Assembly (NCBI RefSeq): GCF_013340205.1
Contig: NZ_BJTG01000010.1
Coordinates: 1-64,000, forward strand
Reading direction: 5' to 3'
DNA length: 64,000 nt
DNA from: Anaeromyxobacter diazotrophicus
GTDB taxonomy: Bacteria > Myxococcota > Myxococcia > Myxococcales > Anaeromyxobacteraceae
Shown piece by piece: positions 1-64,000 of this stretch; position 1 is the first letter of the stretch, and each line of letters starts with the position of its first letter. Made by a program: the position numbers and the translations under genes. The notes under the pieces were generated by a model. That model was not told where the DNA came from. It made no database searches and saw nothing but the letters and a program-made list of their open reading frames with translations.

Positions 1-155
1 AGCGCCTCGCAGGCGTCGGCCTCCGGCTCGCCGCCGCGGAACCAGGCGTCGAGCTCGCGCCCGGTGAGCGGCGCGGGCTCGACGGCCGGCGGCGCGAAGC
101 GCGTCCTCCAGGCCTCGGAGGGCGAGCGCGCAGCGAGGTCGGGTGCCGCGTCCAT
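1..155 (-). CDS. Unrecognised protein, N-terminal fragment
   Basis: An open minus-strand frame starts at an ATG whose complement lies at 153-155 and runs off the left edge, giving 51 residues beginning MDAAPDLAARSPSEAW. Most of the protein lies outside the window. No motif, signal peptide or membrane segment is visible in the fragment, which is rich in Ala, Pro and acidic residues. There is no Shine-Dalgarno sequence before the ATG. I do not recognise the family. The call rests on the clean open frame, the ATG and a possible promoter just upstream. Confidence 0.5.
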   Translation of the reverse strand, partial: MDAAPDLAARSPSEAWRTRFAPPAVEPAPLTGRELDAWFRGGEPEADACEA

Positions 156-165
156 GGGAGAGATC

Positions 166-195
166 ATCGCACGGAGGTCTGACACGGACAGTCAA
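166..195 (-). promoter_or_regulatory. Possible sigma-70-type promoter for the left-edge gene
   Basis: Reading the minus strand there is TTGACT (complement 190-195), an 18-bp spacer and TGCGAT (complement 166-171). Transcription would begin near 159, only a few bases before the ATG at 155, so the message would be nearly leaderless; this fits the lack of a ribosome-binding site. The -10 match is weak, so this is only a candidate. Confidence 0.3.
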
Positions 196-472
196 CGGCG
201 CCGCACGCGCAGTAGACCCGATCGCGGGGCCGCCTCACCGCTTCCAATCAGCTCCCCGGCTGCCGCGTTCCCGCACCCGCGCCCCTTCGTCCACGTAAGC
301 CGGGCCACGCCTCGCCGCCGCGGACGCGCAGGCACGCCTCGCGCTCGACGCCCCGGGTTCGGCGGCGCTTGCCACCGCGGATCCGCCTGCCCGCCTGCCG
401 CGCCCCTCCCTGCCCGAGCCCGGCCGCCATCACCGAAGCGGTCGCTCGATGCTGCGAGCTCTACAGGTGTCG

Positions 473-536
473 GGTGGCCCCTCTCCCCGGCCCTCTCCCC
501 GCTCCGCGGGGCGAGGGGGAGAGGACGGGGGCCACC
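473..536. repeat. REP-like nested inverted repeat
   Basis: The outer arms GGTGGCCCC (473-481) and GGGGCCACC (528-536) are perfectly complementary. The inner arms CCTCTCCCC (492-500) and GGGGAGAGG (516-524) are also complementary, and the core CCCCGC-TCC-GCGGGG lies at 497-511. The whole block could fold into a long hairpin. The same CCCCGC/GCGGGG core recurs at 30408-30424 and 46985-46999, which suggests a dispersed repetitive extragenic palindrome family rather than a dedicated terminator. Confidence 0.6.
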
Positions 537-709
537 GGAAGCGGGGAGAGGGAGGGGCCGCGCAACCCCGTCCGATCTCGCAAGCGCTCACGCTCCCGGC
601 CGGAGGAGGTGGTGCGCTGTGGGTGAACGACCCCCATGCGCCGTCCGAGCGAGCCGTCGTAAGCTCGCCCGCCGGGCTGTCGCCCGGAGCTTCTCCACCG
701 GAGGTCATG

Positions 710-1216
710 ATGCGCAAGCTCTCGCTCGCCGCCGTCGCCGCCCTGGGGCTCGTGCTCCTGCCCCGCCCCGCCGCCGCCGGCCCGCTGCTGGAGGGCTCCG
801 TCGGCGTGGGCGCCCAGCTCAACCCGAGCGTGGAGCGGACGCCGGTCAACATCATGCTCGCGCCGGGCTACGGCTTCGCGGGCCTCGTGAAGCTCGAGCT
901 GGGCCTCGCCGCCAACCTGGCCGACGTGCAGAACTCGCGCTTCGACCTCGAGCTGCGCCCGATGGTGGTCGTGTCGCCGCCGCTCTTCCCGCTCTACCTG
1001 CGCGGCATCGTGGTGGTGCAGAACCTCATCCACGGCCCCACCAATCCAGGCTACGGCGGCGCGCTCGGCCTGTCGTTCGGGCTGTTCGGCGTGAGCATCT
1101 TCGCCGAGGCGGGCGCGCTGGCGCGGCAGGTCCCGGTCGTCAGCGCCACCCTGCCCGCGTCGGACGAGTACCGCTGGTTCCTCGAGGGGCGGGCCGGCGT
1201 CTCCTACGAGTTCTGA
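710..1216 (+). CDS. Small secreted protein, likely outer-membrane beta-barrel
   Basis: The product is 168 residues. An N-terminal signal peptide (MRKLSLAAVAALGLVLLP, ending in a PAAAG-type cleavage site) is followed by alternating hydrophobic stretches with many Gly and aromatic residues, ending in SYEF. A terminal aromatic residue and short amphipathic strands are typical of small outer-membrane beta-barrels. Two ATGs lie in tandem at 707 and 710. The second is chosen because GGAGG at 700-704 is five bases before it but only two before the first. The gene converges on the phosphoesterase gene and overlaps its end by 13 bp. No specific family is recognised; a periplasmic protein is the alternative. 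Confidence 0.7.
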   Translation: MRKLSLAAVAALGLVLLPRPAAAGPLLEGSVGVGAQLNPSVERTPVNIMLAPGYGFAGLVKLELGLAANLADVQNSRFDLELRPMVVVSPPLFPLYLRGIVVVQNLIHGPTNPGYGGALGLSFGLFGVSIFAEAGALARQVPVVSATLPASDEYRWFLEGRAGVSYEF

Positions 1217-2349
1217 CGGGGCGCCTCGAGCTCGAACCGCTGCAGCTCCGCCTCGCCCCCGGCCAGGTCGTGCAGCGTCGCGGCGAGCCGCCCCCGCTCG
1301 CCGCCCAGGCGCAGGACGGGCAGGCTCGCGTCGGGCGGGCTCGACGCGTCGTAGGCGCGCTGCGTCCAGGTGCCGAGGTTGACGTAGAGCCGGTCCGGCC
1401 GGCGGCGGCGGCCCTCCAGCACCGCCCAGTCGAGGACGTGGGTGTGGCCGAGCACCAGCACGTCCGGCTCCGGCGCGCCGTGCGGCAACCGGCGCTTCCC
1501 GGCCACCGCCGCCAGCGCGGCGCGGCCGGCGCGCTGCCACAGCGCGTCCTGCTCGAGGATGCGCTTGCGCACCCGCTCCGCCGACAGCGCGCGGCGGATC
1601 CAGGCCACCGGGCGCGGCACCGCGCCGTTGTCGGCGAGGAGCCGCACCAGCGCGCGGAACAGCCGGTCGAAGTCCGCTGGCTCGAGCCAGCGCTGCAGGA
1701 CGGGGACGACGATCTCCTCTGGCCGGAGCGCGATGATCCGGTCGGCGCTCATGCGGACGTGCCGGCGCGCCCCGTGGTGCTGCAGGTACGGGACGAGCGC
1801 CTGGTGCAGCACGCGCGTCATGACCTCGCCTTCCCCGCCCGGCCGCGCGTTGCTGGGGTCGAAGGCGTGGCCGTGCTGCAGGACGACCGTACGGCCGGCG
1901 AGCGCGCGCACCGGGGAGCGCTCCACCCGGGCGGCGCCGAGCCCGACGGAAGCGAGCGGCTCCGCGGCGCGGCGATCCGCGAGCAGGTGGTCGTGGTTGC
2001 CGGGCACGAGCGTGAGCGCGCCCGCCTGCGCCACCCGCGCCAGCGCCGTCATGCTCTCGGGGTTGCTGCGCCGGATCGCCTGGAGGAGGTCGCCGAGGGT
2101 GCGCGGCGGCGGCGGCTGCAGCGGGACGCGCATCGCCCGCGCGAAGCGCGGGAGCCCGCGGGGCGGCGGCATCATCGAGGTGAGGTCGAAGGAGTCGCCG
2201 AGCAGGACGAGCTCGGCCCGCTCCTCGACGGCGCGCCGGCAGAGCGCGGCGAGCGGCGCTCCCTGGACGTCGTCGCGGAAGAGCCGGGAGCCGTCGTCCT
2301 CGTCGAGGTGGAGGTCGGAGACCACGTAGACGGTCACGGCGTCCACCAT
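1204..2349 (-). CDS. Calcineurin-like metallophosphoesterase
   Basis: The product is 381 residues and should hydrolyse phosphoester bonds with a two-metal centre. The metal-binding signature appears in order: D-x-H in VSDLHLDEDDG near residue 12, GDSFD, GNHD, and late histidines in HGHAFD and GHTHV. This is the calcineurin-like phosphoesterase pattern, closest in layout to UDP-2,3-diacylglucosamine-hydrolase-like enzymes, although the protein is longer (LpxH is about 240 residues). The substrate cannot be told from sequence. The ATG at 2349 directly precedes the first beta-strand of the fold. The gene following on the same strand ends 46 bp upstream, so the two may be co-transcribed. Confidence 0.85.
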   Translation of the reverse strand: MVDAVTVYVVSDLHLDEDDGSRLFRDDVQGAPLAALCRRAVEERAELVLLGDSFDLTSMMPPPRGLPRFARAMRVPLQPPPPRTLGDLLQAIRRSNPESMTALARVAQAGALTLVPGNHDHLLADRRAAEPLASVGLGAARVERSPVRALAGRTVVLQHGHAFDPSNARPGGEGEVMTRVLHQALVPYLQHHGARRHVRMSADRIIALRPEEIVVPVLQRWLEPADFDRLFRALVRLLADNGAVPRPVAWIRRALSAERVRKRILEQDALWQRAGRAALAAVAGKRRLPHGAPEPDVLVLGHTHVLDWAVLEGRRRRPDRLYVNLGTWTQRAYDASSPPDASLPVLRLGGERGRLAATLHDLAGGEAELQRFELEAPRQNS

Positions 2350-2395
2350 GACCGCCGCGGCGCCGCCGCGCGCGCCCAAGCCGGGGAGGGGGCCG

Positions 2396-3124
2396 CTACA
2401 GCCCCTCGTCGAAGGCGCCGGGCGGGGGCTCGCGGAGCAGCTCCACCTTCTGGAGCGAGGTGTCGCCGGTGTGCCGGCCGCGCGCCCAGTTCTCCTCGTG
2501 GAACGCGAAGAGCACCCCGCCCACCCGCTTCCACTCCGAGTACACGGTGGCGAACTCGATCCGCCCGCCCGCGCCGGGCACCGGCACGGCGCCGGTCGAG
2601 CGGAGGATGCGGCCGCTGGCGGGGTCGATCTCCGCCACGACCTCGAGCCCGCCCGGGAGCGCCAGCGCCAGCGCTCGCACCCGCCGGTCGTCGCGCTCCA
2701 GCTCGCCCCGGTCGGCCACCCGCGCGCCCGGCTCGGCGAGCGCCAGCGGGAGCGCCAGCCGCGCGGCCTGCAGCACCATCGCGGCGTGCGCGGGCGTCCC
2801 GGTCACCTCCACGCCGCCGCGATCGCCGTGGCCGCCGTGCACCACCCGCACCTCGACCGGGGCGCCGGGGTAGGCGATCTCGACGCGGAGGCTGGCGGGG
2901 CGCTGCAGCAGCCGGACGAGGTGCCCCGCGCCGGGGTGCATGAGCGAGGTGACCGTCCCCTCCTGGCGCACGATCCGCGCCCGCTCCAGCGCCGCCCGCC
3001 CGCCGTAGGCGTCGAGCACCCGGGCCACGAGCTGCTCGACGCGCTCGCCGGCTGCGGCGGGGTGGGGCGCCGCGAGGCACGCGGCGAGCACGGCGAGGGC
3101 GACCGGCCGGAGCGGGGTTCGCAT
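2396..3124 (-). CDS. Secreted LolA-like protein
   Basis: The product is 242 residues with a clear signal peptide (MRTPLRPVALAVLAACLAAP, then HPAAAG). The mature part starts with a motif resembling VEQLVARVLDAYGG, which is common in proteins annotated as outer-membrane lipoprotein-sorting (LolA/LolB-like) or as extra domains of M16 proteases. The rest looks all-beta, with repeated hydrophobic strands. It is probably a periplasmic carrier or lipid-binding protein, but no experimental homologue is recognised. The ATG at 3124 starts the signal peptide directly. It lies upstream of, and on the same strand as, the phosphoesterase gene. Confidence 0.7.
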   Translation of the reverse strand: MRTPLRPVALAVLAACLAAPHPAAAGERVEQLVARVLDAYGGRAALERARIVRQEGTVTSLMHPGAGHLVRLLQRPASLRVEIAYPGAPVEVRVVHGGHGDRGGVEVTGTPAHAAMVLQAARLALPLALAEPGARVADRGELERDDRRVRALALALPGGLEVVAEIDPASGRILRSTGAVPVPGAGGRIEFATVYSEWKRVGGVLFAFHEENWARGRHTGDTSLQKVELLREPPPGAFDEGL

Positions 3125-3207
3125 GGGCGACGGAGTGTGCCCCGGCGCCGCGCGCGGGGCAAACCCCGGCTCCGGCGCGCGCTCCTGCCCACCCTGAGCG
3201 GGGCTCC

Positions 3208-3804
3208 TCACCGTGCTGCACCGCCGGCGCCGGGCGCGGCGGACTCCGGCGGCGGCGGGTAGAGCACCTTCCGGCCGACCCGCTGCGCGAACGGCGTGAG
3301 GCGATGCGGGCGGGTGCGGCCCCGCCCGACGATGTGCTCCACCACCACGCCCCGCGCGAAGAGCGCGTCGGCGAGCAGCGAGCGGTGGCAGCGCCACGGG
3401 ACCGCCTCCGCGCACAGGACCGCCACCGGCCCCTCCCGCGCCAGCGCCCGGAGCTCCATGAGGCCCTCCTCGAAGTCGCCCGTCTGCATGTAGTCGGCGT
3501 AGCCCCGGAAGCTGGCGTTCCGCCAGGCGCCGTTCGGCGAGTCCTTGCGCGCGTGCCGCAGCCCCCCGAGGCGCGCCAGGTGCGCGTAGCGGATGCCGGC
3601 CGCGGCGAGCGCCGGCTCGAGCGCCTCCCGCGCGAACTGGGGGTTGCGGCGCGAGCGGGGGATGGTGCGGATGTCCGCGAGCGTGACCACGCCGCACGAG
3701 CGGAGGAGCGCCAGGAGCTCCTCGAGGGACCGGGTGGAGTGTCCGACGGCGAGCACGCGCGCCTTCCCCCAGCCCGGCGAGGCGCGCGGCGGTCTCGGCT
3801 CCAT
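3208..3804 (-). CDS. DUF488 family protein
   Basis: The product is 198 residues. It shows the DUF488 hallmarks: VGHSTRSLEELLALL near the N-terminus, DIRTIPRSRRNPQF, then a Cys-His patch in CAEAVPWRCHRSLLAD and a basic C-terminal part. The family is widespread and its biochemical role is not established. The ATG at 3804 is used; an in-frame GTG at 3840 would add 12 residues that do not resemble the family. It is divergent from the AI-2E-type permease gene at 3876. Confidence 0.85.
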   Translation of the reverse strand: MEPRPPRASPGWGKARVLAVGHSTRSLEELLALLRSCGVVTLADIRTIPRSRRNPQFAREALEPALAAAGIRYAHLARLGGLRHARKDSPNGAWRNASFRGYADYMQTGDFEEGLMELRALAREGPVAVLCAEAVPWRCHRSLLADALFARGVVVEHIVGRGRTRPHRLTPFAQRVGRKVLYPPPPESAAPGAGGAAR

Positions 3805-3875
3805 GCGGGCTTCTTGGCGGACGGAGCGCCTCCGCGCCACCGGTCCCAGGGGCGGCGTGGCGACCCCTCGCCAGC

Positions 3876-4961
3876 GTGGCCAAGGTTCGGACGGTGAGGT
3901 CCCGCCTCGACACCGTGGTCCAGCGCAACTCCCGGATCACCGAGCGCTCGCTCGCGCTCCTGGCGACTGCGGCCGTGCTGGCGTTCCTGTGGCTCGCGCG
4001 CGAGTTCCTCATGCCCGCCGTGCTGGCCATCTTCCTCGCCTTCACCGTCCACCCGGTGGTGAGCTGGCTCGAGCGCCGCCACCTGCCGCGCTGGGCGGCC
4101 GCGGCGGCCGGGACCCTGCTCGCCACCGCGGTGGTGGCCGGGATCTTCGCGCTGCTCTACGGCAGCTTCTCGGCCTTCTGGGCGGAGCTGCCGCAGTACG
4201 AGGACAAGCTCCGCGAGGCGGTGCAGGGCATCGTGCGCCGCGTCGCCCACCTCCAGCGGCAGGGCGAGGCGATGGTGAAGCCCCCGCCCGGCGGCGTGAA
4301 GGTCCAGGAGTCGGTGCCGTGGGGCGTGCTCCTCCTCGGCACCGCGCAGGGCGCGCTGGCGCTCGCTGGCGAGGCCACCATCGCCGTGTTCACGCTCTAC
4401 TTCGCCCTGGCCGAGGGCCCGCGGTTCCGCCAGAAGCTGCTGACGGCCCTCTCGCGCGACGCGCAGGCGCGGGAGCGGGCGGTGAGCGCCATCGCCGAGG
4501 TGCACCACGACCTCGAGCAGTACATGGTGAACCGGGTGGCCATCAACACCGCGCTCGGCCTCGTCACCTGGGGCATCTACGCGCTCTACGGGCTCGAGCA
4601 CGCCGCCATCTGGGGGCTCACCACCGGGCTCCTCCACTTCATCCCGTACGTCGGCCCCGCTGCCGGGCTCGTCCTCCCCACCGGCATGGCGCTGCTGCAG
4701 TACGGCGACGTGCAGCACGTGCTGGTGGTGGCCGCCATCTACACCGGCATCGTCGCGCTGCAGGGGAACGTCGTCGACCCGCTCTTCCTCGGCAAGCAGC
4801 TCCGGCTGAGCTCGATCGTCATCTTCCTGGGCTCGCTGTTCTGGTTCTGGATCTGGGGACCGGTCGGGCTCTTCCTGGCGGTCCCGCTCCTCTCGGCGGC
4901 CCGCATCATCTGCGGCCACGTCCCGCGCCTGCGGGTGGTGGCGGAGTTCCTGGGCGAGTGA
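3876..4961 (+). CDS. AI-2E family (UPF0118) membrane permease
   Basis: The product is 361 residues, a usual length for the family. Hydrophobic segments cover residues about 25-90 (three passes), then a soluble middle part of about 90-150, then at least four further passes from residue 150 to the end, with the characteristic FIPYVGP and GNVVDPLFLGKQL motifs before the last helices. Members of this family export or import small molecules such as autoinducer-2, or act in Na+/H+ exchange; the substrate here is unknown. The start is GTG at 3876. The gene converges on the HAD phosphatase with only a few bases between them. Confidence 0.85.
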   Translation: MAKVRTVRSRLDTVVQRNSRITERSLALLATAAVLAFLWLAREFLMPAVLAIFLAFTVHPVVSWLERRHLPRWAAAAAGTLLATAVVAGIFALLYGSFSAFWAELPQYEDKLREAVQGIVRRVAHLQRQGEAMVKPPPGGVKVQESVPWGVLLLGTAQGALALAGEATIAVFTLYFALAEGPRFRQKLLTALSRDAQARERAVSAIAEVHHDLEQYMVNRVAINTALGLVTWGIYALYGLEHAAIWGLTTGLLHFIPYVGPAAGLVLPTGMALLQYGDVQHVLVVAAIYTGIVALQGNVVDPLFLGKQLRLSSIVIFLGSLFWFWIWGPVGLFLAVPLLSAARIICGHVPRLRVVAEFLGE

Positions 4962-4965
4962 CGCC

Positions 4966-5652
4966 CTAGCGCCGGTGCTCGCTCGCCGGCTCCGGCGCGA
5001 GCGGGGTGGCCGGGAGGCGCGCGAGGAGGTCCGCGCAGTCCTGGTAGATCGCCACGCAGCCCGCCTCCTCCAGCGTGCGCTGCTCGAAGCCTCCCGAGAG
5101 GAGCCCGACCGTGTGCACGCCGGCGCGGGCCGCCGCCTGCGCGTCGTACGGGCTGTCGCCGACCGCGACCGCCTGGTCCGGGTCCATCGCCAGCCGATCG
5201 AGGCAGGCCAGGAAGATGTCGGGGTGAGGCTTCGTCTGCTCGGCGTCCTCGGCGGTGGTGGCGGCGTCGATGAGGCTCGCGCCGCCCAGCATGCGCAGGT
5301 AGTACCCGAGCTCCATCCGCTTGCAGGAGGAGGCGAGCCCCACCAGCTCCCCGCCCTGCTTGAGGCGCGCCAGCAGCTCCCGCGCTCCGGGGAACGGCTT
5401 CGCCCAGGGGAGGTACTGGCGCTGGTACAGCCCGGTCCGGTACTCGGCCAGGTCGTCCCCGAACCGCTCCAGCTCCTCGTCGTTCAGGAAGACCGGCAGG
5501 AGCTGGTCACCGCCCTTGCCGATCTGGCTGCGGATCTCGTCGTACGGCACCTCCTTGCCGTAGCGGGCGAGCGCCTCCTGCCACGCCCGCGCGTGGAGGT
5601 CCACCGAGTCGACCAGCGTCCCATCGATGTCAAACAGCACGGCGCGCGGCAT
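4966..5652 (-). CDS. HAD-superfamily hydrolase, phosphoglycolate-phosphatase-like
   Basis: The product is 228 residues. Motif I is FDIDGTLVDS at the N-terminus, with the nucleophile and acid/base Asp pair. An alpha-helical cap follows, then motif II serine in LASSCKR, motif III lysine in EQTKPHPD, and motif IV in VGDSPYDAQAA. This is a complete subclass-I HAD phosphatase of the Gph/beta-phosphoglucomutase type, acting on small sugar phosphates. The ATG at 5652 starts right at the first beta-strand. It converges on the permease gene. Confidence 0.87.
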   Translation of the reverse strand: MPRAVLFDIDGTLVDSVDLHARAWQEALARYGKEVPYDEIRSQIGKGGDQLLPVFLNDEELERFGDDLAEYRTGLYQRQYLPWAKPFPGARELLARLKQGGELVGLASSCKRMELGYYLRMLGGASLIDAATTAEDAEQTKPHPDIFLACLDRLAMDPDQAVAVGDSPYDAQAAARAGVHTVGLLSGGFEQRTLEEAGCVAIYQDCADLLARLPATPLAPEPASEHRR

Positions 5653-5778
5653 GGTCGAAGGTGAGATCGCCCCGCCCGCCCCGGCAATCCCGCACCTCCG
5701 CCGCAAGCGGGTCCTGGCGGGCGCCCGCCCGCACGGGCGAGTTGACAGCGCCTCCGCTTAGGTCCATGAGTGCCCCCG

Positions 5779-6135
5779 ATGCTGGAGAGCCTGAAGCCCC
5801 GAGCGGGCAAGCGCTGGCCCCGCGGCCAGAAGTTCATGCTGTCCGAGCGCGGCGTGGTCGCCGAGAGCACCTACCGCGACGCCCTCCACGCCGCCCGCGC
5901 CCAGGGCCGCACCGCCCTGGACGCCGCGCAGCGCGCCTGGTCGGAGCCGCTCCAGCTCCAGCCGAGCGACGGGGTGGTGCTGGGCGAGCTGCGCGGCGGC
6001 AAGCGCAGCATCGCCGACATCGCGCGGACCCTCGAGGACTGCGGCACCAGCCCGGCCGAGGTGAAGGCCGCCATCGACCGGCTGACGGACGCCGGCCTGG
6101 TGGAGGCGGTCCCCGCCGCCATCGCCGCGGCCTAG
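5779..6135 (+). CDS. Small protein with a winged-helix-like C-terminus
   Basis: The product is 118 residues. The C-terminal half (VVLGELRGGKRSIADIARTLEDCG, then IDRLTDAGLVEAV) looks like a winged-helix module in which helix 2-turn-helix 3 is followed by a wing. The N-terminal half is basic, and no family is recognised. The ATG at 5779 is chosen; an in-frame GTG at 5770 is possible. A consensus TTGACA at 5742-5747 suggests a promoter just upstream, but no good -10 box follows. Confidence 0.65.
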   Translation: MLESLKPRAGKRWPRGQKFMLSERGVVAESTYRDALHAARAQGRTALDAAQRAWSEPLQLQPSDGVVLGELRGGKRSIADIARTLEDCGTSPAEVKAAIDRLTDAGLVEAVPAAIAAA

Positions 6136-6137
6136 CC

Positions 6138-6166
6138 TCGTCTGGTCGTCTGGTCGTCTAGTCGTC
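6138..6166. repeat. 8-bp tandem repeat at a gene junction
   Basis: TCGTCTGG occurs twice, then TCGTCTAG, then a partial TCGTC, all in perfect register. The repeat fills the gap between two convergent genes and includes the stop codon and last codons of the minus-strand release-factor-like gene. It is probably a slippage product. Confidence 0.7.
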
Positions 6167-6547
6167 GCCCCGCCGGCGCTCGGCCTTGCGCTGGCCGGTG
6201 AGCCTCTTCGCGGCGAGCCGGCGCTCCTGCGACCCGCGCGTGGCGCGGGTCGGGCGCCGCCGCTTCGGCTCGTGACCCATCGCCGCCAGTCGCTCGCGCA
6301 GCCGCTCCAGCGCCGCGCCGCGGTTCTGGGCCTGGCTGCGCCGCTCCGTGGCGGTGACGGTCACGCCCGTGCCGCGGTGCGTGAGGCGCACGCCGCTCTC
6401 CGTCTTGTTCCGGTGCTGCCCGCCGGGTCCCCCGGCGGTGAAGAAGGTCTCCTCGCACTCGGCGAGGAGCGCCGGCCCGGGCAGCGCGGAGGCCCGCCGG
6501 GCGGCGGCGCGCAGGGCAGGCGGGGCGAGGGGCGCGGACGTCGTCAT
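6158..6547 (-). CDS. Small GGQ-domain peptide-release-factor-like protein
   Basis: The product is 129 residues. The central motif GGPGGQHRNKTESGVRL contains the GGQ tripeptide that catalyses peptidyl-tRNA hydrolysis in class I release factors, followed by a highly basic C-terminal tail rich in Arg and Lys. This is the layout of stand-alone RF-1-domain proteins such as ArfB/YaeJ and related small factors that rescue stalled ribosomes; the basic tail would sit in the mRNA channel. It lacks the codon-recognition domains of RF1/RF2. The ATG at 6547 is chosen. Whether it rescues stalled ribosomes or serves another hydrolase role cannot be told here. Confidence 0.82.
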   Translation of the reverse strand: MTTSAPLAPPALRAAARRASALPGPALLAECEETFFTAGGPGGQHRNKTESGVRLTHRGTGVTVTATERRSQAQNRGAALERLRERLAAMGHEPKRRRPTRATRGSQERRLAAKRLTGQRKAERRRGDD

Positions 6548-6687
6548 GGCGCTTCTTCGTACCACGCCGCCGCACCGAAGAAGCGCGCGCCTCCGCGGCG
6601 CCCCGGGGCTAAGCTAGCGCCGCCGCGGACGGGTGCCCGGCCCCGCCCGACGCCCGCCCTCGTCCCCGTCCGCCGGCCAGGACCCCC

Positions 6688-7881
6688 ATGACCTCCGACG
6701 CCCAGCGCCTGTTCCAGCAGCAGCTCGAAGCGATCCGCGCCGCCGGCACCTTCAAGCAGGAGCACGCCCTCGCGTCGCCGCAGGGCGGCCGCGTGCGCGT
6801 CGAGGGCCGCGAGGTGCTGAACTTCTGCGCCAACAACTACCTCGGGCTCTCGTCGCACCCGGCGGTGCTGGAGGGGGCGCGCCGCGCGCTCGAAGCCCGC
6901 GGGTTCGGCCTCTCCTCGGTGCGGTTCATCTGCGGGACGCAGGACCTCCACCTCGAGCTGGAGGAGGCGCTGGCGCGCTTCTTCGGCTTCGAGGCGGCCA
7001 TCCTCTTCGGCTCCTGCTTCGACGCCAACGGCGGGGTGTTCGAGGCGCTCCTCGGCGAGGAGGACGCCATCGTCTCCGACGCGCTCAACCACGCCTCGCT
7101 CATCGACGGCATCCGCCTCTGCAAGGCCAGGCGCTACCGCTACGCCTCGGGCGACGTGGCCGAGCTCGAGGCGCGCCTCGGGGAGGCGCGGGCAGGCGGG
7201 GCGCGGCTGGTGGTGGTGGCCACGGACGGCGTCTTCTCGATGGACGGCCACCTGGCCCCGCTGGACCGCATCTGCGAGCTGGCGCACCGGCACGGGGCGC
7301 TCGTGCTCGTCGACGACTCCCACGCGTCCGGCTTCGTCGGCCGGACCGGCCGCGGGACCCCGGAGCACTTCGGGGTGCAGGGCCAGGTCGACCTCCTCAC
7401 CTCCACGCTCGGCAAGGCGCTGGGAGGGGCGGCCGGCGGGTTCGTGGCGGCGCGGCGCGAGGTCGTCGAGCTGCTGCGGCAGCGGGCGCGCCCCTACCTC
7501 TTCTCGAACGCGCTCGCGCCGGCCATCGCGGGCGGTAGCCTCGCGGCGGTCCGGCTCCTCGAGGGGTCGACGGCGCTCCGCGACAAGCTCATGGAGAACG
7601 CGCGCGTCTTCCGGGAGGCGCTGACGCAGGCTGGGTTCGCGGTGAAGCCGGGGTTCCACCCCATCGTGCCCATCATGCTGGGCGAGGCGCGGCTCGCGGC
7701 CGAGTTCGCGCGGGATCTGCTCGCCCAGGGCGTCTACGTCGTCGGCTTCAGCTACCCCGTCGTGCCCCAGGGCCAGGCGCGCATCCGCGTCCAGCTCTCG
7801 GCGGCGCACGAGCCGGCGGACGTGGCGCGCGCGGTCGATGCGTTCACGAAGGTCGGGAAGGCCCGGGGCGTCCTCCGCTGA
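6688..7881 (+). CDS. kbl: Glycine C-acetyltransferase (2-amino-3-ketobutyrate CoA ligase)
   Basis: The product is 397 residues, the normal length for Kbl. It is a PLP-dependent enzyme of the alpha-oxoamine synthase family that interconverts 2-amino-3-oxobutyrate plus CoA with glycine plus acetyl-CoA in threonine degradation. Visible features are NFCANNYLGLSSHP, the substrate-binding GTQDLHLELE, DDSHASGF with the PLP-contacting Asp-His, and the PLP lysine in TSTLGKALGGAAGG. No threonine dehydrogenase (tdh) is adjacent; the zinc alcohol dehydrogenase far downstream is not an obvious Tdh. The next gene encodes an aromatic amino acid hydroxylase on the same strand. Confidence 0.93.
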   Translation: MTSDAQRLFQQQLEAIRAAGTFKQEHALASPQGGRVRVEGREVLNFCANNYLGLSSHPAVLEGARRALEARGFGLSSVRFICGTQDLHLELEEALARFFGFEAAILFGSCFDANGGVFEALLGEEDAIVSDALNHASLIDGIRLCKARRYRYASGDVAELEARLGEARAGGARLVVVATDGVFSMDGHLAPLDRICELAHRHGALVLVDDSHASGFVGRTGRGTPEHFGVQGQVDLLTSTLGKALGGAAGGFVAARREVVELLRQRARPYLFSNALAPAIAGGSLAAVRLLEGSTALRDKLMENARVFREALTQAGFAVKPGFHPIVPIMLGEARLAAEFARDLLAQGVYVVGFSYPVVPQGQARIRVQLSAAHEPADVARAVDAFTKVGKARGVLR

Positions 7882-7975
7882 CGCGGCGCGTCGGCTCGTC
7901 TGGGGCGCGGCGCCCGCGCCGGCGATCCCTATTTTCGGTACGAGCGGATCTCCCAGCCGCCGCGGAGGTTGCGCC

Positions 7976-9577
7976 TTGTCGGCCGTCCTCACCCCCAGCG
8001 AACGCGCCCTGCTGCGGTTGCCCCCTCACCTCCGGCGCTACGTGGTGCCACAGGACTACGAGGCCTACACGCCCCGCGACCAGGCGGTGTGGCGCTGCGT
8101 CCTGCGGCGCCTCGTCCGCCACCTCGCCACGCGCGCCCACCCCGCCTACCTGCGCGGGCTCGAGGCGACGGGGATCGGGACCGAGCGCATCCCGAGCATG
8201 GACGAGATGAATGACAAGCTCGCTCAGCTCGGCTGGGCGGCGGTGAGCGTGCGCGGCTTCATCCCGCCGGCGGTCTTCACCGAGCTGCAGGCGATGCGGG
8301 TGCTCGCCATCGCCGGCGACATCCGCACCCACGAGCACCTCGAGTACACCCCGGCCCCGGACATCGTGCACGAGAGCGCCGGCCACGCCCCCATCCTGGC
8401 CGACGCCGACTACGCCGCCTTCCTGCAGCGGGCGGGCGAGATCGGCTTCCGGGCCATCGCCTCCGCCGAGGACCAGGAGGTGTACGAGGCGATCCGGGCC
8501 CTCTCCATCGTGAAGGAGGACCCCGCCGCCTCGCCGGAGGAGGTGGCGGCCGCCGATCGCCGCCTGGCCGAGGCGACCGCCGCGCGCCGCTACGTCTCCG
8601 AGGCGACCCGCGCCTCGCGCCTCTACTGGTGGACCGCGGAGTACGGGCTGGTCGGGAGCCTCTCCGCGCCGCGCATCTACGGCGCCGGGCTGCTCAGCTC
8701 CATCGGCGAGAGCACCCACTGCTTCTCGCCCGAGGTCGAGAAGCGGCCCCTCTCCGCCGACGCCGCCGAGGTGGACTACGACATCACGCGCATGCAGCCG
8801 CAGCTCTTCGTGGCCGAGGAGCTGGCGCAGCTGTCCGAGGTGGTGGGCGATCTCGCCCGGACCCTCTCCTTCCGGCGCGGCGGCGACCTCGGCCTGCGCG
8901 AGGCGCGGCGGGCGCGGACGGTGAACCACCTCGTCCTCGCCGACGGGACGGCGGTGACGGGGGTGGTGGAGGAGCTCGTGGAGGGCCCACGCCCGGCCGG
9001 CCCGGAGCTCGCCACCGCGCTGGCGGTGGTGCGCGGGCCGACGCTGCTGTCGCGCGAGGGCAAGGCGCTCGGCGCCCCCGGGCCGCTGCCCGCGGTGCTG
9101 GCCTTCGGCGGCGCGCGGGTCCCGGCCCAGGGCTCCTTCTGCCTCTCCTTCGCGACCGGCCTGGCCCTCTCCGGCCGGATCGCGGAGGGCGTGGCGAGCG
9201 AGCTGCGCGCGACGCTGGGCGGGCGGGAGCTGCCCGTCCCCTCGCGCGCGCTCCTCCTCGCCAGCCCCGCCGTCCCCTCGGTGGCGGGGGGCCCGGGGGA
9301 TCCCGGGGTCTGGGACTGGCACTTCGGCGCCCCGGTGAGGGACGAGGACGGCGAGGCGCGCGCACGCGCCCACCGCGCCGGTGCGCTCGCGCCCGAGCTG
9401 GCCGGGCTCTACCGCGCCGTCCGCGCCCTGCGCGAGGGCGGCCGTGCCGGAGCGGCGGCGGTGGCGGAGCTGGCGCGCGCCGCACGCCGGTTCCCGGACG
9501 AGTGGCTGCTCCAGGCCGAGCTGGCCGAGCTCGCCGGCGGCGAGCCCCAGCCCGCGCGCGGCGCCGCGGCGCCGTGA
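7976..9577 (+). CDS. Aromatic amino acid hydroxylase (phenylalanine-4-hydroxylase-like)
   Basis: The product is 533 residues. It belongs to the pterin-dependent hydroxylases that use iron and tetrahydrobiopterin to hydroxylate Phe, Tyr or Trp. The iron ligands are His132 and His137 in PDIVHESAGHAPIL and Glu222 in WWTAEYGLVG; GAGLLSSIGES matches the substrate-binding loop. The start is a TTG at 7976, chosen because GGAGG at 7964-7968 lies seven bases upstream and the similarity begins there; no ATG or GTG fits. The catalytic part ends near residue 300. About 230 further residues (beta-rich, then helical) form a C-terminal extension absent from the roughly 270-residue bacterial PhhA type. It lies 94 bp after kbl. 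Confidence 0.88.
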   Translation: MSAVLTPSERALLRLPPHLRRYVVPQDYEAYTPRDQAVWRCVLRRLVRHLATRAHPAYLRGLEATGIGTERIPSMDEMNDKLAQLGWAAVSVRGFIPPAVFTELQAMRVLAIAGDIRTHEHLEYTPAPDIVHESAGHAPILADADYAAFLQRAGEIGFRAIASAEDQEVYEAIRALSIVKEDPAASPEEVAAADRRLAEATAARRYVSEATRASRLYWWTAEYGLVGSLSAPRIYGAGLLSSIGESTHCFSPEVEKRPLSADAAEVDYDITRMQPQLFVAEELAQLSEVVGDLARTLSFRRGGDLGLREARRARTVNHLVLADGTAVTGVVEELVEGPRPAGPELATALAVVRGPTLLSREGKALGAPGPLPAVLAFGGARVPAQGSFCLSFATGLALSGRIAEGVASELRATLGGRELPVPSRALLLASPAVPSVAGGPGDPGVWDWHFGAPVRDEDGEARARAHRAGALAPELAGLYRAVRALREGGRAGAAAVAELARAARRFPDEWLLQAELAELAGGEPQPARGAAAP

Positions 9578-9593
9578 CCCGAGCCGGGGAGCG

Positions 9594-10268
9594 CTAGGGG
9601 CCGCCCGCGCCGGGCGGCGCGGCGCGCAGCGCGAGGAGCGCCTCGAAGCTGCGCTCGCCGCGGCGCGCCAGCGCCTCTCGCAGGCGCCCGAGCTCGTCGC
9701 GGCGCGCCGCCGCCGCCGGATCGCCGAGCTCCGTCGCCAGCCGCCCGAGCGCCTCGTCCACCAGCGCGCGCAGCCGCGCGAGCCGCTCCGGCCCCATCGG
9801 CTCGGCGGCCAGGAAGGCCACGCCGAGATCGTCCGCCAGGCGCGCGTCCGGGAGGGCGAGCCCGCCGCGCCCGGCGAGGAGCGCCTCCGACAGCGCCCGC
9901 GGCAGGTAGAACCAGCGGTAGAGCCAGGCGAACAGCCCCGGGGCGCGCGCGGGGGAGCCCGCCATCCGCGCCAGCAGGGAGCGCTCCGCCTCCGGCAGCT
10001 CCTCCCAGCGCGGGACCTCCACCTCGCCGGTGGCCGCGTTCCAGGCGAGGAGCCGCGGGCCGGTCGCCTCCCGGAGCGCCGGCACCGCGCGGAGCGGAGC
10101 GCCCGCGCGCGCGGCGCGCTGCGCGAAGGCGTCGCGGAGGCGCGTGAGCGGCGCCAGGCCGCCGGCGGGCTCCAGCACCGGCGCCTCGGCGGGGCAGAGC
10201 GCCTCCCCCGGGACGGGGCCGGCCAGCCCGGCGGCGGCGAGGAGGGCGAGGAGCGCGCGGTGCGCCAT
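9594..10268 (-). CDS. Secreted protein of unknown function
   Basis: The product is 224 residues with an N-terminal signal sequence (MAHRALLALLAAAGLAGPVPG). The mature part is Ala, Arg and Leu rich and mainly helical, with a tryptophan and aromatic patch near the centre (FAWLYRWFYLP). It has no metal-binding or catalytic motif that I can identify. The gene converges on the hydroxylase gene with a 16-bp gap. It sits on the same strand as, and 77 bp after, the ABC-exporter operon, so it may be read from that operon. Confidence 0.6.
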   Translation of the reverse strand: MAHRALLALLAAAGLAGPVPGEALCPAEAPVLEPAGGLAPLTRLRDAFAQRAARAGAPLRAVPALREATGPRLLAWNAATGEVEVPRWEELPEAERSLLARMAGSPARAPGLFAWLYRWFYLPRALSEALLAGRGGLALPDARLADDLGVAFLAAEPMGPERLARLRALVDEALGRLATELGDPAAAARRDELGRLREALARRGERSFEALLALRAAPPGAGGP

Positions 10269-10345
10269 GGACGCAGGGTACGCTCGGCGGCGCCCGCCCG
10301 GCCCGGGGCAAGGTGCCGCGCGGCAGGGCGACGATATCGGCGGCG

Positions 10346-11503
10346 CTAGCCCAGCCGGCGCCGGAAGCGCAGGGTCGCGAGCCCGAGCGTCGCCACGCCG
10401 TACACCGCCAGCGCGGCGAGCTGCGGAGCGAGGTCGGCGAAGCCGGCGCCGCGCAGGAGCACCCCGCGCACCAGCTCGGCGTAGAAGCGGAGCGGGTTGA
10501 GCCAGGTGCCGGCCTGCAGCCAGGCCGGCATGGCGCGGATGGGCGTCATGATCCCGGAGAGGAGCACCGCCGGGAGGACGAAGAGGAACCCGCCCAGGAA
10601 GCTCTGCTGCTGGTTGGCGGAGACGGTGGAGATGAAGAGGCCCACCCCCAGCGTCGAGCAGAGGTAGAGGACCGTGCCGAACCCCAGCGCCGCGAGCGGC
10701 CCGCGCAGCGGCACCGCGAAGATCCAGGTCATGGCGGTCACGACCAGGAGCACGTCGAACAGCCCGATGAACACGAACGGCGTCATCTTCCCGAGGAGCA
10801 GGACGAGCGGCTTCACCGGGGTGACGAGCACCTGCTCCAGCGTCCCCATCTCGCGCTCGCGCGACAGGCCCATGGCGGTCACGATGGTGGTCACGATGAC
10901 GAGCAGCATGGCCAGGATGCCGGGCACCATGTAGACGGCCGTCTTCAGGCGCGGGTTGTAGAGCACGCGCGGCGACACCGACAGCTCGGGGAGCGCCGCC
11001 TGACCTCGCGCCGCGAGGCGCTCCTTCGCCAGCGCCTGCGCGCGCCCGGCGAAGAAGCGCCCCGCCGCGCTGAGGGTCGCGCCCGCCCGGATGGGATCCG
11101 TGCCGTCGATCACCACCTGCAGCCGCGCGGCCCGGCCCGCCGCGAGATCGCCGCCGAACCCTGGCGGGATGACCACCGCCGCGGCGGCGCGGTCCTGGTC
11201 GATGAGCCGATCCGCCTCGACGCCGCTCGCGGCGTCCTCGACGCGGCGCAGCGTGCCGTCCGCCAGCAGGCGGCGCAGCTCCTCCCGGCTCTCCGCGCTG
11301 CGGTCGAGGTCGGCCACCGCCGCCGGCACGTGGTCGACGTCGAAGTCGACCGCGAAGCCGAAGAGGATGGTCTGGATGAGCGGCGCGGCGACCAGCATGA
11401 ACATGATGCGCCGGTCGCGCAGCGTCTGCAGGGCCTCCTTGCGCACCACCGCCCGGTACTGGACGAGGGCGGTGCCGCGGCCGCCGGCGCGCGCGGGCGT
11501 CAC
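10346..11503 (-). CDS. ABC-2 type permease (second permease of exporter)
   Basis: The product is 385 residues. The order is one N-terminal membrane helix (about residues 30-50), a large periplasmic loop of about 150 residues, then five or six helices toward the C-terminus. This is the ABC-2 permease layout of the YbhR/YbhS type. The motif EREMGTLEQVLVTPVKP, the cytosolic coupling segment of this family, is present. The GTG start at 11503 overlaps the stop of the preceding permease as GTGA, so the two should be translationally coupled. It is the last gene of a five-gene exporter operon. Confidence 0.9.
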   Translation of the reverse strand: MTPARAGGRGTALVQYRAVVRKEALQTLRDRRIMFMLVAAPLIQTILFGFAVDFDVDHVPAAVADLDRSAESREELRRLLADGTLRRVEDAASGVEADRLIDQDRAAAAVVIPPGFGGDLAAGRAARLQVVIDGTDPIRAGATLSAAGRFFAGRAQALAKERLAARGQAALPELSVSPRVLYNPRLKTAVYMVPGILAMLLVIVTTIVTAMGLSREREMGTLEQVLVTPVKPLVLLLGKMTPFVFIGLFDVLLVVTAMTWIFAVPLRGPLAALGFGTVLYLCSTLGVGLFISTVSANQQQSFLGGFLFVLPAVLLSGIMTPIRAMPAWLQAGTWLNPLRFYAELVRGVLLRGAGFADLAPQLAALAVYGVATLGLATLRFRRRLG

Positions 11504-12633
11504 GCCACCCTCCGCTGGAACCGCGCCGTGGCGAGGGCCAGGATGGCCGCCGCGAAGAGCGCCATCGCCGCGAGGTCCTGCCAGACGAGGCCCACCCCGC
11601 TCCCCTTGAGGAGCACGCCGCGCAGCCCGTGCACGAGGTAGCGCGCCGGCACCACCCGCGAGATGGCCTGCAGCAGGCGCGGCATGTTCTCGATGGGGAA
11701 GAGCGCCCCGGACAGGAGGAGCGAGGGGAGCAAGGACGAGAGCACCCCGGCCTGCGTCGCCACGAGCTGGTTCTTTGCCAGGACCGAGATGAGCAGCCCC
11801 TGCCCCAGCATGCCCACCAGGAAGACGAGGCCGAGCGCGAAGAGCAGGAGGAGGCTCCCGCGGATCGGCACGTCGAAGGCGGTCGCGCCCACCGCCACCA
11901 CCAGGAGCAGCTGCACCAGGCCGAGCGCCAGGTAGGGCAGCAGCTTCCCCAGGATGATGTCGAAGCGCCCCACCGGCGAGGCGAAGAGCTGCTCCATCGA
12001 GCCGCGCTCCCACTCGCCCGCCACGGTGAGCGCGGTGAGGAGGACCGCCCCGATGGCCATGAGGTAGGCGGTGAGTCCCGGGACGAGGAACAGCGCGGAG
12101 CGCGCCTCGGGGTTGTAGCGCGTGAAGGTGCGCGCCTCGAGGGGGCGGACGGCGGCGGCCCCTCCGCGCGGGGCGAGGCGCAGGCTCTCGGCGGCGGCGA
12201 TGGCGTCCGCCTTCTGCAGGATCTGGTTCGCGGTGCTGGCGTCGGCGCCGTCGACGAGGAGCTCGGCCCGGCCCGCGTCGCCGCGCGCCAGATCGCGCCC
12301 GTACCTGGGCCGGATGACCAGCGCCGCCTGGGCCGCGCCGCGCCGGAAGAGCCGCTCCACCTCCTCGGGCCCGGCCTCGCGCACGACCTCGAACTCGTTC
12401 GCGCGCGCGAAGGCGTCGACGAGGGCGCGCGAGGCCTCGCTGCGGTCCGCGTCGGCGACGGCGAGCGGGATGCGATCGAGGTCGAAGGAGACGCCGTAGC
12501 CGAAGAGGAGCACCAGCACCACCGGCATCACCAGCGCCAGGTAGAGCGTGCGCGGGTCGCGCTGGATGTGGAGGACCTCCTTCGCCGCCATGGCCCCCAC
12601 GCGGACGGCGAAGCGTCGCGGGCGCTCGGTCAC
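11500..12633 (-). CDS. ABC-2 type permease (first permease of exporter)
   Basis: The product is 377 residues, homologous in layout to the next permease in the operon: an N-terminal helix, a long extracytoplasmic loop (about residues 50-175), then a helical bundle with EWERGSMEQLFASPVGR as the coupling segment. Two different permeases in one operon point to a heterodimeric channel, as in E. coli YbhS/YbhR. GTG at 12633 overlaps the stop of the upstream ATPase gene by GTGA. Confidence 0.9.
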   Translation of the reverse strand: MTERPRRFAVRVGAMAAKEVLHIQRDPRTLYLALVMPVVLVLLFGYGVSFDLDRIPLAVADADRSEASRALVDAFARANEFEVVREAGPEEVERLFRRGAAQAALVIRPRYGRDLARGDAGRAELLVDGADASTANQILQKADAIAAAESLRLAPRGGAAAVRPLEARTFTRYNPEARSALFLVPGLTAYLMAIGAVLLTALTVAGEWERGSMEQLFASPVGRFDIILGKLLPYLALGLVQLLLVVAVGATAFDVPIRGSLLLLFALGLVFLVGMLGQGLLISVLAKNQLVATQAGVLSSLLPSLLLSGALFPIENMPRLLQAISRVVPARYLVHGLRGVLLKGSGVGLVWQDLAAMALFAAAILALATARFQRRVA

Positions 12634-13592
12634 GGCGCCGCCCCCGCCGGCTCGGCGCCGGCGCCCTGCCCCACCACCGCCAGGAAGACGTCCTCCAGCG
12701 AGGCCTCCCCCTCCTCGAGCTGCACCTCGGCGGCGCCGGCGCTGGAGAGGGCCGCGGCCACCCGCGGCGCGTCCCAGGCCGCGGGCTCGACGCGCACGTG
12801 CAGCCCGGCGCCGAACGGCTCCACCCCGAGGATCCCGCCCTGCCCGCGCAGGGCGCCCGCCGCCCGCGCCAGGCCGCGGCCGCGTACCAGCAGCACCCGC
12901 CCCGGCACCCAGGTGCGCTTGAGCGCGCCCGGCGTGTCGAGCGCCACCAGCCGCCCGTCGACCATGAGGCCGATCCGCCGGCAGTACTCGGCCTCGTCGA
13001 GGTAGTGGGTGGTGACGAAGATGGTGGTGCCCGCGCGGGAGAGCTCGCGGATGAGCCGCCAGAAGGCGCGGCGCGCCACCGGGTCCACCCCGGCGGTGGG
13101 CTCGTCGAGGAAGAGCACCTCGGGCCGGTGCAGGATGGCGCAGCCGAGCGCCAGGCGCTGGCGGACGCCGCCCGGGAGGGAGCCCGTCACCGCGCTCTCC
13201 AGGGCGCGGAGGTCCGTGAGCCGCAGCACCTCGTCCGCGCGGTCGCGCAGCCCGCCCCCGGAGAGGCCGTACGCGCCGCCGAAGAAGAGCAGGTTCTCCC
13301 GCACCGGGAGATCGAGGTAGAGCGAGAACTTCTGCGACATGTAGCCGATGGCGGCCTTCACCGCGTCGGGCGCCCGGCCGACGTCGTGGCCCGCCACGCG
13401 CGCCTCGCCGGCGGTCGGGGCGAGGAGCCCCGTCAGCATGCGGATGGTGGTCGACTTCCCCGCGCCGTTCGCGCCCAGGTAGCCGAAGATCTCCCCCCGC
13501 GGCACCTCGAAGCTCACCCGGTCCACGGCCGTGAACGCGCCGAAGCGGCGGGTGAGCCCGGCCGCGACGATGCTCGGCTCCGGGCCGCTCAC
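12630..13592 (-). CDS. ABC transporter ATP-binding protein B (intact H-loop, altered signature)
   Basis: The product is 320 residues. Walker A is GANGAGKST, the Q-loop is in YMSQKFSLY, Walker B is VLFLDEPTAGVDP, and the H-loop histidine is intact in VTTHYLDEAEYC. The signature normally reading LSGGQ is changed to LPGGV. The C-terminal 90 residues form the small regulatory domain seen in ABC-2 ATPases. GTG at 13592 overlaps the stop of ATPase A by GTGA. With its partner it matches the two halves of E. coli YbhF, which are fused there and separate here. Confidence 0.92.
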   Translation of the reverse strand: MSGPEPSIVAAGLTRRFGAFTAVDRVSFEVPRGEIFGYLGANGAGKSTTIRMLTGLLAPTAGEARVAGHDVGRAPDAVKAAIGYMSQKFSLYLDLPVRENLLFFGGAYGLSGGGLRDRADEVLRLTDLRALESAVTGSLPGGVRQRLALGCAILHRPEVLFLDEPTAGVDPVARRAFWRLIRELSRAGTTIFVTTHYLDEAEYCRRIGLMVDGRLVALDTPGALKRTWVPGRVLLVRGRGLARAAGALRGQGGILGVEPFGAGLHVRVEPAAWDAPRVAAALSSAGAAEVQLEEGEASLEDVFLAVVGQGAGAEPAGAAP

Positions 13593-14515
13593 GCGGCGCC
13601 CTCCCGCCGGAGCCGCGACAGGAAGAGGTCCTCGAAGGCGGGCGTCACCCGGCGCAGCCCGGCCCCGAGCGGCGCCAGCGCGGCCTGCACCGGCCCCGCC
13701 CCTCCCGGCGCGACGTCGATGCGCAGCCGGGAGCCGGCGGGCGAGGCGGCGCGCACCTCCGGCCGCGCCGCCAGCGCCGCCTCCACCGCCTCGCGATCGC
13801 CGCCCGCGACCTCGTACGCCTCCTCCTCCAGCCCGTCGAGGAGCGCCCGCGGCGCCCCCTCCAGCAGGAGCCTCCCGGCGTGGACGAGCCCCACCCGGCT
13901 GCACCGCTCCGCCTCGTCCATGTAGGGCGTCGAGACGAGGACCGTCATCCCGCCCTCGACGAACTGGTGGAGGAGCGCCCACAGCTCGCGGCGGGAGACC
14001 GGGTCGACGCCGTTCGTGGGCTCGTCGAGGAGCAGCACCCGGGGCTCGTGCAGGAGCGCACACGCCAGCGCCAGCTTCTTGTACATGCCGCCCGAGAGCG
14101 CGTCGGCCCGGCGGCCGGTGAAGCGATCGAGCCGGGTGATGGCGAGGAGCCGGGCCGCCCGCTCCTCGAACGTCCGCCGCGGCAGGACGTACAGCCGCGA
14201 GAAGAAGCGCAGGTTCTCCGCCACGGTGAGGTCGCGGTAGAGGCTGTACTGCTGCGGCATGAGCCCGAGCGCCTCGCGCACCTCGGCGCCGCCCCGGCGC
14301 GGGTCCTTCCCGAGCACGCGCGCCTCGCCCGCGTCGAGCGCCAGCAGCCCGGCCAGCGCGCGGAGGGCCGTGGTCTTGCCCGCGCCGTCCGGCCCCACGA
14401 GCCCGTACAGCTCGCCCGGCGCCACCGCGAAGGAGAGCCCCCGCAGCGCCTCGGTCGCGCCGAAGCGCTTCGCGAGCCCGCGCGCCTCCAGCGCGGCCGC
14501 GGGCGCGGCCGTCAC
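13589..14515 (-). CDS. ABC transporter ATP-binding protein A (H-loop histidine replaced)
   Basis: The product is 308 residues. Walker A is GPDGAGKTT, the Q-loop is in LMPQQYSLY, the signature is LSGGM and Walker B is LLLDEPTNGVDP. The H-loop reads VSTPYMDEAE, so proline stands where the catalytic histidine normally is. An intact signature with a missing H-loop complements ATPase B, which has the opposite pattern. GTG at 14515 overlaps the stop of the HlyD gene by GTGA. Confidence 0.92.
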   Translation of the reverse strand: MTAAPAAALEARGLAKRFGATEALRGLSFAVAPGELYGLVGPDGAGKTTALRALAGLLALDAGEARVLGKDPRRGGAEVREALGLMPQQYSLYRDLTVAENLRFFSRLYVLPRRTFEERAARLLAITRLDRFTGRRADALSGGMYKKLALACALLHEPRVLLLDEPTNGVDPVSRRELWALLHQFVEGGMTVLVSTPYMDEAERCSRVGLVHAGRLLLEGAPRALLDGLEEEAYEVAGGDREAVEAALAARPEVRAASPAGSRLRIDVAPGGAGPVQAALAPLGAGLRRVTPAFEDLFLSRLRREGAA

Positions 14516-15555
14516 GAGCGGTCCCCCGCCGGGAGGAAGACCTGCACCGGCATGCCGGGCCGGAGCTTCCCCTGCGGGTTCTGCACGTACACCTCCACCG
14601 GGTAGACGAGCCGGTCGCGGTCGGTCCTGGTCTGGATGTTGCGCGGCGTGAACTCGGCCTGGAGCGCCACGGTGCGGACCACGCCCTCGAACCGCTCTCC
14701 GGGCCAGGCGTCCGCCACCACGGTGGCGCGGCCGCCGAGGCGCGCGGCCGCGAGCTCCGCGTTCGGCAGGTAGAAGGTGGCCTTCACCTCGGTCAGCTCG
14801 ACGAGGCGCACCAGGAGCTGGCCGGCCTGCACGAGCTCGCCCGGCTCGTGCGGCAGGTCGTCCACCACCGCGTCGCGAGGGGCGCGCACCTGGCACTCGT
14901 CCACGAGGAGCCGCGCCCGGGAGGCGGTCGCCTCGGCCGCCTTGAGCTGGGCCTCCGCCGCGACCGCCTGCGCGCCGGAGGCCCGGATGGCGACCACCGC
15001 CGCCGCCGCCTGCTGCTCGGTGGCGCGCGCCTGCGCCAGCGCGGCGCGCGTCTGCCCCTCGAGCCCCTCGGCGCTGGCGCGCGTCTGGTCGCGGCTCGAG
15101 GTCGGGACGTCCGCCCCGAGCGCCTCGAGGCGGCCGGCCTGCCGCTGCGCCGCGTCGCGCTGCGCCGCCAGCGCCTCGGCCTGCGCCCGCGCCGCGAGCT
15201 GCCCCGCCACCGCCGCCTCGCGCTGCCGCCGCGAGGCCTCGACCGAGGTGCCGGCCGCGGCCGCCTGCGCCCGCGCCGCGGCGAGCCGTGCCTCCGCCTC
15301 GGCGAGCGCCGCCGCCGGGTCGGCGCAGTCGAGGGCGACGAGCAGGTCGCCTCGCTTCACCGCCACGCCCTTCCGCACCCGCTGCTCCAGGATGCGCGCG
15401 CCGACGCGCGAGGCGAGGTCGACGTGGGTGCCTTCGATCTCGCCCGAGCCGCCTGCCGGCGCGCGCGCCTCCGCCGCCTGGAGGTGCAGGCGCCAGGCGA
15501 GGACCGCCGAGAGGACGACGACGAGGGAGACGACGACGAGCGCGATCCGCCGCAT
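14512..15555 (-). CDS. HlyD family periplasmic adaptor
   Basis: The product is 347 residues. A single N-terminal membrane anchor (residues about 3-22) is followed by a lipoyl half-motif (VRKGVAVKRGDLLVALD), a long Ala-rich coiled-coil hairpin of about 140 residues, the second lipoyl half and a beta-barrel domain ending QGKLRPGMPVQVFLP. It would link the ABC permeases to a TolC-type outer-membrane channel, and such a channel is encoded divergently. It is the first gene of the exporter operon and matches YbhG in its position. There is no Shine-Dalgarno sequence before the ATG at 15555, and a sigma-54-like promoter would place the transcript start only about two bases before it. Confidence 0.9.
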   Translation of the reverse strand: MRRIALVVVSLVVVLSAVLAWRLHLQAAEARAPAGGSGEIEGTHVDLASRVGARILEQRVRKGVAVKRGDLLVALDCADPAAALAEAEARLAAARAQAAAAGTSVEASRRQREAAVAGQLAARAQAEALAAQRDAAQRQAGRLEALGADVPTSSRDQTRASAEGLEGQTRAALAQARATEQQAAAAVVAIRASGAQAVAAEAQLKAAEATASRARLLVDECQVRAPRDAVVDDLPHEPGELVQAGQLLVRLVELTEVKATFYLPNAELAAARLGGRATVVADAWPGERFEGVVRTVALQAEFTPRNIQTRTDRDRLVYPVEVYVQNPQGKLRPGMPVQVFLPAGDRS

Positions 15556-15567
15556 GCCGGCGCTCTT

Positions 15568-15583
15568 CGCAAGGGACGTGCCG
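15568..15583 (-). promoter_or_regulatory. Sigma-54-like promoter for the exporter operon
   Basis: On the minus strand the sequence reads CGGCACGTCCCTTGCG. It keeps GGCACG, four bases, then TTGC, so the -24 GG and -12 GC are exactly ten bases apart. Only the flanking T at the start of the consensus differs. Transcription would start near 15557, almost at the hlyD ATG, so the message would be leaderless; that gene has no ribosome-binding site. Confidence 0.45.
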
Positions 15584-15655
15584 GACGCCCGGCGCGAAGT
15601 TGCTCGCCTTTCCGCGGCGCCGCCCCGGGGGGGCCGCCAGGAGATCCGACGACGT

Positions 15656-15671
15656 GTTCGGGTTTCCGAAC
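15656..15671. promoter_or_regulatory. Dyad between divergent operons, possible activator site
   Basis: GTTCGG-GTTT-CCGAAC is a perfect 6-bp inverted repeat with a four-base spacer. Its centre is about 105 bp upstream of the predicted exporter transcript start and about 87 bp upstream of the predicted tolC transcript start. That is where enhancer-binding proteins of the NtrC family usually bind. The NtrC-type gene three genes downstream is the obvious candidate to bind it. Confidence 0.4.
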
Positions 15672-15724
15672 GGCCCCGCGCGGTACGAGCCCGCGAAGCC
15701 AGCGCCATCGCTGCCGCCGTGGGT

Positions 15725-15740
15725 CGGCACCGTCCTTGCT
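15725..15740 (+). promoter_or_regulatory. Sigma-54-like promoter for the tolC operon
   Basis: The sequence CGGCACCGTCCTTGCT keeps GGCAC, five bases, then TTGCT, with GG and GC ten bases apart. Predicted transcription starts near 15751, five bases before the ATG at 15756. No Shine-Dalgarno sequence precedes that ATG, which fits a near-leaderless message. Confidence 0.45.
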
Positions 15741-15755
15741 CTCCGCCCTCTCGCC

Positions 15756-17081
15756 ATGACCTCGCTCCGCGCCGCCCTGCTCGGCTCCGCCGCCGCTCTG
15801 CTCGGCACCGTCGCCCTCGCCGACGCGCCCGCGCCGCCCCGTGCGCTCTCGCTCGAGGACGCGCTGGCGGAGCTCGAGCACCAGAGCCCCTCGCTCGAGC
15901 AGGCGCGCCAGCGCCGCGAGCAGGCGGCCGGCCTCGCGCGGCAGGCGCTGGCGGCGGCGCTGCCCACCCTCACCGCCTCGGGGAGCTACGTCCGCAACAG
16001 CGACGCCGCGACCGCGCCCATCGGGCGGCTGCTCTCGGCCCTGCAACCCGGCGCCCCCGCCCCGCCGGACCTCGTCATCCAGCCCCGCGAGGCGTTCGGC
16101 GCGAACGGCACCCTGCGCGTCCCGCTCGTCGCCCCGAGCGCCTGGGCCGACGTCGCCGCCGCCCGGAGCGCCGAGCGGGCCGCCGGCGAGAGCGCCGAGG
16201 CGGCGCGCCTGGAGCTCCGGGCGGCGCTGGTCCAGGCGGCCTGGAGCGCAGCGGCGGGAGACGAGGTGGTGGCCGCGAGCGAGCGGGCCGTGGGGAGCGC
16301 CGACGACCAGACGCGCCTCGCCGAGCGCGCGCTGGCGGCGGGCACCGGGGTGCCGCTGGCGGTGCTGCAGGCGCGCACCGAGGCGGTGAAGCGGCGGAGC
16401 GACCTGGCCCGCGCGCGCGCCGACCGCGCCCGCGCCGAGCTGGCCGCGGGCGTCCTCCTGGGGCGGGCCGAGCCGGTGCGGATCGCGGTCCCGGCGGCGC
16501 GTCCCCCCGCCGCCCTCGACCCGCGCGCGCTGGCGGAGGAGGCGGAGGGGCACCGGCCCGAGGTGCGCGCGCTGGCGGCGCAGGTCGAGGCGGCCGAGCA
16601 CGACCGCGCCTCGGCGCGACTGCGGCTGCTGCCCCAGCTCTCGGCCTCGGCCAGCGCCTTCGCCCAGACCGTCCCCTACCCGACCGGCAAGGAGGAGGGC
16701 TGGCGCGTCACGGTCGACCTCACCTGGCCGCTCTACGACGGCGGGCTCCGGTACGGGAAGGCGCGCCAGGCGGAGGGGCGCCTCGCCGAGGCGAGCGCGG
16801 CGCTCGCGGCGCAGCGGGTCGCCATCGCGCAGGAGGTGGACGACGCCGCGCGGGACGTGGGCCTGGCGGTGGAGCGGCTCGCCCTGGCCGAGGAGCAGGC
16901 GCGCCTCGCCGGGGAGGCGGCCGCCACCGCCCGGCGCGGCTTCGCCGGGGGCGTGGCGAGCTCGCTCGACGTCCTCGACGCGAACGACCGGCTGTTCCAG
17001 TCCGAGGTCGGGCTGGCCCAGGCGCGGGCGCGCCTCGGCCTGGCGCTGGCCGCCGTCGATCGTGCGACCGGCCGGAGCTGA
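15756..17081 (+). CDS. TolC-family outer-membrane efflux protein
   Basis: The product is 441 residues, the usual length. A signal peptide (residues about 1-23) is followed by two repeats of the outer-membrane efflux domain, each rich in Ala, Arg and Glu heptads for the periplasmic coiled coils, with beta-strand segments (for example TASGSYVRNSD and WRVTVDLTWPLYDGG) between them. It should form the outer-membrane duct for the divergently encoded HlyD/ABC exporter. It is the first gene of a three-gene operon with a histidine kinase and an NtrC-type regulator. The kinase gene starts three bases after its stop. Confidence 0.9.
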   Translation: MTSLRAALLGSAAALLGTVALADAPAPPRALSLEDALAELEHQSPSLEQARQRREQAAGLARQALAAALPTLTASGSYVRNSDAATAPIGRLLSALQPGAPAPPDLVIQPREAFGANGTLRVPLVAPSAWADVAAARSAERAAGESAEAARLELRAALVQAAWSAAAGDEVVAASERAVGSADDQTRLAERALAAGTGVPLAVLQARTEAVKRRSDLARARADRARAELAAGVLLGRAEPVRIAVPAARPPAALDPRALAEEAEGHRPEVRALAAQVEAAEHDRASARLRLLPQLSASASAFAQTVPYPTGKEEGWRVTVDLTWPLYDGGLRYGKARQAEGRLAEASAALAAQRVAIAQEVDDAARDVGLAVERLALAEEQARLAGEAAATARRGFAGGVASSLDVLDANDRLFQSEVGLAQARARLGLALAAVDRATGRS

Positions 17082-17084
17082 GCC

Positions 17085-18440
17085 ATGCGCGCTATGCTGG
17101 AGCCCGGGGAGGGCCGGCCCTTGCCGCAGGGGTTCGAGGACATCCAGCGCCAGGAGCTGTCGCGGCTGTTCGGCCGCATGGCCGACATCCGCCTGATCGC
17201 GTTCGTCCCGGCGGCGCTGGCGCTGGCGGGCGCGCTCGCCGTGGCGGAGCCCGCGCGCTGGCGCGCGGCCTTCCTGTTCGCGGTGCTGGTCCCGCTGGCG
17301 GGGCTCTTCGCCGCGGAGACGCTGCGGTTCCGGCGCAGCGGGCTCTCGCGGGGCGCGGTCACGGTGAACCTCCTGGCGGCGGTGGTGGGGCAGGTGGCGC
17401 TCGCGTTCGCGACCGGCGCGCTGGAGAGCCCCTTCACCTACACCTTCGTCCCGCTGGCGGTGATGATCGGCCTCTTCGCCTCGCCCGGCGCCGGGCGCGC
17501 CCTGGTGGCGACGCAGGTCGCGGCGGTGTGGGCGCTCGCCGGGCTCGAGCTCTCCCGGCGCTTCCCGGGGCTCAACCTCGCGCTCTTCGGCGGCGGCCCC
17601 CGGGCCGGGCACGTGGACGCGCACCTCCTCGCCAGCGCCACCGTCCTCTCGCTCGTGCTCGCGCTCGCCTCCCGCGCCGGGCGCGCGGTGCGCGGCGTCT
17701 TCGACGGGATGCTGCGCGAGGCGCTCCGCGCGCGCGAGGAGTCCCTGCGGGCCCACGCCGAGCGCGCCGAGGAGCTCACCGCGCTCTCGGCCGAGATCGC
17801 CCACGAGCTCAAGAACCCGCTCGCCTCGGTGAAGGGGCTGGCGGCCCTCCTCGCCGACGGGGCCGCCCCGGGAAAGCCCGCCGAGCGGCTGGCGGTGCTG
17901 CGGCGCGAGGTCGATCGCATGCAGGGGGTGCTGGAGGAGTTCCTCAACTTCTCGCGCCCGCTCGTCCCGCTCGCGGAGCGCGCCGTCGACCTCGCCCTGC
18001 TCGCCGAGGACGTGGCCGCGCTGCACGAGGGCCTGGCGCGGCAGCGCGGGGTCCGGATCGAGGTGCGCGGCGGCCAGGCCGAGGCGCGCTGCGACGAGCG
18101 CAAGGTGAAGCAGATCCTCATCAACCTCCTCCAGAACGCGCTCGAGGCGAGCCCGGCCGGCGCGGCCATCGAGCTGTGGGTCCTGCCGCCCGCGGACGGG
18201 GCGGTGAGCCTCCACGTCCTCGACCGCGGCCCCGGGCTCGACCCCGCCCTCTCGGGCCGCGCCTTCGAGCCGGGCATCACCTCCAAGGCGCGCGGCTCGG
18301 GGCTCGGGCTCACCATCGCCCGCGCGCTGGCGCGCCAGCACGGCGGCGAGGTGGAGCTCGCGCCGCGCGAGGGCGGCGGGTGCGCGGCGGTGCTGCGCCT
18401 GCCCGCGCCCGCGCCGGCCGCGCGCGAGGCCCTCGCGTGA
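17085..18440 (+). CDS. Membrane sensor histidine kinase (NtrB-like)
   Basis: The product is 451 residues. The N-terminal half (residues about 35-215) is a block of about six hydrophobic segments with no large periplasmic domain, so sensing is probably at or within the membrane. The H-box is AEIAHELKNPLASVKGL, followed by the N-box LLQNALEASP, the G1 box LDRGPGLDP and the G2 box ARGSGLGLTIA. The ELKNPL form of the H-box is typical of kinases that pair with NtrC-type regulators. Its stop overlaps the GTG of the next gene (GTGA), so the two are almost certainly a pair. Confidence 0.9.
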   Translation: MRAMLEPGEGRPLPQGFEDIQRQELSRLFGRMADIRLIAFVPAALALAGALAVAEPARWRAAFLFAVLVPLAGLFAAETLRFRRSGLSRGAVTVNLLAAVVGQVALAFATGALESPFTYTFVPLAVMIGLFASPGAGRALVATQVAAVWALAGLELSRRFPGLNLALFGGGPRAGHVDAHLLASATVLSLVLALASRAGRAVRGVFDGMLREALRAREESLRAHAERAEELTALSAEIAHELKNPLASVKGLAALLADGAAPGKPAERLAVLRREVDRMQGVLEEFLNFSRPLVPLAERAVDLALLAEDVAALHEGLARQRGVRIEVRGGQAEARCDERKVKQILINLLQNALEASPAGAAIELWVLPPADGAVSLHVLDRGPGLDPALSGRAFEPGITSKARGSGLGLTIARALARQHGGEVELAPREGGGCAAVLRLPAPAPAAREALA

Positions 18441-19789
18441 CCCCCCGCGTCCTGGTGGTCGACGACGATCCCGGCCTGCGCTACACGCTGCGCGAGATCC
18501 TGAGCGGCGAGGGGATCGAGGTCGAGGAGGCGGCCGACGGGGCCGAGGCGCTGGCGCGCTTCGAGGCCTCGCCCTTCCCGCTCGTGGTGACCGACCTGCG
18601 CATGCCGGGGCTCGACGGCCTCGAGCTGACGCGCCGGCTGGCCGCGCGCTCCCCCCCGCCGCGGGTGGTGGTCGTCACCGCCCACGGCTCGGAGCGGCAG
18701 GCGGTGGAGGCCATGAAGGCGGGCGCCTGGGACTACTTCCGCAAGCCGTTCGAGAACGACGAGCTCCTGGCGGTCGTGCGGCGGGCGCTCGAGGCCGCCC
18801 ACCTGGTGGAGGAGAACGCGCGGCTCACCGGGGCGCTGGCGCTGTCCGGCTCGCTGGTCTTCGCCTCGCCGGCCATGGCGCGGCTGGCGGAGCTGGTGGC
18901 GCGGGTCGGCCCGCGCGACGTGACCGTGCTCATCGAGGGCGAGAGCGGCACCGGCAAGGAGCGGGTGGCGGAGGCGCTCTGGCGCGCGTCGCGGCGCGCC
19001 GATCGGCCGCTCGTCCGCTTCAACTGCGCCGCGCTCAGCCCGGAGCTGGCCGAGGCGGAGCTGTTCGGGCACGCCCGCGGCGCCTTCACCGGGGCGGTGC
19101 GGGCGCGGGCCGGCCTGTTCGGCGAGGCGGACGGCGGCACCCTGCTCCTGGACGAGATCGGCGACCTCGCCCCCGCGGCGCAGGCGAAGCTCCTCCGCGT
19201 GCTGCAGGACGGCGAGGTGCGCGCGGTGGGCGAGGACCGCGCGCGCCGGGTGGACGTGCGGGTGCTGGCCGCCACCCACCGCGACCTCCGCGCCCAGGTG
19301 GCGCGGGGGGCGTTCCGGGAGGATCTGCTCTACCGGCTCGACGTCGTGAAGCTCCACCTGCCTCCCCTGCGCGAGCGGCCGGAGGACATCCCGCTCCTGG
19401 CGCGCCACTTCCTCGCCCTGTTCTCGGCCCGCTTCGGAGTCCAGTGCCCGCCGCCCGGGCCGGAGCTCCTGGCGCGGCTCGCCGCCCACCCCTGGCCGGG
19501 CAACGTCCGGGAGCTGGAGCACGCGCTGGAGAGCCTGGTCGCGCTCTCGCCCGAGGGCGAGCTCGACCTCGCGCTCGTCCCGGCGGCCGGCGGCGGCGCG
19601 CCCGCGGCCCCGCCGCTCGGGCTCAAGCAGCGGGTCGAGGCCTACGAGCGCGGCCTCCTGGTGGACGCGCTGCGCGAGGCCGGCGGCCGGCGCGCCGAGG
19701 CCGCGCGCGCGCTGGGCATCTCGCGCGTCACGCTCCACGACAAGCTGCGCAAGTACGCGCTCGGACCGGACGGCGACGGCGGCGGGTGA
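18437..19789 (+). CDS. NtrC-family sigma-54 activator response regulator
   Basis: The product is 450 residues. The receiver has the acidic pair at D9-D11, phospho-acceptor D53 and K103. The AAA+ domain carries Walker A GESGTGKE, the sigma-54 contact loop GAFTGA, Walker B GGTLLLDEIGD and an arginine-finger region. A Fis-type helix-turn-helix (RAEAARALGISRVTLHDKLRK) ends the protein. All catalytic and sigma-54-contact residues are present. The GTG at 18437 overlaps the kinase stop by GTGA. Its likely targets are the two sigma-54-like promoters in the divergent region at 15556-15755. Confidence 0.93.
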   Translation: MTPRVLVVDDDPGLRYTLREILSGEGIEVEEAADGAEALARFEASPFPLVVTDLRMPGLDGLELTRRLAARSPPPRVVVVTAHGSERQAVEAMKAGAWDYFRKPFENDELLAVVRRALEAAHLVEENARLTGALALSGSLVFASPAMARLAELVARVGPRDVTVLIEGESGTGKERVAEALWRASRRADRPLVRFNCAALSPELAEAELFGHARGAFTGAVRARAGLFGEADGGTLLLDEIGDLAPAAQAKLLRVLQDGEVRAVGEDRARRVDVRVLAATHRDLRAQVARGAFREDLLYRLDVVKLHLPPLRERPEDIPLLARHFLALFSARFGVQCPPPGPELLARLAAHPWPGNVRELEHALESLVALSPEGELDLALVPAAGGGAPAAPPLGLKQRVEAYERGLLVDALREAGGRRAEAARALGISRVTLHDKLRKYALGPDGDGGG

Positions 19790-20031
19790 GCGCCGGCCGC
19801 GGCGCCGCTCCACACCCTCGCGAGGTGGGTCGTGGCGCGGCGCCCCGTTCGCCGGGGCGGCGAGCGCGCGGTGTGGCGCCCCGGTCACATCGTGCCGCCG
19901 CCGCACCTCGTTCGCTCGAGTCCCGCGTCCCGAGCGCCGGCGAGCGCGCGCCGGAAGTCCCTTCCGCCAGGCGCTTGCTGTCCGACCCGACCGTGCACAG
20001 CGTGGCTCGTAAGCTGCAACGGGAGGACCAC

Positions 20032-20202
20032 GTGACCGCCGCCACCCACGCCGAGCCGCGCCTCCTCCGCCTCTACCTCGGGCTCTTCGCCCTCGTGGCG
20101 CTCTCGATGCTGCTCGCTGCCTCGTGGCTGCGCGGCTGGGTGCCCGTCCGTCAGGCGGTGCGGGTCCGCGACGTCAACTGGCTGCCGCCCGGGGGACGCT
20201 GA
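20032..20202 (+). CDS. Small single-pass membrane protein
   Basis: The product is 56 residues. One hydrophobic helix (residues about 14-34, LYLGLFALVALSMLLAASWL) is followed by a short basic tail. The GTG start at 20032 has GGGAGG at 20021-20026, an ideal ribosome-binding site. The gene overlaps the end of the convergent kinase gene by 29 bp. Function unknown; no family recognised. Confidence 0.55.
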   Translation: MTAATHAEPRLLRLYLGLFALVALSMLLAASWLRGWVPVRQAVRVRDVNWLPPGGR

Positions 20203-21526
20203 ACCGCACCGCGGTGCCCACGCCGGGCACGCTCTCGACGGCGATGCGGCCGCCGTGCGCCTCGACCACCCGCTTCGCGAGCGCGAGGCCCAGCCCCACC
20301 CCGCCGGTGCCCCGCGCGCGGCTCCGGTCGGTCCGGAAGAACGGGGTGAAGAGCCGCGGCAGGTCGGCCGCGTCGATCCCGATCCCGCGGTCGCGCACCT
20401 CCACCTCGAGCGCGCCGTCGCGCTGGCGCGCCGAGAGGACGATGGGGCGGTCCGCGTCCGAGTACTTCCCGGCGTTGTCGAGCAGGTTGTCGAGCACGCG
20501 CCGCAGGAGGGCTGGGTCCGCCAGGACCTCCGGCAGCGTTTCCTCCACCTCGAGCGCCAGCGCGCGGCCCGGGTGCGCCGCCTGGAAGCGCTCGGCGGCG
20601 CGGAGCACGAGGTCCCGGGAGTCGGCGCGCTCGCGCCGCAGCGGCAGCTCCGCGCTCGCCCCGCGGTCCTCGGCCAGCTCGAGGCGCGCCGCGGTGAGGA
20701 CGTCGTCCACGAGCCGCGACAGCTCGGCCAGGTCGGCGCCGATCTCGCCCAGGTAGCGGCGCGAGCGCGCGAGGTCCCCCTCCTCGGCCATCTCCAGCGC
20801 GACGCGGATACGGGCGAGCGGCGTGCGCAGCTCGTGCGAGACGTTGGCGAGCAGCTCCTTCTCGCTCCGCACCAGCGCCTGCATCCGGTCCGCCATGTGG
20901 TCGAACGCCTGCGCCACCTCGCCCACCTCGCCGCCCGCGGCGAGGCGCGCGCGCGCCCCGAGATCGCCCGCGCCGAAGGCGCGCACGGCGCGGCCGAGCC
21001 GCTCCAGCGGGGAGGCGATGGCCCGCGCCAGCGGGATGGACGCGAGCGCGAGCGCGAGCAGCACCGCCGTCAGGAAGGAGGCGCCGCGCAGGAGCGAGTG
21101 CTGCGGGACGTGCCCGGTGAGGATGAGGTAAGCGCCCGGCTCGCCGGGGACCGGCGCCGCCATCGTGAAGCGCCGGCCGGGCACCTTGAAGGCGCCCTGC
21201 GCCAGGCGAGGCCGCTGGTCCGGCCCGAGCGGCTCGAGCCGCTCCTCGTCGGAGGCGGCCACCGCCAGCTCGCCGCGGTAGTACGTCATGCGCGCGCCGA
21301 ACGCCTCGTGGAGCCGCCGCAGCTCGCGGTCCAGGGCGGCCGGCTCCGACCTCAGCTCGCTCACCCGCGCCGCCGCGTAGGCGGCGAACCGCTCCGGGCT
21401 CCGGCCGGCGGGCTCGCGCCCGAGCGCCTCGGCGACGCCCGCCACCGCCAGCGCCACCAGCACGAGCAGGAGGAGGCCGTTCAGGTAGACCCGCCAGAAG
21501 AGGCGGAACGGGAGGCGCGCGTTCAC
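20174..21526 (-). CDS. Sensor histidine kinase, CpxA-like
   Basis: The product is 450 residues. There is a transmembrane helix near residues 15-33, a periplasmic domain of about 125 residues, a second helix near 160-175, a HAMP linker, the H-box LLANVSHELRTPLARIRVAL, the N-box LDNLLDNAGKYSD, the G1 box DRGIGID and the G2 box GGVGLGLALAKRV. With the OmpR-type regulator and Spy-like gene on the same strand, it forms a set arranged like cpxP-cpxR-cpxA. The signal is probably envelope stress, by analogy with Cpx only. The GTG start lies directly after the regulator stop. Confidence 0.88.
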   Translation of the reverse strand: MNARLPFRLFWRVYLNGLLLLVLVALAVAGVAEALGREPAGRSPERFAAYAAARVSELRSEPAALDRELRRLHEAFGARMTYYRGELAVAASDEERLEPLGPDQRPRLAQGAFKVPGRRFTMAAPVPGEPGAYLILTGHVPQHSLLRGASFLTAVLLALALASIPLARAIASPLERLGRAVRAFGAGDLGARARLAAGGEVGEVAQAFDHMADRMQALVRSEKELLANVSHELRTPLARIRVALEMAEEGDLARSRRYLGEIGADLAELSRLVDDVLTAARLELAEDRGASAELPLRRERADSRDLVLRAAERFQAAHPGRALALEVEETLPEVLADPALLRRVLDNLLDNAGKYSDADRPIVLSARQRDGALEVEVRDRGIGIDAADLPRLFTPFFRTDRSRARGTGGVGLGLALAKRVVEAHGGRIAVESVPGVGTAVRFSVPRAAAS

Positions 21527-22240
21527 CTACTCGCCCTCGGCAGCGAGCAGGTAGCCGAGGCCGCGGACCGTCTTGAGCAGCCGCGGCCGCTTGGGGTCGT
21601 CGCCGAGCTTGTGGCGCAGTCGCGAGACGTGGACGTCCACCGAGCGGTCGAACGACTCCTCGGCGCTCCCCTTGGCGAGCTCCATGAGCTGCTCGCGGGT
21701 GAGCACGCGCCCGGCGCGCTCCGCCAGCGCCTTGAGGAGCGCGAACTCGTAGGCGGTGAGCTGGAGCTCCTGGCCGTCGCGCGTGGCGCGCCGCGCCGCC
21801 GGATCGACCACCAGCGCGCCGACCCGCACCACCTCCAGGGACGGCCCCGCCTGGCCGCGCGCCCGGCGCACCACCGCCCGGATGCGCGCCAGGAGCTCGC
21901 GCGGCGAGAAGGGCTTCGCGAGGTAGTCGTCCGCGCCGAGCTCGAGCCCGAGCACCCGGTCCGCCTCCTCGCCGCGGGCGGTGAGGACGATGACCGGGAC
22001 GTCGGAGCGGGCGCGCAGCTCGCGGCAGACGTCGAGGCCGTTCTTCCCCGGGAGCATGAGGTCGAGCAGGACGACGTCGTACCGGCGCGCCAGCGCCTCG
22101 GCCAGCCCCTGCCGGCCGTCGGCGGCGATCGTCACCACCACCTCGTGCGACGCGAGGTAGTCGCGCGTCAGCGCGGCCAGCCTCGCGTCGTCCTCGACGA
22201 GGAGCGCGGTGAGGAGCGGGGTGTCCGTGGAGGTGGTCAC
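21527..22240 (-). CDS. OmpR-family response regulator, CpxR-like
   Basis: The product is 237 residues. The receiver has LVEDD at the N-terminus, the phospho-acceptor Asp in VVLLDLMLPG and the Lys in LAKPFSP. The C-terminal winged helix has the transcription-factor signature (FDRSVDVHVSRLRHKLGDD, then TVRGLGYLL). It lies between the Spy-like gene and its kinase, with the kinase following directly. A CpxR-like direct repeat sits upstream of the Spy-like gene, so autoregulation is plausible. Confidence 0.92.
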   Translation of the reverse strand: MTTSTDTPLLTALLVEDDARLAALTRDYLASHEVVVTIAADGRQGLAEALARRYDVVLLDLMLPGKNGLDVCRELRARSDVPVIVLTARGEEADRVLGLELGADDYLAKPFSPRELLARIRAVVRRARGQAGPSLEVVRVGALVVDPAARRATRDGQELQLTAYEFALLKALAERAGRVLTREQLMELAKGSAEESFDRSVDVHVSRLRHKLGDDPKRPRLLKTVRGLGYLLAAEGE

Positions 22241-22249
22241 GGGGCGATT

Positions 22250-22699
22250 CTAGTGCGAGCCGGGGTGCTGCTGGAGGTGCTCCTGGAGGTGCGCGCCGAC
22301 CTGGGCGCGCTGCGCCGGGGTGAGGATGCCGTGCACCTGCAGCATGGCGTCCGCCACCTCGTCGGCGAAGCCCTTCATCGCGTCGGCGCGGCCGTCCACC
22401 AGCGCGTGCACCTGGGCCGCGTCGGGCTGGTCGGCGTTCCAGAGCGCGAGGAGCTTCTGGCGGGTGTCGGCGTGGCTCGCCCGGAGCGCCTTCCCGTCGG
22501 CGACGAGCTTGTCCTTGATGGCGAGGATCTGCTGGCGCTGGTCGGGGGTGGCCTTCACCTCGTCCAGCATCTTGTCGACGCGCTTCGTCAGCATCTGCTC
22601 CATCTGCGCGGGATCGCGGTGGTGGCGGAAGGCGGTGAGGGTGAGGGCGCCGAGGCCCAGGGCGGCCACGGCGAGGACGGAGGCGAGCTTCTTCATCAT
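22250..22699 (-). CDS. Spy/CpxP-like periplasmic stress protein
   Basis: The product is 149 residues. A signal peptide (MMKKLASVLAVAALGLGALTLTA) is followed by helical repeats with LTKRVDKMLDEVKATPDQRQQI and ILTPAQRAQVGAHL, matching the LTxxQ-type motifs of the Spy/CpxP/CnrX group, which are periplasmic chaperones or metal-sensing partners. The C-terminus is His rich (HLQQHPGSH). The start at 22699 has AGGAG about eight bases upstream. It is the first gene of a likely operon with the CpxR-like regulator and kinase, and may feed back on the kinase as CpxP does. Confidence 0.83.
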   Translation of the reverse strand: MMKKLASVLAVAALGLGALTLTAFRHHRDPAQMEQMLTKRVDKMLDEVKATPDQRQQILAIKDKLVADGKALRASHADTRQKLLALWNADQPDAAQVHALVDGRADAMKGFADEVADAMLQVHGILTPAQRAQVGAHLQEHLQQHPGSH

Positions 22700-22761
22700 G
22701 GGTGCTTCTCCTTTCGAGGCTTCATCCTGGCCTCGCCGGGTGGCCGGTGCTTGTTCCCCAC

Positions 22762-22776
22762 GTGAAGAAAGGTTAA
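22762..22776 (-). promoter_or_regulatory. CpxR-box-like direct repeat upstream of the Spy-like gene
   Basis: On the plus strand GTGAA-GAAAG-GTTAA gives two GTxAA-type pentamers five bases apart, like the CpxR consensus GTAAA-N5-GTAAA with one mismatch per half. It lies about 63 bp upstream of the Spy-like start, in an AT-rich patch, and is also upstream of the divergent ABC-F gene. Confidence 0.35.
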
Positions 22777-22794
22777 GAGCCACCCCCGCCCGCG

Positions 22795-24786
22795 ATGTCC
22801 CTCCTCACCGCCAGCGGCCTCGCGCTCGCCTACGGACCCAAGGTCCTCCTCCACGAGGCCGGCTTCGCGATCGGCCCGCGCGACCGGATCGGGCTGGTCG
22901 GCGCCAACGGCACCGGCAAGTCCTCGCTGCTGCGCATCCTCGCCGGCGAGATCTCGCCCGACGCCGGCACCCTCGCCTGGCGCCGCGGCGGGCGCGCCGG
23001 CTACCTGCCCCAGGACGTGGCGGCCCTCCCCTCCGGCCCGCTGGTCGAGGTGGTCCTCGCCTCGGTCCCGGGACGCGGCGCGGTGGAGGCACAGCTCGCC
23101 GCCACCGAGGCGGCGCTGCGCGAGGAGCGCCAGCCGGAGGAGCAGCTCGAGCTCTCCCAGGCGCTCGCCGATCTGCACGCCGAGCTCGACCACTTCGAGG
23201 AGCGCTTCGGGCGACACCGCGCCGAGCGCATCCTGACCGGCCTCGGCTTCGCGCCGGCCGAGCTCGAGCGCGACTCGGCGGCGCTCTCCGGCGGCTGGAA
23301 GATGCGGGCCGCGCTGGCCGGGCTGCTCCTGCAGGACCCCGACCTGCTCCTCCTGGACGAGCCGACCAACCACCTCGACATCCCCACCCTCACCTGGTTC
23401 GACGCCTTCCTGCGCGGCTCGCAGAAGGCGCTCCTCCTCATCAGCCACGACCGCGAGTTCCTGAACCGCCAGATCGGGCGGGTGCTGGCGCTCGAGCCGG
23501 AGGGGCTGCGCGGCTACGCCGGGAACTACGACGACTACCGGCGGCTGCGCGCCGAGGAGGAGGAGCGGCTCGGGGCGGCGGCGCGGCGGCAGGAGGCGCG
23601 CCGGGCCGAGCTGCAGGGCTTCATCGACCGCTTCGGCGCCAAGGCCACCAAGGCGCGGCAGGCGCAGAGCCGCCAGAAGATGCTCGACAAGATGGAGGAG
23701 GTGCAGGTCCTGGAGGAGCGGGCCACCCTCTCCTTCCGCTTCGCCGAGGCGCCCCGCTCCGGCAAGGAGGTGGTGCGGCTCGAGGGCGTGGCGAAGGCCT
23801 TCGGCGACCGGATCGTCTACCGCGGCCTCTCCGGCCAGGTGCTGCGCGGCGAGCGCGTCGGCATCATCGGGCCGAACGGGGCCGGCAAGACGACGCTCCT
23901 GCGGCTCGTCGCGGGCGAGCTCGCCGCGGACGCGGGCGAGGTGAAGCTCGGGCACTCGGTGGTGCCGGGGTACTACGCCCAACACCATTTCGAGGCCGCC
24001 CCCGGGGACGCCTCGCGCGGCTTCGGCGCGCTCGACCCGCGGAAGACCATCCTCGACACGCTGTGGGACGTGGTGCCGGACCAGGGGGAGGCGTACGTCC
24101 GCGGCGTGGCGGGCGGCTTCCTCTTCTCCGGCAGCGACGTCGAGAAGCCCATCGGCGTGCTCTCGGGCGGGGAGCGGGCGCGGGTGGCGCTGGCGCGCAT
24201 CCTACTGCTGCGCTCGAACCTGCTGCTCCTCGACGAGCCGACCAACCACCTCGACCTCACCTCGTCCGAGGCGCTCATCGAGGCCTTGCGCGGCTACGAC
24301 GGCACGATGCTGTTCGTCTCGCACAACCGCAGCTTCCTGAACGGCCTCGCCACCCGGATCTGGGAGGTGAAGGACGGGGCGATCCTCGACCAGCCCGGGA
24401 ACCTCGACGACTGGCTCTACCACCAGCGGCAGCTCGAGGAGCAGCGCGCCGAGGGCCCGGCGCGGGGCGCCGAGGCGCGCCTGGACGCGAAGGCCGCGCC
24501 GGTCAACGACCGCGACCGCCGCCGCCTGGAGGCCGAGGCGCGCAACGCCCGCTACGCGCGCGAGCGGCCCCTGCGTCAGGCCATCGCCGCCCTGGAGCGC
24601 CGCATCGCGGAGCTGGAGGCCGCCCAGAAGACGGCCGAGGCCGCGCTCGCCGATCCCGCGCTGTACCAGGACTTCGCCCGGGCGCGCCCGCACGTCGAGG
24701 CCCTCGCGGCGGCGAAGGACGAGCTCGCGGCGCTGTACGCGGACTGGGAGGCGAAGCAGGTCGAGCTGGAGTCGCTCGCCGGCTGA
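22795..24786 (+). CDS. ABC-F family ATPase
   Basis: The product is 663 residues with two ATPase domains and no membrane segment. The first has Walker A VGANGTGKSS, signature LSGGWKMR and Walker B LLLDEPTNHLD; the second has Walker A IGPNGAGKTT, signature LSGGERARVA and another LLLDEPTNHLD. A linker with many charged residues joins them, and a C-terminal charged helical extension of about 100 residues resembles the coiled coil of Uup-like members. ABC-F proteins act on the ribosome or in DNA metabolism rather than in transport. The ATG at 22795 is divergent from the Spy-like gene. Confidence 0.92.
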   Translation: MSLLTASGLALAYGPKVLLHEAGFAIGPRDRIGLVGANGTGKSSLLRILAGEISPDAGTLAWRRGGRAGYLPQDVAALPSGPLVEVVLASVPGRGAVEAQLAATEAALREERQPEEQLELSQALADLHAELDHFEERFGRHRAERILTGLGFAPAELERDSAALSGGWKMRAALAGLLLQDPDLLLLDEPTNHLDIPTLTWFDAFLRGSQKALLLISHDREFLNRQIGRVLALEPEGLRGYAGNYDDYRRLRAEEEERLGAAARRQEARRAELQGFIDRFGAKATKARQAQSRQKMLDKMEEVQVLEERATLSFRFAEAPRSGKEVVRLEGVAKAFGDRIVYRGLSGQVLRGERVGIIGPNGAGKTTLLRLVAGELAADAGEVKLGHSVVPGYYAQHHFEAAPGDASRGFGALDPRKTILDTLWDVVPDQGEAYVRGVAGGFLFSGSDVEKPIGVLSGGERARVALARILLLRSNLLLLDEPTNHLDLTSSEALIEALRGYDGTMLFVSHNRSFLNGLATRIWEVKDGAILDQPGNLDDWLYHQRQLEEQRAEGPARGAEARLDAKAAPVNDRDRRRLEAEARNARYARERPLRQAIAALERRIAELEAAQKTAEAALADPALYQDFARARPHVEALAAAKDELAALYADWEAKQVELESLAG

Positions 24787-24947
24787 CGCTCGCGGTCCAC
24801 CCGCCCCCCCGCCCCCCCGCTCACCCGCCCTCCCGCCCTCCCGCGCGCACCTCGGGTGCAGCCGCGCGCGGCGGGGATCCGGGCCGTTGCCGGCCGGGCC
24901 GCGAGGACCCCACATTCGCAGGGACACCTCCAACGAAGGGATCCCTC

Positions 24948-27900
24948 GTGGCAAAGCTCCCCGTCCTCTCGAGCTGGCCCGTCGCCCGTCAGCTGGCGCA
25001 CCGCGATGCGATCGGCCTCGGAGCGAGCGCCTGGTCCGAGCGGACCCGCCAGCTCGCGCCGCGCACCGCCTCCGCGGACCGGGTGGCGCGCTCGGTCTGC
25101 CCCTACTGCGCGGTGGGCTGCGGCCAGCTCGTGTACGTGAAGGACGAGCGGATCATCGACATCGAGGGCGACACCGACTCCCCGGTCTCGCAGGGCTGCC
25201 TGTGCCCGAAGGGCGCGGCCACCTTCCAGCTCGTGACCGGGTCGCACCGCGAGAAGCGGGTCCTCCACCGCCGGCCCGGCGCCACGGACTGGGAGGTGCT
25301 CTCGCTCGAGCAGGCGATGGAGCTGGTGGCGGAGCGCGTGCAGCGGACGCGCGAGGCCACCTGGACCGAGCGCGTGACCGACCCGGCGGCCAAGGAGCAT
25401 GGCCAGCTCGCCAGGCACACGCTCGGCATCGCCCACCTCGGCGGCGCCACGCTCGACAACGAGGAGAACTACCTCCTCAAGAAGCTCTACACCGCGCTCG
25501 GCATCATCCAGGTGGAGAACCAGGCGCGGATCTGACACAGCTCCACGGTCCCCGGTCTGGGGATCTCCTTCGGCCGCGGCGGCGCGACGACGTTCCCGGG
25601 CGACCTGCAGAACTCGGACGTGGTCGTGATCCAGGGCTCCAACATGGCGGAGTGCCACCCGGTGGCCTTCCGCTGGGTGATGGAGGCGAAGAACCGCGGG
25701 GCCACCGTCATCCACGTCGACCCGCGCTTCACCCGGACGAGCGCGGTGGCGGACCTGCACGTCCCCATCCGCGCCGGGAGCGACATCGCCTTCCTGGGCG
25801 GGATCATCCGCTACATCCTCGAGGGCGACCGCTGGTTCAAGGAGTACGTGACCGAGTACACCAACGCGGCCACGATCATCGACGAGCGCTTCCGCGACCC
25901 GGAGGACCCGGGGCAGGAGGGCTTCTTCAGCGGCTTCGACGCGAAGACCAACAAGTACGAGTGGGACAGCTGGAGCTACGAGGGCGTCGAGGGGGTGATC
26001 CCGGCCGCGGGCCACAAGCACGCCCACCCCGACCAGCCCGGCTCGGGCGGCGCCCCGGCCGACGCGTCGGGCATGACGAAGCGCCACCAGGATCCCACCC
26101 TGCAGCACCCCCGGTGCGTGTTCCAGCTCCTCAAGAAGCACTACGCGCGCTACACGCCGGAGCTGGTCGAGGAGACCTGCGGCGTCCCGAAGGCGCTGTT
26201 CCTGCAGGTGGCCGAGACGCTGTGCAAGAACTCGGGGCGCGAGCGGACCGGCGCCTTCGTGTACGCGGTGGGCTGGACGCAGCACACCGTCGGCGTCCAG
26301 TACATCCGCACCGCCGCCATCATCCAGCTCCTGCTCGGCAACATGGGCCGGCCCGGCGGCGGCGTGATGGCGCTGCGCGGCCACGCCTCCATCCAGGGCT
26401 CGACCGACATCCCGACGCTGTTCGACCTCCTCCCCGGCTACCTGCCCATGCCGCACGCCGTCCTCCCGGACCAGGGCGCGCTGGCGCGCTACATCGAGAA
26501 CAACCGCTCCGCCACCGGCTGGTGGAGCGAGTTCCCGAAGTACATCGTCTCCCTGCAGAAGGCGTGGTTCGGGGACGCGGCGACGAAGGAGAACGACTAC
26601 CTGTTCGACCTGTTGCCGCGGCTCACCGGCAACCACTCGCACATGACCACCGTCTCCGAGATGGCCGACGGCAAGGTGAAGGGCTACTTCGTCGTCGGCG
26701 AGAACCCCACCGTCGGCTCGATGCACGGCGCGCTCCACCGCGAGGGGCTGCGCAAGCTCGACTGGCTGGTGGTGCGCGACTTCGCGCTCACCGAGACGGC
26801 CGAGTTCTGGCGGAACGCCCCCGAGATCGACCGCGGCGAGGTGCGCACCGAGGACATCCAGACCGAGGTGTTCTTCTTCCCGGCCGCGGCCCACACCGAG
26901 AAGAGCGGCTCCTTCACCAACACCCAGCGCATGCTGCAGTGGCACCACAAGGCGATCGAGCCGCCCGGCGACTGCCGGAGCGACCTCCAGTTCGTCTATG
27001 ACCTCGGGCGCCTCCTCAAGCGGCGCTACGCCGGCTCGACCGACCCGAAGGACCGGGCGCTCCAGCTCCTCACCTGGGACTACGGCGAGGTCGGACCGCT
27101 CCGCGAGCCGGACGCGGAGCGGGTGCTCTTCGAGGTGAACGGGTACACGGTCGCGGACCGGAAGCCCGTGCCCGGGTTCGCCAAGCTCACCGACGACGGC
27201 TCGACCGCCTGCGGGTGCTGGATCTACTCCGGGTGCTACGCGGACAGCGTGAACCAGACCGCCCGCCGCCGGCCCCAGGCGGAGCAGACGTGGGTCGCGC
27301 CGGAGTGGGGCTGGGCCTGGCCCATGAACCGGCGGCTCATGTACAACCGCGCCTCGGCGGACCTCGAGGGCCGGCCCTGGTCGGAGCGCAAGCGCTACGT
27401 CTGGTGGGACGAGGCGAAGCGGCGGTGGACCGGCCACGACGTGCCGGACTTCATCGCGGACCGGCCCCCGTCCTACCGGCCCGAGCCCGGCACCGTCGGC
27501 ACCGCCAGCCTGGGGGGCAACGACCCCTTCATCATGCAGGCCGACGGCAAGGGCTGGCTCTTCGCGCCCTCCGGCCTCATGGACGGCCCCTTCCCCACCC
27601 ACTACGAGCCGGAGGAGTCGGTGGTCGAGAACCCGCTCTACGCCCAGCAGTGCAACCCGGCGCGGCTGGAGTGGCACCGGCGCGAGAACCCGTACCACCG
27701 CGCCTACGGCGATCCGCGCTTCCCGTACCTGCTCACCACCTACCGCCTCACCGAGCACCACACCGCCGGCGGCATGAGCCGCTGGCTCTCCTGGCTCTCC
27801 GAGCTGCAACCCTCCATGTTCTGCGAGGTGTCGCGGGAGCTGGCGGAGGAGAAGGGGCTCAGGAACGGCGGCTGGGCGACGATCACCACCGCCCGCGGCG

Positions 27901-28244
27901 AGATCGAGTCGCGGGTGCTGGTGACGGATCGGCTGAAGCCGCTCAAGGTGCGCGGGCGCTGGGTCCACACCATCGGGCTCCCCTACCACTGGAGCTATGT
28001 CGGGCGGGTGCGGGGCGATCCGGCGAACGAGCTCATCGGGTTCGTGGCCGACCCGAACGTCTCGATCCAGGAGTCGAAGGCGCTCACGGGGAACATCCGG
28101 GCCGGCCGGCACGGCTTCGGGCGCCGCTCCGTCACCGACGGGCTCGAGCTGCGCCTGCCGGAGCCGCCCGCGGGCGAGGCGCCCCGCGACCGGCCGGGCC
28201 TCCACGCGACCCAGCGCGAACCGCCGGCCTATCCGAGGAGGTGA
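24948..28244 (+). CDS. fdhA: Formate dehydrogenase, selenocysteine-containing molybdopterin subunit
   Basis: The product is 1098 residues counting a selenocysteine at position 196, encoded by the in-frame TGA at 25533-25535. The N-terminal 4Fe-4S cysteines are C51, C54, C58 and C86. The motif NQARI-Sec, then GISFGRGGATT, is the Mo-ligand region of formate dehydrogenases. Molybdopterin oxidoreductase domains and a C-terminal dinucleotide-binding domain follow. It oxidises formate to CO2, passing electrons to the iron-sulfur subunit encoded next. The GTG start has a weak GAAGG upstream. Unlike E. coli FdnG it has no twin-arginine signal; the 50-residue N-terminus runs straight into the cluster, so the active site is probably cytoplasmic. 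Confidence 0.95.
25547..25565 (+). promoter_or_regulatory. Bacterial SECIS hairpin of fdhA
   Basis: GGTCCCC (25547-25553) pairs with GGGGATC (25559-25565), including one G-U pair, around a GGTCT loop at 25554-25558. The loop begins 18 bases after the TGA. Loop sequence and spacing match the E. coli fdhF element as I recall it. The hairpin would recruit SelB so that UGA is read as selenocysteine. Confidence 0.88.
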
Positions 28245-28247
28245 GCG

Positions 28248-29261
28248 ATGCCCGTGAACCTCCAGACCGACTACGGCGTCCCGGGCGGCTCGCGCGCGCT
28301 CGCGCCCGAGCACGGCGCCGCCCCGGCGCGCAAGCAGATGGGCTTCTTCACCGACACCACGCTCTGCATCGGCTGCAAGGCGTGCGAGGTCGCGTGCAAG
28401 CAGTGGAACCAGCTCCCCGACGACGGCTTCCTCTTCACCGGGATGAGCTACGACAACACCGGCCAGCTCGGCGCCTCCACCTGGCGGCACGTGGCCTTCG
28501 TCGAGCGGACCACCCGGCTCCCGGGCCAGGGGACCCCGCGCGACGGCACCGAGGCGGGGACGATGGCGTTCGCGCCGCTCAGGCCCGCCGGCCAGCCCGG
28601 CACCACCAGCCTGCTGGCGGACTTCGTGGCGCCGTCGCACATCGAGTCGCCGGTACCGCTCGGCCCGACCCAGCGGGCGCTCTCGAACTTCTCCTGGCTC
28701 ATGATGTCGGACGTCTGCAAGCACTGCGAGCGCGCCGGCTGCCTGGAGGCGTGCCCCACCGGCTCGATCGTCCGGACCGAGTTCGGCTCGGTCTACGTGC
28801 AGCCCGACGTCTGCAACGGCTGCGGCTACTGCGTCTCGGCCTGCCCGTTCGGGGTCATCGCCCGGCGCGAGGACGACGGGCGCGCCTGGAAGTGCACCCT
28901 CTGCTACGACCGGCTCAAGGACGGGATGGTGCCGGCCTGCGCCAAGGCGTGCCCGACCGCCTCGATCCAGTTCGGGGAGCTGGGCGAGCTGCGGGCGCGC
29001 GGCGCGAAGCGCGTCGAGCAGCTCCTCGCGCGCGGGGTCGCCGAGGCGCGCCTCTACGGCGAGAGCGCCCTCGCGCAGCCGGGCACCGAGGGGCTGCACG
29101 CGTTCTTCCTGCTGTGCGACGAGCCGGAGGCCTACAACCTGCCGCCCGATCCCGTCGTCCCGACGAAGCACATCACCCGCGCCTGGTACGCCATGGCGGC
29201 GAGCGTGGTCGGGCTGGCGGCGCTCTGCCTGGGCGCCGTCGCCGGCGCGAGGAGGACCTGA
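28248..29261 (+). CDS. fdhB: Formate dehydrogenase iron-sulfur subunit
   Basis: The product is 337 residues. Four ferredoxin-type cysteine groups are visible: CIGCKACEVACK near residue 45, CKHCERAGCLEACP, CNGCGYCVSACP, and CTLCYDRLKDG leading to CAKACP, which suits four 4Fe-4S clusters as in FdnH. A C-terminal hydrophobic helix (MAASVVGLAALCLGAVAG) probably anchors it to the membrane. GGAGG precedes the ATG, which lies three bases after the fdhA stop. Confidence 0.94.
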   Translation: MPVNLQTDYGVPGGSRALAPEHGAAPARKQMGFFTDTTLCIGCKACEVACKQWNQLPDDGFLFTGMSYDNTGQLGASTWRHVAFVERTTRLPGQGTPRDGTEAGTMAFAPLRPAGQPGTTSLLADFVAPSHIESPVPLGPTQRALSNFSWLMMSDVCKHCERAGCLEACPTGSIVRTEFGSVYVQPDVCNGCGYCVSACPFGVIARREDDGRAWKCTLCYDRLKDGMVPACAKACPTASIQFGELGELRARGAKRVEQLLARGVAEARLYGESALAQPGTEGLHAFFLLCDEPEAYNLPPDPVVPTKHITRAWYAMAASVVGLAALCLGAVAGARRT

Positions 29262-29262
29262 G

Positions 29263-30474
29263 ATGCGCGCGAGGCACCTTCCGGACGACCGTCCGCACGA
29301 CGGCAGGAACGTCGATCCCGAGCTGGGCGCGCTCCTCGGCGAGGGCTCCCACCAGCGCGTGAAGGACCTCGCGCCTTCCCCTGCCGCGCCACGCTCGGAC
29401 GAGGTGCCCTCGCTCGCCTACGAGGCCGACCGGGGCCGGAGCTACTACGGCCTGCCGCTCCTGAAGGAGCCGGTGTGGCGCTGGTACGTCCCGGCCTACT
29501 TCTACGTGGGCGGGGTGGCGGGGGCGGCGGCGGCGCTGGGGGCGGCCGCCCAGCTCGCGGGCTGGCGCGGCAGCCCCGGCCCGGTCCGCCAGCGTCACCC
29601 CGGCGTCGAGCACCGGCTCATCGGGCGGTGCCGCCTCATCGCGACGGCCGGCGCGGGCGCCTCGGCGGTCCTGCTCATCGCCGATCTGGGCCGGCCCGCG
29701 CGCTTCCTCGACATGCTGCGCGTCTTCCGCCCCACCTCGCCCATGAACATGGGGACCTGGTTCCTCTCCGCCTTCGGCGCCTGCTGCGCCGCCTCGACCC
29801 TGCCGCACCTCTGGCCGGCGCGGCGGCCCTGGCAGCGGACGGTCTCCGACGCCGCGGCCTTCGGCGCGGGGGTGATGGGCCTGCCGCTCTGCACGTACAC
29901 CGGCGTGCTCATCGCCAACACGGCCGTGCCGATCTGGCACGGGACGCGCAACGCGCTGCCGGTCCTGTTCGGCGCGTCCGGGGCCGCCGGCGCCGCCTCG
30001 CTCCTCGAGCTGTGGCCGCCCGGGGGCACCGGCGACGACGTGGTGCACCGGTTCTCCCTGCTCGGGAAGACCCTCGAGCTGGCGCTCGGCGAGGTGTTCG
30101 CCTACGAGGCCCGGCGCGTGCCGCGCGTCGCGCGTCCGCTCCGCCGCGGCGCCTCGGGGGCGCTGTGGCGGACCGCCCAGGTGCTCTCGGCGGCCGGGCT
30201 CGCGGCGACGGCGCTCTCCCGGCGCGGCTCGCCGCTGCGGCGGACGGCCGGCCTGCTCGGCACGCTGGGCGCGCTCACGCTGCGGTTCGCGATCCTGCAG
30301 GCGGGGCGGGCGTCCGCGCGCGACCCGCTCGCCACCTCCGAGCAGCAGAGGGCCGGGCGCGGGGGCGCCGCCGAGCTTACGGAGAGGGATCGGGCGGGCG
30401 CTTCCCACCCCGCTTTGCGCGGGGTGGGAGCGGGCAGGGAGACGGAGGCCGCACCACGTGAAGAGCACCCCTGA
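29263..30474 (+). CDS. Formate dehydrogenase membrane subunit, NrfD/PsrC type
   Basis: The product is 403 residues. About eight hydrophobic segments (residues about 75-345), with PVWRWYVPAYFYVGGVAG early on, match the NrfD/PsrC quinone-reactive membrane subunits. It therefore uses a different anchor from the b-type cytochrome FdnI of E. coli, and electrons should go to the quinone pool without heme. GGAGG at 29251-29255 precedes the ATG. The last 45 residues are hydrophilic, unlike the family, and are encoded across a REP-like hairpin (30403-30429). The end overlaps moaA by 17 bp. Confidence 0.85.
   Translation: MRARHLPDDRPHDGRNVDPELGALLGEGSHQRVKDLAPSPAAPRSDEVPSLAYEADRGRSYYGLPLLKEPVWRWYVPAYFYVGGVAGAAAALGAAAQLAGWRGSPGPVRQRHPGVEHRLIGRCRLIATAGAGASAVLLIADLGRPARFLDMLRVFRPTSPMNMGTWFLSAFGACCAASTLPHLWPARRPWQRTVSDAAAFGAGVMGLPLCTYTGVLIANTAVPIWHGTRNALPVLFGASGAAGAASLLELWPPGGTGDDVVHRFSLLGKTLELALGEVFAYEARRVPRVARPLRRGASGALWRTAQVLSAAGLAATALSRRGSPLRRTAGLLGTLGALTLRFAILQAGRASARDPLATSEQQRAGRGGAAELTERDRAGASHPALRGVGAGRETEAAPREEHP
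30403..30429. repeat. REP-like hairpin at the fdh-moaA junction
   Basis: TCCCACCCCGC (30403-30413) and GCGGGGTGGGA (30419-30429) are perfect complements around TTTGC. The hairpin lies inside the 3' coding end of the NrfD-type gene, about 30 bases before the moaA start. Its CCCCGC/GCGGGG core is shared with the elements at 497-511 and 46985-46999. Confidence 0.7.
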
Positions 30475-31462
30475 GACGCTTTCCATCCCGCCCCTGCAGG
30501 ACGCGCAAGGGCGCCTCATCGCCTACCTGCGGCTGTCGCTCACCGACCGCTGCAACTTCCGATGCAACTACTGCTCGCCGTCGGAGTACGAGGAGCCCTC
30601 CTCCGTCCTCACCCGCCCCGAGCTCGCCCGCCTGGTGGGGGTGTTCGCGCGGCTCGGCGTGCGCCGGGTGCGCCTCACGGGCGGCGAGCCCACGCTGCGC
30701 AAGGACCTCGTCGCCATCGCCGGCGACGTCGGCGCCACGCTCGGGGTGGAGGAGGTGGCGCTCACGACCAACGGGCACCGCCTCGCGGAGCTGGCCCGGC
30801 CGCTGCGCGCCGCGGGCGTGGGCGCGCTCAACGTGTCGCTCGACACCCTCCGGCCGGAGCGGCTCGGCGCCATCTCGGGGCGCGGCGCGCGCCTGGCGGA
30901 CGTGCTGGCCGGCGTGGACGCTGCCGCCGCCGAGGGCTTCCCGCACCTCAAGCTCAACACGGTGGTGCTGGGCGGGGTGAACGAGGACGAGCTGGGCGAC
31001 CTCGTCCGCTACGCCTGGGCGCGCGGGGCGTCGCCGCGCTTCATCGAGCTCATGCCGTTCGCGCAGGGTACGCCGGTCCCGACCGCGCGCGTGAAGGCGC
31101 TGCTCGCGGCGCAGGGCGTGGCGCTCGAGCCGTGCGAGAAGCGCGGCTGGGGGCCGGCCCACTACATGCGGGAGCGCGGCGCCGGCGCGGCGGCGCGGCA
31201 CGTCGGCTTCATCGGCGCCATGACCGAGAACTTCTGCGAGCGCTGCAACCGCGCGCGCGTGGCCGCCGACGGCGGCTTCCAGGTGTGCCTGGGCGGCGAG
31301 GCCCAGGTGCCGCTCGGCGCGCTGCTGCGCGGGGGCGCGAGCGACGAGGCCCTCGAGGTTTCCATCCGCCAGGCGCTGGCTCACAAGGCGCCGCGGCACC
31401 ACATGGAGGAGGCGAGCGCCGGGCTCGTGAAGCTCCGGCCGATGATGGGCATCGGCGGCTAG
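30458..31462 (+). CDS. moaA: GTP 3',8-cyclase, molybdenum cofactor biosynthesis
   Basis: The product is 334 residues. It is a radical-SAM enzyme catalysing the first step of molybdopterin synthesis from GTP. The N-terminal cluster motif is DRCNFRCNYC, the GGEP motif is in RLTGGEPTLRKDL, and the second C-terminal cluster is in NFCERCNRARV with a downstream Cys. The C-terminal arginine/glycine tail ends MMGIGG, in place of the usual final GG. The GTG start overlaps the fdh membrane subunit by 17 bp. Cofactor synthesis is thus coupled in expression to a molybdoenzyme. Confidence 0.94.
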   Translation: MKSTPETLSIPPLQDAQGRLIAYLRLSLTDRCNFRCNYCSPSEYEEPSSVLTRPELARLVGVFARLGVRRVRLTGGEPTLRKDLVAIAGDVGATLGVEEVALTTNGHRLAELARPLRAAGVGALNVSLDTLRPERLGAISGRGARLADVLAGVDAAAAEGFPHLKLNTVVLGGVNEDELGDLVRYAWARGASPRFIELMPFAQGTPVPTARVKALLAAQGVALEPCEKRGWGPAHYMRERGAGAAARHVGFIGAMTENFCERCNRARVAADGGFQVCLGGEAQVPLGALLRGGASDEALEVSIRQALAHKAPRHHMEEASAGLVKLRPMMGIGG

Positions 31463-31487
31463 CGAAGCTCGGCGCTCGCGAAATGTC

Positions 31488-32828
31488 ATGACCAGCAATC
31501 GATGGGCGATCGCGGTCGCCGGCACCATCGCGATGATCTGCCTCGGCACCGTCTACTCGTGGAGCATCTACACCCAGCCGCTCATCGCGGCGTTCGGCTG
31601 GTCCAACACCACCACCACCTGGGCCTTCGCGCTCGCCATCTTCTTCCTGGGCGTGGGCGCGATCCTGGGCGGGCGCTGGCAAGACCGCTCCGGGCCGCGC
31701 GCCGTCGCCGTCACGGGCGTGGTGGTGTGGGGGATCGGCAACATCCTGGCCGGCCTCGGCACCGCCCACCTCGGCGCGTGGTGGCTCTACCTCACCTACG
31801 GCGTCATCGGCGGGCTCGGGCTCGGCCTCGGCTACATCACGCCGGTCGCCGCCGTGACGAAGTGGTTCCCGGACCGGCGCGGGCTCGGCAGCGGCATGGT
31901 GGTGATGGGGTTCGGGCTGGGGGCCTTCTTCTTCAGCAACATCATGAAGGCGATCCCGTCGTTCGCCGCCGCCTCGCGGGAGGCGGCGGGCATCCTCGCC
32001 GGCCGGGGCGGCGGCCCCGCCGCGGCTCACCTGTCGCCCGCCGGCGTCGACGCGGTCATGAACGCGTTCCTGATCCCGGGGATCGTCTTCGCGGTGCTCG
32101 GGGGGCTCTGCGCGGCGCAGGTGAGGAACCCGCCCGCCGGCTACGCCCGCCCGGGCGCGGTGGCCGCGGCGGCCGCCACCGGCCGCGACTACCCGCCGTC
32201 CGAGGCCATGCGGACGCCGCAGTTCTGGATGCTCTGGTTCATGCTCTTCCTCAACGTCACCGCTGGCATCCTCTTCATCTCGAACGCCGTCCCGATCATG
32301 CGCGAGCTCACCGGGGCCCGCCCGGCGGTCGCGCTCTCCGTGTACGGCTTCATCGCGGTGTTCAACGGCGTCGGGCGCTTCTTCTGGGGAGCCATCTCCG
32401 ACCGCATCGGCCGGAACTGGGCCTACATCCTCATCTACGGCAGCCAGGTGCTCATCTTCTTCTTCGTGGGCGGCATCCACGCCTTGCCGCTCGTGGCGAC
32501 GCTGTTCGCGGTCGTCCTGCTCTGCTACGGGGGCGGCTTCGGGACCATGCCGTCGTTCACCGCCGACTACTTCGGGACGAAGTACATGGGCGTCAACTAC
32601 GGGTGGATCCTGCTCGCCTGGGGCGTCGGCGGGATCGTGGGGCCCATCTTCGTGGCCTTCGTGAAGGACCACACCGGCTCGTTCGCGGGCGCCCTCCCCT
32701 ACATCGGCTTCATGCTGCTGGCGGCGGCCATCCTGCCGGTGGTGGCGCGCCGGCCGGGGACCGCCGCGGCGGGGCCGGGCGAGCGATGGGCTCACCTCCG
32801 CCTGCCGCGGCGGGCACACGCGCACTGA
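31488..32828 (+). CDS. MFS transporter, oxalate/formate antiporter (OFA) family
   Basis: The product is 446 residues with 12 hydrophobic segments. The N-terminus (RWAIAVAGTIAMICLGTVYSWSIYTQPL) and the loop WQDRSGPR are typical of the OFA subfamily of the major facilitator superfamily, named after OxlT, which exchanges oxalate for formate. Its position after fdhAB, the NrfD-type gene and moaA supports a role in moving formate or a related small carboxylate. Substrate specificity is inferred from context. It lies 25 bp downstream of moaA and converges on the next gene. Confidence 0.88.
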   Translation: MTSNRWAIAVAGTIAMICLGTVYSWSIYTQPLIAAFGWSNTTTTWAFALAIFFLGVGAILGGRWQDRSGPRAVAVTGVVVWGIGNILAGLGTAHLGAWWLYLTYGVIGGLGLGLGYITPVAAVTKWFPDRRGLGSGMVVMGFGLGAFFFSNIMKAIPSFAAASREAAGILAGRGGGPAAAHLSPAGVDAVMNAFLIPGIVFAVLGGLCAAQVRNPPAGYARPGAVAAAAATGRDYPPSEAMRTPQFWMLWFMLFLNVTAGILFISNAVPIMRELTGARPAVALSVYGFIAVFNGVGRFFWGAISDRIGRNWAYILIYGSQVLIFFFVGGIHALPLVATLFAVVLLCYGGGFGTMPSFTADYFGTKYMGVNYGWILLAWGVGGIVGPIFVAFVKDHTGSFAGALPYIGFMLLAAAILPVVARRPGTAAAGPGERWAHLRLPRRAHAH

Positions 32829-32848
32829 GGGGGACGGGCGGCGCGCCG

Positions 32849-33601
32849 CTAGAAGTAGAACCCGGCCCCCACGAAGAAGCTGGTCTGGTGGAGGCTCGAG
32901 ACCTCCAGGCCGTGGTCGGTGTCCTGGGTGAAGGCGCGCTGCTTCAGCTCGGCGGTCAGGAAGAAGTCGCGGGCGAGGTAGAGGTCGACGCCCCCCGACA
33001 CGCTGCCGGTGGGGTGCCAGGCACGGTCGAGGTCGATCCGCTCGAAGCGGGCGGCGCCCACCCCCAGGGCGAGGAAGGGCCGCACGAGGCCCCCCTCGTT
33101 GAAGTCGAACTTGAGCGCGGCCTCCGCCACGCGCGTCCAGCGCGTGTACTCGAACCCGAGCCGGAGCCGGGCGCCGCCCCGGACGCCCCTGAGCTCCATC
33201 GCCACGCCGCCGGCGCCGTCGCTCGTGGTGCCGCGGTCGAGCGTGGCGGTGCCGGGCATGAGCACCAGCGCGACCTGGTGCCGGGGCTCGCCGCGGCCGC
33301 GCCAGGCCGGCTCGTACGCCGGCTCGGGGGGATAGGCCGGGGCGGGCGCGGGCGCGGGCGCGGCGTAGGCGTCGGGGCCAGGGCCGGGCGGCGGGGCCGG
33401 AGCGGGCGCGGGCTCGGCGCCCCACCCGTACGCCGGGTCGCACGCGTAGGTCACGTGGCCGAAGCGGTCCACCTGGCGGCGGTAGCCGGGGAGGCACCCC
33501 GGCACGTTGGCGGCCGCGCACGGCGGCGGCCCGTAGCGGGAGTCGGGCGCGGGGCAGGCCTGCCCGAGGGCGGCGGCGAGGACCAGCGGGGCGAGCAGCA
33601 T
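32849..33601 (-). CDS. Outer-membrane beta-barrel with proline-rich N-terminus
   Basis: The product is 250 residues. A signal peptide (MLLAPLVLAAALGQA) is followed by a Cys-bearing segment (four Cys between residues 16 and 55), a Pro-Ala-Tyr rich low-complexity linker (about 60-95), and a barrel of alternating strands ending FFVGAGFYF, with the terminal aromatic expected of an outer-membrane barrel. The linker may span peptidoglycan or stick to the cell wall. No named family is recognised. It converges on the OFA transporter gene with a 20-bp gap containing the palindrome GCGGCGCGCCGC. Confidence 0.75.
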   Translation of the reverse strand: MLLAPLVLAAALGQACPAPDSRYGPPPCAAANVPGCLPGYRRQVDRFGHVTYACDPAYGWGAEPAPAPAPPPGPGPDAYAAPAPAPAPAYPPEPAYEPAWRGRGEPRHQVALVLMPGTATLDRGTTSDGAGGVAMELRGVRGGARLRLGFEYTRWTRVAEAALKFDFNEGGLVRPFLALGVGAARFERIDLDRAWHPTGSVSGGVDLYLARDFFLTAELKQRAFTQDTDHGLEVSSLHQTSFFVGAGFYF

Positions 33602-33753
33602 GGGGGCTCCTCCGTTCGTGAGCAGCGCTCCACGATGCGACGGGCGTGCCTGCCGGGGTATTCAGGCGGGACGCGGGGTTGGACGCCGCGGCGCGCGTGC
33701 CCTCCCGGCACAGGCGTGGCCGACGGACGCCACAGACCCCATCATGCAACCAC

Positions 33754-34704
33754 ATGGCGCCCGCCCTCCTGCACCGCGCGATCGACGCGCTCGCCGTGTG
33801 GAGCGAGGACCTCGTCCGTCGCGCGCCCGAGCCCTGCCGGCTGGCCGCCCCCGAGCCGCTGCGCTGCTTCGCGCCGCTGCCGGCGTTGCCGGCCGAGCCG
33901 GCGCCCGGGCGGTCCTGGTCGGCGCCCTCGCCCCGGCCGGCCGGCGCGGGCGATCGCCTGTCGGTGCACGTGACGCCGGCGGTCGGCCCGCGGCGCGGGA
34001 CCGTCCTGCTCGTGCCGCCGTGGAAGATCCGGAGCCCGCGGCTCGTCCGCGGTTACGTGGCCCTGCTCGCGCGCGCCGGATGGGAGCCGTGGCTGGTCTG
34101 CCCGCCGCACCACCTCGAGCGCACGCGCCCGGGCGCGCGCAGCGGCGAGGGGTTCGTGAGCCTCGACGCGCAGCGCCAGCGCGAGGTGTTCGAGCAGCTC
34201 GTGCTGGAGCTCCGCGTCTGCGCCGCCCTGGCCGCGCGCCGCGGACCGGTCGGGCTGGTCGGGCTGTCGCTGGGCGCGCTCGCCGGCGCGCTGGCGGCGA
34301 CCGCGCCGGAGCGGCTCGCGTTCGCGGCGCTGGTCGGCCCGCCCAAGCTGGCGCTCGTGCTGAGCCAGACCGGGATCGGCCGCCGGTACCGCCGGCTGGC
34401 GGAGCGCGCCGCGGGGGGCGGGCCGTGGCCCGGCGACGCCGCGCTCGCCGAGGCGCTCGCGCCGCTCGATCCCGCGGGCCGGGCGCCCACCGCGGCGCGG
34501 CTGTTCGTGGCGGCCGGGCTGCACGACGGGATCGCGCCCCTCGCCGGCGCGCGCGAGCTGTCGGAGCGCTGGGGCGTCGCCCCGCACCTCTACCCGCGGG
34601 GCCACCTCAGCCTGCTGTTCCTGTGTCGCGCGCTCCGGCGCGACCTGGCGGCCTTCACCGGGGGAGCGGCAGACGATCGTACGGGAGCTCTGCGGGCCGG
34701 CTGA
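33754..34704 (+). CDS. Alpha/beta hydrolase
   Basis: The product is 316 residues. The nucleophile elbow is GLSLGAL, of the G-x-S-x-G type, in a region beginning LLVPPWKI and GWEPWLVCPP as core strands. A later Asp and a His (GHLSL) could complete the triad. It lacks a signal peptide, so it is probably cytoplasmic; esterase, lipase or depolymerase activity cannot be separated. The ATG at 33754 is chosen because no upstream start fits the fold. Confidence 0.75.
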   Translation: MAPALLHRAIDALAVWSEDLVRRAPEPCRLAAPEPLRCFAPLPALPAEPAPGRSWSAPSPRPAGAGDRLSVHVTPAVGPRRGTVLLVPPWKIRSPRLVRGYVALLARAGWEPWLVCPPHHLERTRPGARSGEGFVSLDAQRQREVFEQLVLELRVCAALAARRGPVGLVGLSLGALAGALAATAPERLAFAALVGPPKLALVLSQTGIGRRYRRLAERAAGGGPWPGDAALAEALAPLDPAGRAPTAARLFVAAGLHDGIAPLAGARELSERWGVAPHLYPRGHLSLLFLCRALRRDLAAFTGGAADDRTGALRAG

Positions 34705-34734
34705 GCGGCGCACGCGCCGTCGCGGACATGAGAA

Positions 34735-34755
34735 GAGGCCCGTCGTGGGGGCCTC
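34735..34755 (+). terminator. Hairpin after the alpha/beta hydrolase gene
   Basis: GAGGCCC (34735-34741) and GGGCCTC (34749-34755) are perfect complements with a seven-base loop, and the stem can extend with AGA/TCT across one mismatch. It lies 30 bp after the hydrolase stop, in a convergent gap. No T-run follows, so classic intrinsic termination is uncertain. Confidence 0.45.
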
Positions 34756-34773
34756 GTCTCGGTTCGACCTGGG

Positions 34774-34791
34774 GTGCTCTTGGGCGAGCAC
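34774..34791. repeat. GTGCTC-N6-GAGCAC dyad, copy 1
   Basis: A perfect dyad, GTGCTC TTGGGC GAGCAC, downstream of the patatin gene in the convergent gap. A second copy with the same half-sites and the same six-base spacer lies at 36092-36109, upstream of that gene. Confidence 0.6.
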
Positions 34792-34981
34792 CGGTCCGGC
34801 TGGCGCCGGTGGAGACTGCGCTATGTCGAGCTCCGCAACGGTTCTGCTATCTCGACCTCCTGGTGTCGAACACTTCGAGCTGATCGTACGCTCTCCCGCG
34901 TCGGACGCAATCCCCCGCCAGGTCGCGTCCGGAGAACGCCCGCTTACGGCCCATCCCGGGCCTCGGCGGGTCGCTCGGGGC

Positions 34982-36022
34982 TCACGCCCCCGGCGCCTCG
35001 TCGAGCCGAGCCCTGGCAGCGGCCCGGCCCTGCTCGACGTAGGCGCGGCGAAGCTCGCGGCGGAAGAACCCCTTGAACGCGTTCCCCGCCAGCAGGGCCG
35101 GCGGCCGGATCTCGACCAGCTCGACCGGACGCACCGCGCCGGGCTCCCGGCCCGGGTAGAGCGCCTGGACGATGTCGGCGCGCGCCGCGCTGGAGAGCGC
35201 CCCCTGGCGCTCGAGGCGGTCCAGCACCGCAAGCCAGGCGTTCACCGCCCGCGCCTCCGCGAGGTCGCGGGTGAGCCGCTCGTCGATCAGCAGCTCGACC
35301 AGCCGCAGCAGCAGCGCGCTCCCGCCGAGCGCGGCGGCCGCGGAGGGAGCGAGCGTCAGGTCCGCCGGCTCGGCCGAGATCACGTAGATCGCCTCGACCT
35401 CGCGATCCTGATCGAGCGCCTCGCCGATGGGCGTGTTGTTCACCAGGCCGCCGTCGACGCAGGGCCCGGCGCCGTCGAGCGGCACCGGCTGGAAGGCGAA
35501 CGGGAAGGCGGCGGAGGCGGCCGCGGCCTGGAAGATGCGCCGCCGCCCGCTGGCGGAGTCGAGGTCCGCCCCCGCGAAGCGCTCGACGTGCTCGAACGAG
35601 GTCCCGCCGGCCGCGGCGAGGGTGCCCGCGAGCGGCGCCACCACCAGGCGGAGCGCCACCTCCGGCGCCGCGCTCCCCTGCGCGCGCTGGGGGCACTCCG
35701 ACGCCAGCAGCTCCACGATGCGCTCGGTGCCCGAGAGGCCGCGACCGTGCCACCAGCTCCCGGGCTCCGGCTCGAACACGTGCCAGACGTCCACCTTCTG
35801 CTCCCACAGCACGGCGAGCCGGTCCGCCGCGCCGGCGGGATCTCCGGCGCGGACGCCGGCCGCGACCATCGTCGCGTTGAGCGCACCCGAGCTCGTCCCC
35901 ACCAGCGCGCGGATCGGGGTGCGCTCGCGCTGGAGCCTCCGCGTGAGCTCCGCCAGCGCGCCGGCGGCGAAGGCCCCCTTCGCGACCGCTCCGCCGACCA
36001 CGATCGCCGCCGCGCGCGCCAT
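34982..36022 (-). CDS. Patatin-like phospholipase
   Basis: The product is 346 residues. The serine is in GTSSG (G-x-S-x-G) in the N-terminal part, and the catalytic Asp is in VDGGLVNNTP (D-G-G), the patatin Ser-Asp dyad. The glycine-rich oxyanion region near the N-terminus (VVGGAVAKGAFAAGAL) is also present. Such enzymes hydrolyse acyl groups of phospholipids or other lipids. There is no signal peptide. The ATG at 36022 directly precedes the first strand of the fold. It is flanked on both sides by the same GTGCTC-N6-GAGCAC dyad. Confidence 0.88.
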   Translation of the reverse strand: MARAAAIVVGGAVAKGAFAAGALAELTRRLQRERTPIRALVGTSSGALNATMVAAGVRAGDPAGAADRLAVLWEQKVDVWHVFEPEPGSWWHGRGLSGTERIVELLASECPQRAQGSAAPEVALRLVVAPLAGTLAAAGGTSFEHVERFAGADLDSASGRRRIFQAAAASAAFPFAFQPVPLDGAGPCVDGGLVNNTPIGEALDQDREVEAIYVISAEPADLTLAPSAAAALGGSALLLRLVELLIDERLTRDLAEARAVNAWLAVLDRLERQGALSSAARADIVQALYPGREPGAVRPVELVEIRPPALLAGNAFKGFFRRELRRAYVEQGRAAARARLDEAPGA

Positions 36023-36091
36023 CGCGTCCTCGCCGTCCGTGAGGCTTCACCGTAGATGCCGGCCAGGCGGCTCGTCCAGGCGCGACGTGGA

Positions 36092-36109
36092 GTGCTCCCA
36101 AGGGAGCAC
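36092..36109. repeat. GTGCTC-N6-GAGCAC dyad, copy 2
   Basis: A perfect dyad, GTGCTC CCAAGG GAGCAC, about 70 bp upstream of the patatin start and about 145 bp upstream of the small membrane protein on the other strand. It shares its half-sites and spacing with 34774-34791. It could be an operator or a small dispersed repeat. Confidence 0.55.
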
Positions 36110-36253
36110 CGCCTCACGGGCGGTGGGCGGGGGCCCCGGGGCACGGCGCGCGCCCGCCTGCCCGGCCGCGCGTGAGATGCGCCCGGGCGCCGGAGGGGCC
36201 CCTCCCCTGGCGCGAAGCACACGCCATGTGGACGATGAAAGCAGGAGGCCGCT

Positions 36254-36454
36254 GTGACGCGGACGCAGTTCCTCCTCGCGCTCCTGCTCGCCGCCGTCCT
36301 GGGGTTCGGCGTGGCCATCGTCGCGCGCGGCGGCTGGCTGGCCGCCGGGGATCGGCTTCGCGACACCGCCGCAGCCCTGAAGAAGATGTACCGCGAGCGG
36401 CCCTCGCCGCCCGCGCAGCGCCAGCAGCTCATCGCCCCGGCGCCGGCCCGGTGA
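36254..36454 (+). CDS. Small single-pass membrane protein
   Basis: The product is 66 residues. One hydrophobic helix (FLLALLLAAVLGFGVAIVA) near the N-terminus is followed by a basic amphipathic stretch (DRLRDTAAALKKMYRERPSP) and a short tail. The GTG start has AGGAGG at 36243-36248, five bases upstream. It is divergent from the patatin gene. Function unknown. Confidence 0.65.
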   Translation: MTRTQFLLALLLAAVLGFGVAIVARGGWLAAGDRLRDTAAALKKMYRERPSPPAQRQQLIAPAPAR

Positions 36455-36489
36455 GCGCCACCGCGAGGCACAGAGCGCTCCCGAAGCCC

Positions 36490-36852
36490 TTACCCGGCGC
36501 GCCCTCGCGCGTCGCGGCTCCCGCCGCTCCCCGCGCGCTGCAGGAGGGCGTACCCGCCCGCCACCAGCACCGTGAGCCACGCGACGGTGTAGGCGCGCGC
36601 CTTGCCCTCCCAGCGGCTCGCCACCCAGGCGTTGAGCTCGCTCGTGAAGACCGCCGCCTTCCCCCCGATGCGCTCGAGGTCGCGCAGCGCCTTCTTCGAG
36701 TGCTCCATCTCGTAGATCTCCGGGTCCTCGACGACCGGAGGCGTGGTCACGTACAGCGCGGCCGCAAGGGTCCAGCCGGCGACGAGGATGGCCGCCACGA
36801 CCAGGCGGCGGCGCGTGCGCGGGTCCTGCCAGCTGGAGCGGTCGAGTCGCAT
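36490..36852 (-). CDS. Two-pass membrane protein of unknown function
   Basis: The product is 120 residues. The first hydrophobic helix (VVAAILVAGWTLAAALYV) follows a basic N-terminus; the second (TVAWLTVLVAGGYALL) lies near residues 88-104. Between them is an acidic segment (DPEIYEMEHSKKALRDLERIGG). The short C-terminus is basic. No family is recognised. The ATG is at 36852. Confidence 0.65.
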   Translation of the reverse strand: MRLDRSSWQDPRTRRRLVVAAILVAGWTLAAALYVTTPPVVEDPEIYEMEHSKKALRDLERIGGKAAVFTSELNAWVASRWEGKARAYTVAWLTVLVAGGYALLQRAGSGGSRDARGRAG

Positions 36853-36917
36853 GCGCGCGGGCGCCGGCTTCGGCGCTTCCGGCGCAGTCTAAGCCGATCC
36901 GCCACGCGCGGCGGCGT

Positions 36918-37148
36918 CTACTTCTTCTCGGACGGGGACGCCCCCGGCGGCCACTTTGCCGGGGGCCGGAGGTCGCGCGAGGTGGTCTCTCCCGCGCTTT
37001 TGCTCAACGTGAGCTCCAGCGTGACGTCCACCTCGGTCCGTGGAGCGGGGCGACGCCAGATGGTCCCGGGCCTCGCCTCGGCCTGCTCACCGGAGCTGCC
37101 GGCGTCGTCAGCGTCGTCAGGAGGGGTCGTCTTGGAATGGTCCGGCAT
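36918..37148 (-). CDS. Possible small acidic protein
   Basis: The frame encodes 76 residues starting MPDHSKTTPPDDADDAGSSG and ending KWPPGASPSEKK. It is hydrophilic and low complexity, with a short strand-like segment (TEVDVTLELTLSK). There is no convincing ribosome-binding site and no recognised family. It is included because it is the best open frame in an otherwise empty 400-bp stretch (36853-37258) and its composition is less Arg/Pro-skewed than random frames here. It could be non-coding. Confidence 0.35.
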   Translation of the reverse strand: MPDHSKTTPPDDADDAGSSGEQAEARPGTIWRRPAPRTEVDVTLELTLSKSAGETTSRDLRPPAKWPPGASPSEKK

Positions 37149-37258
37149 GAACGGGCGCACGAAGACCACGATCGTCGATCGCGCGCAAGCGGTTTCATCG
37201 ACCTGCGCTCGAGGGCTCGGCGCCTCGGCGAGGCGACTGCACGTGGTCCGAGCAACAG

Positions 37259-40200
37259 TCAACGGCAGGGGACGAAGCGCACCGCCTCGCGCGCCTCGCG
37301 GAGCGCGGCGGCGATCCGGGAGAGCGCCTCGTCGACGTCCGCGGCGTCGTTCCCGGCGCCCAGCGAGAACCGGACGGCGCCGTGCGCCTCGGCGGCGCTG
37401 AGCCCGAGGGCCAGGAGCGCGTGCGAGGGATCGGGGTGCCCCGACTTGCACGCCGAGCCGGACGAGAGCGCCACGCCGCGCCGGGCCAGGTCGAGGACGA
37501 GCGACTCGCCCCGCACGCCGGGCAGGACGACGCAGAGCGTCCCGGGCAGGCCGTCGGCGCTCCCCACCCGCCGCAGCCCGGGCACCAGCGCGCGCAGCCC
37601 CACCTCCAGCCGTTCGACCAGCGCGCTCAACCGCGCCGGCTCCCCGGCGCGCAGCCGGCGGACGGCCAGCTCGCAGGCCTTCGCGAACCCGACGATGCCC
37701 GCCACGTTCTCGGTCCCGGAGCGCAGGCCGCGCTCCTGCCCGCCCCCGCGGACGAGCGGCGCGAGCGGGACGCCTTCCCGGACGTACAGCGCGCCCACAC
37801 CCTTCGGCCCGTGGATCTTGTGCGCCGAGACGGAGAGGAGGTCGACGCCGAGCGGGCCCACGTCGATGGCGAGCTTGCCGAGCGCCTGCACCGCGTCGAC
37901 GTGCACCAGCGCGCCCGCGCGGTGCGCGACGGACGCCAGCGCCGCGATGGGCTCGACCGTCCCGAACTCGTTGTTCGCCATCATGACGCTCACGAGCACC
38001 GTGTCCGGGCGGAGCGCGGCGGCCAGCCTCGCGGGCTCCACGCGGCCTTCGCCGTCGACCGCCAGGCGCGCGACCTCGAACCCGAGCTCCTCCAGCGCCG
38101 CGCACGCCTCGAGCACCGCCGGGTGCTCGATGGCCGTCGTCACGACGTGCCGGCCGCGCGCCCGGAGCGCCCAGGCGGCGCCGCGCACGGCGAGGTTGTC
38201 CGCCTCGGTGCCCGACCCGGTGAAGACGACGCGCCGCGCCGTGCACCCGAGCGCGCTCGCCACCGTGCGCCGCGCGGCGTCGAGCGCGGCCCGGGCGCGG
38301 GCCCCGGGGCCGTGAAGGCTCGACGGGTTCCCGTGCTCGTCGCGCAGGAAGGGGAGCATCGCCTCCAGCACCTCGGGGTCGAGCGGGGTGGTCGCGTTGT
38401 GATCGAGGTAGAGCGGGCGGGGTGCGGGCGCCGGCTCGAGGGCGGGCTCGAGGGCGGGCGGGCCGCCGGGGGCGGGCGCGCTGCGGCGAGACCCCTCGGC
38501 GCGGCGCACCTGGCACAGCAGCGCCTTGTACACGGGGAAGCCCGAGATCGGGTCCACCTGCCCGGGATCGGTGAGGACGTTGACGTTGCAGGCGCGCCAC
38601 GCCGCGGGCCCGAGCGGACCGCCCCCGCCCATGCACGCGTCCACGCAGCCGGCGGCGATCCCGTCGTCGAGCCGCGCCCGGAATGCGGCCGCGCCGCGCG
38701 CGGTCTCGATGACAGCGGGGTCGCCGTCGGCGATCCCGCGCGCGGCCGCATCGGCCGGGTGCATCGTCACCAGCGGCTCCGGCTGCCGCTCGGCCAGGCC
38801 CCGCACGCCATGGTGCTGGCTGCGGAAGTCGAAGCGCGTGCGCGTGCCGGAGCCGAGCACGAGCGGGAAGCGGCGCGCCAGGTCGGGGCGGCTCTGCGGG
38901 CTCTCCGGCGGCTCCCCGTAGCTCGGGAGCGGATCGTAACCGTGCTCGGCCAGGATCGAGGAAGCGATCTCGAGCTTGCCGCTCGGCGTGTCGAAGCCGG
39001 GGCGCCCGTCCGGGCGGAGGAGCCCCTTCTCCCACTTGCGGTACTCCATGCCCGGCGCTGGGACGCGCACCGTGCCGCCGGCCCGGCGCACGTCCTCCAG
39101 GGTGAAGCCGCTCCCCTCGAGGGCGTGCCGGACCACCTCCTCCTCGGTCTGCGGGTAGAGGTGGCCGTACCCGAGCCGGCGCGCCAGCTCCCCCAGGATC
39201 ACGGCGTCGCTGCGCGCCTCGCCGACCGGCGGGACCAGGCGCTCGCGGAGGCGGAACGCCGGGCCGCTCCGCAGGTACGAGAGGTTCTCGTACCCGGTCG
39301 TCGCGGGCAGGACCAGGTCCGCCCAGGCAGCGTCAGCGGTCAGGTAGCGGTCGATGCAGACGAGGAGCTCGAGCCCGCCCAGCGTCCGCCGCCAGAGCGC
39401 GGGATCGGGCCAGGCGGTGACGAGGGAGCCGCCCAGGACCAGCAGCGCCCGGATCCGGTACGGGTCGCCGTCGAGGACGGCGGGCGGCAGCGCGATCGCG
39501 TGCGACTCGCCCCGGTAATGCGTGTACAGCGGGAACCGGTCCCGCCCGAGCGCCTTGCCGACGTCCGGGTTCGGCTGGAGCCGGGTCCGGTTCTGCGGGA
39601 ACAGCCCCTGCTTCATGCGCAGGAGGAGCCCGCCCGGCACGTCGAGCTGACCGGCCAGGGCCCAGAGCACGAGCTGCGCCCGGAGCGCCTGCACGCCGTT
39701 CCCGGAGTACTCGAGGCCGGTGTACGTGACCGGCGCCGCGCCGCGGGCGGCGGCGATCCGGCGCGCCAGCCGGCGGACCGTCGCCGCCGGCACGCCGGTG
39801 ATCCCCTCCACCACCTCGGGCCGGAAGTGCTGCACCAGCCGGCGCAGGTCGTCGAATCCGACCGTGAAGTCGCGCGCGAAGCGGTCGTCGTGGAGCTCCT
39901 CGGAGAGGAGCACCTCGATGAGCCCCAGCGCCAGCGCGCCGTCCGTGCCGGGGCGGATCGGGATCCACTCCGCGCCCGCCGCCACGGCCGTCTCGCCGCG
40001 GCGGGGATCGATGGCGATCACCTCGGCGCCATTCCGGCGCGCCTGGAGCACCTGGTGGTGCGCCCGCGGGGGCGAGTCGGTGGCGGGGTTCGCGCCCCAC
40101 AGCACGACGAGCTCGGCGCGCTCGAGGTCGCTCTCCATCCCCACCAGCATCTCGCCGAGCGTGACGTGGGGCGCGATCATCGCGAACGCGACGTAGCAGA

Positions 40201-40657
40201 GCGCGCCGACGCCCAGCGTGTTCGGCGAGCCGAACGGGAACAGCACGCTCGAGGCGGACGACACCGTCACGCCGGCCGGCTGGTAGATGTCGCACAGCGC
40301 CTGGTCGAAGCTGCCGCGTCCGGTGTAGATCGCGACCGCCTCCGGGCCGTGCTCCTCGCGCAGGCGCAGCAGGCGCCGGGCCAGCCCGTCCATCGCCTCG
40401 TCCCACCCGACGGGCTCGAAGGCGAGGGTGCCCTTGGGGCCGCGGCGCCGCAGCGGCGTCGCGACGCGGTCCGGGTCGTGGACGACGTCGGGCGAGCGGC
40501 TCCCGATGGTGCAGAACAGGCCGGCCGGCGCGTCCGGGGCCGGCTCGACGCGCACGAGCCGATCGCCCGCCACCACGGCGCGGATCGGGCACCCGGCCGG
40601 GCAGATCCCGCACAGCCCGTCCCGGCCCTCCTCCCGCGCCGCGATCATGCGGCCCAT
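37259..40657 (-). CDS. Molybdopterin oxidoreductase fused to cysteine desulfurase
   Basis: A single open frame of 1132 residues. Residues 1 to about 725 form a molybdopterin oxidoreductase: 4Fe-4S cysteines C16, C19, C23 and C49, a probable Mo-ligand Cys154 in [10 protein letters not shown] as in polysulfide/thiosulfate reductases, and the C-terminal dinucleotide-binding domain. There is no twin-arginine signal. A Pro/Ala linker (about 725-745) leads to a complete class V aminotransferase-fold cysteine desulfurase (about 746-1132): [14 protein letters not shown] lysine K947 in [10 protein letters not shown] and catalytic C1070 in SSGSACKSG. Both halves look active. The ATG at 40657 is one choice; ATG 40648 and GTG 40684 are possible. 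It lies downstream of gltBD. Confidence 0.9.
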
Positions 40658-40744
40658 CGTCCGGAGATCGGACCCGGCGCGCACGCGCCCGGCTGGGGCC
40701 GCCCCGTCTACGCTGCGGCGCTGCGGCGCGCGAGGCCGGGCGGG

Positions 40745-42241
40745 CTACGGCAGCACCGTCTCCCCGTACATCAGGTACTTGTCCACGCCCCGCGCCGCCT
40801 TGCGGCCCTCGTGGATCGCCCACACAACCAGGGACTGGCCGCGGGAGCAGTCGCCGGCGGCGAAGACGCCGGGGACGCTCGTCATCTTCTCGGCGTCGGT
40901 CGCGACGGTCCAGGTGGCGCCGCGCTCCTCGAGCTTGAGGCCGAGCTCGCCGACCAGGCCCTTCTCCGGGCCGAGGAAGCCGAGCGCGAGCAGCACCAGG
41001 TCGGCGGGGATGACCCGCTTCGAGCCCTCCACCTCGCGCGGGCCCACCGGGCGCCCGTCCTGGCCGTGCAGCCAGTCCACGCTGACGAGCTCGATGCCGG
41101 TCACCCGGCCCGCCTCGTCGCCGAGGAAGCGCTTGCTGGAGACGGCGTACTGGCGGGGATCCTCGCCCCAGAGCGCCTTCGCCTCCTCCTGCCCGTAGTC
41201 GAGCTTGTAGACCTTGGGCCACTGCGGCCACGGGTTGTCGGCGGCGCGCTGGTCGGGCGGGCGCGGCATGATCTCGAGCTGCGTGACGCTCCGCGCCCCG
41301 TGGCGCAGCGCGGTGCCGACGCAGTCGGTGCCGGTGTCCCCGCCGCCGATGACGACCACGTGCTTGTCCTTGGCCGAGAGGTACTTCCCGTCGCGGTGGC
41401 CGGAGTCGAGCAGGGACTTCGTGTTCTGGTGCAGGAAGTCCATCGCCAGGTGGATGCCCCCGAGCTGCCGGCCCTCGAGCTTCAGGTCGCGCGCCTGGGT
41501 GGCGCCGGTGGTGAGCACCACCGCGTCGAAGTCGGTGAGGAGGCGCCCGGGGGCGAGGTCCTTGCCCACCTCGACGCCGGTGACGAACTTCACGCCCTCC
41601 TCCGCCATGAGGCGCACGCGCCGCTCGACCACGCCCTTGTCGAGCTTCATGTTGGGGATGCCGTACATGAGCAGCCCGCCCACCCGGTCGGCGCGCTCGT
41701 AGACGGTCACCGCGTGGCCCGCCTTGTTGAGCTGGGCGGCCGCGGCCAGGCCGGCCGGGCCCGAGCCCACCACCGCCACCCGCTTGCCGGTGCGCGCCAG
41801 CGGCGGCTGGGCCTTCACCCAGCCCTGCGCGAAGGCGCGGTCGACGATCTCGCGCTCGATGTTCTTGATGGTGACCGGCGGCGCGTTGATGCCGAGCGTG
41901 CAGGAGCCCTCGCAGGGCGCCGGGCAGACGCGCCCGGTGAACTCGGGGAAGTTGTTGGTCTTGTGGAGGCGGATGATCGCCTCCTGCCACTGGCCCCGGT
42001 AGACGAGGTCGTTCCACTCCGGGATGAGGTTGTTCACCGGGCAGCCCGCCGCCATGCCGGCGATGAGCTGGCCGGTGTGGCAGAAGGGCACGCCGCAGTC
42101 CATGCAGCGCGCACCCTGCTGCCGCATCGTCTCCTCGGCGTAGGGCGGGTGCTCCTCGCTCCAGTCCTTGGCGCGCTCGAGCGGCGGGCGCACGTGCGAC
42201 GGCTCGCGGTCGTACTCCAGGAATCCGGTCGGCTTGCCCAT
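40745..42241 (-). CDS. gltD: Glutamate synthase small (beta) subunit
   Basis: The product is 498 residues. The N-terminal Cys-rich region ([12 protein letters not shown], then CPAPCEGSC) binds the two 4Fe-4S clusters, and an FAD site ([14 protein letters not shown]) and an NADPH site ([14 protein letters not shown]) follow, with the second FAD motif in [15 protein letters not shown]. It supplies electrons from NADPH to GltB. The ATG lies two bases after the gltB stop, so the two are one operon. Confidence 0.96.
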
Positions 42242-42243
42242 GG

Positions 42244-45200
42244 CTAGTTCCCACCCACCCGCATCGCGTCGCGCGCGTTCTCTTCGAAGGCCGCCATCGC
42301 CGCCTCGTCGGGCGAGAGCCCGCGCTTCAGCATGCGCGCCTGCGCCTCCAGCACGCGCCGGTAGTCGTTCGGCATGACCTTCACGAAGCGCCCGACGCTC
42401 TCCTTCCAGGCGTCGAGCACCCGCATGCCGAGGCCGCTCTCGGTGTACTGCACGTGCCGCTCGACCAGCCGGCGCACGAGCGCGATCTCCTCCTCGTCCT
42501 CGAGCGGCGCCAGCGAGACCAGCTCGCGGTTGCACACCTTGGCGAAGGCGCCGCCCTGATCGAGCACGTAGGCGACGCCGCCCGACATGCCGGCCGCGAA
42601 GTTCCGGCCGGTCGGGCCGAGCACCACCACCCGGCCACCCGTCATGTACTCGCAGCCGTGGTCGCCCACGCCCTCGACCACCGCCTGCGCGCCCGAGTTG
42701 CGCACGCAGAAGCGCTCGCCGGCCACGCCGCGGATGTACGCCTCGCCCCCGGTGGCGCCGTAGAGGGCCACGTTGCCCACCAGCACGTTCTCCTCGGGCA
42801 CGAAGGTGGCGGCGCGCGGCGGGTACACCACCAGCTTGCCGCCGGAGAGGCCCTTGCCGAGGTAGTCGTTCGCGTCGCCCTCCAGGGTCAGCGTGAGGCC
42901 GCGCGGGATGAAGGCGCCGAAGCTCTGGCCCGCCGAGCCCTGGAACTGGAGCTGGATGGTGTCCTCGGGCAGGCCCTCCGGGCCGAAGCGCCGCGTCACC
43001 TCGGAGCCGAGCATCGTGCCGACCACCCGGTTCGTGTTGCGGATGGGGAGCGTCGCCTTGACCGGCTTCTTCCCCTCCAGCGCCGGCCGCGCCAGCTCGA
43101 GGAGCGTGGTCGCGTCGAGCGCCTCGTCGAGCCCGTGGTCCTGCGGGATCTGGCAGGTCCGGCCGAAGTGCTTGGGGACGGTGGGCTTGAAGAGGATGCG
43201 GCTGAAGTCGAGGTTGCGCGCCTTCCAGTGCTCCACCGCGCGGCGCATCTCGAGCCGCTCCGAGCGCCCGACCATCTCGTCGAGGGTGCGGTAGCCGAGG
43301 AGCGCCATGTACTCGCGCACCTCCTGGGCGATGAACCGCATGAAGCTCACCACGTGCGCCGGATCCCCGGTGAAGCGCTTGCGCAGCTCGGGGTCCTGGG
43401 TGGCGACGCCCACCGGGCAGGTGTTGAGGTGGCAGGCGCGCATCATCACGCAGCCCAGCACGACGAGCGGCGCGGTGGCGAAGCCGAACTCCTCGGCGCC
43501 GAGCAGCGCGCCGATGACCACGTCGCGGCCGGTCTTGAGCTGGCCGTCCACCTCCACCGCGATGCGCGAGCGGAGGTTGTTCATGACCAGCACCTGGTGG
43601 GTCTCGGCCAGCCCGAGCTCCCAGGGGATGCCGGCGTGCTTGATGGAGGTGAGCGGCGAGGCGCCGGTGCCGCCGTCGTGGCCGGCGATGAGCACCACGT
43701 CCGCGTGCGCCTTGGCGACGCCGGCGGCGATGGTCCCGACCCCCACCTCGGCCACCAGCTTCACGCTGACGCGCGCGCCGTGGTTCGAGTTCTTGAGGTC
43801 GTGGATGAGCTGCGCCAGGTCCTCGATCGAGTAGATGTCGTGGTGCGGCGGCGGCGAGATGAGCCCCACGCCCGGGGTGGCGTGGCGCGTCTTCGCGATC
43901 CACGGGTACACCTTGGTGCCGGGGAGCTGCCCGCCCTCGCCGGGCTTGGCGCCCTGCGCCATCTTGATCTGCAGCTCGCGCGCCTGGGTGAGGTAGTGGC
44001 TCGTCACCCCGAAGCGCCCGCTCGCCACCTGCTTGATGGCCGAGTTCCTGGAGTCGCCGTTCGGGAGCGGCTGGTAGCGCTCCGGGTCCTCGCCGCCCTC
44101 GCCGGTGTTCGACTTGCCGCCCAGCCGGTTCATGGCGACGGCGAGCGCCTCGTGCGCCTCCTTCGAGATCGAGCCGTAGCTCATGGCGCCGGTCTTGAAG
44201 CGCTTCACGATGGCCTCGACCGGCTCCACCTCCTCGAGCGGGACCGACCGCGCCGGCGGCACGAGCTCCATCAGGCCGCGCAGGGTGCAGAGGTCGCGCG
44301 CCGTGTCGTCGACGAGCTTCGTGTACTCCTTGAACAGGTTGTAGTTGCCGGTGCGGCAGGCGTACTGGAGCTTGTGGATGGTGAGCGGGTTGAAAAGGTG
44401 CTGCTCGCCGTCCTGTCGGTACTGGTACTGGCCGCCGGTGCCGAGCTGCTTGTGGACGATGGGCCGCTTGGGCGGGAAGGCGCGGTCGTGGCGCATCTTC
44501 ACCTCGCGCGCCACCACGTCGATGCCCACCCCGCCGATGCGGGTCGGCGTCCAGGTGAAGTACTCGTCGATGAAGTCCTGGTTCAGGCCGATGGCCTCGA
44601 AGACCTGGGCGCCGTGGTAGCTCTGGATGGTCGAGATGCCCATCTTCGAGATGACCTTGACGATGCCCTTGTTGACGGCCTTCACGTACTTCTTCTCGGC
44701 CGCCTCGGGGGGGCCCTTGATCATCCCCAGCTTCACCTGGTCGTGGATGGTCTCGAACGCCAGGTAGGGGTTCACCGCGCTGGCGCCGTAGCCGATGAGC
44801 AGCGCGAAGTGGTGCACCTCGCGCGGCTCGCCGGTCTCGAGCACCAGGCTGACGCGGGTGCGGGTCCCCTCGCGCAGGAGGTGGTGCTGCACCGCCGCCA
44901 CCGCCAGGAGCGCCGGGATGGGGGCGTGGTCCTCGTCGTGGCCGCGATCGGAGAGGATGATGAGGTTGCGCCCCTCGGCGATCGCCTCCGAGGTGGACCA
45001 GCGCAGGTCCTCGATGGACTTGCGCAGCCCGGCGCCGCCGTCCTTCACCTTGAACAGCATGGGCAGGGTGATGCTGTTGAAGCCGTGCGCGCCCGCCTTG
45101 CCGTCGAGGGCGCGGATCTTCTCCAGCTCCGCGTTGCGCAGGACGGGGGTGGGGAGCGAGAGCTGGTGGCACGAGGCCGGCGTCGGCTCGAGGAGGTTGC

Positions 45201-46854
45201 CCTCCGGGCCGATGCTGGTCTCCACCGCCATGATGATCTCCTCGCGGATGGCGTCGACCGGCGGGTTCGTCACCTGCGCGAAGAGCTGCTTGAAGTAGCT
45301 GGAGAGGACCTGCGGCTTCTGCGACAGCACCGCCAGCGGCGCGTCGTTGCCCATGGAGCCGATGGGCTCGGTGCCGCTCTCCGCCATCGGGTTCACGAGC
45401 AGGCGCACGTCCTCGGCCGTGTAGCCGAACGCCTCCTGCCGCCGGAGCACCGTCTCGTGATCCGGCTCGATGACGTTCGTGGGGGCGGGCAGGTCGTCGA
45501 GCTTCACCAGGTGCTGCTCGAGCCACTTCGCGTAGGGCTGCTCGCGCGCGATGCGCTGCTTCAGCTCCTCGTCCGAGACGATCCGCTTCTCGGCCGTGTC
45601 GACGAGGAACATGCGGCCCGGCTGGAGCCGGCCCTTCTTGAGGACGCGCTCGGGCGGGAGGTCGAGCACGCCCACCTCGCTCGCCATGACGACCAGGTCG
45701 TCCTTGGTCACGTAGTAGCGCGCCGGCCGGAGGCCGTTGCGGTCGAGGGTGGCGCCCACCAGCGTCCCGTCGGTGAAGGCGATGGACGCCGGCCCGTCCC
45801 ACGGCTCCATGAGGCAGGAGTGGAACTCGTAGAAGGCCTTCTTCTCCGGCGACATCGACTCGTGCCGGCTGTAGGGCTCCGGCACCATCATCATCATGGC
45901 GTGCGGCAGCGAGCGGCCCGAGAGGTGGAGCAGCTCGAGCACGTTGTCGAACATCGCCGAGTCGGAGCCCTCCAGGTCGATGATGGTCAGGATCTTCTTG
46001 AGGTCGTCGCCGAAGAGCGACGACTGCATCATCGACTGCCGCGCGTGCATCCAGTTGATGTTGCCGCGGAGCGTGTTGATCTCGCCGTTGTGCGAGATGT
46101 AGCGGTACGGGTGGGCGCGCGACCAGCTGGGGAAGGTGTTGGTCGAGAAGCGCGAGTGGACCATCGCGATGGCCGACTCGAAGGCCGGGTCGGCGAGGTC
46201 CGGGTAGAACGAGACGAGCTGCCCGGCGTTCAGCATCCCCTTGTAGACGACGGTCCGGCAGGAGAGCGACGGCAGGTAGAATTGCCCGCGCTGCGGGAGC
46301 GCCGAGCGCGAGACGCCCTTCTCCACCAGCCGGCGGATGACGTACAGCTTGCGCTCGAAGGCGGCCTCGTCGCGGCAGCCGTCGCCGCGCCCCACGAAGA
46401 GCTGCCGGATGGCGGGCTGGCTCGCGCGCGCGGTCGGCCCGAGGCTGCCGTTGTCGGTGGGGACGTCGCGCCACCCCAGGACCGTCTGGCCCTCCTCCGC
46501 GACCACCTGCTCCACCAGCTTCTCGCAGGCGCGGCGGCTCGCCTCCTGCTGCGGCAGGTAGACCATGCCCACCGCGTACCGCCCGGGCGCCGGCAGCTTC
46601 ACGCCGGCGGCGGCGGCGGCGCCCTCGAGGAACCGGTGCGGCAGCTGGCAGAGGAGCCCGGCGCCGTCGCCCGAGTTCTTCTCCGAGCCCGCCGCGCCGC
46701 GGTGCTCGAGGTTCACGAGCACGGTCAGCGCCTTCTGGACGATGTCGTGCGACTTTCGGCCCTGGATGTCGCAGACGAAGCCGAAGCCGCAGGCGTCGTG
46801 CTCCTGCTGCGGATCGTACAGGCCCTGGCGCTCGGGATAGCCGTGCTCGCTCAT
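42244..46854 (-). CDS. gltB: Glutamate synthase large (alpha) subunit
   Basis: The product is 1536 residues, a normal length. Cys22 (in DACGFGF) should become the N-terminal nucleophile of the class II glutamine amidotransferase domain after loss of a 21-residue propeptide. The FMN-binding synthase domain follows, with the cluster cysteines in [14 protein letters not shown] and the glycine-rich beta-helix domain at the end. It transfers the amide of glutamine to 2-oxoglutarate, giving two glutamates. GAGGAAGG lies a few bases before the ATG at 46854. Its transcript appears to carry a leader of about 200 bases. Confidence 0.97.
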
Positions 46855-46982
46855 CGCACCTTCCTCGGCTGCGTGGAGAAAAAGCTCTAGGCCTTCCCGG
46901 CGCGCGCCGGCACGAGAGAGCCGTGGGCGAACCTCGCCCGCTCCATCTCGCTGGCTCGCTGAGAAGGACCTTCGACCTGCGT

Positions 46983-47001
46983 CGCCCCGCTGCGCGGGGC
47001 G
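46983..47001. repeat. Strong hairpin in the gltBD leader, REP-like core
   Basis: CGCCCCGC (46983-46990) and GCGGGGCG (46994-47001) are perfect complements around TGC, with CCTG/CAGG able to extend the stem after an internal loop. It lies 130 bases before the gltB start. It shares the CCCCGC/GCGGGG core with two other elements in this window. Confidence 0.6.
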
Positions 47002-47060
47002 CAGGGACACCCGGCCGGCCAGGCCCGGGAGCGCTGCTCACCTTCCGACATGGAAGGGTC

Positions 47061-47090
47061 AGTTTCCACCACGGCGGCGCGCACCGTCAA
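47061..47090 (-). promoter_or_regulatory. Candidate promoter of gltBD
   Basis: On the minus strand TTGACG (complement 47085-47090), an 18-base spacer and GAAACT (complement 47061-47066). The -35 box is good and the -10 box partial. Transcription would begin near 47054, leaving about 200 bases of leader before gltB. Confidence 0.4.
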
Positions 47091-47187
47091 TAGCGGGCGG
47101 CGCGCCGCCGCGTGCCCGAACTCCGGGCAGCCGTCGCACGAAATCCAGGCACGCGAGCAGGGGCCGGCCGGAGCTCCGGCGCGCGGC

Positions 47188-47946
47188 TCAGCGCCCCCGG
47201 CGCGCGCTGCCGCCCGCCGATCGCGCCTGCACCCTGGGCCCCGCCTCGGCGCTCGCGGCGACCACCCCCGCCTCGCCCGGCTTCGGCAGGGTGCCGGCCA
47301 GGATCGGCTGCCGCTGCGCGGGCGCCGCCGCGGGAGCCGCCGCGCCGGCGGTCGGCCCGCCCGCGCCGCCCTTCGCGCCAGGCCCCTGCCCCTGCCCCTG
47401 CCCCGCCGCGGCCTTCGGCACGAGGGCCACCTCGACCGCGGACGCGCCCTCCGGCACGTCCCGCACGAGCAGCGCCGCCGCGCCGCGGTCGTCGGGGGTG
47501 AGCGCGCCGAGCAAGGTCTCGCGCCGCTCGGGATCGGAGACGATGACGCGGTACTCCTGACCCTCGGGCGCGGCCGCGAGGTTGTAGGCGTAGACGGCGA
47601 GCGCGTGGCGCTCGGGGTGAATGCGCGCCACGCCGCTCGCGCCGTTCTCCTTCTTCACCGCGGCGAGGACGGCCGCCCCTTGGCCGGGCGTCGACAGGAC
47701 CGCGATGTCGGCGCGCGCGTCGCGGAGCTGCGCGTCGCGCTCCTCGACCACCTTGTTCGCCTCCGCGAGCTGGTTCTTCGCGTTCTGCACCTCGGTGGTC
47801 AGGGCCGAGGTGCGGGAGATGGAGACGGCGGCGAACCCGATGAGGAGCGCCAGGATGACGACGGCGGGGAACACGATCAGGGCCGTTCGCTTCTCGGCCC
47901 TGCCACCGGAGAGGACGTTCTCGAACGCCAGATCGCGATCGGCCAT
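47188..47946 (-). CDS. Single-pass membrane protein with anti-sigma-K-like outer domain
   Basis: The product is 252 residues. A short cytoplasmic part (residues 1-20) is followed by a transmembrane helix (TALIVFPAVVILALLIGFAAV), a coiled coil (NQLAEANKVVEERDAQLRDA) and an extracytoplasmic domain with VYAYNLAAAPEGQEYRVIV and VEVALVPK, like the C-terminal domain of RskA-type anti-sigma factors. The last 70 residues are Ala/Pro/Gly rich. The N-terminal zinc-binding anti-sigma domain is missing and no sigma-factor gene is adjacent, so it may not control a sigma factor. Confidence 0.7.
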   Translation of the reverse strand: MADRDLAFENVLSGGRAEKRTALIVFPAVVILALLIGFAAVSISRTSALTTEVQNAKNQLAEANKVVEERDAQLRDARADIAVLSTPGQGAAVLAAVKKENGASGVARIHPERHALAVYAYNLAAAPEGQEYRVIVSDPERRETLLGALTPDDRGAAALLVRDVPEGASAVEVALVPKAAAGQGQGQGPGAKGGAGGPTAGAAAPAAAPAQRQPILAGTLPKPGEAGVVAASAEAGPRVQARSAGGSARRGR

Positions 47947-48104
47947 GCTCCAAAGGTAGGGAGCGCCCGCGCGGGCGGCACGCGCCGGACGCCCGGGCGG
48001 AGCTGCGACCACCCGAGTCGGCAAAGACCCCCGCCAGCCCTCGGCCGCCCGGAGGGCAAACGAGCTGTGCCAGCGCGAGGACGCCAGCCCGGATGGCGGG
48101 CGGG

Positions 48105-48120
48105 CGGCTGGCCCGTTGCT
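48105..48120 (+). promoter_or_regulatory. Weak sigma-54-like element before the sCache gene
   Basis: CGGCTGGCCCGTTGCT has GG and GC ten bases apart and a good TTGCT, but TG replaces AC in the -24 box. The transcript start would be near 48131, about 80 bases before the ATG at 48212. Confidence 0.25.
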
Positions 48121-48125
48121 TGAAA

Positions 48126-48139
48126 TGAACGCTTGGTCA
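48126..48139. promoter_or_regulatory. TetR-like partial dyad
   Basis: TGAACGCTTGGTCA has half-sites of the form TGAnC...GnTCA, like operators of many TetR-family repressors. It overlaps the start region predicted for the sCache gene. No TetR gene is in the window. Confidence 0.25.
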
Positions 48140-48211
48140 ATGCGACCCGCTGTCGCAGGGCATCGCACCGCCGCGCACCTCGCGCGGCCGTTCGCCTCGA
48201 GGAGCCCGCCC

Positions 48212-48691
48212 ATGCCTGGACGATCCGCCACCCGCCTCGCGCTCACCTTCGCCGCCTCCCTCCTCCTCGTGGCCGGGAGCGCGCGCGCCGAGCAGCCCGG
48301 CACGAAGCCGGAGGCCAAGGCGCTGGTGGAGAAGGCCGCGGCCTTCATCAAGAAGAGCGGGAAGCCGGCCGGCCTGGCCGAGATCACGGCCGCCGCGGAC
48401 AAGCAGGGCACGCTCCTCGATCGCGACCTCTACATCTTCGCCTACGACTTCACCGGGAAGGTCGTCGCGCACGGCGCCAACAAGAAGCTCGTCGGGAAGA
48501 GCCTCTACGACATGCAGGACACCGACGGGAAGTACGTCATCCGCGAGCTCATGGCCGCCGCCGGCAAGGGCTCGGGCTGGGTCGACTACAAGTGGTCCCA
48601 CCCCGAGACGAAGAAGATCCACCAGAAGAGCGCGTACGTCCTGAAGATCGACGACGAGCTGTGGATCGGCTGCGGCGCCTACTCGAAGTGA
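48212..48691 (+). CDS. Secreted single-Cache-domain protein
   Basis: The product is 159 residues. A signal peptide ([17 protein letters not shown]) is followed by a compact sCache-type fold: [20 protein letters not shown], then [26 protein letters not shown] and a final [13 protein letters not shown], a pattern of small periplasmic Cache domains that bind ligands for chemoreceptors. There is no membrane helix after cleavage, so it should be a free periplasmic protein. GAGGAG at 48199-48204 precedes the ATG. The chemoreceptor gene begins 70 bp later on the same strand. Confidence 0.82.
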
Positions 48692-50721
48692 TCGGTCGGC
48701 CGGCCGGCGCGCGGCGTCGCCCGCCGGCCACTCCGGCCTCTGGAACGCGAGGAGCGGACCCATGCGGCGGATCCGAGATCTCGGCGTGGAGCGGAAGCTG
48801 CTCCTGGCGCCCGCCGGCAGCGTCGTCGCCTTCGTCGTGCTCGCGGCCCTCGCCTTCTCGAGCGTCGCCTCGCAGCGCTCGATGCTCGCGGACTTCAACG
48901 CGGTGCAGGACGCGTCGCGCTTCTCGGCCCGGCTCGGCCGGATCCACGCGAACGTCTACAAGGTGACGAGCCTGGCGAGCTCCAGCACCGACAGCCGCGG
49001 CACCGAGGCGCTGGCGGCGAAGCAGCTGACGGACATCGACGCGCTCGCCTCGGAGCTGACCGCGTGGGCCGGCGCGCGGGAGGCCGAGCACGCGCAGGTG
49101 CCGCTCGCGCGGAAGGCGCTCCCGCTCCTGGCGGAGTACCGCAAGCAGTGCGCCGGGGTGGCCGACATCGCCACCACCGACCTGGGGATGGCGAACACGT
49201 ACATGACGCTCGCCGAGCGCTCCTACCAGGAGATCTCGCAGCTCCTGGACTCCCTCCTCGAGAGCGAGGCGACCGCCGCGCGCGATCACTCCCAGGACGT
49301 CGCGCGCGCCTCGCGCCGGACGATGGTGCTGTTCGTGCTCGTGTCGCTGCTCGCGATCGCGCTCACGGGGTCCCTGGCGATCGTGATCGCCCGCTCGATG
49401 GTCGAGCCGATGCGCCGCCTGCTGGCCGCGGCCGAGGCGCTGCGGGTCGGCGACCTGGGCCACACCATCGAGGTGACGAGCCAGGACGAGCTCGGGAAGC
49501 TGACCGCCGCCTTCGGCGCCGTGCTGGAGTCGGAGCGGCAGATGGCGCAGGTGGCCACCGCGGTCGGGAAGGGCGACATGTCCTCGGACGTCGCGCCCCG
49601 CTCCGAGCAGGACGGCCTCGGCCTCGCCTTGCAGGACATGGTGCTGGCGATCCGGCGGCTCGTCGCCGACGCGGGCGCGCTGGGCGAGGCGGCGGTGGCC
49701 GGGGACCTCGAGCGCCGGGTCGAGGTGTCGCGGCACCAGGGCGACTTCCGGCGGATCGTGCAGGGCGTGAACGCGGCGCTGGACGCCGTCCTCGCCCCCA
49801 TCCAGGAGGCGACGGCGGTGCTGCAGCGCCTCTCGGAGCGCGACCTGCGGGCCCGCGTCCAGGGCGAGTACCGGGGCGACCACGCCAAGATCAAGGAGGC
49901 CCTGAACGTCACCGCCCAGGCCCTGCACGACACCATCGGGCAGGTGGCGGACGCGGTGAGCCAGGTCTCCTCGGCCGCGGCCGAGATCGCCGGCTCGAGC
50001 CAGGCGGTCGCGCGCGGCGCCTCCGAGCAGGCGAGCTCGCTCAACGAGGCGAGCAGCAGCCTCGCCGCCATGGCCACGACCACCAAGAGCTCCGCCGGCA
50101 GCGCGCTCCGGGCGAGCGAGCTCGCGCAGCGCGCCGAGGCCTCGGCCGCGGCCGGCGCCAGCGCCATCGGCCAGATGAGCGAGGCGATGGGCAGGATCCG
50201 GGGGGCCGCGGAGAGCACCTCGCAGATCATCAAGGACATCAACGAGATCGCCTTCCAGACCAACCTCCTCGCCCTGAACGCGGCGGTCGAGGCCGCCCGC
50301 GCCGGCGAGGCGGGCCGCGGCTTCGCGGTGGTGGCCGAGGAGGTCCGCTCGCTCGCCCTGCGCTCGAAGGAGGCGGCCACCAGGACCGAGGTCCTCATCC
50401 GCCAGTCGGTGAAGGAGGCCGGCGAGGGCGAGGCGCGCTCGGGGCAGCTCGCGGCCCAGCTCGGCGAGATCGGCGGGGCGGTGACGAAGGTCACCGGCAT
50501 CGTGGCCGAGCTGGCCGCCAGCGCCCGCGAGCAGTCGGCCGGGATCGAGCGGGTGAACGGCGCGGTCGCCCAGGTGGATCACGTGACCCAGCAGAACGCC
50601 GCCAGCTCGGAGGAGTCCTCCTCGGCGGCGGCGGAGCTGTCGGCGCAGTCGGCCGAGCTGGCCGAGCTGGTGGGCTGCTTCCAGCTCGACCGCGAGGCGC
50701 AGGAGGCCCCGGCGCCCGCGG

Positions 50722-52095
<1,374 letters not shown>

Positions 52096-52251
52096 GACGG
52101 AGCGGATCTAGCAGAAACGGTGCCGGCGCGCGGGGGCCCGGGCGCCGGGGCGACGGCGGCTCGCGCGCCGCCGGCCCGCGGACGCACGTCCGCCCGGCTC
52201 TTTGCAGCGCGCCACGGCATCCCCAGGCTTGGGCTTTCCAGGGAGGGACAC

Positions 52252-53463
52252 ATGCGAGCCGTGGTGTGGAAGGGACCGGGCAAGGTCTCGGTGGACGAGG
52301 TGCAAGATCCGCGCGTCGAGCGCGCGACCGACGTGGTGGTTCGCATCACCACCGCCGGGATCTGCGGCAGCGACCTGCACATGTACGAGGGCCGGACCGC
52401 CGCCCAGCCGGGCGTGGTCATGGGGCACGAGAACATGGGGGTGATCGAGGAGGTGGGCAGCGCGGTGCAGCAGCTCCGCAAGGGCGACCGGGTGGTGCTG
52501 CCCTTCAACGTCTCGTGCGGGACCTGCTTCAACTGCACGCGCGGCTACACCAGCGCCTGCCTGGTCGCCAACGACGACGCCGCCGGCGCCGCGTACGGCT
52601 ACGTCGGCATGGGGCCGTACAAGGGCGGCCAGGCGGAGCTCCTGCGCGTCCCCTGGGGGGAGGCGAACTGCATCAAGCTGCCGGGGACGCCCGGGGACGA
52701 GCTGGAGGACGACTTCCTGCTCCTCTCGGACATCTTCCCCACCGGCTACCACGCGGCGCAGATGGCGAACGTGCAGCCCGGCTCCACGGTGGCGGTCTTC
52801 GGGGCGGGGCCGGTCGGCCTCCTCGCCGCCTACAGCGCCATGCTGCGCGGCGCGGCCGAGGTGTACGTGGTGGACGCCATCCCGGAGCGCCTGAAGAAGG
52901 CGGAGCAGATCGGCGCCATCGCGGTGGACTTCCGCAAGGGCCCGCCGGCGGAGCAGATCCGCAACCTCCGGCTGCAGAACCCGCTCGTGCGCGGGGCGAT
53001 GCGGCGCGGCGAGGAGAAGATGGCCGGCGTCATGTGCGGCATCGACGCGGTGGGGTACCAGGCGAAGGACTTCGCGGACCCGAGCCAGGAGGACCACACC
53101 TCGGTCACCGAGCAGCTGGCCGAGGTGGTGAACCCCACCGGCGCGCTCGGCATCATCGGCGTCTTCCTGCCCCAGGATCCGGGCGGCAAGGGCCAGGCGG
53201 CGAAGCACGGGGAGTACCAGCTGCCCTGGGGCAAGCTGTGGGAGAAGGGCGTCCAGCTCGGCATGGGCCAGACGCCGGTGAAGCACTACAGCCTCGTCCT
53301 GCGCGACCTCATCATCGCCGGCCGCGCCAAGCCCAGCTTCATCGTCTCGCGCCACATCCCGCTGGCGGACGCGCCGGACGCCTACCAGAAGTTCGACCGG
53401 CGCGAGCCGGGCTACACCAAGGTCCTCATCCGGCCCGCCGAGCAGGTCGCGACGCCGCTGTAG
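52252..53463 (+). CDS. Zinc-dependent dehydrogenase, glutathione-independent formaldehyde dehydrogenase-like
   Basis: The product is 403 residues. Catalytic zinc ligands are in TTAGICGSDLH and GHENMG, the structural-zinc cysteines are in CGTCFNCTRGYTSAC, and the NAD site is FGAGPVGLLAAY. The motif SDIFPTGYHAAQ is characteristic of formaldehyde dehydrogenases of the P. putida FdhA type. It should oxidise formaldehyde or other short aldehydes or alcohols with NAD. GGAGG precedes the ATG. Its product, formate, could feed the formate dehydrogenase elsewhere in the window, though the genes are not linked. Confidence 0.85.
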   Translation: MRAVVWKGPGKVSVDEVQDPRVERATDVVVRITTAGICGSDLHMYEGRTAAQPGVVMGHENMGVIEEVGSAVQQLRKGDRVVLPFNVSCGTCFNCTRGYTSACLVANDDAAGAAYGYVGMGPYKGGQAELLRVPWGEANCIKLPGTPGDELEDDFLLLSDIFPTGYHAAQMANVQPGSTVAVFGAGPVGLLAAYSAMLRGAAEVYVVDAIPERLKKAEQIGAIAVDFRKGPPAEQIRNLRLQNPLVRGAMRRGEEKMAGVMCGIDAVGYQAKDFADPSQEDHTSVTEQLAEVVNPTGALGIIGVFLPQDPGGKGQAAKHGEYQLPWGKLWEKGVQLGMGQTPVKHYSLVLRDLIIAGRAKPSFIVSRHIPLADAPDAYQKFDRREPGYTKVLIRPAEQVATPL

Positions 53464-53481
53464 CGCCGCCGGCGCGCGGGT

Positions 53482-56400
53482 TCAGCGCCGCCGGGGCCCT
53501 CGCGCTCCGGCGAGCGCCGCGCCCGCCACGGCGACCGCGACGAGCGCGAGGACCGCCCCGCGCGCCGCGCGCGCCCTCCAGGGCAGGGCCGGCAGCCGGC
53601 CCACCACCCGCCGCTCGGGCAGCGGCCCGGGCGCGCCGCCCTGGCGGGCGAGCTTCAGCACCTCGGCGAGGTGGAGGCCGCGCCGCCGGGTGCCCTGCGC
53701 GATCTGCTCCTTGCAGGAGAAGCCGTCGGCGAGGATGAGCGCCTCCTCCGGCGCCGCGCGCACGGCGGGCAGGATCCCGCGCTCGCCGGCCGCCAGCGAC
53801 ACCCGGTGCGGCTCGCCGCGCTCGAAGCCGAACGAACCCGCCATGCCGCAGCAGCCGGAGTCGGGCCGCTCGACCTGGAGCCCCATCCGCTTCAGGACCG
53901 CCAGCTCCGCGTCGAGGCCCATCACCGCGTGGTGGTGGCAGTGGCCCTGGAAGACGGCGCGGGCCTCGAGGCGCGGCAGCGGGAAGCGCTCCCGATCGCG
54001 CTCGATGAGCTCGGACAGCATGAGCGTGTGCTCGGCGAGCCGCTTCGCGCGCGGATCGTCCGGGAAGAGGCCCAGGAGCTCGTCCCGCAGCACCGCCACG
54101 CAGGAGGGCTCGATGCCCACCACCGGGAGGCCCTGCTCGACCGCGGGGGTGAGCACCTCGAGCAGCTCGACGAGCTGCGCCCGGGCGCGGTCGAGCATGC
54201 CGAAGTCGTAGAGCGGCCGGCCGCAGCAGACGCGCCGGGAGGGGAGCTCCACCTGGTAGCCGGCGCCCTCCAGCGCCTCGAGCGTGGCGATGGCCGCCTC
54301 GGGGTGGAAGTGGTCGTTGAAGGTGTCGACGAAGAGGACCGCGCGCCGCGCGCCGGGGGCCGGCGCCGGCCGCGCCCGCCTCGTCGCCTCGTACCACCGG
54401 CGGAAGGTGTAGGGCGCGAAGCGCGGCACCTCGCGGGCGCCGGCGATGCCGCCGGCGAGCTTGGCCAGGCCGGCGAGGCCGGGCGCGTGCGTGACGAGGT
54501 TCACGAGCCGCGGCGCGAGCGAGGCCAGGCGCGCCCAGACCATGATGAGCCCCATGGCGTAGGCGTGCCGCGGGCGGAGCCGCCCGCGCCAGTAGTGGGC
54601 GAGGAACTCCGCCTTGTACGTCGCCATGTCCACGTTCATCGGGCAGTCGGACTTGCAGCCCTTGCACGCGAGGCACAGGTCGAGCGCCTCCTTCACGTGC
54701 GGGTCGCGCCAGCCTCCGCGGAGCGGCTCGCCCTGCATCATCTCGAACAGCAGGTGGGCGCGGCCGCGGGTGGAGTGCCGCTCCTCGCGCGTCACCATGT
54801 AGGAGGGGCACATCACCCCGCCCTGCTCGCGCCGGCACTCCCCCACCCCCACGCAGCGCGCGGCGGCGCGGCCGAAGCTGCCGCCGTCCTCCCGGAAGCG
54901 GAAGAAGGTGGCGGGGCGCAGCTCCTGGTAGCCCGGCCCGAGGCGCAGGTTCTCGTCCAGCCGGTAGGGATCGACCACCTTGCCCGGGTTGAGCTTCCAG
55001 GCCGGGTCCCACAGGCGCTTCAGCTGGGCGAAGGCCGCCACCAGCTCGTCGCCGAACATGATGGGGAGGAGCTCGGCGCGCGACTGGCCGTCGCCGTGCT
55101 CGCCGGAGAGCGAGCCGCCGTGCGCGACCACGAGGTGGGCGGCCTCGGTGACGAAGGCGCGGTACCTCCGGACGCCCTCGGCGCTCGTCAGGTCGAAGTC
55201 GATGCGGGTGTGGACGCAGCCCTGCCCGAAGTGGCCGTACAGCGCGCAGCCGTAGCCGTGCTTCTCGAACAGCTTCCGGAGCTGCCGCAGGTACGCGCCG
55301 AGCTGGTCCACCGGGACGGCCGAGTCCTCCCAGCCCTCCCAGGTGTCCTTCTGCCCCGGCACCCGCGCCGTCGCGCCCAGGCCGGACTCGCGCACCTTCC
55401 AGGCGATGTGCTCCTCCTCCGGGTCGTCGAAGAGCTTCATCGACGGCGCGCCCGGCTGCCCGCGCAGCGCCTCCATCATGCGCCGGCCGGCCGCGTCGGC
55501 CTCCTCGCGGGTGGCGCCGCCGAACTCCACCAGCAACCAGCCGCGGCCGTCGGGGAGGATCTGCGTCCGCTCGGGGTGAAGCCGCTTCTTCTTCATGTCC
55601 TCGACCAGGCGGTCGTCGAGCCCCTCCAGGCCGATGGGGCCGTGGCGCAGGATCTCCGGGATGTGGTCGCCCGCCTCGTAGACGCTCGGGTAGCCCAGCA
55701 CCACCAGCGTGCGGCTGGGCGGGCTGGGGACGAGGCGCACCTTGGCGCGCAGCACGATCGCGCAGGTGCCCTCCGAGCCGACCAGCGAGCGCGCCACGTG
55801 GAAGCCGTTCTCGGGGAGCAGCTCGTCGAGCGCGTAGCCGGAGACGCGGCGGGGGATGTGGGGAAAGCGCCGCCGCACCAGCTCGCCGTAGCGGTCGCGC
55901 AGGCCGCGCAGGCCGGCGTAGAGCTCGCCGCGGCGCCCGCCGGCCCGCACGATCTCCTCCAGCTCCTCCTCGCTGGTGGCGCCCACCCGGAGCCGCGTCC
56001 CGTCGTAGGTGAGGACGTCGAGCTCGAGCACGTTGTCGGCGGTGCGGCCGGCCATGACCGAGTGCACGCCGCACGAGTTGTTGCCGATCATGCCGCCGAG
56101 CGTGCAGTGGTTGTGCGTGGACGGGTCGGGGCCGAACGTCAGGTGGTGCCGCTCGGCCGCCCGGCGCAGGTCGTCGAGCACCAAGCCCGGCTCGACCCAG
56201 GCGGTCCGCGCGACCGGATCGAGCTCCAGGATGTGGTGGCAGTACTTGGAGAAGTCGATCACCACCGCCACGTTGCAGCACTGCCCGGCGAGGCTCGTGC
56301 CGCCGCCGCGCGCCAGCACCGGCGCGCCGTGCCGCCGGCAGGCGGCCAGGATCTCGGGCACCTCGTCGATCGAGCGCGGCACCACCACGCCGATCGGCAC

Positions 56401-56640
56401 CTGGCGGTAGTTGGAGCCGTCGGTGGCGTAGAGCGCCCGGCTGCCCGGGTCGAAGCGCACCTCGGCCTCGACGTGGCGGCGGAGGTCGGCGGCGAGCGCG
56501 CGCGCCGCGGCCGGCGGGAAGGCGCGCCGCGCGCCGCGCGGCTCCTCCTCGTGGCGCAGGCGCGCCAGCGGCTCGGCGGCCGGGCCGATCCCGGGGACGT
56601 GCGGGCGGCGGGCGGGCTCCTGTTCGCGGTGGACTCTCAC
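53482..56640 (-). CDS. FAD/4Fe-4S D-2-hydroxyacid dehydrogenase (YdiJ-like)
   Basis: The product is 1052 residues. The N-terminal half has a PCMH-type FAD-binding domain (PVLARGGGTSLAGQC) and the oxidase C-domain with SGEHGDGQSRAELLP. A 4Fe-4S pair follows (CVGVGEC, then CLACKGCKSDCPMNV), and two CCG-type domains (VCCGRPLYDFG and SGCCGMAGSFGFE) end the catalytic part. A C-terminal hydrophobic helix (VLALVAVAVAGAALAG) should tether it to the membrane. The architecture matches E. coli YdiJ, a D-2-hydroxyglutarate dehydrogenase, and related D-lactate dehydrogenases. The start is GTG. It is the last gene of a four-gene operon. Confidence 0.9.
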   Translation of the reverse strand: MRVHREQEPARRPHVPGIGPAAEPLARLRHEEEPRGARRAFPPAAARALAADLRRHVEAEVRFDPGSRALYATDGSNYRQVPIGVVVPRSIDEVPEILAACRRHGAPVLARGGGTSLAGQCCNVAVVIDFSKYCHHILELDPVARTAWVEPGLVLDDLRRAAERHHLTFGPDPSTHNHCTLGGMIGNNSCGVHSVMAGRTADNVLELDVLTYDGTRLRVGATSEEELEEIVRAGGRRGELYAGLRGLRDRYGELVRRRFPHIPRRVSGYALDELLPENGFHVARSLVGSEGTCAIVLRAKVRLVPSPPSRTLVVLGYPSVYEAGDHIPEILRHGPIGLEGLDDRLVEDMKKKRLHPERTQILPDGRGWLLVEFGGATREEADAAGRRMMEALRGQPGAPSMKLFDDPEEEHIAWKVRESGLGATARVPGQKDTWEGWEDSAVPVDQLGAYLRQLRKLFEKHGYGCALYGHFGQGCVHTRIDFDLTSAEGVRRYRAFVTEAAHLVVAHGGSLSGEHGDGQSRAELLPIMFGDELVAAFAQLKRLWDPAWKLNPGKVVDPYRLDENLRLGPGYQELRPATFFRFREDGGSFGRAAARCVGVGECRREQGGVMCPSYMVTREERHSTRGRAHLLFEMMQGEPLRGGWRDPHVKEALDLCLACKGCKSDCPMNVDMATYKAEFLAHYWRGRLRPRHAYAMGLIMVWARLASLAPRLVNLVTHAPGLAGLAKLAGGIAGAREVPRFAPYTFRRWYEATRRARPAPAPGARRAVLFVDTFNDHFHPEAAIATLEALEGAGYQVELPSRRVCCGRPLYDFGMLDRARAQLVELLEVLTPAVEQGLPVVGIEPSCVAVLRDELLGLFPDDPRAKRLAEHTLMLSELIERDRERFPLPRLEARAVFQGHCHHHAVMGLDAELAVLKRMGLQVERPDSGCCGMAGSFGFERGEPHRVSLAAGERGILPAVRAAPEEALILADGFSCKEQIAQGTRRRGLHLAEVLKLARQGGAPGPLPERRVVGRLPALPWRARAARGAVLALVAVAVAGAALAGARGPRRR

Positions 56641-56655
56641 GGGCGCGCTCCTCCT

Positions 56656-57765
56656 TCAGAAGGTGATCTCGTACCGCTCCAGCTCCGAGCGCTTCAGCTC
56701 CACGCCCAGCCCCGGCCGGCCCGGGTCGGGCCGCAGCTCGCCGCGCTCGGGCGCGAGCGCGCCGTCGAAGAGCAGCGCCTCGATGCGCGCGTGGTCGTGG
56801 AAGTACTCGACGTGCACGGCGCGGGCGGCCGCGCAGCAGAGGTGGGCGTGGAGCTGCGGCGCGCAGTGCGCCGAGAGCGGCAGCTGGAAGGCGTCGCACA
56901 GCGCCGCGGCGCGGAGGAAGCCGGTCGGGCCGCCGCAGCGGGTGGCGTCCGCCTGCAGCACGTCCACCGCGCCGGCCGCCAGCATGCGGCGGAAGTACCA
57001 GGGCGTGTAGCCGTACTCGCCGGCCGCCACGTCCAGGCCCGCCGGGGCGCGGTCGCGCAGGAGGCGCAGGCCCTCGAGGTCGTCGGACGAGACCGGCTCC
57101 TCGAACCAGGTGACGCCGAGCGGCGCGAGCGCCTCGGCCTGGGCGAGCGCCAGCTTGCGGCCGTACGCGCCGTTCGCGTCCACGAACAGCTCCACCGCCG
57201 GCCCGATCGCCTCGCGGGCCGCCCTCGCCCGCGGCACGTCGGCCGGCGGGTCGCGGCCGATCTTCATCTTCACCCGGGTGAACCCCTGCTCGGCCCAGCC
57301 CCCCAGCTGCGCCTGGAGCCGCGCCACCGTGTAGGACGTGAACCCGCCGGAGCCGTAGGCTGGGATGGCCGGGCGCGCCGCGCCGAGCAGCCGGAAGAGG
57401 GGGACCTCGAGCAGCCGCGCCTTCAGGTCCCAGAGCGCCGCGTCGAGCGCCGAGATGGCCATGGCGGCGACCCCGGGCCGGCCCAGGTTGCGCACCGCGC
57501 GCGAGAGCTCGAGCCAGGCGCCCTCGACGTCGAGGGCCGGGAGGCCGGCCAGCCGCGGCGCCAGGAGCTCGCGCGCCAGCCGGGCGGTCGCGGCGTCGGC
57601 GTAGGTCCAGCCGAGCCCGGTCGCGCCGCCCCCGCGCGCCTGCGCCAGGACGATCGTCGTCCGGTCCCAGGCGAAGGTGCCGTCCGACTCGGGCGCGTCG
57701 GTGGGGATCGTGGCGGCCCGGACCTCGATCGCCTCGACGGGCGCGGCGGCGCGGAGCCTCGCCAC
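56656..57765 (-). CDS. Enolase-superfamily enzyme (mandelate racemase/muconate lactonizing type)
   Basis: The product is 369 residues. The barrel carries the Lys pair in VKMKIG, metal ligands in FVDANGAY, WFEEPVSS and AAGEYG, and a late His in SAHCAPQLHAH. Such enzymes abstract a proton alpha to a carboxylate, as in sugar-acid dehydratases or racemases. The exact substrate is not clear. The GTG at 57765 lies two bases after the stop of the upstream TPP enzyme gene. The neighbours suggest a sugar-acid pathway. Confidence 0.85.
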   Translation of the reverse strand: MARLRAAAPVEAIEVRAATIPTDAPESDGTFAWDRTTIVLAQARGGGATGLGWTYADAATARLARELLAPRLAGLPALDVEGAWLELSRAVRNLGRPGVAAMAISALDAALWDLKARLLEVPLFRLLGAARPAIPAYGSGGFTSYTVARLQAQLGGWAEQGFTRVKMKIGRDPPADVPRARAAREAIGPAVELFVDANGAYGRKLALAQAEALAPLGVTWFEEPVSSDDLEGLRLLRDRAPAGLDVAAGEYGYTPWYFRRMLAAGAVDVLQADATRCGGPTGFLRAAALCDAFQLPLSAHCAPQLHAHLCCAAARAVHVEYFHDHARIEALLFDGALAPERGELRPDPGRPGLGVELKRSELERYEITF

Positions 57766-57767
57766 CG

Positions 57768-59558
57768 CTACGCCTTGTCCGGGAACCAGGTGTCCGTCAT
57801 CTGCTTCCACGAGCGGCGGATCATGGCGCCGCGCTCCGGGTCGCCCTTGAGGATGGCGGACAGCATGCCCTTCGCCTGCTCGACGGTGATGTGCGGCGGG
57901 AGCGGCGGCACCTCCGGATCGGTGACCGCCTCGACCACGCACGGCCGGTCGGCGCGCAGGGCGGCGTCCCACGCCGGCCCGATCTGCTCCGGCCGGTCGA
58001 CCCGCACGCCCATGAGTCCGAGCGACTCGGCGTAGCTCGCGTACGGGAAGTCCGGGATGTCCTGCGAGGCCTTCAGCTTCGCGTCGCCCTCCATCACGCG
58101 CTGCTCCCAGGTCACCTGGTTGAGATCGCGGTTGTTGAGGACGAGGACCACCAGCCGCGGGTCCTTCCAGCGCCTCCAGTACTTCGAGACCGTGATGAGC
58201 TCCTCGTTGCCGTTCATCTGCATGGCGCCGTCGCCGACCAGCGCCAGCACCACCCGGTCCGGGTGCGCGAACTTGGCCCCGATGGCGTACGGGACGCCGG
58301 GCCCCATGGTGGCGAGGTTGCCGGAGAGCGACGCCATCATGCCGCGCCGGATCTTGAGGTCGCGCGCGTACCAGTTGGCGGACGAGCCGGAGTCGGCGCA
58401 CAGGATGCAGCCGTCCGGCAGCCGCGGCGAGAGCTCCCAGTAGACGCGCTGCGGGTTGACCGGGTTCGCCTTCGCCATGGCGCGCGTCTCGAGCACCCGC
58501 CACCAGCGCGCGACCTCCTTCTCCAGCTTCTCGCGCCACCCGCGGTCGGTCTTGCGCCGGAGCCGCGGCGCCAGCGCCCGCAAGGTCTCCTTCGCGTCCC
58601 CGACGAGCGCCAGCTCCATGGGGTACCGCAGGGAGAGGAGCCGGCCGTCGAGGTCGATCTGGACGCCGCGCGCCTGGCCCTCGGTGGGCAGGAACTCCGA
58701 GTACGGGAAGCTGGAGCCGACCATGAGCAGCGTGTCGCACTCCATCATGAGGTCCCAGCTCGGCTTGGTGCCCAGCAGGCCGATCGCGCCGGTCACCCAG
58801 GGCAGGTCGTCGGGGAGGACGTCCTTGCCGAGCAGCGCCTTGGCGCACCCGGCGCCGAGCAGGTCGGCCACCTCCTCCACCTCGGCCGCGGCGCCCTTGG
58901 CGCCGGCGCCCACCAGCATCGCGACGCGCTGGCCCGCGTTCAGGAGCTCGGCCGCGCGGCCGAGGTCTTCCTCCCGCGGCACGACGCGCGGCGGCAGCCA
59001 GCCACGCCCGATGCCGGTGTGCACGGTGGCGTGCTTGTCCGGGGGATCGCCGGCGGGGAGCTCCTGCACATCGTTGGGGACGATGAGGCAGGTGACGGTG
59101 CGCTCGGCCAGCGCGGAGCGGATGGCGCGGTCGACGAGCTGCCGCGCCTGCTGCGGCACCATCATCGTCTGCACGTACTCCTTGGCGACGTCCTTGAAGA
59201 GGTTCTGGAGGTCGACCTCCTGCTGGAAGTCGCCGCCCAGGGCGGTCCGCGCCGACTGCCCGACGATGGCCACCACCGGCTGGTGGTCCATCTTCGCGTC
59301 GTAGAGGCCGTTGAGGAGGTGGATGGCGCCGGGGCCGGAGGTGGCCATGCAGACGCCGACCTGGCGCGTGAACTTGGCGTGGGCGCAGGCCATGAACGCC
59401 GCCATCTCCTCGTGGCGCACCTGCACCAGCTCCAGCTCCTTCACGTGGTGGAAGCCGGCGAAGATGCCGTTGATGCCGTCGCCGGGGTAGCCGAACACGC
59501 GCCGGATGCCCCACTGCACCAGACGCTCCAGGATGTACTGCCCCACCGTCGTCGCCAT
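57768..59558 (-). CDS. Thiamine-diphosphate enzyme, pyruvate oxidase/acetolactate synthase-like
   Basis: The product is 596 residues. The N-terminal domain has the catalytic Glu in VRHEEMAAFMA, a central FAD/nucleotide-binding-like domain follows (AAELLNAGQRVAMLVGAGAKGA), and the C-terminal TPP motif is GDGAMQMNGNEELITV, with the closing Asn in NNRDLNQ. It resembles pyruvate oxidase (PoxB) and related 2-oxoacid decarboxylases. It probably acts on a 2-oxoacid made by the neighbouring enzymes. It is the second gene of the operon, 21 bp after the upstream gene. Confidence 0.88.
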   Translation of the reverse strand: MATTVGQYILERLVQWGIRRVFGYPGDGINGIFAGFHHVKELELVQVRHEEMAAFMACAHAKFTRQVGVCMATSGPGAIHLLNGLYDAKMDHQPVVAIVGQSARTALGGDFQQEVDLQNLFKDVAKEYVQTMMVPQQARQLVDRAIRSALAERTVTCLIVPNDVQELPAGDPPDKHATVHTGIGRGWLPPRVVPREEDLGRAAELLNAGQRVAMLVGAGAKGAAAEVEEVADLLGAGCAKALLGKDVLPDDLPWVTGAIGLLGTKPSWDLMMECDTLLMVGSSFPYSEFLPTEGQARGVQIDLDGRLLSLRYPMELALVGDAKETLRALAPRLRRKTDRGWREKLEKEVARWWRVLETRAMAKANPVNPQRVYWELSPRLPDGCILCADSGSSANWYARDLKIRRGMMASLSGNLATMGPGVPYAIGAKFAHPDRVVLALVGDGAMQMNGNEELITVSKYWRRWKDPRLVVLVLNNRDLNQVTWEQRVMEGDAKLKASQDIPDFPYASYAESLGLMGVRVDRPEQIGPAWDAALRADRPCVVEAVTDPEVPPLPPHITVEQAKGMLSAILKGDPERGAMIRRSWKQMTDTWFPDKA

Positions 59559-59579
59559 GTGGAATCCTTCCCGCCTCGC

Positions 59580-59957
59580 CTAGTCGCCGGCGAACGCGAT
59601 GGTGCTGAGCAGCGCCGTGTCCGCCTGCCGCGCGTCGAGGCGCGTGTGCTGCACCACGATCGGCACGTCGGACTCGACCAGGCTCGCGTAGTCCGTGGCG
59701 CGCGGGATCGGCTCCGGGTCGCGCAGGTCGTCGAAGCGCAGGTGCAGCGTGCGGCGCGCCGGCACCGTCACCTGGTACGGCCCGGCGGGCTCGCGGTCGG
59801 CGAAGAAGACCGTGAGCTTCACGTGGGCGTCGGCGTCGCCGGCGTTGAGCAGGCAGGCCGCCTCGTGGCTCTCCAGCTCGCGCCCCCGTCCGTGGAGCCG
59901 CTCCGGGAGGAATCCCTCCGGGATCGCCCACGTCCTCCGCCCGACCTGCCCCCCCAT
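59580..59957 (-). CDS. Sensory rhodopsin transducer (ASRT) family protein
   Basis: The product is 125 residues, the usual size. The family pattern is clear: RRTWAIPEGFLP, SHEAACLLNAGDADAHVKLTVFF, PARRTLHLRFDDL, then PIPRATDYASLVESDVPIVVQHTRLD. The founding member transduces signals from a cyanobacterial sensory rhodopsin, but most homologues occur in genomes without rhodopsin, and the fold has been proposed to bind small molecules such as sugars. No rhodopsin gene is in this window. It is the first gene of an operon with three metabolic enzymes. The ATG at 59957 is chosen. Confidence 0.88.
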   Translation of the reverse strand: MGGQVGRRTWAIPEGFLPERLHGRGRELESHEAACLLNAGDADAHVKLTVFFADREPAGPYQVTVPARRTLHLRFDDLRDPEPIPRATDYASLVESDVPIVVQHTRLDARQADTALLSTIAFAGD

Positions 59958-60099
59958 CACCGATCCGCGCCCCCGTGCTGCGAAGCTAGGGACGCGCGCC
60001 GCGGGCCGCACCGCCGGTCGCGGCGAGCGGGTGCCCCGCGCGCGATCGCCTGCTGCCGGAGGGGCGGGCGGCCCCTACCCTTCCATGAGGAGGCTGCGG

Positions 60100-60432
60100 A
60101 TGCACAGGGACGTGGCGGCGAGCGCGCTCAACGCGCTCCTGGGAGCGTGGCTGGTGGCGACGTCGTTCCTCTGGCACCACGACGCCGTGCACCTCGTCAC
60201 CGCGTGGCTGGTGGGGCTCCTGGCGGTGGGGATCGGGCTGGCGGCGCGGCGCCGGCCGGGCGTGCTCTACCTCGACCTGCTCCTCGCCGCCTGGCTGACC
60301 GCGTCCATCTGGCTCTTCTCGCACCACCCGTTCGCGAGCTGGAACGAGGCGATGGTGGCCATCGGGCTCGGGCTCGTCCCGGTCACCATGCTCCTCTTCC
60401 CCGAGCCGCCACCGGAGCGGGCCACCGCCTAG
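60100..60432 (+). CDS. Four-pass membrane protein with SPW-like repeats
   Basis: The product is 110 residues. Two internal repeats, each with two hydrophobic helices, begin NALLGAWLVATSFLW and DLLLAAWLTASIWLF, like SPW-repeat membrane proteins. The ATG at 60100 is chosen because AGGAGG at 60088-60093 lies six bases upstream; an in-frame ATG at 60085 has no such site. It is divergent from the ASRT-family gene. Function unknown. Confidence 0.75.
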   Translation: MHRDVAASALNALLGAWLVATSFLWHHDAVHLVTAWLVGLLAVGIGLAARRRPGVLYLDLLLAAWLTASIWLFSHHPFASWNEAMVAIGLGLVPVTMLLFPEPPPERATA

Positions 60433-60769
60433 CGGCCGCGGAACGCGCGAGGCCGGGGGGCTGCGGGGTGGCCCTCCGGCGGTGCTCGGCAGACGACCTG
60501 ACGGCTTGCTCCGGCTGCCGTCCCGGAAACGCTCCGCGGCTTGCACCGCATCGTGCCGCGCCGGCGAGGACCGAGGGTTCACGCGTCGGCGCGGCACCGG
60601 CGGTGCAGCGCGCCGTCTGGCGGTCGGGGTCGTCCGCAGGTCGGCCTGCGCTCCGGCGGAGGGCCACCCCTCCGCCCCCCTCTGCTCACGCCTCGCTCAC
60701 GCCCATGGGTCGGGGCGGGGGGACCGCCCGTCGCCGTCGGCGCCGCGGGACCTGCGTCCGCGGCTCCCG
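60433..60769. other. Gene-free region holding a large palindrome
   Basis: No gene is supported between the SPW-like gene and the oxidase operon. Most of the space (60455-60680) is one imperfect inverted repeat. The rest (60681-60769) is GC-rich spacer. Confidence 0.65.
60455..60680. repeat. 226-bp imperfect inverted repeat, MITE-like
   Basis: The left arm begins GGGGGGC at 60455 and contains GGGGTGGCCCTCC at 60465-60477. The right arm ends with GGAGGGCCACCCC at 60658-60670 and GCCCCCC at 60674-60680. Further in, GACCTG (60495-60500) pairs with CAGGTC (60637-60642), TGCACCGC (60542-60549) with GCGGTGCA (60600-60607), and GTGCCGCGCCG (60553-60563) with CGGCGCGGCAC (60587-60597). Small indels offset the arms by about 12-15 bases. 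It has no coding capacity and could be a miniature mobile element or a structured RNA. Confidence 0.6.
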
Positions 60770-61249
60770 TCACCTCATCGGCCCTGGCGCGGGGCTCGGC
60801 TTGGGGACGTCGCGGCCCTCCTGCTCGGCGCCGGGGGCGTCGACGCGGGACTCGGGCGCGGGCGGGCCGCGGGGGGTCAGGATGTCGGGGCCGGGCGGCT
60901 CGGCCTGCAGCGTGCCCTCGTGGCCGGGGTTCGTGAGCTCGAAGCGCGTGGCGTTGTCGAGCACCACGAGCGAGATGAGCAGGGCAATGAAGAAGATGCT
61001 GGTGGCGAAGATGAGGCGCGTCGCGCCGGTGTGATCCCACAGGTGCATGAAGAACAGCACCACCAGCATGGACTTGCCGCTCGCGATGGCCAGCGCCACG
61101 AGCAGGTGGAAGGGCGGCGGCAGGTGCACCCGCGAGAGCGCGAAGGTGAGGATCGTGCCGACGAGCAGCAGCACCCACACCACCCAGTAGCGCAGCGCGC
61201 CGGGGCCGTGCTCGTGCTCCGCGTGACCGTCGTGCGTGGCGATGGCCAT
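60770..61249 (-). CDS. Cytochrome c oxidase subunit IV, caa3 type
   Basis: The product is 159 residues. A His-rich N-terminus (THDGHAEHEHGPG) is followed by three hydrophobic helices (WVVWVLLLVGTILTFAL, the KSMLVVLFFMHLWD segment, and FATSIFFIALLISLVVL), the layout of bacterial subunit IV. A C-terminal Pro/Glu-rich tail of about 45 residues is longer than usual. It is the last gene of the oxidase operon, 10 bp after subunit III. Confidence 0.88.
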   Translation of the reverse strand: MAIATHDGHAEHEHGPGALRYWVVWVLLLVGTILTFALSRVHLPPPFHLLVALAIASGKSMLVVLFFMHLWDHTGATRLIFATSIFFIALLISLVVLDNATRFELTNPGHEGTLQAEPPGPDILTPRGPPAPESRVDAPGAEQEGRDVPKPSPAPGPMR

Positions 61250-61259
61250 GGGGCTCCCG

Positions 61260-61892
61260 TCAGATCAGGTAGAGCAGCGGATAGAGGAAGATCCAGATGA
61301 GGTCGACGAGGTGCCAGTACATCCCGCCCAGCTCGACCGGGGTCGAGTAGCCGTGGTCGTAGGCGCCGCGCCAGCAGAGCACCATCAGGATGGCCAGCAC
61401 CGTCATGCCGATGAGGACGTGGATCCCGTGGAGCCCGGTGAGGATGAAGTACAGGGTGAAGAACATCGGCGCGCCGGTGGCCGTGAGCTCCGAAGAGTGG
61501 AAGTAGCGCCCGGGGAGCAGGCCCTCCTCGAAGTCGTGCGTCCACTCCCAGCCCTTGATGACGAGGAAGACCGCCGCGAAGGCGAGCGTGATGGCGAGGC
61601 AGAGCGCCGCCGTCCGGCCCTTGCCGTGGCGCGCGAAGTGGTGCGCGAGCGCCACGGTCAAGGAGGAGGTGATGAGGACGACCGTGTTGATCGTCCCCGC
61701 CGCCACGCTGAGGTGCTCGCTCGAGGCCGCGAAGCCCGCCGGGTAGAGGAACCGGTACACCGAGTAGGCGGTGAACAGCCCGCCGAAGAGGAGCAGCTCG
61801 GTGGCGAGGAACAGCCACATCCCGATGCGCGCCGCGTGCTCCTGCTGGCGCAGGTTCGGGAAGTGGTGCGCGACGTACGCCTCAGGCTGCAT
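61260..61892 (-). CDS. ctaE: Cytochrome c oxidase subunit III
   Basis: The product is 210 residues with five or so membrane helices. Typical motifs are GMWLFLATELLLFGGLF near the start, FFTLYFILTGLHGIHVLIG and YWHLVDLIWIFLYPLLYL at the end. The short five-helix form is common in caa3 oxidases. Its start overlaps the end of the ctaD gene by 11 bp. Confidence 0.94.
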   Translation of the reverse strand: MQPEAYVAHHFPNLRQQEHAARIGMWLFLATELLLFGGLFTAYSVYRFLYPAGFAASSEHLSVAAGTINTVVLITSSLTVALAHHFARHGKGRTAALCLAITLAFAAVFLVIKGWEWTHDFEEGLLPGRYFHSSELTATGAPMFFTLYFILTGLHGIHVLIGMTVLAILMVLCWRGAYDHGYSTPVELGGMYWHLVDLIWIFLYPLLYLI

Positions 61893-63561
61893 GCGTCACC
61901 TCGGCGGCGTGCGGGTCGCCGGACTGGACCGACCCCTCGGTGTAGTCGTGCGGGGGGGACGGGTAGACCGGCTGGCCGATGAAGTTCTCCGGCGGCGGCG
62001 GCGAGAGGGTGCCCCACTCGTAGCCGCGCGAGCCCCACGGGTTCGCGCTCGCGACCCGCCCGTACTTCAGCGACCACAGGAAGTAGATGAGGATGAGGAG
62101 GAAGCCGAAGCCGAGCAGGGTCGCGCCGAGCGTCGAGGCGACGTTGAGCGGCCAGAAGCGCTCCGGGTACGAGTAGTAGCGGCGGGGCATGCCGTAGTTC
62201 CCGAGGAGGAACTGCGGGATGAAGGTGGCGTTGAAGCCGAAGACGATGGTGACCGCCCCGACCAGCCCCCAGCGCTCCGGGTACATGCGGCCGAACATCT
62301 TCGGCCACCAGTAGTGGAGCGCCGCCAGCCAGGCCATGATGGTCGCCCCCACCATGATGAAGTGGAAGTGCGCCACCACGAAGTACGTGTCCTGCCAGTG
62401 CACGTCGAGCGAGACGGTGGCGAGCGCGATCCCGGTCATCCCGCCGAAGACCAGGAAGAACAGGAAGCCGCAGAAGTAGGCGAACCAGGCGGTGAACGCG
62501 ACCGACCCCTTATAGAGGGTGGCCGTCCAGTTGAAGACCTTGATGGCGGTGAAGATGCCCACGAACATCGAGAGCACGCCGAAGATGCCGGCGTCGAGCG
62601 TGGACTGCCCCGAGGTGAAGAGGTGGTGGCCCCAGGTGAAGAACCCGACGAAGGCGATGCCGAGCGAACTGAAGGCGACCGCCTTGTAGCCGAAGATGTT
62701 CTTGTGCGCGGCGGCGCAGATGACCTCCGAGATCACCGCCATCGCCGGCAGCACCATGATGTAGACGGCCGGGTGCGAGTAGAACCAGAACATGTGCTGG
62801 AAGAGGATGGGATCGCCGCCGCGCGCCGGGTCGAAGATGCCGAAGCCGAAGGCGTGCTCCACCGCCACCATGAGCAGCGTGATGCCGAGCACCGGGGTGG
62901 CCAGGATCTGGATGATCGAGGTGGCGTAGATCGACCACACGAAGAGCGGCATGCGCATCCAGGTGATCCCGGGGGCGCGGAGCGTGTGGGCGGTGACGAT
63001 GAAGTTGAGGCCGGTGACGATGGAGGAGAACCCGAGCACGAACGCGCCGAGCAGCACCGGCACCACCTTGGTGATGGTGGTGGTGCTGTAGGGCGCGTAG
63101 AAGGTCCAGCCGGTGTCGGTGCCGCCGTGGATCATCCCGTACAGCGCGATGCCGGCCCCGATGACGTAGAGGTAGAGCGACAGCAGGTTGAGGCGCGGGA
63201 AGGCCACGTCGCGCGCCCCCAGCATGATCGGCAGGAAGAAGTTGCCGAAGATGCCGGGGATGGCCGGGATCATGAAGAGGAAGATCATGACCACGCCGTG
63301 CAGCGTGAACATCCGGTTGTAGGTCATCGCGCTCATGATGGTCGGGCCGGGCGTGAGGAGCTCGATCCGGACCAGCAGCGCGAACAGCCCGCCCACGAAG
63401 AAGAAGAGCGTGGTGAGCGCGAGGAACATGATGCCGATGCGCTTGTGGTCGCGCGTCAGCAGCCAGGAGCGGATCCCGGCCTCCGCGTTGAGGTAGTTGC
63501 GCGGGTTGTAGGCCGGCGCGTCAGCGGGAGATGGTGGGGTCGTAGCCGGGGACTGGGACAT
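61882..63561 (-). CDS. ctaD: Cytochrome c oxidase subunit I, A2-type
   Basis: The product is 559 residues with twelve helices. Heme and CuB ligands are visible: the early His in FTLHGVVMIF, WFYSHPAVYIM, the His-His pair in WGHHLFTSG, and the last pair in VVAHFHFIMVG. The helix VI motif is YSHPAV rather than GHPEV, so the D-channel Glu is absent and the Tyr-Ser pair replaces it, the hallmark of A2-type heme-copper oxidases. It reduces oxygen to water and pumps protons. The gene overlaps the subunit II gene by 41 bp. Confidence 0.96.
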   Translation of the reverse strand: MSQSPATTPPSPADAPAYNPRNYLNAEAGIRSWLLTRDHKRIGIMFLALTTLFFFVGGLFALLVRIELLTPGPTIMSAMTYNRMFTLHGVVMIFLFMIPAIPGIFGNFFLPIMLGARDVAFPRLNLLSLYLYVIGAGIALYGMIHGGTDTGWTFYAPYSTTTITKVVPVLLGAFVLGFSSIVTGLNFIVTAHTLRAPGITWMRMPLFVWSIYATSIIQILATPVLGITLLMVAVEHAFGFGIFDPARGGDPILFQHMFWFYSHPAVYIMVLPAMAVISEVICAAAHKNIFGYKAVAFSSLGIAFVGFFTWGHHLFTSGQSTLDAGIFGVLSMFVGIFTAIKVFNWTATLYKGSVAFTAWFAYFCGFLFFLVFGGMTGIALATVSLDVHWQDTYFVVAHFHFIMVGATIMAWLAALHYWWPKMFGRMYPERWGLVGAVTIVFGFNATFIPQFLLGNYGMPRRYYSYPERFWPLNVASTLGATLLGFGFLLILIYFLWSLKYGRVASANPWGSRGYEWGTLSPPPPENFIGQPVYPSPPHDYTEGSVQSGDPHAAEVTHAA

Positions 63562-64000
63562 AGACGGGGCCCTTGGACGGCTCGGGGCGCACCGCGTCGG
63601 TGCGCAGGGACTTGATGAACTCCACGATGGCGGCGATCTCCGGTCCGGGGACGCGGCCCTGGAAGGTGGGCATCACGTTCTGGTAGCCCGCCACCAGCTT
63701 GGCCGCGGGATCCATCATCGACTCGGTCAGGTAGGCCTCGTCGGCGATCACGGTCTTGCCGTCCTGCAGCTTCTCGTTCTTGCGGTACAGGTCGAGCCAG
63801 GTGGGCCCGATGTGCCGCGTGCCGTCGACGGTGTGGCACTTGAAGCAGCCGTACTCCGCCGCCAGCCGGCGCCCCTGCTCGGCGAGGCTGGTGCGCGGGT
63901 CGGCGCGGTCGTCGGGCGAGTCCTGCGCCGCGACCTGGGTGGCGCGGCGCGCCTCGGCCAGCCAGGCGTCGAACTCGGCCGGTGGCATGGCGACGATCTC
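63521..64000 (-). CDS. ctaC: Cytochrome c oxidase subunit II, C-terminal part with fused cytochrome c
   Basis: The visible 159 residues are the C-terminus; the N-terminal membrane helices and most of the CuA domain lie beyond the right edge. The segment EIVAMPPAEFDAWLAEA is the end of the CuA domain. A cytochrome c domain follows, with CFKCH near the middle (heme-binding CxxCH) and the axial Met in YQNVMPTFQGRVP. Subunit II carrying cytochrome c defines a caa3 oxidase. Its last 41 bp overlap ctaD. Confidence 0.9.
   Translation of the reverse strand, partial: EIVAMPPAEFDAWLAEARRATQVAAQDSPDDRADPRTSLAEQGRRLAAEYGCFKCHTVDGTRHIGPTWLDLYRKNEKLQDGKTVIADEAYLTESMMDPAAKLVAGYQNVMPTFQGRVPGPEIAAIVEFIKSLRTDAVRPEPSKGPVYVPVPGYDPTISR

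Follow-up and report, generated by a model that had tools for sequence, protein, structure and literature searches.

The 1132-residue protein encoded at positions 37,259 to 40,657 of the window (the whole 64,000-nucleotide stretch of Anaeromyxobacter diazotrophicus DNA that was analysed) is very probably a metallopterin-dependent ergothioneine synthase (MES). This identification is based on its architecture, its residues, the link of its family to EgtD and an AlphaFold model. The enzyme type is known, though rare. It was characterised in 2022 with CaMES from Caldithrix abyssi (Beliaeva & Seebeck 2022, PMC9516567), which overturns the original prediction that no characterised protein has this form. 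MES is an oxygen-free route to ergothioneine, which is usually interpreted as an antioxidant, and its discoverers call it the first molybdenum enzyme that forms a carbon-sulfur bond (PMC9516567). The new element is a MES that is co-encoded with the usual, oxygen-dependent EgtB-EgtD route, with SenA/SenB and with haem-copper oxidases.

The fusion gene is a single frame on the minus strand that runs from an ATG at 40657 (M1 in the residue numbering) to a stop at 37259. The linker contains neither a stop nor a frameshift. Pfam places Molybdop_Fe4S4 (22.9 bits), Molybdopterin (102 bits), Molydop_binding (72 bits) and Aminotran_5 on the one protein. The uninterrupted join of a MopB-type enzyme to a cysteine desulfurase, predicted with no strand given, is thus borne out. 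The gene, its parts and its upstream neighbour are as follows.

37259..40657, minus strand: fusion gene, MES homologue, 1132 aa (open frame, Pfam and comparison with PMC9516567)
38504..40657, minus strand: MopB/DMSO-reductase-family module, N-terminal, residues 1-718 (Pfam)
38414..38503, minus strand: variable Pro/Ala-rich linker, about residues 719-748 (alignment; residues 730-744 with pLDDT < 50)
37262..38413, minus strand: NifS/IscS-type cysteine desulfurase, C-terminal, residues 749-1132 (Pfam Aminotran_5, 258.5 bits)
40745..42241, minus strand: gltD, glutamate synthase small subunit (TIGR01317, 748 bits)

The best solved relatives of the MopB module are thiosulfate/polysulfide reductase (2vpw) and acetylene hydratase (2e7z). 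The NCBIfam NifS model scores 442 bits on the fusion, under its equivalog cut-off of 531 bits. The best Mo-family model is that of the formate dehydrogenase alpha subunit (TIGR01591), but it scores only 239 bits where the cut-off is 666, which rules out a formate dehydrogenase. A polysulfide reductase is ruled out by the PhsA score (228 bits, cut-off 694), by the lack of any export signal seen in the N-terminus and by the lack of adjacent partner-subunit genes. The absence of a Tat signal and of partner subunits had been predicted correctly.

The fusion is flanked by gltD and a patatin-like ORF. The gltD gene lies on the same strand, 87 bases upstream, and itself adjoins gltB. In three relatives with flanks, it was not found within 1.5 kb of MES. 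GltD is ruled out as an electron partner of MES, because it is a complete subunit of glutamate synthase with gltB beside its gene, and because that gene is away from MES in these relatives. It is regarded as a neighbour outside the MES system.

CaMES has 1136 residues, with a bis-MGD module at 1-718 and a functional cysteine desulfurase at 747-1136 (PMC9516567). The window protein shares the module order, the approximate length (1132 vs 1136 aa) and, through its family, the association with EgtD. In both cases, the nearest structures include acetylene hydratase and proteins of the DMSO reductase family. CaMES residues C14/17/21/48, C153, K952, C1074 and C1135 correspond to window C16/19/23/49, C154, K947, C1070 and C1131 with a near-constant offset, a match made by published residue numbers and architecture. 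Cys153, Lys952, Cys1074 and Cys1135 are described as essential in CaMES, and mutation of Cys153 abolishes activity (PMC9516567). Residue conservation was assessed in 35 aligned fusions and seven stand-alone Mo homologues. The positions concerned are listed here.

40511..40612, minus strand: 4Fe-4S cysteines C16, C19, C23 and C49 (CaMES C14, C17, C21, C48; alignment)
40292..40294, minus strand: Cys122 (alignment)
40196..40198, minus strand: Cys154, predicted Mo/W ligand (CaMES Cys153; alignment, 35/35 fusions)
37817..37819, minus strand: Lys947, PLP lysine (CaMES K952; alignment, 35/35 fusions)
37448..37450, minus strand: Cys1070, catalytic persulfide Cys (CaMES C1074; 35/35; flexible loop, pLDDT < 50)
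37379..37381, minus strand: Gly1093, counterpart of CaMES C1097 (alignment)
37265..37267, minus strand: Cys1131, penultimate residue, second relay Cys (CaMES C1135; flexible tail, pLDDT < 50)

The four cluster cysteines are invariant in all 35 fusions and in all seven stand-alone homologues. Their predicted positions, and those of C154, K947 and C1070, are exact when M1 is placed at 40657, and all seven residues are invariant among the fusions. In the alignment with thiosulfate/polysulfide reductase, Cys154, predicted as the probable Mo ligand, does fall in the region of the Mo ligand. Cys1131 is present in 34 of 35 fusions, and the exception (L005) is a prematurely ending frame. Unlike CaMES, the window copy lacks the dispensable third conserved cysteine. 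The position of Gly1093 is Cys in 33 of 35 fusions and Ser in one (L014), and the change to Gly is common to none of the other 34. C1097 is called strictly conserved in MES (PMC9516567). Gly1093 thus counts against the identification, but since loss of C1097 costs CaMES only two-fold, as reported there, this cysteine is not taken as a defining feature for activity. Cys122 is invariant in all fusions and is Lys or Trp in the stand-alone homologues. It is a candidate Mo-side sulfur acceptor, which is not discussed in the portions of PMC9516567 drawn on here. The MES-specific invariant positions (C122, H277, L153 and V156) are all kept in the window copy.

The two-domain architecture occurs in many phyla. 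When bacterial and archaeal genomes are scanned, 31 full-length fusions besides the window's appear without interruption (52-67% identity); several others are truncated at contig ends, and a frameshift divides one (L043). The hosts are Chromatiaceae, Gemmatimonadota, Acidobacteria, Deltaproteobacteria, Nitrospirae, Latescibacterota, Neomarinimicrobiota and a few archaeal MAGs. Within the window's class, four of 147 genomes carry the fusion, the window's own included. The nearest kin are 66-71% identical to the window MES. An assembly artefact or a recent chance fusion is ruled out by the 31 independent full-length fusions and the three in the class. The homologues are thus not confined to pairs of separate genes, and the database search proposed with the original prediction yields both the architecture and a recurrent gene context.

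EgtD is the first enzyme of ergothioneine synthesis. When the genes neighbouring the fusion are clustered, one strongly recurrent neighbour emerges in 20 of 38 loci, mostly right beside the fusion, and PF10017 identifies it as EgtD, the histidine-specific methyltransferase. In 19 of these 20 loci the EgtD-family gene is no more than 0.5 kb from the fusion, and in the remaining one the distance is 2.2 kb. EgtD is present in 33 of 36 fusion genomes (29/32 reached via fusion loci and 4/4 class members) and in none of the seven genomes whose close Mo homologue is without a desulfurase. EgtD is also common around the window's own lineage, with 14 of 16 sampled high-quality genomes of the class containing it. 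As it is common in the window's own family, co-occurrence there adds little, and it is adjacency in other lineages that carries weight.

In CaMES, sulfur that the desulfurase takes from cysteine travels along a persulfide relay to the Mo/W site and on to trimethylhistidine (hercynine) (PMC9516567). The same study reports for CaMES that the C-terminal part has desulfurase activity, that the transfer is obligatorily intramolecular and that sulfur exchange at the metal site is reversible. By analogy, the C-terminal PLP domain of the window protein would move the sulfur of L-cysteine onto Cys1070 as a persulfide, a step shown for CaMES. Cys1070 would hand it to Cys1131 on the flexible C-terminal tail, and Cys1131 would deliver it to the Mo/W(bis-MGD) centre held by Cys154, a transfer proposed in PMC9516567. 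Finally, the imidazole C2 of Nalpha-trimethylhistidine, supplied by the EgtD encoded elsewhere in the genome, would attack the terminal Mo=S sulfur to give ergothioneine. This attack is proposed, not proven, for CaMES (PMC9516567). An external electron donor would be unnecessary because the sulfur arrives at the sulfane level. The absence of a Tat signal and of partner subunits may likewise reflect cytosolic chemistry that needs no net external electrons. The AlphaFold model (mean pLDDT 85, pTM 0.66) has two folded modules with a disordered linker between them. Confidence is low for the loop that bears the catalytic Cys and for the C-terminal tail that bears the second relay Cys, so both are probably mobile, as a relay would require. 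A sulfur-transferring enzyme with persulfide feeding the Mo site, one of three options in the original prediction, comes near the published mechanism, but neither Nalpha-trimethylhistidine as the acceptor nor ergothioneine as the product was foreseen.

The setting of the window copy differs from that of the published MES. The published MES genomes are described as those of anaerobes and were found through the absence of EgtB/EanB (PMC9516567). The window copy is apart from egtD, and its genome contains haem-copper oxidases, EgtB and SenA. EgtB scores 579.5 bits (cut-off 360) and is directly followed by EgtD (G000:C4:47704-48600; TIGR03438 396 bits, cut-off 290.9); this egtBD pair is on another contig, away from MES. 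The selenoneine synthase SenA scores 506.6 bits (cut-off 420) and the selenosugar synthase SenB 378.5 bits (cut-off 300). Hercynine made by EgtD could thus be used by three enzymes of this genome, SenA, EgtB and MES. The haem-copper oxidase (COX1) family has six members there.

L070:5776-7835 (about G000:C6:269775-271834), minus strand: SenA and SenB, above curated cut-offs
61882-63561, minus strand: COX1-type haem-copper oxidase subunit I (455 bits), one of the six

EgtB is above its cut-off in six of 36 fusion genomes examined: the window's, two of its family, one of its order, a Gemmatimonadetes MAG and the isolate Thiorhodococcus minor DSM 11518. In quick trees of MES, these genomes occupy three distinct regions, which puts EgtB and MES together in at least three MES lineages. 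T. minor (loci L028 and L071) is a cultivated purple sulfur bacterium with EgtB-EgtD and MES. A COX1-family protein is found in 20 of 23 fusion genomes tested, where several of the fusion genomes are MAGs and the family includes nitric-oxide reductases. With the same caveats, the wider set contradicts the published claim that MES is exclusive to anaerobic species. Judged from sequence, the window MES probably supplies ergothioneine when oxygen is too scarce for the co-encoded EgtB. On balance, a slight preference goes to an oxygen-switched system in which one EgtD feeds EgtB, MES and SenA, ergothioneine is kept across oxic-anoxic shifts, and the pairing, which arose repeatedly, shows MES to extend beyond strict anaerobes. 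MES together with EgtB in genomes with haem-copper oxidases makes the need for ergothioneine under anoxia a testable question.

Two features of this genome speak against the identification: egtD is not adjacent, and EgtB is a second candidate for the sulfuration of hercynine. The window protein could be a MES-like enzyme that sulfurates another heterocycle, after sub- or neofunctionalisation following transfer, since EgtB already covers ergothioneine. The high-scoring EgtB with its EgtD is consistent with this, as are the identity to the nearest kin and the private Cys to Gly change. However, the MES-specific invariants are all retained, and in the nearest kin without EgtB (L001 and L004) MES adjoins EgtD, which makes a different substrate very unlikely.

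A self-maturing molybdoenzyme, in which the desulfurase only sulfurates its own cofactor or feeds the 4Fe-4S cluster and the Mo site performs ordinary redox chemistry, is extremely unlikely. Models for such maturation are IscS-FdhD for formate dehydrogenase and ABA3 for xanthine-oxidase-type enzymes. ABA3 acts once per cofactor on other enzymes and belongs to a different Mo family without a MopB module. As proposed for the window protein, ABA3-type Moco sulfurase has a desulfurase domain that hands sulfur to molybdenum, and such transfer is known from cofactor maturation (PMC9516567). The formate dehydrogenase alpha model does rank first among Mo-family models, but its score is far under the cut-off, and the fusion is strongly linked to EgtD. 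The CaMES Mo module with K952A is still active in sulfur exchange (PMC9516567), so the desulfurase serves every turnover and not cofactor maturation. The formate-dehydrogenase-style self-sulfuration originally suggested is therefore not favoured over MES.

The window MES shares the MopB fold, the 4Fe-4S cluster and the metal-ligand Cys with acetylene hydratase (a tungsten enzyme) and PhsA/PsrA, which lack a desulfurase domain and catalyse other reactions. PsrA is exported and has partner subunits. With the NifS/IscS desulfurases, it shares the PLP Lys and the catalytic Cys on a flexible loop. Those enzymes stand alone, whereas the window desulfurase is fused and ends in a conserved C-terminal Cys-Arg/Lys. 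Separate NifS-like genes are also present in the organism.

Some close homologues of the MES Mo module, about 48-51% identical, have no desulfurase. Six of the loci (L038, L039, L040, L041, L042 and L048) encode stand-alone 735-aa Mo enzymes that are paired with a Trm112p + Methyltransf_11 methyltransferase, not with EgtD. The genomes are of sulfate-reducer type and without EgtD, and the residue at the Cys122 position is Lys. These proteins may be a further kind of Mo enzyme that inserts sulfur, acting on a substrate other than that of MES.

The window also contains formate dehydrogenase genes. The alpha-subunit frame, which ends at 28244, has an in-frame TGA at 25533 (NQARI-U-HSSTV), a putative selenocysteine site.

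24900-30474, plus strand: formate dehydrogenase genes (alpha, 4Fe-4S and NrfD-type subunits)
28248-29261, plus strand: formate dehydrogenase 4Fe-4S subunit
29263-30474, plus strand: formate dehydrogenase NrfD-type membrane subunit
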